Assembly: GCA_023441105.1 (NCBI GenBank)
Contig: JAEZQX010000196.1
Span: 1-28,266 of the forward strand
Direction: 5' to 3'
DNA length: 28,266 nt
Source: Pseudomonadota bacterium
GTDB taxonomy: Bacteria; Pseudomonadota; Gammaproteobacteria; Burkholderiales; Burkholderiaceae
The stretch's first letter is position 1. Every line of letters begins with the position of its first letter. The notes under the pieces were generated by a model. The model saw only the letters and a list, made by a program, of their open reading frames with translations. It was not told the DNA's origin and made no database searches. Positions 1 through 28,266 of the stretch are shown in pieces. Both the position numbers and the translations under genes were made by a program.

Positions 1-21
1 ATCAGTGCCGGTTCCGACTCG

Positions 22-960
22 TCACGGCTGGTCGTCGTGGTCGCAGCCGTGGTGGACGTCGTCGTGGGCGTGGTCGTGGTCGTGGTCGTCCGCATGAGCA
101 TGACCACGGGCCGGAGCTTGTCCATGAACGTGCTCATGGTCATGGTCGTGGCCATGCGCAGGTTCATCGCCATGCGCATGTTCATGGCGGTGACCATGCT
201 CATGAGCGCTGGCTTGAGCTGCACCTGGCTGCTCGGCATGGTGATGGTGCGGGTCCTCGTCCACCCCATGCTCCAGGTCATGCAGCTCCTGGTGCAACAG
301 CTCGTCCGAAAGCTTCAACGAGAGCTTGTCGAGGCTCGCCAACGGACCTGCTTGCAGCCCGGTCTCGAGCGCAGCTTTCTCCACTTGTGCAGCGGCCACG
401 CCCTCGCCGACCAGCGCCATCGCCTCGTTGAAGAAGCTCTGCGCAACCCTGGTCGTGAAGAAGCCCGGTGCGTCGTTCACCACCAGCGACCTGCCGCCAA
501 GCCGGGCGATCAACTGGACAAGAATGTCCACGGTCTCAGCTGAGGACCCTGGCGTTCGGATCACTTCGACGATCGGCTTCCCATCGCCGGCGGTGTTCAA
601 GCCAAGGGCTGCGAAGTTCGATGGTCGCCTGAGCGCGGCCGACAGGGAGCCGACGCTCCGGTGACCGGCGATCGCCGCCATGATGGCGGAATCTGGAAGG
701 GCGGCTTCGAGCTCGCGGAGCAGGTGGGTTCGCCCGTTGCCTCGACGCTCGCGGGCATCGATCAGGAGAGAGCAACCAGCGAGATCGGCAGCGGCGCGAC
801 CCGCCGCGGCGTCGTCAGCCGGCGGCGACATCACCCGGATCGATACGTCGGTGCCGGCGCAGAGTTTCTCGATCCGGCTGGCTTCTTCCGCCGAACCCAG
901 GACCACGATGGACGCGCCGTGACTGGAAGCGGATTTGGAAAGGACGGAAGTATTGCCCAT
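22..960 (-). CDS. Degenerate 3-hydroxyacyl-CoA dehydrogenase-like protein with His-rich tail
   Basis: The middle of the protein matches the 3-hydroxyacyl-CoA dehydrogenase fold. An IVEVIRTPGSSAETV stretch is followed by LVVNDAPGFFTTRVAQSFFNEAMAL, the junction between the NAD-binding and C-terminal helical domains in FadB/FadJ-type enzymes. Key catalytic features are lost. The N-terminal GxGxxG loop reads VLGSAEEA, and the family HFFNP segment carrying the catalytic His reads GLNTAGDG. The last 90 or so residues hold about 28 His in HxH/DxH runs plus one Cys, a tail resembling the metal-storage tails of UreE- or HypB-like proteins. Dehydrogenase activity is unlikely, and metal binding or a scaffold role is inferred. 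I chose the ATG at 960, with AGGGA upstream, over an in-frame TTG at 1005 that has no ribosome site. No metal-transport gene lies nearby to support a function. Confidence 0.75.
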   Translation of the reverse strand: MGNTSVLSKSASSHGASIVVLGSAEEASRIEKLCAGTDVSIRVMSPPADDAAAGRAAADLAGCSLLIDARERRGNGRTHLLRELEAALPDSAIMAAIAGHRSVGSLSAALRRPSNFAALGLNTAGDGKPIVEVIRTPGSSAETVDILVQLIARLGGRSLVVNDAPGFFTTRVAQSFFNEAMALVGEGVAAAQVEKAALETGLQAGPLASLDKLSLKLSDELLHQELHDLEHGVDEDPHHHHAEQPGAAQASAHEHGHRHEHAHGDEPAHGHDHDHEHVHGQAPARGHAHADDHDHDHAHDDVHHGCDHDDQP

Positions 961-1281
961 GACATCCCTGGATCGCGGTTTCTCGGATGCTCCGCCGACC
1001 GACAAGAGCGGCAGGCTCGCGACGGAAGCAGTTCCTGACGGTTGATGATACCGTCGCTGGCGGACGCCACCGGGCCGGCCACGAGGGGCGCGGCACTGTC
1101 AGTTTCGGATCCGCCGCGGGATGTGCTGGATGACGACCAATGGCGTTTTCCATCCGCGCGGGGATGCGGCGTCGGTGGGCGTCATGGCGCCCTGGCGGAT
1201 GGCGGCGGGGGCGGTTCGGCTGGTTGGATCTCGACCGCCAATCCAGTGGCCGAGCCGGGCGTCGAAGCCTTCAGGACGCCA
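961..1281. other. Intergenic region, no gene recognised
   Basis: This 321-base stretch separates two minus-strand genes, the GGDEF/EAL protein and the His-tailed protein. Open frames crossing it on both strands look like GC-rich shadows, without ribosome sites or recognisable domains. I see no clear stem-loop with a T tract. A TATCAT hexamer on the minus strand (plus 1045-1050) could be a -10 box for the downstream gene, but it has no good -35 partner. Confidence 0.5.
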
Positions 1282-4263
1282 TCAGAAGAGGGCGGTCTGG
1301 CTCGCGCTCCAGCTTGGATTGGCCGCCACCTGCTCCGGGGACAGGGAGCCCTTCAGCAGGGCCCGGACCGTCGGTTCGGTGACGAGGTCGCCGCAGCTGC
1401 CGGCGAAAAGGAGTGCCTCGGGCGCCATCGGCTTCGCCAGCGCGTATCCCTGGCCGTAGTCCACCCCGAGTTGCATGAGCGTCGCGATGACGTCCGGTTG
1501 CTCCGCCCATTCAGCGACGCAGCGCTTGCCCAGTTCGTGCGACAGCTCGACGATCATCCGGGTGATCGCGTGGTTTGCCGGATTGTGGTTGATGTCGCGC
1601 ACGAAGCTGCCGTCGATCTTGATGATGTCGGCTTCGATTTCCCGCAGGTACGTGAACGAGGTGTAGCCTGCGCCAAAGTCATCGAGGGCGACCTTGCCGC
1701 CCATGGAGTGGACCCGCTCCGAGAAGCTGCGGGTGGCGCGACGATCGGCCAGCGCGACCGTTTCCGTGATCTCGAAGCAGAGCTTTGTCATCACGTTCGG
1801 GAAGTCCGCGATCATCGCGAAGATGTTGTCCACGAAGCGGGCATCGTTCAGCGACGAGCCGCTCAGGTTGATCGTCGCGTAGTCTAGCCGCTTCAGGTGC
1901 TCGGCGTGATCGTTGAGCCAGTGCAGCGTCTTCAGGAGCACCCAGCGGTCGATCAGCGACATCTGCCCGTTGCGTTCCGCCGCGGGAATGAAGCGTCCGG
2001 GAGAGATGGTTGCGCCGTTCTCGCCCCGCATCCTCACGAGGACCTCGTAGTTCAACGTTTCGAAGGCGGAGCGGAAGGATACGATCGGCTGGTACTCGAG
2101 GAAGAAGCGCTGCGAGTTGATCTTGTCCTGCAGGTTCTCCTGCACCTTCAGCTCCTCGAGGTAACCACGCAACGCAAGGTCCTGTTTCGCCATATGAACA
2201 ACCCGGTTGCGGCCCTTCAGCTTGGCCTCCGCACAGGCCTGGGAACTGGCAGCGATGACGTCGCGGACTTCCATGTCCTCGTCGATCGGCACCAGGCCGA
2301 CGCTCACGCTGACGGTCAGCACGCGACCCGCCACCTCGACTGGCCTGCTGCTGACGGCCTGGTGCAGCCGCTTGGCACAAGCCGCCGACTCGTCCTGGTC
2401 GCAGCTGAACAGGACGATCCGGAACGAGTCGCCGATCCGCGCGATCTCATCCCCCGGCCGCAGTTCTCCCAGCAAGCGATCGCACACTGCCGCCAGCAGC
2501 AGGTCACCCACCAGGTGGCCGTACAGGTCGTTGAGCGTCTTGAACCGGTCGATGTCCAGCTCGATCAGCGCGCAAGGCTTGCCCGAGGCCGCCATCTGGA
2601 CCGCGCGCTTGACCGCGTCGTTCAATCCGCGTTGGTTGAGGGCCTTGGTCTGGACGTCGTGGTCGACGAGGCGGGCAAGGGCGTTCTCGGCGGTCACTCG
2701 GGCTGTGACATCCTGAACTGATCCCTCAAGCCCTGTTTCGGCCTGTCGCGCGGTAAATTGAAGATGACGAAGCCCCTTGGCACTCGGTGACGCCACGACG
2801 ATGGTTTTTCTACTGTCATCAGCAGCGAGCATTCCGAGAAGTGCGGCATATGCATCCGCTCCGAACAGTGACTTAGCGTTGACACGTTCTCCCTTGCGGT
2901 GCTGAGCGTCAGCAGCCAGGTCAAACGTCCTAGCAAACGCGGCATTGTGGAGCGATATCTCCCCTGAGTCTTCGATCCGAAAGAGCCCGATGGGCATAGA
3001 TTCGTAGGTGTTAGCGAGATCCCGCAGGGCGATTATCTCGGACTCCTGTGCCCTTCGACGCTCAACGCGCTCAGCAAGAAAGCGCTGCGCAACGGTGATC
3101 GCCATCAGCAAGGCACCAGCTAGCGCGCCCGTACGGACATTGAAGAAGACATGGGGCGAGTGCAGCAGTCCCGATGTGTAGGCAATCTCGCCGGCCAAGC
3201 CTGCGAATGTCACTACCCAGAAGGAGGCATACCAGCGGTGTACATTGACCGAGGACTTTCGGAGGGCGGCAACAAGGGTGCACGCGACGAATATCATTCC
3301 GATACCCGCGGTGGTCCAGATTGCAGGGTAGTAGACCGGCGACTCCCAGAAGGGGGAAAGGGCCAATAGGCTAGCGAAGGCAGCGCAGATCAGGCTAAGG
3401 ATCTTTCCTGATCGAGTGCCTGTGAGTTCTCGATCGAAGAGCGCGCCAAAAAGGAGTGCTGTGAAGAGGCAGTGCAGGGCGAGCGAGCCGCCGAGGATGA
3501 TTGGGAGAGTTGTCTCGCTAAGGGTTTCAAACAGCCAATTTGTCGCCCAGCCATCGTTTACGGAAACAGTCCTGAGCGAGGTAAATGACCAAGCGGCGAA
3601 GAGCAGGAAGGTCCTGTCTTTCGCAATGAAGGCAATCAATGCGCCAAACAACGTCAGGAAGAGCAGGATCCCTATCGCGGATCCATTGACGTATCTAGCA
3701 TAGTCTTCCGCGACTAGAAACTGCGCAGGATGCCACGCGCGGATCTTTGGTCGTCTTGCGGAGGGACTTTGAGCTTCTAATATCAGCTCAATCGGACGTG
3801 CGGTTGCGTCGGCCGGGACAGTCACTACAGATCCACGGGTCCCGCTCTTGAGTCCTAGCTGCGTGTAGACCGGTTCTTCGGTTGCACTGCTGCCCGGTTG
3901 CACTCGCCACACTTGCCACTGTGAGGCGTGCAACTTGATCAACTCAAGGATGGTTCGCTCCTCCCTAGGAGCGGCCAAGACTATCCGTACCTTAAGAAAC
4001 AGCTTCCGACCTGGGGAAGGAGCCTCTCCTTCCTGGTCGCTTTGAAAGTCTTCACCCGAGCTTGAGCTTCTCGTTATCCGGAGGTACTGCGCTATTTCGC
4101 CTCTAGAGGCTAGGCTCAACTCAAGCGTCTTCGTGGGTAGCGAGCCGACGGAACTGCTTAGCAGGGATAACAGTAGCCATAGTCCTACTCCAACCGTTCC
4201 CAGAGCCAGTGTGGCACCAAGCAGGGCAGGCACGGACTTGGCGCGTAGCTGACGGGGAACCAT
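1282..4263 (-). CDS. 7TM-PAS-GGDEF-EAL membrane c-di-GMP phosphodiesterase (degenerate GGDEF)
   Basis: The order is an N-terminal membrane segment (about 12-35), an extracytoplasmic 7TMR-DISM-like sensor region (about 40-185), a seven-helix membrane block (about 190-400), a PAS-like domain (about 405-520), GGDEF (about 545-690) and EAL (about 725-985). The cyclase signature at 610-614 reads IGDSF instead of GGDEF, so c-di-GMP synthesis is unlikely, although an RPGD (RxxD-type) motif lies just before it. The EAL domain keeps its expected residues: EVL at 740, NLS, EITET, LDDFGAGY, IKID, AEWAE and QGYALAKP. A membrane-bound phosphodiesterase is therefore the best call. The coding sequence changes from lower GC (sensor and PAS half) to high GC (GGDEF-EAL half) near base 2700. 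It lies downstream of the acyltransferase gene on the same strand, 124 bases apart with a long hairpin between. The ATG at 4263 has no strong ribosome site. Confidence 0.9.
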   Translation of the reverse strand: MVPRQLRAKSVPALLGATLALGTVGVGLWLLLSLLSSSVGSLPTKTLELSLASRGEIAQYLRITRSSSSGEDFQSDQEGEAPSPGRKLFLKVRIVLAAPREERTILELIKLHASQWQVWRVQPGSSATEEPVYTQLGLKSGTRGSVVTVPADATARPIELILEAQSPSARRPKIRAWHPAQFLVAEDYARYVNGSAIGILLFLTLFGALIAFIAKDRTFLLFAAWSFTSLRTVSVNDGWATNWLFETLSETTLPIILGGSLALHCLFTALLFGALFDRELTGTRSGKILSLICAAFASLLALSPFWESPVYYPAIWTTAGIGMIFVACTLVAALRKSSVNVHRWYASFWVVTFAGLAGEIAYTSGLLHSPHVFFNVRTGALAGALLMAITVAQRFLAERVERRRAQESEIIALRDLANTYESMPIGLFRIEDSGEISLHNAAFARTFDLAADAQHRKGERVNAKSLFGADAYAALLGMLAADDSRKTIVVASPSAKGLRHLQFTARQAETGLEGSVQDVTARVTAENALARLVDHDVQTKALNQRGLNDAVKRAVQMAASGKPCALIELDIDRFKTLNDLYGHLVGDLLLAAVCDRLLGELRPGDEIARIGDSFRIVLFSCDQDESAACAKRLHQAVSSRPVEVAGRVLTVSVSVGLVPIDEDMEVRDVIAASSQACAEAKLKGRNRVVHMAKQDLALRGYLEELKVQENLQDKINSQRFFLEYQPIVSFRSAFETLNYEVLVRMRGENGATISPGRFIPAAERNGQMSLIDRWVLLKTLHWLNDHAEHLKRLDYATINLSGSSLNDARFVDNIFAMIADFPNVMTKLCFEITETVALADRRATRSFSERVHSMGGKVALDDFGAGYTSFTYLREIEADIIKIDGSFVRDINHNPANHAITRMIVELSHELGKRCVAEWAEQPDVIATLMQLGVDYGQGYALAKPMAPEALLFAGSCGDLVTEPTVRALLKGSLSPEQVAANPSWSASQTALF

Positions 4264-4319
4264 AAGCGCTGCATGCGGATTCTTGTAGTCGACAGCGCTA
4301 GAGTAGGGGCCGCCGATGA

Positions 4320-4380
4320 GTCGCTAGTGCCTCCGACAGACAATCGGCCGCAACCCAGCGATAGGCGGCAAACTAGCGAC
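4320..4380. repeat. Long imperfect inverted repeat (hairpin) between acyltransferase and c-di-GMP genes
   Basis: GTCGCTAGT at 4320-4328 is perfectly complementary to ACTAGCGAC at 4372-4380. Pairing continues inward as GCCTCC against GGCGGC, with a two-A bulge and one mismatch, giving an arm of about 15 bp. It lies after the stop of the acyltransferase gene and before the start of the GGDEF/EAL gene, so it could be a terminator, an attenuator or an RNA-processing site. There is no T tract on either side. It lacks the conserved GTT/AAC ends of an integron attC site. Confidence 0.5.
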
Positions 4381-4387
4381 AAATCGC

Positions 4388-5158
4388 CTACAAAAGCGTT
4401 CTTTGCATGGGCAACGCGGTCGTGAAGCCATTGTGCGCCTCGATCAGGTCGATCTGACGCAGAGCGTCCCGGCTAGGCGCCGGCGTGCTGCGACTCGGAA
4501 CGCTACTCAAGCTGTTGAAGACTTCGATCTCTTCGTGGTAGGTACGGAACAGGAAGTCGTAAAGGGGGCCTCCTAGTTGCAGCGCTGTGGCCTCCGCTTT
4601 CCTCGTCTCAAGTTGGAAAAGGTTGACGGGCCTCCCATGGACTATCTCCGGATGCAACAGGTTGCTCTGCGGAAAAACAGGCTGAAAGCCCCACGGCATG
4701 TACAACTTACTGCGGACATTCCCTACAAGAAGGAGCATCCGATCAACTTGCTTGGCAACACAGATTTGAAGGAGAGCCTTGTGCAGAAGCCCCCGTGCAA
4801 TCTTCTTCGCCACGGGCGATCCGATAGCGGCCATGCGTGAAAAATAGCCCAGTCGATCATTGGCATAGGCTCGCGGCAAGTCGATCTGGGCAAGCATTTC
4901 TCGAACGCCTGGGCCAGAGTTAAGGCGGGCTGTAGCGATAATCTGGGAAGTCGTTGCATCCTCCGCCAAGAGAATCACAGGATCGACCGTCCGGTCCAAG
5001 TCCTCCTTGATGGCCACATCGCCTGCCAACCCGGTCAGACGTTCGGCATACGCTTGATACCTCACCGCGACCGCTTGCTGGATCTGCTCCTCGGTTCGAG
5101 CAATACGTATACGTAGCCTAGGTGCCGCTTCTGCTTGCGGGATGTGCGCCATGTCCAT
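4388..5158 (-). CDS. FeeM/LuxI-like GNAT-fold N-acyltransferase
   Basis: This 256-residue protein resembles N-acyl amino acid synthase (FeeM) and autoinducer-synthase-like members of the GNAT fold. An RIARTEEQIQQAVAVRYQAY opening helix is followed by an acidic EDLDRTVDP segment, the strand IIATARLN, then LGYFSRMAAI, the helix ARGLLHKALLQICVAKQVDRMLLL, and YMPWGFQPV near the acyl-CoA/ACP-binding end. Such enzymes join an acyl chain to an amine-bearing small molecule in the cytoplasm. The substrate cannot be read from the sequence. I chose ATG 5158, which has AGAGGGA about eight bases upstream, over a TTG just before it. The gene has lower GC than the bulk of the window. It is transcribed toward the c-di-GMP protein gene and away from the hybrid kinase gene, with which it shares a repeat-rich control region. 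An exosortase-associated acyltransferase is an alternative, but no PEP-CTERM gene is visible. Confidence 0.72.
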   Translation of the reverse strand: MDMAHIPQAEAAPRLRIRIARTEEQIQQAVAVRYQAYAERLTGLAGDVAIKEDLDRTVDPVILLAEDATTSQIIATARLNSGPGVREMLAQIDLPRAYANDRLGYFSRMAAIGSPVAKKIARGLLHKALLQICVAKQVDRMLLLVGNVRSKLYMPWGFQPVFPQSNLLHPEIVHGRPVNLFQLETRKAEATALQLGGPLYDFLFRTYHEEIEVFNSLSSVPSRSTPAPSRDALRQIDLIEAHNGFTTALPMQRTLL

Positions 5159-5192
5159 CAAAGATTCCCTCTTCCGTTCTTACAAAATATCG

Positions 5193-5210
5193 ATGCCACT
5201 CAACTGGCAT
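5193..5210. promoter_or_regulatory. Palindromic operator candidate upstream of acyltransferase
   Basis: ATGCCACTCAACTGGCAT is a perfect 6-6-6 inverted repeat (ATGCCA, six bases, TGGCAT). It ends 35 bases before the chosen start of the acyltransferase gene, where an activator or repressor dimer could act. Its 18-bp length resembles LuxR-type boxes, but it lacks the usual CT...AG ends. The regulator is unknown. Confidence 0.4.
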
Positions 5211-5421
5211 TCAACAAAAACACCACATCATCTGCGCGTGAGCCCGTCAGATCTGGCACTGAAAACGAGGTCTGTATGCGTCTGCTCCATCGCGACCATG
5301 CTTAGTCGCGGCGTTGGAGCAGGGAAACGCCGATGCGGTTCACGCAGAGCGCGCTGAAGAAGGCCGCTGTACGTGGCCTAGAGGCATCCTCGCGACTCAG
5401 CCTGAAGAGGGTGGGGCGAAG

Positions 5422-5445
5422 CGAAGCCAAGGAACCCTGGCTTCG
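5422..5445. repeat. Hairpin with 8-bp perfect stem
   Basis: CGAAGCCA (5422-5429) and TGGCTTCG (5438-5445) pair perfectly around an eight-base loop in the acyltransferase-kinase intergenic region. There is no T tract after it on either strand, so a simple terminator is doubtful. It could belong to an untranslated leader or a small RNA. Confidence 0.4.
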
Positions 5446-5527
5446 GAAGTTCGGGGTGGCCCGGGCTTTCAAGACTCGAGAACATCTAGGCAGTTCCGTT
5501 GATTCAGCAAAGCAACTTGCTGGCCGT

Positions 5528-5550
5528 ACTTTAGGTCTTTTGGCCTAAGT
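5528..5550. repeat. Inverted repeat in kinase upstream region
   Basis: ACTTTAGG and CCTAAGT flank an eight-base spacer, pairing over seven bases with a one-base bulge. It lies about 180 bases before the kinase start. It may be an operator half-site pair or a weak hairpin. Confidence 0.3.
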
Positions 5551-5607
5551 CATCAAGCTTGTTCGGCGAACTTGACGCCGAAACTGTCTAAGAATCCTGC
5601 ACTATTC

Positions 5608-5623
5608 CATTGGCCGGCCGATG
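5608..5623. promoter_or_regulatory. Near-perfect 16-bp palindrome upstream of hybrid kinase
   Basis: CATTGGCCGGCCGATG is self-complementary except for one pair. It lies 107 bases upstream of the chosen kinase start. Partly overlapping it, CCTGCA (5596-5601) and TGCAGG (5622-5627) form another inverted pair. It is a candidate regulator-binding site, but no regulator can be named. Confidence 0.3.
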
Positions 5624-5729
5624 CAGGCTCGATGGAGGTTGTCCCACCCAGGAAGATCTCATTTCTTGGGGCGCGAAACGGTAAGCCACGCGCAAGGTAG
5701 CCGAGTTGGGGTGCACTTTGACGGAGGTG

Positions 5730-7601
5730 ATGTTGCACTCTCCACGCGTACTTGCGGAATGGTCGGAAAGAGCAAACCGCAGGGCCATTCCGCCGTCATT
5801 CTCTGATCCTTCTGCAGAGAGGCAGTTCATCGCTGACTACCGACTTGCGGGCTTGCAGTCTGTGGTCTTTGCTTGCTCTCTCGGAATCGCCGCCTACGTG
5901 GCACTCGGAGCGGTAGAGATAGCCTTCGCGGGTTGGAATGCTGAGGCCACCTTCCGGCGGATGATCGCTGTCGCGCTTCTGGCATTCGTAGTTGTCCTAA
6001 TTGCTACGCGGCCATTCCTGGTCTTAAGGCACTACAGCCTTCTACTTGGCTCCGTTGGAGCGATCACGGTAATCGGACTGATCTCGGTGATTCACCTGCT
6101 CAGGGACGAAGATGTCAGCGTCCTCGTGAATCCTGTTTCTCTCTTAGCACTTTGGATACTGTACGGATTCGTCAGGTTGCCGTTGCACGTTGCAATCTCC
6201 GTCGGGTTGCTGGGAAGCGGCTTTTCAATGTTTGGATCCCGGCTCACGAATATGCAGGCAGCCGGAGTAAAGACTTTCATCTATCTGCTCGTTGCAAATG
6301 CAATAGGCATATTGCTGGCTCGATCGATCGAGATTCGAGAGAGAAAGCTCTTCCTACAGAAGCTCGTGGCAGAGAGTGCTCAGATTGAACTTGCGCAGAG
6401 GACAATGGACGCGGAAAACGCATCAGCAGAGAAGACTCGTCTGTTGGCTGCTGTTGCTCATGATCTTCGGCAGCCGATGCTGTCGGCAGTGCTGCATTCA
6501 GAGGTGCTGCGGCATCGACTTGATGCGGGAGATGCGTCCGCTGTTAAACGACAGGCATTGAGAGTGGAGGAATCCGTAAAGGTATTAGGTGAGACGCTTG
6601 AGCATCTACTCGTCGCTGCACGATACGATGCCGGAACGGAACCAGTAGAGATAGGCCCTGTGGCGCTCGTTCGGCTATTCCATCGTCTACGCGAAGTCTT
6701 TGACTCGCAGGCGATATCCAAGGGAATTGAGCTGCGGATTTGTGAGCCTCGCTTAGACCTCCAGATCGAAACGAATGAACAGGCGCTCTTTCGAATCCTG
6801 ATGAATCTGGTTTCGAACGCGATCAAATTCACCGAACCTAAGGGTGGCGGTGGCGGAGTGTTGGTGAAAGCTAGCGTACGAGGAAGCGTCTGTAGGATAG
6901 TCGTCGCCGATACTGGAGTAGGCATAGAGCAGAGTAATCTATCCTCGATATGGCAGCCCTTCTTCCAGGTAGGAAATGAGGAGCGTAATCGAAGCAAGGG
7001 CTTAGGCCTTGGGCTATACATCGTGCAGCAGTCAATTCGGAGGTTGAATCGCCACTCGATCTCTGTTCGTTCAAGTTCGACGCTAGGCAGCCGGTTCGTA
7101 GTTGAGGTTCCTCAGCATGTAACTGGAGGAGAAGGCGCAATTGAGCATGAATCGCTGGATGAGCCTTCACCTTTGGATGGCGATACAGACCGCTCCGTCT
7201 CCAGCCTCAAGTTGCTTCATGGGCGCCATGTCCTTTTGATCGAGGATGATAGTGAAGCGCGTAACGCGATTGAGGCGCTACTTAACGAATGGGGGCTTCA
7301 CTGTTCTAGCGGTGTTGATGCAAGTGAAGTCCTTGCAAGATCATCAACAAAGGCTCGCGGGCCCATAGACTGGATAGTTGCGGATTTTCGCCTACCGGGG
7401 CCGGGGAATGGTGTACATGTGATTACAGAAGCGCGTCGTCTACTTGGCTATGAGTCACCAGCGATTCTTGTTTCCGCAGAGGTGGATCGAGAGAGTCTGA
7501 TTGCATTGCTTCCTCCCTCCACTACATACGTTCAGAAGCCATTCGAAGCGCGTAGCCTGAGGGTCGTTCTGCTTAGGATTGCGCAAAGGTTTAGTGGTTG
7601 A
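5730..7601 (+). CDS. Membrane hybrid sensor histidine kinase with C-terminal receiver
   Basis: About 623 residues. Roughly six hydrophobic segments (about 35-190) form the membrane sensor, then come a short coiled stretch, HisKA, HATPase_c and a receiver. The phospho-accepting His is H244 in AVAHDLRQP. ATP-binding boxes are NLVSNAIKF (around 360), DTGVGI and KGLGLGLYIV. The receiver (about 500-620) begins VLLIEDD, has Asp552 in VADFRLP and the conserved Lys in QKPF. No DNA-binding output domain is attached, so phosphate must pass to another protein or act on the kinase itself. I chose ATG 5730. GGAGG at 5723-5727 is unusually close to it, and an in-frame TTG at 5733 has better spacing. Lower GC than the flanking housekeeping genes suggests shared transfer with the acyltransferase gene. 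The 3' end overlaps the convergent DnaQ/Cho gene by 11 bases. Confidence 0.9.
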   Translation: MLHSPRVLAEWSERANRRAIPPSFSDPSAERQFIADYRLAGLQSVVFACSLGIAAYVALGAVEIAFAGWNAEATFRRMIAVALLAFVVVLIATRPFLVLRHYSLLLGSVGAITVIGLISVIHLLRDEDVSVLVNPVSLLALWILYGFVRLPLHVAISVGLLGSGFSMFGSRLTNMQAAGVKTFIYLLVANAIGILLARSIEIRERKLFLQKLVAESAQIELAQRTMDAENASAEKTRLLAAVAHDLRQPMLSAVLHSEVLRHRLDAGDASAVKRQALRVEESVKVLGETLEHLLVAARYDAGTEPVEIGPVALVRLFHRLREVFDSQAISKGIELRICEPRLDLQIETNEQALFRILMNLVSNAIKFTEPKGGGGGVLVKASVRGSVCRIVVADTGVGIEQSNLSSIWQPFFQVGNEERNRSKGLGLGLYIVQQSIRRLNRHSISVRSSSTLGSRFVVEVPQHVTGGEGAIEHESLDEPSPLDGDTDRSVSSLKLLHGRHVLLIEDDSEARNAIEALLNEWGLHCSSGVDASEVLARSSTKARGPIDWIVADFRLPGPGNGVHVITEARRLLGYESPAILVSAEVDRESLIALLPPSTTYVQKPFEARSLRVVLLRIAQRFSG

Positions 7602-9108
7602 ACGAGCAACTAAACCTCCCCGGCTCCCGACCCAATCTCCTCCTCAAGAGCTTGAATATCTCAGGGTGAAACTCCGGCGCCCCGAGCCGGGTGTCGTCAA
7701 CCAGGCACCAGTGATCGAAGACCAGGGTCTGGCTGCGGCCGGTGTCGGGGTTGGTCTCGGTGAATTTGACTGGGCCGGGAAAAGGCCAGGCAGGGAACTG
7801 GAGCGGGCCAAGTGCCTCGAGCATCCGCTGGTGGTGGGACTCAGGCGATTCCTGGCCGCAGCAGAGACCGGGGCAGCGTCCGATCTGCTTGGAGAAACAG
7901 GCACGGTCACCGGTCCACAGGCCGATGGCGCCATCGCAAAGTCGGTGGCGACGGCCGAGCTCGGCGAGGGCCGCCCGGGCTGCCGAGCGGGTTCCGAAGG
8001 GTCCGTGGAGGCCTTCGCTGTTCTCGGGCCGGAATTCGGCGAGGGGTAGGTAGGACGGGGGCTGGCCAGGCGCCGTCAGCCTGAAGAAACAGTTGGACTC
8101 CCGTCTGCGCAGCGCAAGGTTGTGCAGCGGGGTACTGGCTCGGATCAACTGGATCTCGCGGACTAGCGCGCAGAATTCTCCGGCGGTTTCCTCGACCTCC
8201 AGGCCGTAGGCCTCCCTGGAGAGGCGGGCATCGGTGCTGTTGCTGCTGTCGGCGTAAAAATGGCTGCGGATCCGGTCCCGCAGGTTCTTGGCCTTGCCGA
8301 TATAGAGCGGCTGCCGGTTGACGCCGAGGAAGGTATAGACGCCGGGTCCGTCGGGCAGGTCGTCGAGTGCGTCTTCGGAAAGGTGGTCGGGACGGGCTGG
8401 GTATTTGAGCAGGTGGCTCATGGCCTCTGCGAAGCGTCCCGGCCCTTCAGCCGGTCCATCCGCCTGCACGCAGTCCTCGGCCTGCGACATCCGCTGGAAG
8501 AACTCGGCAATCAGTCGCGCATCGCCGAGCGCCCGGTGGCGGGAGGCCCCGTCAAGCGAATGGCGCGCGATGAGCGCATCGAGTCCATGGCGATCGTATT
8601 CGGGGAACATCCGCCGCGACAGGCGCAGGGTGCAGAGGACGTCCGACTGGAAACGCTGGCCGAGCTGCCGGAAGGCGGCCTTGAGGAATCCATAGTCGAA
8701 GCGGGCATTGTGGGCAACGAAGACGCGGCCCGCGAGCTGTTCGCGGACCTGGTCTGCGACCGTCCTGAATGCAGGGGCGCCGCGCACCATGTCGTTGGTG
8801 ATGCCGGTCAGCGTCTGGATCTCCGGCGGTATGGCGATGCCGGGATCGACCAGCGTGCTCCACTCGCCGGTGCGCGTCCCATCGTCGACCCAGACGATGC
8901 CGATCTCGGTGATCCGGTCGCGCGACGGATCGGTGCCGGTGGTCTCGAGGTCGACGAAGGCATAGCGCCCGAGCCGGGCAGCACCGCTGACGGCAGCCTC
9001 CGGCCGACGATCTGTTGCTGCGGTAGCGGCGCCGTGATCGACATTGCCGTTGAAGCCGCTGCCCTCCGGGGCCGGCAGAAGGCGCAGGGCGGCCTCAGCT
9101 GACGACAT
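7591..9108 (-). CDS. DnaQ-like 3'-5' exonuclease fused to Cho/UvrC-type GIY-YIG endonuclease
   Basis: The N-terminal domain (about 46-210) is a DEDDh exonuclease: VDLETTG (Asp53, Glu55), HNARFD and HRALGDARL give the ExoI, II and III motifs. The second part matches the UvrC N-terminal/Cho nuclease: GVYTFLGVNRQPLYIGKAKNLRDRI is the GIY-YIG core, with a later Glu in EFCALVREIQLI, and a Cys-containing RCPGLCCGQ segment follows. Cho makes the 3' incision in nucleotide excision repair. The fused exonuclease could trim the nicked end, but that is inference. Similar two-domain proteins are known in actinobacteria and proteobacteria. The ATG at 9108 lies inside the end of the upstream thioesterase gene (14-base overlap) without its own ribosome site, suggesting translational coupling. 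Confidence 0.88.
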   Translation of the reverse strand: MSSAEAALRLLPAPEGSGFNGNVDHGAATAATDRRPEAAVSGAARLGRYAFVDLETTGTDPSRDRITEIGIVWVDDGTRTGEWSTLVDPGIAIPPEIQTLTGITNDMVRGAPAFRTVADQVREQLAGRVFVAHNARFDYGFLKAAFRQLGQRFQSDVLCTLRLSRRMFPEYDRHGLDALIARHSLDGASRHRALGDARLIAEFFQRMSQAEDCVQADGPAEGPGRFAEAMSHLLKYPARPDHLSEDALDDLPDGPGVYTFLGVNRQPLYIGKAKNLRDRIRSHFYADSSNSTDARLSREAYGLEVEETAGEFCALVREIQLIRASTPLHNLALRRRESNCFFRLTAPGQPPSYLPLAEFRPENSEGLHGPFGTRSAARAALAELGRRHRLCDGAIGLWTGDRACFSKQIGRCPGLCCGQESPESHHQRMLEALGPLQFPAWPFPGPVKFTETNPDTGRSQTLVFDHWCLVDDTRLGAPEFHPEIFKLLRRRLGREPGRFSCSFNH

Positions 9109-9586
9109 AGGCGCCGGCGCCGGTGGCGATCAGAAGCCCCCGCTCATTGTGAAGCGCCATCTGGGTCGAGCCGACCCGGCCCCCGAGCCGGGTGACACTG
9201 GCGGAGGCGACAAAACGCTCCCCGATACCCTGGCGCAGGAAGTCGATGCGCAGGTCGATCGTGCCGATCCGGTTGAAGCGCGTGAGGATCTGGGCGGCGC
9301 TCTCGTCGCCGAAATGCTCGGCGATGGCGCAGGTCAGGGCGAGACCGCCGGTGGTGTCGAGCACAGCCGAGATGACGCCGCCGTGCAGCCGTCCATAGTG
9401 ATAGTGGCCGACGAGGGAAGGCGTCATCTCGAAGGCCATGGACGCCTTCTGCGGATCGCTGCTCAGCATCTGCAGGCCGAGGACGCTGTTGAAGGTGATC
9501 CGCGACTGGAAGGTCTCGCGCAGTTCGGCCTCGAGCAGCGCCTGTTCGGAGGCGCTGCGCCGGGGGCGGGTAGGGTGGGCGGTCAT
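9095..9586 (-). CDS. PaaI/YigI-like hotdog-fold acyl-CoA thioesterase
   Basis: This 163-residue protein has the hotdog thioesterase pattern, a helix carrying GRLHGGVISAVLDTTGGL (the HGG motif of the PaaI/4HBT family) followed by strands IDLRIDFLRQG and RVGSTQMAL. Such enzymes hydrolyse acyl- or aryl-CoA thioesters in the cytoplasm and often rescue stalled CoA. Its start lies six bases after the crotonase stop, with an AAGG-type site inside the end of that gene, so the two are one transcript and probably one pathway. The exact CoA ester cannot be read from the sequence. Confidence 0.82.
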   Translation of the reverse strand: MTAHPTRPRRSASEQALLEAELRETFQSRITFNSVLGLQMLSSDPQKASMAFEMTPSLVGHYHYGRLHGGVISAVLDTTGGLALTCAIAEHFGDESAAQILTRFNRIGTIDLRIDFLRQGIGERFVASASVTRLGGRVGSTQMALHNERGLLIATGAGAYVVS

Positions 9587-9592
9587 CCGCCT

Positions 9593-10405
9593 TCAGCGGC
9601 CCTTGAAGGCGGCAGGGCGCTTGGCGAGGAATGCCGCGACGCCTTCGCGGAAGTCCTCGGTCTGCCCGGCCAGGCCCTGCAGCCTGGCTTCGACCTCGAG
9701 TTGCGCAGTCAGGTCGTTCTGGAGGCTTTGGTTCATCGCCTCCTTGATCATGCCGTAGGCACGGGTGGGCATGGTCGCCAGCCGGGCAGCCATGCCGCGG
9801 GCTGCCTGCTGCAGTTCCTCGTCCGGCACTACCTGCCACACGAGGCCGATCTGCAGCGCCTGCTCGGCGCCGATCTTGTCGGCCAGGATGGCCAGCGCGC
9901 GAGCGCGCGACTCGCCGACCAGGCGCGGCAGAAAATAGGTGGAGCCGGCGTCCGGAATCAGCCCGATGCGCGAGAACGCCTGCAGGAAGCTGGCGGATTG
10001 CCCGGCGATCACGATGTCTCCCGCCAGTGCGAGGCTCATGCCGGCGCCGGCCGCCGAACCGTTGACCGCGGTGATGATCGGCGCAGGCAGGCGCCGCATC
10101 TGCTGGATCAGCGCGTGATAGTTCCGCCGCAGGTACTCGCCCAGGTCCGGGGCGGGGCGGCCTTCGCCCGCCCTCATCTGCGGATCGGCCAGGTCCGCGC
10201 CAGCGCAGAACCCCCGCCCGGCGCCGGTCAGGATGACTGCGCGGACGCTGCCGTCGCGAACCTGCGCTTCGATCTCGTCGAACGCCAGCTTGAGCGCGGC
10301 AGCAAGCGACGTGTCCAGCGCGTTGAGCAGGTTCGGCCGGTTGAGCGTCAGGGTGACGACGGCGTCCTGGCTAGCGCGAAGCAGGCTGGCTCCGGTGTCG
10401 GCCAT
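9593..10405 (-). CDS. PaaG-like enoyl-CoA hydratase/isomerase
   Basis: This 270-residue crotonase-fold protein resembles PaaG (2-(1,2-epoxy-1,2-dihydrophenyl)acetyl-CoA isomerase) throughout. GRGFCAGADLAD and VNGSAAGAGMSLALAGDIVIA form the CoA pocket and oxyanion hole. FSRIGLIPDAG carries the PaaG-type acidic residue (Asp152), and the end reads EGVAAFLAKRPAAFKGR. The ATG at 10405, with GGAG about eight bases upstream, was chosen over one at 10471 because the family begins there. No other paa genes are in the window. A general enoyl-CoA hydratase role in aromatic or fatty-acid breakdown is the alternative, so I give no symbol. It is the first gene of a crotonase-thioesterase-nuclease operon. 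Confidence 0.85.
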   Translation of the reverse strand: MADTGASLLRASQDAVVTLTLNRPNLLNALDTSLAAALKLAFDEIEAQVRDGSVRAVILTGAGRGFCAGADLADPQMRAGEGRPAPDLGEYLRRNYHALIQQMRRLPAPIITAVNGSAAGAGMSLALAGDIVIAGQSASFLQAFSRIGLIPDAGSTYFLPRLVGESRARALAILADKIGAEQALQIGLVWQVVPDEELQQAARGMAARLATMPTRAYGMIKEAMNQSLQNDLTAQLEVEARLQGLAGQTEDFREGVAAFLAKRPAAFKGR

Positions 10406-10523
10406 CGGGTTCTCCGGGGGCATGATTTGCGGCAGCAGCGATTGTCGCTCATGTGGCTGGTTGTCGGCCAAGCTGACGCGGCGCCATGGCAGGAAGCACG
10501 CGTGATGAGCAGGATGCGCGACA

Positions 10524-10552
10524 TTGACCCGGGGCAGGCCGCGCAGTTAAAT
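10524..10552 (+). promoter_or_regulatory. Sigma70-type promoter for Yip1-family gene
   Basis: TTGACC (10524-10529) and TTAAAT (10547-10552) are separated by exactly 17 bases, and the -10 box ends 72 bases before the chosen start of the Yip1-family gene. It lies in the 219-base divergent region shared with the crotonase operon. Confidence 0.45.
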
Positions 10553-10624
10553 CCCGCCTACGCAAGACGTAGATCTTCAGGGAGAAGGCTCGCTGATCGG
10601 CTTGCGTCCTCAATGGAAACTCAA

Positions 10625-11887
10625 ATGAATCTGGTTGCACGCGTCAAGGCGATCCTGCTCGATCCGACAGCCGAATGGCCGGTCATCGACCAGGAGTCGC
10701 ATACGGTCAAGGATCTCTATCTGTCCTACCTGCTGCCGTTGGCCGGCATCGCCGCCCTGGCCACCCTGATCGGCGCGATGTTGTGGGGCTACAGCGCCGG
10801 ACCGGTGACCGTCCGCTACGGCTTCGGCGAGGCGCTCAGCGTCGCCATCCTGGGCTTCGTCATGACCCTGATCGTGGTCTACGTGCTGGCGTGGATCATT
10901 GCAGCGCTGGCGCCGACTTTCAAGGGTGAGAAGAACTTCCTCAAGGCGTTCAGCGTCGCTGCGTTCAGCATGACCGCCTCGCTGGTCGGCAGCTTCTTTG
11001 CCATCCTGCCGGCGCTTTCATGGCTGATCGGCCTGATCGGCGGACTCTACTCGCTGTACCTGCTCTACAAGGGCCTGCCGGTGCTGATGAAGACGCCGTC
11101 GGAGAAGGCGCTCGGCTACACGGTGGTGGTGGTGATCGCCGCCATCGTCTGCAACGTGATCGTCGGCGCCGTCCTGGGAAGCCTGATGCCCAACCCCTGG
11201 AGCAGCGTCGGCGCGGGCGCGGCCGGCGGTTCCGGCTCCGAGATCACCATCAAGACGCCGGCGGGGGAGGTATCCACCACCCAGGGCAAGCTCGAGGAAA
11301 TGGGGCGCCAATTGGAGGCTGCGGACAAGAAGGTCGAGCAGGCGAGCCAGAACCAGGATCCCAAGGCCGTGTCGCAGGCGGCGTCGGAAGCGGTGGCCGC
11401 CGTCACCGGGGTGGTTCCCGGCGGGGGCCGGGTCGCCTTGTCGTCGGACACGCTCAAGAACTGGCTGCCGGCGACACTGGACGGCATGAAGCGCGAATCC
11501 TTCGAGGTACAGGGCGGCGCCGCGATGGGGATCGCCGGGACGACCGCGCGGGCGACGTACCGGGAGGGCGATCGGGAAGTCGACCTCGAGGTGCTGGATG
11601 CGGGTGGCGCTGCCGGGATCCTGGCGATGATCAGCGGCTTGGCGAGCGGCGAGCGCGAAACCGAGACCACCCACGAGAAGTCCTACCAGGTCGACAAGCG
11701 CAAGTTCACCGAGAAGCGCTGGAAAGACGACAGCGAGGCGGAGCTCAGCATCGTGCTGGCCAACGGCGTGGTGGTGACGGCCAATGCCCGCGGCGTGCCG
11801 ATGAAGACGCTGATGTCGTCGGTGAAGGCCCTCGGACTGGAGAAGCTCGAGGCGGTGCAGCCGGCACCTGCCGCCGGCAAGGGGTGA
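10625..11887 (+). CDS. Yip1-family inner-membrane protein with long soluble C-terminal extension
   Basis: Residues 1 to about 190 are a Yip1/DUF1282-type domain. The opening MNLVARVKAILLDPTAEWPVI is characteristic, and about five hydrophobic helices follow. The family is usually about 200 residues, and this protein has 420. The extra part has a Gly/Ser linker, a charged coiled stretch (EEMGRQLEAADKKVEQASQ), then an alpha/beta-looking region with repeated strands such as GTTARATYREGDREVDLEVL and AELSIVLANGVVVTANARG. I do not recognise that region. The ATG at 10625 was chosen by family alignment, and a second ATG lies 12 bases upstream. The open frame continues far upstream only because of GC-rich shadow reading. 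The function of bacterial Yip1 proteins is unknown. Confidence 0.85.
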   Translation: MNLVARVKAILLDPTAEWPVIDQESHTVKDLYLSYLLPLAGIAALATLIGAMLWGYSAGPVTVRYGFGEALSVAILGFVMTLIVVYVLAWIIAALAPTFKGEKNFLKAFSVAAFSMTASLVGSFFAILPALSWLIGLIGGLYSLYLLYKGLPVLMKTPSEKALGYTVVVVIAAIVCNVIVGAVLGSLMPNPWSSVGAGAAGGSGSEITIKTPAGEVSTTQGKLEEMGRQLEAADKKVEQASQNQDPKAVSQAASEAVAAVTGVVPGGGRVALSSDTLKNWLPATLDGMKRESFEVQGGAAMGIAGTTARATYREGDREVDLEVLDAGGAAGILAMISGLASGERETETTHEKSYQVDKRKFTEKRWKDDSEAELSIVLANGVVVTANARGVPMKTLMSSVKALGLEKLEAVQPAPAAGKG

Positions 11888-11958
11888 GGCGCGCAAGCGC
11901 GGCGTCGCCGCCCCGCGGCAGCGGTCCCCTGTGGGCAGCAGTCAGGCAAGGCCGCGGC

Positions 11959-12678
11959 TCACGAGAACGTGATGTAGGGCCGTCGGTCCTTGGTATCGAG
12001 ATGCGGGATGTTGTTGAAGCTGACCAGGTAGGCGCCCCGGTCGTTGAAGCGGATCTCGCAGAAGCCGCTGTTGCGCACCTGCAGATTGAGCGCCACGAAG
12101 CTCGCCGGCGGCATCTCCAGGTGGTGCGCAACGATCGATGAAATCGGGCCTCCGGAGCTGACCACCAGCACCCGCTCGACCGGACCGTCGCTGCCGGGCT
12201 GGCAAGCCTGCCGGAACGCCTGGTAGGCACCCTCCTGGAACTCCCTGAAGCTGCGGTGCGCACCCGGGTCGATCCGGCCCAGCGTCCAGTCGGTCAAGGC
12301 GGCTCGCAGCAGGCGGAAGTGCTCCTTGCGCGAACCTTCCGCATCGGCCGCCGGCATCGGCTGCGGCTCCCCCCGCTCGTCCTGCAGTGCCGCCAGGTGC
12401 GCCTGGACCAGACGCTCGGGATCGTATTCGTCGAGCCGCTCGTCCAGATCCGCCTGCCGCAGCGGGACGCCCGCCTCACTCACGCTCGCGACCACGCCCT
12501 CGACCGTTTCCCGGTGGCGGCGCAAGGTACCCGAGACGATGCGGTCGAAGCGGACGTCGCGCTCGCGGAAGTATTCCCCCAACCATCGGGCCTGCCGGTG
12601 TCCGAGCTCCGTCAGCCGATCGTAGTCGTCGGTGCCGAAGGCTGCCTGCGCGTGCCGGACCAGGTAGAGATCTGCCAT
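11959..12678 (-). CDS. Histidine phosphatase (phosphoglycerate mutase-like) family protein
   Basis: The 239-residue protein opens with MADLYLVRHAQAAFG, whose His9 is the phosphoryl acceptor of the RHG family. SGTLRRHRET provides the second Arg and DERLDEYD the acid. The segment that normally carries the second catalytic His (usually HGG) reads SSGGPISSIVAHHL, with Ser in its place. The substrate could be a phosphoester, a phosphosugar or a phosphohistidine protein. The ATG at 12678 was chosen because the family starts there, although the frame is open further upstream. It faces the Yip1-family gene tail to tail. Confidence 0.85.
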   Translation of the reverse strand: MADLYLVRHAQAAFGTDDYDRLTELGHRQARWLGEYFRERDVRFDRIVSGTLRRHRETVEGVVASVSEAGVPLRQADLDERLDEYDPERLVQAHLAALQDERGEPQPMPAADAEGSRKEHFRLLRAALTDWTLGRIDPGAHRSFREFQEGAYQAFRQACQPGSDGPVERVLVVSSGGPISSIVAHHLEMPPASFVALNLQVRNSGFCEIRFNDRGAYLVSFNNIPHLDTKDRRPYITFS

Positions 12679-12821
12679 GGCCGGATGGTAGCCCAGCAAG
12701 CAGGAGCCACGGGGCGACAGCATTCTTGCCGAACGAGGCGGTAGAGGGGGTGGTCCGGGCAGGCACAAAGGATGCCGGGGTGATCGACTCAGTTTCGTCT
12801 CCCAACCCTCTTCAAGTGAAC

Positions 12822-13034
12822 ATGTCGACTGAACTTCCGCGGCGGCTCGATGACAAGGCCCGCCGCGAAGCGATCAAGGTTGGTCTCGTGGCGCTGCGCG
12901 CCCGCGGCCGGCGCGCGAGCACGGCAGTGCCTGGCGGCTTCAGGCTCCTCGATCGGGACGGCAACTGCGTAGCGGGCGACAACTACGAACTGAGCGCCGA
13001 AGACGTCATCAATTTTTGCAACCGCATTCCCTGA
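12822..13034 (+). CDS. Small conserved-looking protein of unknown function
   Basis: This 70-residue protein begins MSTELPRRLDDKARREAIK, with an AAGTGA site just before the ATG. A basic first half is followed by GFRLLDRDGNCVAGDNYELSAEDVINFC, which reads like a small beta-hairpin and helix. I recognise no family. It is divergent from the histidine phosphatase gene and 108 bases before the porin gene. The clean start and the shift from basic to acidic composition favour a real gene. Confidence 0.6.
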   Translation: MSTELPRRLDDKARREAIKVGLVALRARGRRASTAVPGGFRLLDRDGNCVAGDNYELSAEDVINFCNRIP

Positions 13035-13142
13035 AGCCCTGCAGCGCTACCGGCGGGGCGGAGCACGTGCCTTCGTGGGCGTGCTTCTTGCGGACGGCCT
13101 GCGCCCTCACCGACCGATCCCCCCACCTCTGGAGATTGCCCC

Positions 13143-13901
13143 ATGAAAGCGAGCTTGATCACGACCGTGGCTCTCGGGACGCTGGCGGCCGGGCTGGCCA
13201 CTGCGCCGGTGGCAACCGCCCAGCAGGCGAGCGGCCAGAACAGGCAGACTCTCTCGGTTTCCGGCACCGTCAGCGGTAGCCTGACGGCCACCACCGACTA
13301 CCGCTTCCGCGGCCTGTCCCGGACATTCGGCGACCCCGCCATCCAGGGCGGGCTGGACTTCACGCTGCCAAGCAACTTCTATATCGGCGCCTGGGCCTCC
13401 ATCGTCGACAAGGAGATCTTCACCGACAGCCGGGGCTTCGAAGTCGATCTCTACGGTGGCTACAAATGGCAGCTTCGCGATGGCATGGTGGTCGACGTCG
13501 GACTGCTGCAATACCTCTTCCCGACGTCGTCGGACTTCAGCACCCTGGAGGCCTATGCCGGGGTCAGCTACCGATGGCTCTACTTTAAGTATTACTACAC
13601 CCTGTCCAACGAGTACTTCGGCGCCGGTAATGCCGATGGCACCCAATACCTCGACTTTGGCGTCAACTACCCGCTCGGCAACGGGCTGAACGTCCTCGGA
13701 CACGTCGGATTCCTGCGCGGCGAGAGCGGGGCCCGCGACTACACGGACTGGAGCCTCGGCGTCACCAAGGACTGGCGCGGCTTCACGTTCGGGCTGTCCT
13801 ACGTGGACATGGACTCGGACTTCGAGTTCACCAACCGCTCCGGCCGCACCCGCGACCTTGGTGACGGCGGCTTCCTGCTCTCGGTGACCAAGCAGTTCTG
13901 A
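13143..13901 (+). CDS. TorF-family putative outer-membrane porin
   Basis: A 252-residue exported protein with an N-terminal signal peptide (about 1-27, ending near VATAQQ). SGSLTATTDYRFRGLSRTFGDPAIQGGLDF is typical of the TorF/TIGR02001 family. The rest alternates strands with many Tyr and Gly, and the last residue is Phe, as expected for a beta-barrel recognised by the Bam complex. GGAG sits about eight bases before the ATG. A diffusion channel in the outer membrane is the likely role, and the solute is unknown. Confidence 0.88.
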   Translation: MKASLITTVALGTLAAGLATAPVATAQQASGQNRQTLSVSGTVSGSLTATTDYRFRGLSRTFGDPAIQGGLDFTLPSNFYIGAWASIVDKEIFTDSRGFEVDLYGGYKWQLRDGMVVDVGLLQYLFPTSSDFSTLEAYAGVSYRWLYFKYYYTLSNEYFGAGNADGTQYLDFGVNYPLGNGLNVLGHVGFLRGESGARDYTDWSLGVTKDWRGFTFGLSYVDMDSDFEFTNRSGRTRDLGDGGFLLSVTKQF

Positions 13902-13915
13902 CCGACGGCGTTCGG

Positions 13916-13921
13916 TACAAT
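13916..13921 (+). promoter_or_regulatory. -10 element of tRNA-Arg promoter, within an inverted repeat
   Basis: TACAAT lies nine bases before the mature tRNA, a normal place for a tRNA -10 box. It sits in the loop of an inverted repeat, GACGGCG (13904-13910) with CGCCGTC (13924-13930), that could also end transcription of the porin gene. No clear -35 is seen. Confidence 0.4.
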
Positions 13922-13930
13922 CCCGCCGTC

Positions 13931-14006
13931 GCCTCCGTAGCTCAGTGGATAGAGCATCCCCCTCCTAAGGGGAGGGTCGCACGTTCGATTCGTGCCGGGG
14001 GCGCCA
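13931..14006 (+). tRNA. tRNA-Arg (anticodon CCT)
   Basis: The 76 bases fold as a complete cloverleaf. The acceptor arm is GCCTCCG with CGGGGGC (one G-U pair), the D stem is GCTC/GAGC, the anticodon stem is TCCCC/GGGGA with loop CTCCTAA, and the T arm is GCACG/CGTGC with TTCGATT. CCA is encoded. The anticodon at 13964-13966 is CCT, which reads AGG arginine codons. The next gene's stop codon, on the opposite strand, begins at the very next base. Confidence 0.97.
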
Positions 14007-14399
14007 TCAGCGCCTTCGCAGGCCATAGCCCACCACCTTGCCCTGCGCGTCGTACTCGACCAGGTAGCTCTCCATCGTGACCCCGACCGGCGACGGACCG
14101 AGCTCGTACTCGTCCTCGGTCCTGGTGGTGCGGTCGGGTTCTCCCAGCAGGCTTCGGACGGTGTCGCGAGCCATGCCGGCGCGCAGATGGTCGCGCTCCA
14201 GCGCCTCGAGCATGCTGTTGCGCTTGCTGTCCTGGCCCTCGGCAAGGCCGCGCTGCGCCTGCCATCGTTGCGGGTCGAAATCGGCATGGGTGGTCGACAT
14301 GGTGCATCCTTTCCAGAGCAGCAGCACGATTGCGATCGCCGCCGCCAGCATCAGGAGCCGGCGGCCGGTGTGAGAGTCAGTCGGGGCTGATGCTGTCAT
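14007..14399 (-). CDS. Small membrane-anchored protein with BamE/SmpA-like domain
   Basis: This 130-residue protein has one hydrophobic segment (LLMLAAAIAIVLLLWKGC, about residues 15-32), which ends in a Cys and could be a membrane anchor. A periplasmic-type region follows. The motif RDTVRSLLGEPDRTTRTEDEY, then ESYLVEYDAQGKVVGYGL, matches the SmpA/OmlA (BamE) fold, where a G-x-P turn follows the second helix. It is too divergent to be BamE itself. The ATG at 14399 has GGGA upstream and overlaps the stop of the preceding gene by 23 bases, so the two are translated together. The 3' end abuts the tRNA. Confidence 0.72.
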   Translation of the reverse strand: MTASAPTDSHTGRRLLMLAAAIAIVLLLWKGCTMSTTHADFDPQRWQAQRGLAEGQDSKRNSMLEALERDHLRAGMARDTVRSLLGEPDRTTRTEDEYELGPSPVGVTMESYLVEYDAQGKVVGYGLRRR

Positions 14400-15096
14400 C
14401 AGGTATTCCCAGTGCGGCCGGAGCCGGCCGATCGATGGCGACGCCATGCTGGCCATATGACACCTGGTCGCTCCAGGCTAGGTTGCCGGCGCCGTCGACG
14501 ACCACCATCCTGCCTTCCGAGACCGCCCGTTGCACCAGGTCGGCAAGCTGGCTGTCGGAGGCATTCGGATTGGCAAGCGCGATCTGGCGGCCTACTTCGT
14601 TGTTGTAGAGGTCCATCGCCTCGCGCGTGCCCGGGTTGCCCGGCACGCCCTCGTGCGCCGTGGTGAAGGCCTTGGCCCAGGGCTCGCCGAATTCCTTGGT
14701 CAGCCGCGCGTTCCAGTAGGCGTGCCGGAATGCATCGCGGTGGCCGTCGTTGTTGATCCAGGCGTTCTTGTTGCCGACGTAGGGCGGGATGTCGGTTGGC
14801 GCGGGGTAGCGCGAGCGGGTTTCGCTGAACGCGTCATCACGGATGTCCTTGAAGTCACCGAGGCCGACCAGGCCGCGATCCTGGGTGAGGTTGTCCAGCA
14901 GGCTGCCTTCGGTCCGCGTGAGCTTGACGCTGTCCTGGAAGGGGATCGGGATCAGGCCCCACGCGCTCGGCCGCCAGCTCTCCATCTTGTCGTCCGACGC
15001 CTGGTAGTCCTGCAGGACGTCGTCGAGGTCCGGGCGCGTCGCCTTGCTCGTGACCGCGTGCGCGACCGGAAGCGTGATCACACCGATGCCCAACAT
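14377..15096 (-). CDS. DUF6973-like protein of unknown function
   Basis: A 239-residue protein with a short hydrophobic N-terminus (MLGIGVITLPVAHA) that looks like a signal sequence lacking the usual positive charges. Its core has closely spaced polar residues, DGHRDAFRHAYWNARL, then HEGVPGNPG and EAMDLYNNEVGRQIA. The spacing of H, R, H, HE, D and NN suggests an enzyme active site and resembles DUF6973 proteins, whose activity I do not know. GAGGG stands before the ATG. It overlaps the BamE-like gene, which suggests that the products act together. A secreted hydrolase or toxin with a membrane-anchored partner is possible but unproven. Confidence 0.6.
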   Translation of the reverse strand: MLGIGVITLPVAHAVTSKATRPDLDDVLQDYQASDDKMESWRPSAWGLIPIPFQDSVKLTRTEGSLLDNLTQDRGLVGLGDFKDIRDDAFSETRSRYPAPTDIPPYVGNKNAWINNDGHRDAFRHAYWNARLTKEFGEPWAKAFTTAHEGVPGNPGTREAMDLYNNEVGRQIALANPNASDSQLADLVQRAVSEGRMVVVDGAGNLAWSDQVSYGQHGVAIDRPAPAALGIPDDSISPD

Positions 15097-15206
15097 GATT
15101 GACCCTCGAAGAATGTGCCACCAGCAGGCACCTTCTCCTCATTGCACCTGCTTCGACAGGGCCGCGCAATCCAGGGTCGTCGGCAGCTAGGGGCGCTCCC
15201 AGCCGC

Positions 15207-15557
15207 CTATTGCGCGTCCCGGCTGGCCTTGGCGACGTACCGTGCAACGGCCTGGATCTGGAGGTCGCTCAAGGTCGTGTATGCCGGCATCTGGCCAAGG
15301 CCATTCTTCACTGCCTTGGCCACGCGCGCTGCGTCCGGCTTGAGCTCGTCGAGCACCGGCCCGACGGCGCCTTCGGCGCCGGCATCGGCGAGGGTGTGAC
15401 ACAGCGAGCAAGCCGGCACCGCCTTCTGGGTGAACAGCAACTTGCCCTCCGCCAGCTCGGCGGCGCCGTCCTCGGCGGCGCGCGAGGGCAGGCCGGCCGC
15501 CGCCAGGCTGGCGACGAGGACAAGACCGATCGCCGTCTTGGCGGCAACCGGTTTCAT
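15207..15557 (-). CDS. sorB: SorB-like cytochrome c subunit of sulfite dehydrogenase
   Basis: A 116-residue periplasmic monohaem cytochrome c. The signal peptide is about residues 1-27, the haem attachment site CSLCH is at 50-54, and Met90 in GQMPAY is the likely sixth ligand. It accepts electrons from the molybdenum subunit and passes them to the respiratory chain. Its ATG overlaps the sorA stop as ATGA, so the two are translationally coupled. The name rests on this pairing, because small class I cytochromes are hard to tell apart by sequence alone. Confidence 0.82.
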   Translation of the reverse strand: MKPVAAKTAIGLVLVASLAAAGLPSRAAEDGAAELAEGKLLFTQKAVPACSLCHTLADAGAEGAVGPVLDELKPDAARVAKAVKNGLGQMPAYTTLSDLQIQAVARYVAKASRDAQ

Positions 15558-16780
15558 GCCACCGTGACCTGCAGCGCGTGGTCGCGCCAGCTGCTGTTGA
15601 TGTAGCCGCTGACGTTCTCGATGCGCATTTCGTCCTGCACCGTGCCCTTCGCGTCCGTGGCCCGGCTGGCCAGCGTGTAGGTGCCAGGCTCGAGGCGAAC
15701 CGCCAGGACGAAGGGCCGCCAGGCATAGCGACCGAGGTCCGGACCGACGAAGCGCGCCTGTTTCCAGGTCTTGCCGCCGTCAGTCGAGACCTCGACGCGC
15801 TCGACCGCGTGCAAGCCGCCGAAGGCCAGGCCCGTGATCTGCAGGGCGCCCGCCTTCGCGGACCCGTTTTCCGGCGCCGGGGAGGTGATCCACGACTTGG
15901 GCGCCATCGCCCAGATGGAGGGCTGGCCTGGATCGCCCTTGGTGCCGGGCGGCGAGAGCCGGTAGCCTGTCTTCTGGATATTGGCCTCGCTCTGTTCCGC
16001 GGTGAAAGCCAGTTGCTTGACGTACTTGACGTTGTTCACGCCGTTGTAGCCGGGCACGATGACGCGCAGCGGCCCGCCGTGGGCCAGTGGGATGGGGTCG
16101 TCGTTCATCTCCCAGGCGAGCAGCGCGTCCTCCATCGCTTCGAGCGGCACCGAACGTTCGACCATCACGCTCTTCGGGTCGATGCCCTCGGGCAGTTTCT
16201 CGCCGCCGGTCGAGGTCATGTATTTCATGCCGTCGGCCACGCCGCCGAGCGCCTCGGCGACCACCTTGACCGGCACACCGCTCCACACCACGCAGCCCGC
16301 TGCGCCAACCTGCCAAGGCGTGCCGCTCGGCTTGTCGGGAAAGTAGCCGCGGCCGTTGCCGGAGCACTGCAACACCATCGCCACGGTCACCAGGCCGAGC
16401 GTCTTCAGCTCGCCCACCGTGAGGGTGCGGGGATTCTTCACGCCCGCGATGGCGACCTGCCATGCATCGCGATCCGCGACGATGGCGTCGCTCGGCGGCG
16501 GCAGGTTGTTGCGGATGTACAGCTGGTTGCTTGGCGTGACGACGCTGGTGCCGAACGCGCTGCGCCGGGTCTCCACCGTGTTGGCGCTGTGCACGATCAT
16601 CGCGTTCGGATCCTTCCACGCCACGTAAGCCGGTAGCGGCTTGGCCGCAGGGGCGCTGGCGGGCGAGGGTGCCGGCGCGCCGGTGGTCTGGGCGGCTACG
16701 GGGCCAAAACCGGCGGCGACGAGTGCCGCGGCGCTGCCGGCGAGAACCTGGCGGCGGCCGGGGCGGGGGGCTGTCTCCAT
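15554..16780 (-). CDS. sorA: SorA-like molybdopterin sulfite dehydrogenase catalytic subunit
   Basis: This 408-residue protein belongs to the sulfite oxidase family. The N-terminus has a twin-arginine-type signal (GRRQVLAGSAAALVAAG). Cys139 in VLQCSGNGRG is the expected Mo ligand. A C-terminal Mo-co dimerisation domain follows (VERVEVSTDGGKTWKQARF). It should oxidise sulfite to sulfate in the periplasm and reduce the SorB cytochrome. AAGGAGA sits about eight bases before the ATG. It could instead be SoxC-like, but there are no other sox genes. It lies after the catabolic operon, separated by 152 bases. Confidence 0.85.
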   Translation of the reverse strand: METAPRPGRRQVLAGSAAALVAAGFGPVAAQTTGAPAPSPASAPAAKPLPAYVAWKDPNAMIVHSANTVETRRSAFGTSVVTPSNQLYIRNNLPPPSDAIVADRDAWQVAIAGVKNPRTLTVGELKTLGLVTVAMVLQCSGNGRGYFPDKPSGTPWQVGAAGCVVWSGVPVKVVAEALGGVADGMKYMTSTGGEKLPEGIDPKSVMVERSVPLEAMEDALLAWEMNDDPIPLAHGGPLRVIVPGYNGVNNVKYVKQLAFTAEQSEANIQKTGYRLSPPGTKGDPGQPSIWAMAPKSWITSPAPENGSAKAGALQITGLAFGGLHAVERVEVSTDGGKTWKQARFVGPDLGRYAWRPFVLAVRLEPGTYTLASRATDAKGTVQDEMRIENVSGYINSSWRDHALQVTVA

Positions 16781-16814
16781 ACAGTAGTCTCCTTGTTATC
16801 GACGATAGCCGGCG

Positions 16815-16858
16815 GGCGACGGCACCGCGGACGGAGCTCGGAGAAGCAGGCCGTCGCC
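16815..16858. repeat. 9-bp inverted repeat between enolase-superfamily gene and sorA
   Basis: GGCGACGGC (16815-16823) and GCCGTCGCC (16850-16858) pair perfectly around a 26-base loop. The repeat follows the enolase-superfamily gene and precedes sorA on the same strand. It could end the upstream operon or lie in the sorA leader. It has no T tract. A TACTAT hexamer on the minus strand (plus 16876-16881) could be a sorA -10 box with a weak -35. Confidence 0.35.
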
Positions 16859-16932
16859 ACGAGCAGCGTGCGCTGATAGTAGAAGGATTCGTCGCACGGT
16901 GCAGCTGATTGTCTGTCCGGCAGGGGCTCGAC

Positions 16933-18135
16933 CTACTGCGACCAGCAATCGACGCTACGGCAATGCTCACGCAGCGCCGGCTCGTCTACCGTCAGCCCGA
17001 GCCCGGGGGCATCGGGAACCTGCATGGCGCCGTCACGGTAGATCCATGCGCTCCGGAAGACTCCAGGCAGCGGATTGCCGAGGTCGAACTGATGCTCCGC
17101 GAGTAGCTCGTTGCGCAGTATGGCGTCGAACTGCAACGCCGCGGCTTGGACGATCGGCGAGCCCGACCCCATGTGCGCGGTGACCGTCATACCGGCCGCT
17201 TCGGCCAATCGCTGCTGCCTGCGTCCATCGGAGAAGCCGGTCCGGCAGACGTCGGGTTGCAGTATCTGCAATGCGCCAGCTTGCACCCAGGGTGCGGCCT
17301 GCCAGCTGGTGAAGAAGCTCTCGCCGAGCGCGATCGACACACCGGCTTCTGCCGCCAGCCGGGCATGGCCGTCGAGGTCCTCCGGCAGGAGGGGACATTC
17401 GAGCCACTTGACCCGGTAGTCCGCGAGCCGGTGCTTCGCCTCCGCTGCCTGCCGGAAGTCGCTGTAGGACCAGAGGGCGTCCGCCATCAGGTCCTGGAGA
17501 CCGGGCACGCCTTCGCGCAGGGCCGAGACCTCCCGGAGGGTGGTCCCGGTATCGGCGTCGACGAAGATCTTCGCCCCGCGCAGTCCGCCATCGGTCATCT
17601 CCCGTAGCAGGGCGATCCTCTGCGGCAGGGTCGCGCGGCGAATGCCCGACAGATATACGGGAATCTGCCGCCGCGGGCTTTCGCCGAGCAGGTCGCACAC
17701 GGGCATGTCGTGCCGTCTGCCAAGGGCATCCCATACCGCCACGTCGAGAGCTGCCATCGCGAGCAGTTGATAGCCCGCGCTGTGACCTCGCCCGCGTTGG
17801 AGGTCGTAGCAGAAGTCCCAGAGAGCCGGCGGGCTGTCGAACTCCGTGCTGGCGGCGAGTGGCGCGAGCAGCTGGGTTGCCAGTCGACAGACGACCTCCG
17901 GGCAGATGGGCTCGGTCGCCTCCCCCCAACCCATGCTGCCGTCCGACAAGGTGACCCTGACGATCGCGCTTTCCAACTGGCGCGCGTAGACCGTGCGCCA
18001 ACCCGGCTTGAGGAGAAACCGCGGCGAGGTTGCCCGGTTTGTCTCGTTGAATGTGTTCCAGTAGGTCTTGTCGGAAATGACGAGATGGTATGCGTCGACG
18101 GCGACGATGGAGAAGCTCAGGTCGGGCGTGCTCAT
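16933..18135 (-). CDS. Enolase-superfamily (mandelate racemase/muconate lactonizing) enzyme
   Basis: A 400-residue protein with the capping domain (about 1-150) and barrel of the superfamily. Metal ligands are Asp219 (MADALWSY), Glu246 (LECPL) and Glu272 (GESFF). A His-Asp pair is seen as Asp295 (QPDVCRTG) and His321 (TAHMGSGSP). Lys189 in GAKIFVD occupies the second-strand position, but the second Lys of the usual KxK is Val or Phe. Members remove the alpha proton of a carboxylate, mostly to dehydrate sugar acids. Together with the upstream lyase gene this suggests a dehydratase-aldolase route. GAGTGA lies seven bases before the ATG. Confidence 0.88.
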   Translation of the reverse strand: MSTPDLSFSIVAVDAYHLVISDKTYWNTFNETNRATSPRFLLKPGWRTVYARQLESAIVRVTLSDGSMGWGEATEPICPEVVCRLATQLLAPLAASTEFDSPPALWDFCYDLQRGRGHSAGYQLLAMAALDVAVWDALGRRHDMPVCDLLGESPRRQIPVYLSGIRRATLPQRIALLREMTDGGLRGAKIFVDADTGTTLREVSALREGVPGLQDLMADALWSYSDFRQAAEAKHRLADYRVKWLECPLLPEDLDGHARLAAEAGVSIALGESFFTSWQAAPWVQAGALQILQPDVCRTGFSDGRRQQRLAEAAGMTVTAHMGSGSPIVQAAALQFDAILRNELLAEHQFDLGNPLPGVFRSAWIYRDGAMQVPDAPGLGLTVDEPALREHCRSVDCWSQ

Positions 18136-18207
18136 GGATCGTTCACTCAGCTTGGGATTACCCGGCCGCCATGAAAGCCGTGCGGCTGCCGGCGCATGGT
18201 GCAGGCA

Positions 18208-18954
18208 TCAGGAGGCTGCCTTGATCGCGAAGCTGAGCCCGGCGGCGATCAAGGTGATCCCCACGAGCCGGGTCAGCACTGCAAGCGGCAGCACGCTCGC
18301 CAGACGGTGTCCGAGAAACGCGCCCGGGACCAGCATGAGACCGATTGCAGCCCCGGCAGCGACGTCCACGCCGCCGAGGTAGAGGTTGCCCGCGGTGGCC
18401 AGCGCCGCGATCGGCAGTTGCACGGCCTGACCCAGCAGGATCGCATCGCGCATCGGCAAGCCTCGCCAGAGCAGCAGGGGCACCAATACCATCGGACCGC
18501 CGGTACCGGTCAGTGCGGATGCGAAGCCGGTCAGGCCTCCGACCGGAATTCCCGGCGCCGCGGCCGGCCGGGCCTGATGCTCGCTCCCCGCCCTGGGTCG
18601 AAGCAGGGCCTTGATGCCGACGGCAAGGGTCAAGGTCGCCAGCAGCGCCAGTGCGAGCCGTCCCGGGATGATCGCCAGCGCCCAGGCGCCGAGGAGGGCG
18701 CCGGGCGCGGTGGCGAGGATCAGCGGCCAATTGACCGAGCCCGCACCACGCAGCGTGCGCAGCGCGATGATCAGCGCTGCCGCCCCGGTGCCGATGAAGG
18801 CGAAGCTGCTGATGACGATCGCTTCCCGTACCGGCAGCCCGATCACCTGCGTGAGCCAGGGCGTGAGAAGCACGCCGCCGATGCCGATCGCTCCGATCAG
18901 CGCTCCGATGGCAAGGGCGGCAGTCGCAGTGAGCGCAAGCTCGTCGAGCCCCAT
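18208..18954 (-). CDS. TSUP (TauE/SafE) family membrane permease
   Basis: A 248-residue protein with about seven or eight hydrophobic helices and the two glycine-rich repeats of the family, ALIGAIGIGGVLLTP and GLTGFASALTGTGGPM. TSUP proteins move sulfite, sulfonates or other organic anions across the inner membrane. The ATG at 18954 shares a TGATG junction with the stop of the lyase gene, so translation is coupled. The frame is open far upstream, but the membrane domain starts here. In this operon it could import the substrate or export an anionic product such as sulfite. Confidence 0.88.
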   Translation of the reverse strand: MGLDELALTATAALAIGALIGAIGIGGVLLTPWLTQVIGLPVREAIVISSFAFIGTGAAALIIALRTLRGAGSVNWPLILATAPGALLGAWALAIIPGRLALALLATLTLAVGIKALLRPRAGSEHQARPAAAPGIPVGGLTGFASALTGTGGPMVLVPLLLWRGLPMRDAILLGQAVQLPIAALATAGNLYLGGVDVAAGAAIGLMLVPGAFLGHRLASVLPLAVLTRLVGITLIAAGLSFAIKAAS

Positions 18955-19895
18955 CAGGACCGGCGGATGCCGAGGTCCGGCAGGCTGGCGCCGTAGCGCC
19001 GGATCACGTCCAAGCCGAAGGCCGATGGCATGACGCACGGATGACGCGGATGCACTTCGCGCAACCCGATCCGCTGCGCAAACATCCTCTTGCCGTAGCA
19101 GAGCATGTGCTCCGGGGAGGCCATGATGTAGGTCAGCAGCGGCAGAATCGCGGCATGCAGGCGCTCTGCCTCGTCGAGCTGCGCCTCCTGGACTTGCGCG
19201 CCGATGCGCTCGGCATTGCCGCCCGTCATCAGGTCGAAGACCCTCGCCATGACGTCCGCGCAATCGGGGGCCGGTATCAGGCCTGCGCACCCGAGCCGGA
19301 TGCTGCTCGGCAATTCGAGTCCGCCACGTCCGTTGAACACCCGGAACACGCCATCGGTCTCGTCCATCATGCGGCGGACATATTCGATCGGCCCCTCGCC
19401 CTTGAGCAAGGTGATGTTCGGGTGATTGCGGTGGAGCGTCTTCAGGCCGGCGTTGGACAGCCAGACGTCGAGGTTCATGGGATTGTTCTGTATGGCCACG
19501 GGCAGGGTGGATGCATCCGCTACCCGCCCGAGGAAGTCGACCAGCTCCGATTCGGGCACGTTCTTGATCGGCGGCGGCTGGAGGATGATCCAGTCGGCGC
19601 GGGCGTCGGCGGCTGCCTTCGCCATTTCGATCTGCCCGTGCACGCTCAACTCGTTGATGGTGACCGCGAGCGGCAGGCGGCCGGCGAGGTCTTCTGCCGT
19701 CCACTCGATGAGTTGCCGACGCTCGTTGACGTCGAGCTTGTTGAACTCGGTCACGATGCCGAGGATTGCGATCCCATGGACGCCGCCCGCGACGCAGGCA
19801 TCGAGTTGCCTCTTCATGGCCTGCCGGTCGATGCGACCCGCGGCGTCGAAGAAGGTGTAGATCATCGGATAGATGCCGTGGAAATCCTGGCTCAT
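18954..19895 (-). CDS. Dihydrodipicolinate synthase-family lyase/aldolase
   Basis: A 313-residue TIM-barrel protein of the DHDPS/N-acetylneuraminate lyase family. Lys165 in LLKGEGP is the Schiff-base lysine. The position of the catalytic Tyr (usually YNxP) reads IQNNP with Gln136, and the substrate-loop GTTGE motif reads GIVTEFN, so it is not a lysine-pathway DapA. Catabolic members cleave or dehydrate 2-keto sugar acids. The next genes (permease, enolase-superfamily enzyme) fit breakdown of a hydroxy acid. GGGAG lies five bases upstream of the ATG at 19895, which I chose over an upstream in-frame codon whose product would begin with an Arg-rich run. Confidence 0.85.
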   Translation of the reverse strand: MSQDFHGIYPMIYTFFDAAGRIDRQAMKRQLDACVAGGVHGIAILGIVTEFNKLDVNERRQLIEWTAEDLAGRLPLAVTINELSVHGQIEMAKAAADARADWIILQPPPIKNVPESELVDFLGRVADASTLPVAIQNNPMNLDVWLSNAGLKTLHRNHPNITLLKGEGPIEYVRRMMDETDGVFRVFNGRGGLELPSSIRLGCAGLIPAPDCADVMARVFDLMTGGNAERIGAQVQEAQLDEAERLHAAILPLLTYIMASPEHMLCYGKRMFAQRIGLREVHPRHPCVMPSAFGLDVIRRYGASLPDLGIRRS

Positions 19896-19926
19896 GAAAC
19901 TCCCGCTCGGTAGCTGGTCTGGTTGG

Positions 19927-20922
19927 TTAGTCGATCTTCGCGTTCGATGCCTTGACGACCTTCGACCAACGATCGATCTCGGCCTTGACATGATCGGCCA
20001 GCGCCTGCGGCGGGCCCGATTGCGGCTGCGCACCTGCCTTGATGAGCCGCTCCTTCACTTCGGCGGAGTCCACGATCTGGTTGATGGTGGTGTTGAGCCT
20101 CGCCACGGCATCGGCCGGCAGTCCGCTTGGCCCGAACATGCCCAGCCAGCTCGAGATGTCGAAATCCTTCACCCCAAGCTCCGAGAGGGTAGGGACCTCG
20201 GGGAGATTCGGCCAGCGCTGTTCGGTCGTGATGCCAAGTGCGCGCAGCTTGCCGGCCTCGACCTGGCCCAGGACATTGGGCAGGTTGTCGAACACGACGT
20301 GCAGCGTGCCGTTGATCAGGTCGCCGGTGAGCGCCCCGTTGTTGCGATACGGTACATGCACCATGTCCACACCGGTCCGCATCTTGAACAGCTCGCCGCC
20401 CAGGTGCTGACTGGTGGCATTGCCGATCGAGCCGAAGTTGAGCTTCGAGGGCGACTTCCGTGCGAGTTCGAGGAATTCCTGCAGGTTGGTCACCGGCAAC
20501 TGTCCGCTCACGACCATCACGTTCGGAATGGCCGCAACCCGGGCGATCGGTGTGAAATCTTTCTGCGGATCATAGGGCAGCTTGGGATACAGACTCACGC
20601 TCGTGGCATGCGTGCTGACGCTGCCCCAGCCCAGCGTGTAGCCGTCTGCCGGCGATTTGGCGAGCAGGTCGCTGCCGATGGTGCCGCCTGCTCCCGGGCG
20701 ATTCTCCACGACGAAGGGGGCACCGAGGCGTTGCGTCAGCTGATCGCAGACGATCCGCGCCACCAGGTCCGCCGTTCCGCCGGCCCCGAATGGGACGATG
20801 ACCTTGACGGGGCGTGATGGATAAGCGGCCGTCTGCGCCCACGAGGGGCCGGCAACAGAAATTGCAACCATGGACAGGGCCGCCGCGGAAAGCATTCTCC
20901 TGCGGAACGCAAGCTTCGACAT
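19927..20922 (-). CDS. Bug/TctC-family periplasmic solute-binding protein
   Basis: A 331-residue exported protein with a signal peptide (RRRMLSAAALSMVAISVAGPSWAQ, about 5-29). Typical family motifs are YPSRPVKVIVPFGAGGTADLVAR, ENRPGAGGTIGSDLLAKSPADGYT and VDMVHVPYRNNG. These proteins bind carboxylates for tripartite tricarboxylate transporters. No TctA/TctB genes are nearby, as is common for orphan Bug proteins in Burkholderiales. It is the first gene of the operon, with GAGGAG eight bases before the ATG, and probably binds the substrate that the following enzymes break down. It stands 31 bases before the lyase gene. Confidence 0.93.
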   Translation of the reverse strand: MSKLAFRRRMLSAAALSMVAISVAGPSWAQTAAYPSRPVKVIVPFGAGGTADLVARIVCDQLTQRLGAPFVVENRPGAGGTIGSDLLAKSPADGYTLGWGSVSTHATSVSLYPKLPYDPQKDFTPIARVAAIPNVMVVSGQLPVTNLQEFLELARKSPSKLNFGSIGNATSQHLGGELFKMRTGVDMVHVPYRNNGALTGDLINGTLHVVFDNLPNVLGQVEAGKLRALGITTEQRWPNLPEVPTLSELGVKDFDISSWLGMFGPSGLPADAVARLNTTINQIVDSAEVKERLIKAGAQPQSGPPQALADHVKAEIDRWSKVVKASNAKID

Positions 20923-21162
20923 CGATTTGTCTCCTCGACCGGTAGGGCACTTGGTCCGGGCATTTAAGCACAACGCCGCAGGGTGGCCGTGCTGCTGCGC
21001 GCAGGTCATCGCTGCAGCGTTCGAGCGGGCGGTGGCGCTCGCCAGGGTGGCCGCAAGGGGATCGCTCGAAACCCCGGGCGCTTGCGACCGCCGGCGGCGG
21101 TGGAGGATGCAATGAAGATGGGGGTACCGCGCCTGGCGGTGGAACTGCGTCCCTTGCGTCGT

Positions 21163-21555
21163 TCAGGGCACGGTGCAGTTGCCGAACAGGACGACGATCG
21201 CTTCCCGATCAGTGATCGTGGCGGCGACGCTGCCACGCAGGGTGTCGAGCGCGAGATTCCAGGCGTGGTCCAGCTCGGTTCCCTGGAGAAGCAGCTGGCC
21301 GCCACTCTTCTCCAGGTTGGAGATCGGCGTCTTGCGGTTCGGGCCGACAATGCTGTTGCTGGCGAAGTCGATGCGGAAGAACGTCGGCGCGCCGATGTCT
21401 TCTGCCCGCCCGCTCATGCAGGGCTGGCCGGCACTGCAGTACGCAGCCTCCACGTTGGCGCAGATGAGCGGTTTCGATCCGTCGTAATCCGCGGCGAGCG
21501 CCGGAGTGACTGCCAGCGCGGAAAGCACCGCCGCCGCGAATGCAGGTCGCTTCAT
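21163..21555 (-). CDS. Small exported protein of unknown function
   Basis: A 130-residue protein with a clear signal peptide (about 1-22, ending ALAADY) and four Cys in the mature part (LICANVEAAYC, QPCMSG, GNCTVP), which could form two disulfides in the periplasm. The rest suggests a small beta fold. I recognise no family. GAGGAG is five bases before the ATG. It follows the glycine-zipper gene by nine bases and is probably cotranscribed with it. Confidence 0.72.
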   Translation of the reverse strand: MKRPAFAAAVLSALAVTPALAADYDGSKPLICANVEAAYCSAGQPCMSGRAEDIGAPTFFRIDFASNSIVGPNRKTPISNLEKSGGQLLLQGTELDHAWNLALDTLRGSVAATITDREAIVVLFGNCTVP

Positions 21556-21564
21556 GTCGTCTCC

Positions 21565-22047
21565 TCACTTGACCGCGTAGCCGCGACCTTCCATGCAGGC
21601 GCTGACCGCGCGGTTGTAGGTCGCCATCTGCGAGCTTCGTGCCGCGTCCGACTGTTGTTGGACTGCTTGCTGCTCGTTCGCCCGATTGCGTCGCGCCCTG
21701 CTGCCGCCGACCATGGCACCGATCGCCGCGCCTTCGCCGGCGTGGTCACCCGCGATCTCGCCGACGATCGCTCCTTTTGCGGCGCCGGCGACGCGTTCGC
21801 CCCGGCCCACCGCGGGGCCCGTCGGTACAGGGGCAGAGGGTGTCTGCGCGACCTTCACCGGGTCGATGCCGGTTGTCTGCCGTGCCCACACCTGGCATTC
21901 CCCCTTGTCGCGAGCCTGCAGCTCCGCGCTTTGCTGCTTCGAAGGGTAGAAGATCGGTTCCTGGGCCCGGGCATGGCCCGAGAGGCACAGAGCCACGGCC
22001 AGTGCCGCGGACGAGGCGCCGGTCCTTGCGTGCTTCCAATGGTCCAA
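21565..22047 (-). CDS. Exported glycine-zipper protein
   Basis: A 160-residue protein with a signal peptide (about 1-29, ending GHARAQEP). A glycine-zipper segment, GAAKGAIVGEIAGDHAGEGAAIGAMVGG, is followed by a Gln/Arg/Asn-rich stretch and a C-terminal YNRAVSACMEGRGY. Similar proteins sit in the envelope of proteobacteria and may oligomerise in membranes, but no role is established. The start is a TTG at 22047 with a strong GGAGG five bases upstream, and I see no better ATG. It is first of a two-gene unit with the small exported protein. Confidence 0.75.
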   Translation of the reverse strand: MDHWKHARTGASSAALAVALCLSGHARAQEPIFYPSKQQSAELQARDKGECQVWARQTTGIDPVKVAQTPSAPVPTGPAVGRGERVAGAAKGAIVGEIAGDHAGEGAAIGAMVGGSRARRNRANEQQAVQQQSDAARSSQMATYNRAVSACMEGRGYAVK

Positions 22048-22254
22048 AGGGGCCTCCGTATGTCGCTTCGGTACGGCGCCGGGGCTCCCGCCTGACCGTA
22101 TGGACGAGTGGGACCTCGCAGAGTGCTGCCGGCGACCAGCCCGTCCATGCTAGGGTCGTGGCAGCCGCCGCTCCATTGGACCTTGGTCCATCCACATTCG
22201 AGATCGCCACCCGTGCTCTTGCGTCCGCGCCCCTGGCGTTCGCCGAGGCGATGC

Positions 22255-22611
22255 TCAGGCCTGCCACACCCCGTAGCCAGCCTCGCGCAGGCCGATGGCC
22301 AGCTCGACCTCCATTTCCCGGGCGGCCTCGTAGGGCATGGGGTTGTAGATCTCGTAGAGAGCCGGCAGCAGGCGCACGCCGTAATCGGTCACGAACCGGT
22401 TCGCCCGGATACCGGCCTTGTGGCGGTCGAACCGCAGGTCGGGATCCAGCCCGGTCATTCCGACGTAGACGAACGGCATGCCGAGGCGGTAGTCGGGATT
22501 GGCCTTGCGGAACTTCGTCTCGTTCCAGACCCGGTCATCGAGCTCGACGACGTAGACGTGATGTCGATGGCGCATGGCAACGCTGACCTGCCGGGTGGGC
22601 AGTCCTTCCAT
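22255..22611 (-). CDS. GIY-YIG-like single-domain protein
   Basis: A 118-residue protein. HHVYVVELDD and FVYVGMTGLDPDLRFDRHKAG match the two strands and Arg-containing helix of the GIY-YIG fold, and AREMEVELAIGLREAGY could hold the metal-binding Glu. The insert between the strands (RVWNETKFRKANPDYRLG) is longer than usual. If active it would be a small nuclease, otherwise a nucleic-acid-binding fold. The start is uncertain: ATG 22611 and ATG 22575 both lack strong ribosome sites. It is independent of the larger GIY-YIG fusion at 7591-9108. Confidence 0.6.
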   Translation of the reverse strand: MEGLPTRQVSVAMRHRHHVYVVELDDRVWNETKFRKANPDYRLGMPFVYVGMTGLDPDLRFDRHKAGIRANRFVTDYGVRLLPALYEIYNPMPYEAAREMEVELAIGLREAGYGVWQA

Positions 22612-22730
22612 GATGCCCGAAGCGCCGCCGATAACGGTGAGGCGCCACCTGTCGGTTGACCCCTTCCGGTTGCCGGTGCCGCTGGGCCAAAGTGCAATTC
22701 ACGCAGCAGATGCGATACGGAGGCAACGCG

Positions 22731-22928
22731 ATGTCCACGATCACGAGATCCATCGATGTCCATGTCGCCAGGATGCAGCCCGATGCCCGCTGGTTCGGCA
22801 TCCGGCTGGTTTCGGCCCGCGCGGGCTCCATCGGCGTGGGGGTCGCGGAAATCGTCTACTCGCTGGGCGGCTATCAGCCGCCGGTGCCGCCGGACCGCGT
22901 GGAGCCCTGGTTGGCCGCTGGCGACTAG
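22731..22928 (+). CDS. 65-residue protein of unknown function
   Basis: The ATG has a near-ideal GGAGG seven bases upstream (in ATACGGAGGCAACGCG), the main reason for calling it. The protein has a hydrophobic, Gly-containing middle (RLVSARAGSIGVGVAEIVYSL) and ends with a Pro-rich tail. I recognise no family. It converges on the MFS gene, with 12 bases between the stops. Confidence 0.62.
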   Translation: MSTITRSIDVHVARMQPDARWFGIRLVSARAGSIGVGVAEIVYSLGGYQPPVPPDRVEPWLAAGD

Positions 22929-22940
22929 TCGGCGGCGGGG

Positions 22941-24131
22941 TCATGCAACCGCCGCCACCCGGTGCCGTCGCTCCTTCTGTCCCAGCGCGATGATCGCCCC
23001 CAGCAGCAGCACCAGCGCCGAGGCGACCAGCCCCGGCCGCAGCGAGCCGAAGCGGTCCGCGACCATGCCGGTCAGGATCGGTCCGGCGATCTGGCTGGCG
23101 GCGAAAGCGGTGGTGAAGCCGGCCATTGCCGATCCCCAGGCCTGCTTCGGCAGCGCCTTGCGCACAAAGGCGCCGATGGCCGACGGCGCGCTGAAGCCGG
23201 CGATGCCGAAGAGGGCGGCCGAGGCCAGCATCGGCAGCGGTGCTGCCGAGATCGCGGGCAGCATCGCTCCGGTCGCCAGCACGGTCATCACGGCCGCGAG
23301 AGGTCGGCCGCCGGGCCAGCGCGCGCAGGGGCGGGTCCACACTGCCGGCGCAACCAGCGTCGCAAGCCCCAGTACGAACCAGACGGCGATGACTTGCCCG
23401 GTGCCCGAGCCGTTGTCGCGCATCCAGGCGATGACGAAGGTCATGTAGGCGATGTAGCCGACGCCGAAGCAGATGTAGGCGCCGAGCTGGGGCAGGAAGT
23501 CGCCCGATGGCCACGAGGCACTGCCGGCGCCGGTCTGCGGCTCCTCGATCCGCGAAGCGGCCCAGACCGTCGCGATCGTCATCGCGGCACTGGTCCAGCC
23601 CATGGCCAGCCAGGCCAGCGGCCATGCCTCGTTGCCGCGGGCGTCGAGCAGCAGGGGAATGGCCACGCCGCACAACATCAGCCCGATCCCGGCGCCGGCG
23701 AAGTAGACCAGGATGGTCATCGTGGCCAGCTCGGGCCGGCTCGGGAGGATGTTCCCCGACAACACGCCGCCGGAGATGAACACCATGGCGCCGCCGACTC
23801 CGGCGAGGATTCGTGCAGCGCTCAGCAGCGCCAGGTTGTCCGTCATGCCGGTGGCGAGGAGGGCGCCGGCGGTGAGGACCATTCCGGCGCCGAACAGCAG
23901 GCGGTTGCCGGTCTTCCTCACGAGGGCCCAGGTGAGCATCGCACCGGCCAGATAGCCGATCGCGTTGGCGGTGTTGAGCCAGCCCGCCTGCGAATAACTC
24001 AGCTGCAGGTCGTCGCGCATCGCCGGCAGCACCAGCGCATAGGCGAAGCGGGCGAACGAGTTCGATACCGTCGGACCGAACGACAACAGCACCGCAACCA
24101 GCAGGGCCCGTCCATCGGGCCTCACCACCAC
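22941..24131 (-). CDS. MFS transporter, YbfB-like
   Basis: About 396 residues with twelve predicted membrane helices. The MFS pattern is seen in YALVLPAMRDDLQLSYSQAGWLNTANAIGYLAGAML and in the loop ALVRKTGNR. The second half holds FGIAGFSAPSAIGAFVRKALP and GPILTGMVADRFGSLRPG. It fits the YbfB/MFS_4 group of unknown substrate. The start is a run of three GTG codons (24131, 24128, 24125) after AGAGG. The last overlaps the small-ORF stop as GTGA, which favours coupled translation from 24128 or 24125. Confidence 0.9.
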   Translation of the reverse strand: MVVRPDGRALLVAVLLSFGPTVSNSFARFAYALVLPAMRDDLQLSYSQAGWLNTANAIGYLAGAMLTWALVRKTGNRLLFGAGMVLTAGALLATGMTDNLALLSAARILAGVGGAMVFISGGVLSGNILPSRPELATMTILVYFAGAGIGLMLCGVAIPLLLDARGNEAWPLAWLAMGWTSAAMTIATVWAASRIEEPQTGAGSASWPSGDFLPQLGAYICFGVGYIAYMTFVIAWMRDNGSGTGQVIAVWFVLGLATLVAPAVWTRPCARWPGGRPLAAVMTVLATGAMLPAISAAPLPMLASAALFGIAGFSAPSAIGAFVRKALPKQAWGSAMAGFTTAFAASQIAGPILTGMVADRFGSLRPGLVASALVLLLGAIIALGQKERRHRVAAVA

Positions 24132-24271
24132 AAGCCTCTAGAGCGACTCTTCTTCCACCAGTCGAAGGAGCCGAGATGGGTGCCGCGGTTGCGCCACCAT
24201 GGCTTGCCGCTCCAGCCGCGGATGCCGATCGCCAGGGCCAGGATCACGAGCTGCCAGACGAGCAGTCTCAT
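24122..24271 (-). CDS. Tryptophan-rich 49-residue small ORF
   Basis: An ATG at 24271, 15 bases after the stop of the binding-protein gene, opens a frame of 49 codons that ends inside the GTG start run of the MFS gene. An AGGCGG ribosome site lies upstream. The product has one hydrophobic helix (LLVWQLVILALAIGI) followed by a basic, aromatic tail with WW pairs, and 8 of 49 residues are Trp. It would be a single-pass inner-membrane peptide. The tight fit between its neighbours supports it, but conservation is unknown. Confidence 0.5.
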   Translation of the reverse strand: MRLLVWQLVILALAIGIRGWSGKPWWRNRGTHLGSFDWWKKSRSRGLWW

Positions 24272-24286
24272 CGCACCGCCTGCGGC

Positions 24287-25900
24287 TCAATGCTTGACGA
24301 CTGCGAAGCGTGATTCCGGACGATCGTCGGACTTGTGCACGGTGCTCACCGACTTCTTCATCGCCCAGGGCCTCATCTGGTGATGGATCGGGATGTAGTA
24401 GACGTTCTGCGCGGTCAGCAGCAGCGCCTCCTTCAACATCGCCTCCCGCTTGCCCGGATCGGTCTCGGTCTTGGCGCCGTCGATCAGCGCATCGATCTTC
24501 TCGTCGCTGACCCGCCCCATGTTGTAGCTGCCGTCGGAGCCGTTCGCCCGCGTGCGCACCAGTGACTGCAGGCTGCTGAGCGCATCGTAGGTGGTGGCGC
24601 CCCAGCCAAGGAGGTAGGCGCTGCTGTCGAACTTCTCGAGCCGCGGGATGAGGTTGGAGAAGGGCATCGAGTTGACCCGCACCTTGATGCCGATGCGCGA
24701 CCACATGCCGGCCAGGGCCTGGCAGATCTCCTCGTCGTTGACGTAGCGGTTGTTGGGGCAGTCGAGGGTGAATTCGAAGCCGTCGGGAAAGCCGGCCTCG
24801 TCCAGCAGGCTTCTGGCCTGCTTGAGATCCACCGGCGGGCGCTTGTCGAGCTCGCGGCTCCAGCCGTTGACGCCGGGCGCGACGATGATGCCGGCAGGAA
24901 TCGACAGGCCGCGCATGGTGTTGCGGTGGATGGCCTCGGCATCGACCGCCAGACTCAGCGCCTTGCGCACCCGGATGTCCTTGAACGGGTTCCGGCCGCG
25001 CACCGAGCTGTACTTGAGCTCTTCCGAATGCTGGTCCAGGCCGATGAACATGGTCCTGATCTCCGGCCCGTCGAGGATCTTCAGGGCCTCGTTCTGGCGC
25101 AGGCGCGCGACGTCCTGGGTGGGCGGATCCGTCACCAAATCGACCTCCCCGGAGAGCAGCGCCGCGATGCGGGTGGCGTCCTGCCTGATGGGCGTGTAGA
25201 CCACCTCGTCGACGTTGCCGGGAATGGTGTCCCACCAGTTGGGGTTGCGCTCCATCACGATGCGCTGCTCGGGCGCCCACGACCTGATGATGTAGGAGCC
25301 GGTGCCATTGGCGTTGCGCGCGGCGTAGGTTTCCTCCTTGTTCTTGATGTCCTGCGCCTTCTCGGTCTTGTTCTTGATCGCCCAGGCCTTGCTCACGATG
25401 CGGAAGTCGACGATGTTGCGCAGCAGGGTCGGCACTGGCCGCTCGAGCAGGAAGTCCACCGTGGACTCGTCCACCTTGCGCACTTCCTTGATGCCGTTGA
25501 CGTGGATGGTCATCGAGCTGTTCGCTTCCTTCAGGCGCTCGAAGGAGAAGACGACATCGTCGGCGGTGAACGGCGTGCCGTCCTGGAACTTCACGCCCTT
25601 GCGCAGGATGAAGCGCCATTCGGTGGGCGATGCCATCGTCCAGGATGCAGCCAGCGCCGGCTCGATCTGGAAGTCCTTGTCGTAGCGCACGAGGCCTTCG
25701 TAGGCATGCTGCAGGATCGCGCTGGTAGGGGTGTGGCTTTGCGCATGCGGATCGAGGGTCATCACGTCGCTCTGCGCGGCCCAGCGCAGGGTGACGGCGG
25801 CGGCAAAGCAAGGCGTGAAGAGGATGCCTGCTGCCAGCATCACGGCCATAGCCGAGCGCCAGGCGCCGGTGGCAAGCCGCGCGCTAATCGGTCTCGTCAT
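24287..25900 (-). CDS. Peptide/nickel-type ABC transporter substrate-binding protein
   Basis: A 537-residue exported protein of the SBP_bac_5 (DppA/OppA) family. The signal peptide is about 1-34. RWAAQSDVMTLDPHAQSHT, LAASWTMASPTEWRFILRKGVKFQDGTPFTADDVVFSF and NPNWWDT are family hallmarks. It should bind peptides or similar solutes in the periplasm. No permease or ATPase genes follow, and the next large gene is an MFS transporter, so its ABC partners must be elsewhere. AGAGGA precedes the ATG. It is separated from folA by 103 bases. Confidence 0.93.
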   Translation of the reverse strand: MTRPISARLATGAWRSAMAVMLAAGILFTPCFAAAVTLRWAAQSDVMTLDPHAQSHTPTSAILQHAYEGLVRYDKDFQIEPALAASWTMASPTEWRFILRKGVKFQDGTPFTADDVVFSFERLKEANSSMTIHVNGIKEVRKVDESTVDFLLERPVPTLLRNIVDFRIVSKAWAIKNKTEKAQDIKNKEETYAARNANGTGSYIIRSWAPEQRIVMERNPNWWDTIPGNVDEVVYTPIRQDATRIAALLSGEVDLVTDPPTQDVARLRQNEALKILDGPEIRTMFIGLDQHSEELKYSSVRGRNPFKDIRVRKALSLAVDAEAIHRNTMRGLSIPAGIIVAPGVNGWSRELDKRPPVDLKQARSLLDEAGFPDGFEFTLDCPNNRYVNDEEICQALAGMWSRIGIKVRVNSMPFSNLIPRLEKFDSSAYLLGWGATTYDALSSLQSLVRTRANGSDGSYNMGRVSDEKIDALIDGAKTETDPGKREAMLKEALLLTAQNVYYIPIHHQMRPWAMKKSVSTVHKSDDRPESRFAVVKH

Positions 25901-26003
25901 CTGTCATCCTCTCGTCTGCACCGGCGATCTTTCACCGTCCGGGGACGATCGTGATGCAATTTACCATGGGGGCACCCGGGCGGGCCGGCGCGTCGGCCGG
26001 ACT

Positions 26004-26531
26004 TCAAGCCGCTGTCAGGGCATCCGTCGCGGGCCCGTCGGCGGGGCGGCGCCGTCTGACGTAGGTAATGATCGAGAAGCGGGTTCCGTTGACGCTTTCG
26101 TGCCGGGTGCGGGACGTTTCCTGCCAATCGGTCGGATCCGGCGCGGCCAGGAACACGTCTGCCGGCGGCGTGAGTTCGACCTCGGTCAGGATGATCCGGT
26201 CGGCGATCGGCAGGGCGCCGGCGAAGATCCCGGCGCCGCCGATCACGTACAGTTCCTCCTCGCTGGCGTGGTCCGCGATCGCCTGGGCAAGGCTGGCGGC
26301 CCGCCTGACCCCGGCGGGCAGATCCGGCTTGCCACGGCTGATCACCACCATCTGCCGGCCCGGCAGGATCCGTCCGATCGATTCCCAGGTGAGGCGTCCC
26401 ATCAGGATGGTCCTGCCCATGGTCGTGCGCTTGAAATGCGCCAGGTCCTCGGGCAAGTGCCAGGGCAGGCGGTTGCGATAACCGATCGCGCCGTTGAGCG
26501 CGCGGGCCACCAGCAGGGTCAGGGTTGGCAT
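26004..26531 (-). CDS. folA: Dihydrofolate reductase
   Basis: A 175-residue protein with all the DHFR landmarks: LVARALNGAIGYRNRLPWHLPEDLAHFK (Met20-type loop and the active-site acid), TILMGRLTWESIG, LPGRQMVVISR and ELYVIGGAGIFAGALPIADRI. It reduces dihydrofolate with NADPH to regenerate the tetrahydrofolate consumed by ThyA. It starts 15 bases after the thyA stop, and its likely GAGGGGG ribosome site overlaps that stop. The C-terminal tail is slightly longer than in the E. coli enzyme. Confidence 0.97.
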   Translation of the reverse strand: MPTLTLLVARALNGAIGYRNRLPWHLPEDLAHFKRTTMGRTILMGRLTWESIGRILPGRQMVVISRGKPDLPAGVRRAASLAQAIADHASEEELYVIGGAGIFAGALPIADRIILTEVELTPPADVFLAAPDPTDWQETSRTRHESVNGTRFSIITYVRRRRPADGPATDALTAA

Positions 26532-26546
26532 CCGGCGGGTGCCCCC

Positions 26547-27341
26547 TCAGACCGCCACCGGCGCCTTGATCGCCGGATGGTGGCGATAATCTTCGATGGC
26601 GAAGTCCTCGTAGCGGTAGTCGAAGATCGATGCAGGCCGCCGGGAGATGACCAGGCGCGGCAACGGATGCGGCTCGCGGGCAAGCTGTTGCTGCACCTGC
26701 TCAAGGTGGTTGTTGTAGAGATGGCAGTCGCCTCCCGTCCAGATGAAATCGCCCGCTGTCAGGTCGCATTGCTGCGCCACCATGTGGGTGAGCAGGGCGT
26801 ACGACGCGATGTTGAACGGCACGCCGAGGAAGATGTCGGCACTGCGCTGGTAGAGCTGGCAGGAAAGGCGGCCGTCGGCGACGTAGAACTGGAAGAAGGC
26901 ATGGCAGGGCGCCAATGCCATCCGCTCGAGGTCGGCCACGTTCCAGGCGGAAACGATCAGCCGGCGCGAATCCGGATTGCGGCGGATCGCTTCCACCACC
27001 TCGCTGATCTGGTCGATGGTGCTGCCGTCGCGCGCCGGCCAGGATCGCCATTGCGAGCCGTAGACCGGCCCGAGCTCGCCGCGCTCGTCGGCCCACTCGT
27101 CCCAGATGCTGACCCCGTGTTCGCGCAGGTAAGCCACGTTGGTATCGCCCCTGAGGAACCAGAGCAACTCGTGGATGATCGACTTCAGGTGCAGCTTCTT
27201 GGTCGTGACCAGCGGGAACCCCTTGCCCAGGTCGAACCGCATCTGCCAGCCGAACACGGAGCGGGTTCCGGTGCCGGTGCGGTCCGCCTTCGCCACGCCA
27301 TGCTGCAGAACATGGCGCATCAGATCCAGGTATTGCTTCAT
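26547..27341 (-). CDS. thyA: Thymidylate synthase
   Basis: A 264-residue protein, the same length as E. coli ThyA, with its key residues: [24 protein letters not shown], Cys146 in [12 protein letters not shown] (the dUMP nucleophile), [20 protein letters not shown] and HLYNNHLEQ. It methylates dUMP to dTMP with methylene-tetrahydrofolate. I chose the ATG at 27341 because the family begins MKQYLDLM. The open frame extends upstream, but that part is not ThyA-like. It is the first gene of the thyA-folA unit. Confidence 0.98.
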
Positions 27342-27668
27342 CGTCGGTCTTCGTCGGGCGGGTTGCTGAGACTGCGGCGTTCGGCGGATTTGCGGCTGCC
27401 GGTGCGCCGGCGGCGGCAGGAGGGGCCGCGCCACGCCCCGGCTACTGCCCTCGCAACGGGAGTCGTGGCGATTATAGGCAGCAGTGCCGCTCGGGCTCGA
27501 TGGTGCAACGCGCAACCAGGCTCCTAAATTCTGCTGAGATGACGAAAAAACGGGATTTGAATCAGTCGTCTACTCTGCATGCCGCATTGCAGCAAATTAC
27601 CCCGGTGGGAGGGTCTCGCCGCGGTAGAATGCCGCTGTGCCTCAACTCTTCCCCGTCCCCTTCCAGTC
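27342..27668. other. Divergent intergenic region of thyA and a GNAT gene
   Basis: 327 bases with no convincing gene. The middle (about 27520-27600) is richer in A/T than the surroundings and should hold promoters in both directions. A TAGAAT hexamer at 27625-27630 could be the -10 box of the rightward gene, but I find no -35 at proper spacing. TGCA...TGCA at 27577-27592 is a minor dyad. Confidence 0.45.
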
Positions 27669-28229
27669 ATGCCTGCTGCGCTGATGCCGCGCCGCATCCT
27701 CGATTGGGTAGCCTTGATCGATCGCCTGGGACCCCAGGATCGTGAGGAACTGCGGCGCCACTTCCTGGCGCTCGACGAGGAGGACCGGCGACTGCGATTT
27801 GGCGTTGCCGTCAGTGACCGGCATATCGACGCCTACGTTGGCGGCATCGACTTCGCTGCCTCCCATGTCTACGGCGTGCGCAGCCGGGGGCAGGGGTGGC
27901 TGGGCATCGGCCATCTGAGCCAGGGCGAGGGCGCGGCGGAGCTTGGCTTGTCGGTGCTGCCGGCGGCCCGCGGCCGCGGGCTTGGTGCCGCCATCTTCCG
28001 CTATGCGGTGGCCCAGGCATCGCGGCTGGGCCTCGGCCGACTCTACATGCAGTTCCTGACCAGCAACCGGGCGATTCTTTCCATTGCCCGCTCGGCCGGG
28101 ATGGAGATTGCCTCGAACGGTGGCGAGGCGGACGCCTACCTGCTGGTGCCGGATCATGGCGAGCTGGTTGCCCAGCTGGTCGCGCAGCCCGGCGACGAGC
28201 AGCGCCAGGCGCAGCAACTGCGCGCCTGA
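27669..28229 (+). CDS. GNAT-family N-acetyltransferase
   Basis: A 186-residue protein. AELGLSVLPAARGRGLGAAIFRYAVAQASRLGL is the acetyl-CoA-binding motif A (RGRGLG, the Q/RxxGxG/A signature), and LYMQFLTSNRAILSIARSAGMEI follows as motif B. The front half (DREELRRHFLALDEEDRRLRFG) is typical of a group often annotated as general acetyltransferases. The substrate is unknown. The start is tentative: ATG 27669 lacks a clear ribosome site, and another ATG lies 15 bases on. Confidence 0.85.
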   Translation: MPAALMPRRILDWVALIDRLGPQDREELRRHFLALDEEDRRLRFGVAVSDRHIDAYVGGIDFAASHVYGVRSRGQGWLGIGHLSQGEGAAELGLSVLPAARGRGLGAAIFRYAVAQASRLGLGRLYMQFLTSNRAILSIARSAGMEIASNGGEADAYLLVPDHGELVAQLVAQPGDEQRQAQQLRA

Positions 28230-28266
28230 CCGCCGCGACGCCTGACGCCGGCGCTCAGGCATTGGC

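Follow-up and report, generated by a model that had tools for sequence, protein, structure and literature searches.

What is a FeeM/LuxI-fold protein doing between a membrane c-di-GMP protein and a divergent hybrid histidine kinase, and does it make a signal or read one? The three genes, called A, B and C here, lie in a Burkholderiaceae contig, of which we analysed a stretch of 28,266 nucleotides (the window). The function of the A-B-C unit is something that we infer throughout. Compared loci and genomes are numbered with the prefixes L and G, respectively.

Gene content of the locus

Table 1. Features of genes A, B and C in the window
Feature	Positions	Strand	Description
Gene A	1282..4263	-	993-aa membrane c-di-GMP protein
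A residues 44-177	3733..4134	-	predicted periplasmic beta-strand domain (structure model, local pLDDT about 49-82)
A residues 191-394	3082..3693	-	7TMR-DISM_7TM (PF07695, E 4.2e-12)
A residues 602-614	2422..2460	-	RPGD (I-site RxxD), then GDSF replacing GGDEF
A residues 709-945	1429..2139	-	EAL domain (PF00563, E 4.8e-62); 8/8 checked motif residues present
Gene B	4388..5161	-	FeeM/LuxI-fold (GNAT) protein of 257 aa; ATG at 5158 is the probable start
B Tyr106	4844..4846	-	sits where the family has its catalytic Glu, three residues before invariant Arg109
B-C gap	5162..5705		between divergent genes; no repeats found
Gene C	5706..7601	+	hybrid histidine kinase of 631 aa with six predicted TM segments; ATG at 5730 is the probable start
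C residues 52-204	5859..6317	+	six-TM sensor region of the C family
C His252	6459..6461	+	predicted phospho-acceptor (HDLRQP)
C Asp560	7383..7385	+	predicted phospho-acceptor of the receiver

The initial annotation had read A as a 7TM membrane sensor with an EAL output, which agrees with its matches to PF07695 and PF00563. From the N- to the C-terminus, A consists of a TM anchor, a periplasmic beta domain, the 7TM region, a PAS-like region, a degenerate GGDEF domain and the EAL domain. Hydropathy averaged over the family gave one anchor plus seven TM segments, and the Pfam matches included 7TMR-DISM_7TM at 46.9 bits (cut-off 29) and GGDEF at E 3.6e-27.

C had been described as a divergent membrane hybrid kinase without an output domain, and Pfam found in it only HisKA (26.2 bits, just under the 26.9 cut-off), HATPase_c and a receiver, with no output or Hpt domain. 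The HisKA histidine, the HATPase_c domain and the receiver aspartate were all present, assigning C to the hybrid histidine kinases, and the hydropathy profile of its sensor in the window showed six TM segments. Matches to kinase models, NahK and LuxQ among them, were confined to the C-terminal part; the nearest was the NahK/ErcS model NF041832, at 202.9 bits and thus below its cut-off of 400. All 23 C proteins in the alignment had the phospho-acceptor histidine; the receiver was missing in L039 and cut at the contig end in L041. The C protein of L043 has a degenerate receiver, in which the aspartate was lost and the histidine kept.

Window B had no match in Pfam, where the FeeM cut-off was not reached, and only weak OlsB matches in NCBIfam. 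TIGR03694 did not match it, nor seven of eight other B proteins, the eighth (L079) giving a weak match of 19.7 bits against a cut-off of 111.95. The structure model of B (pLDDT 79.8) had FeeM (2g0b) as its best match with both structure-search programs, and the LuxI-type synthases BjaI, RpaI, TofI, LasI and EsaI were among the next Foldseek matches. The Pfam FeeM cut-off was passed by four relatives of B (L002, L091, L065 and L079), L002 being the only trio-type protein among them, and other relatives fell just below.

Just downstream of A, the window encodes a protein resembling 3-hydroxyacyl-CoA dehydrogenases, its tail very rich in His and of metal-binding appearance (22-1005, minus strand). 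Members of this family were also downstream of A in L001 (3934-4812), L035, L039 and L051, and in L002 the contig end truncates a His-rich open frame at that place (3-494). On the other side, a gene that joins a DnaQ-type exonuclease and a UvrC/Cho-like GIY-YIG part in one protein (7591-9108, minus strand) converges with C, the 3' ends of the two genes overlapping by 11 bases.

The long repeat-rich control region described earlier is absent, as no repeats were found in the B-C gap. The lower-GC stretch was real in the window and recurred only partly in relatives: A and B had a lower GC content than their flanks in each of the 28 trio-type loci for which both genes were listed, C was lower in most loci and not all, and the drop was absent at several loci of the B-A pair described below.

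Conservation of the trio and spread of the B-A pair

A protein database contained 31 B proteins, as well as 35 C proteins that a gap in the scores sets off as a sharp family; both sets include the protein of the window. When named genomes were scanned with the C sensor, two Burkholderiales MAG contigs were retrieved, L001 and L002 (genomes G001 and G002), both carrying the trio in the window's order and orientation. Both genomes fall in one Burkholderiales family of 74 genomes, and the B profile matched 36 of these. Profiles of A, B and C were run against the stretches around all B-profile matches. The resulting set of 31 trio-type B loci comprises the window and 30 loci of this family (L001, L002, L035-L061 and L070).

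The layout C- B+ A+, with C divergent and A downstream of B on B's strand, was found in 25 of the 31 trio-type loci, a count that includes some loci cut by contig ends as well as L038, L039, L053 and L001, the last with a small open frame separating C from B. The proteins of the conserved-layout loci were 20-30% identical to those of the window. A followed or adjoined B in 29 of 31 loci, the remaining two (L042 and L070) lying at contig ends, and C adjoined B in 28 of 31. The exceptions were L037, with a weak C on B's strand; L058, where B is divergent from A and C lies elsewhere in the genome; L060, where B-A was seen without C and a C gene occupies another locus of the same genome; and L061, where a weak C lies beyond A as seen from B. 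In L053 (3885-10582), B is intact and both A and C are broken up between frames, reflecting module decay or sequencing errors.

The most widespread flanking gene family occurred in 11 of 31 compared loci (L062 included, L070 left out). Of the 74 genomes, 29 carry A, 28 carry B, 31 carry C and 27 carry the full set; Fisher values for these counts overstate independence because the genomes are kin. Equal lengths of the longest contig recorded for database proteins hint at further linkage of B with C (19940, 5149 and 260425), A with B (13371 and 17762) and A with C (2491365 and 35361). The neighbourhood and co-occurrence check that the initial annotation had proposed thus came out in its favour, and A, B and C are a conserved unit.

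Across the order, B was detected at E 1e-8 in 19 of 399 sampled genomes, 12 of them outside this family; the class sample gave 1 of 369 and the phylum sample 5 of 398. The trio and pair loci all belong to one order. In the 12 B loci outside the family, A came directly after B every time, and no C-sensor match lay within about 7.5 kb of any of them (0/12), the full C profile giving weak kinase-type matches (20-64 bits) at L092, L094 and L095. With A beside B in all 12 outside loci and that kinase lacking, the B-A pair is the wider core, and C marks one family.

A second group of FeeM-like paralogues (L062-L069 and L071-L077), present in many of the same genomes, had neither an adjoining C nor a full-length A; L063 showed two weak A-like open frames. 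At L096 (2959-10849, genome G012), relatives of A and C flank a different acyltransferase-like gene (7041-7799, minus strand) with a weak TIGR03694 match of 20.0 bits, possibly a replacement of B in this single case.

The glutamate site of B and the GGDEF site of A

In the alignment, the residue three places before Arg109 was Glu in all 12 pair B proteins, all 15 second-group B proteins and four TIGR03694 proteins (one spurious open frame was left out of that comparison set). By contrast, Glu was absent from all 31 trio-type B proteins, which carried Tyr (12), His (8), Gly (4), Gln (3), Phe (2), Ala (1) or Trp (1). Among the 31 database B proteins, the site held Tyr in 26 and Phe in four, the remaining one being partial and without a pattern match. 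In the profile of Glu-bearing proteins, which matched FeeM at E 0.059, this Glu aligned with the Glu of BjaI WEWSR and TofI WELSR; the ExSR Glu of the LuxI family was not found in window B. Going by the LuxI alignment, FeeM Glu95 would be at the same position. Replacement of Nas354 Glu103, which has been equated with FeeM Glu95, abolishes synthase activity (PMC4897644).

Residues common at positions 155 and 179 in the Glu-bearing groups were likewise not kept in trio-type B, in which R34, E53, D56, R79, R109, K128 and C134 were invariant. In the B tree, which has some long-branched rows of uncertain placement, the 27 Glu-bearing proteins fell together on one side of a single branch (98/92). 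As one branch separates Glu-bearing from Glu-less B, the loss of Glu and the linkage to the kinase may have been one event. The B proteins of L058 and L060 also lack Glu, although no C adjoins them; C is elsewhere in both genomes. The description of B as a FeeM/LuxI-like acyltransferase was borne out for the fold, and not for the catalytic Glu or a Pfam FeeM match. Judged from its sequence, window B could be a pseudo-synthase that binds acyl groups, or else an enzyme whose chemistry has changed.

For A, 39 full-length proteins including that of the window were compared, truncated and split proteins having been left out. The EAL-site residues E, N, E, D, D, K, E and Q were present in all 39, and the GGDEF motif was intact in 28. 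Window A has no active diguanylate cyclase motif GG(D/E)EF. An RxxD I-site was found in nine of the 11 proteins without an intact GGDEF (window included; the nine are kin and not independent) versus none of the 28 with one; the A proteins of L001 (GADTF) and L047 (GGDEL) had neither. This distribution suggests that window-like A uses its GGDEF domain to sense c-di-GMP and gate EAL, making A a putative c-di-GMP-gated phosphodiesterase, to which the 'trigger phosphodiesterase' idea (PMC5052742) is related. The simplest reading of the intact-GGDEF proteins would be a cyclase or a GTP sensor without product inhibition.

Candidate mechanisms and known systems

The reading that we prefer, with a probability of about 0.4, is that the trio is a Burkholderiales signalling unit tying a FeeM/LuxI-fold protein to c-di-GMP turnover, with B as a pseudo-synthase. 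A would act as a membrane receptor, detecting a ligand through its 7TM/periplasmic part and thereby controlling how fast the EAL phosphodiesterase works; in window-like A, the GGDEF domain would no longer cyclise GTP, and c-di-GMP bound at the I-site would gate EAL. Glu-less B, in which the fold and the remaining family residues persist, would most likely bind acyl-ACP, acyl-CoA or an acyl-amine and report lipid or signal status to C and/or A instead of making a signal. C would pass phosphate via its own receiver to an unlinked Hpt protein or regulator, the Hpt being a guess by analogy. Somewhat lower odds go to the more specific scenario that trio-type B is a catalytically dead LuxI/FeeM homologue turned receptor subunit, which binds an acyl ligand, controls the kinase and a c-di-GMP-gated phosphodiesterase, and evolved from an active synthase-receptor pair persisting in other Burkholderiales.

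The initial annotation had proposed that the acyltransferase product could be sensed by one or both membrane proteins and change c-di-GMP. Its c-di-GMP link gained from the EAL residues of A, and its product-sensing step was weakened, since the loss of Glu in every trio-type B and its retention in all 27 pair and second-paralogue proteins make that step doubtful for the window. A related proposal, which we hold tentatively as a serious candidate, has trio-type B as a working acyltransferase whose chemistry has changed, its product being a diffusible N-acyl signal, perhaps methylated in some lineages, that is sensed by C and/or A and lowers c-di-GMP. The FeeM/LuxI fold, the conserved synthase-receptor neighbourhood and the invariance of R34, D56, R79 and R109 all speak for it, and the Tyr or His that often fills the Glu site could support other chemistry, but the varied replacements also include Gly, Ala, Phe and Trp. 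Further in its favour, four loci have a methyltransferase gene beside B on the opposite strand (L037 8245-9009, L038 8332-8973, L039 6670-7434 and L042 1-582), located between B and A in L037-L039 and adjoining B in L042. The L038 member, from which the domain match comes, resembles ICMT/PEMT-type membrane methyltransferases. An ICMT-like enzyme could methylate a carboxyl group, which suggests a carboxyl-bearing product and would favour product formation in those lineages. N-acyl alanine methyl esters exist in Roseovarius, where an antibiotic role is favoured for them (PMC11580390). At the pair locus L091, a LysE-type translocator gene (11345-11962, plus strand) follows A and could export a small product.

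Another reading, which is improbable, takes B for an enzyme of lipids or biosurfactants, or for what remains of one, with A and C merely regulating surface behaviour and nothing being sensed: A, B and C travel together with few exceptions, and B keeps eight invariant residues despite the loss of Glu, even if N-acyltyrosines from B's enzyme family have surfactant properties and a fusion of a FeeM-type with a PilZ domain has been described (PMC4897644). That the neighbourhood is a byproduct of chance or shared ancestry would fit its confinement to a single order and the kinship of same-family genomes, but is scarcely credible when flanking genes change while the trio stays, and when the B-A pair holds in 12 of 12 loci outside the family. 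The pseudo-synthase reading and its active-synthase counterpart both have the three proteins (or just A and B) working jointly, with c-di-GMP as the end point. Glu-bearing pairs set against Glu-less, kinase-bearing trios would be a natural experiment in turning a signal maker into a signal reader, and a further testable prediction comes from A, where GGDEF was lost and the I-site retained.

No description of the trio or pair unit was found among the literature matches listed, which mostly exclude subscription papers; to that extent, the earlier remark that the trio is not a described system stands. B shares its fold with FeeM and the N-acyl amino acid synthases (PF21926), whose Pfam cut-off four B relatives passed, but window B differs in lacking both a Pfam match and the catalytic Glu. 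In Nas343 and Nas354, the FeeM fold is tied to c-di-GMP by a fused PilZ domain (PMC4897644), whereas the trio's link would be a separate EAL receptor. The LuxI-type AHL synthases BjaI, TofI and LasI share the fold too, with the R, E..D, R and SR landmarks aligning, and B differs from them by its absent Glu and by its partners, a kinase and an EAL protein. The active-site landmarks of the PEP-CTERM/exosortase-associated acyltransferases (TIGR03694) align with B as well, but window B has no match to this model, the cut-off of which was passed in only three of 74 genomes, at other loci. Synthases linked to exosortase are reportedly the subject of Craig 2011.

In LuxM-LuxN and CqsA-CqsS, a synthase is paired with a multi-TM hybrid kinase, LuxM feeding LuxN. 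Likened by gene layout, the trio also has a synthase-like gene beside a multi-TM hybrid kinase without an output domain, and differs by its Glu-less FeeM-fold protein and the added c-di-GMP receptor. In the Rpf/DSF systems (RpfF-RpfC-RpfG and RpfF-RpfR), the crotonase RpfF feeds RpfC or RpfR. The trio is not a member of them, as B has a GNAT fold and not that of an RpfF-type crotonase synthase; C, moreover, has no Hpt domain in Pfam, and A has a 7TM sensor. Like them, it would join a lipid-signal gene, a membrane hybrid kinase and a c-di-GMP phosphodiesterase as one logical unit, so that, by analogy, its logic is that of known lipid-signal systems.
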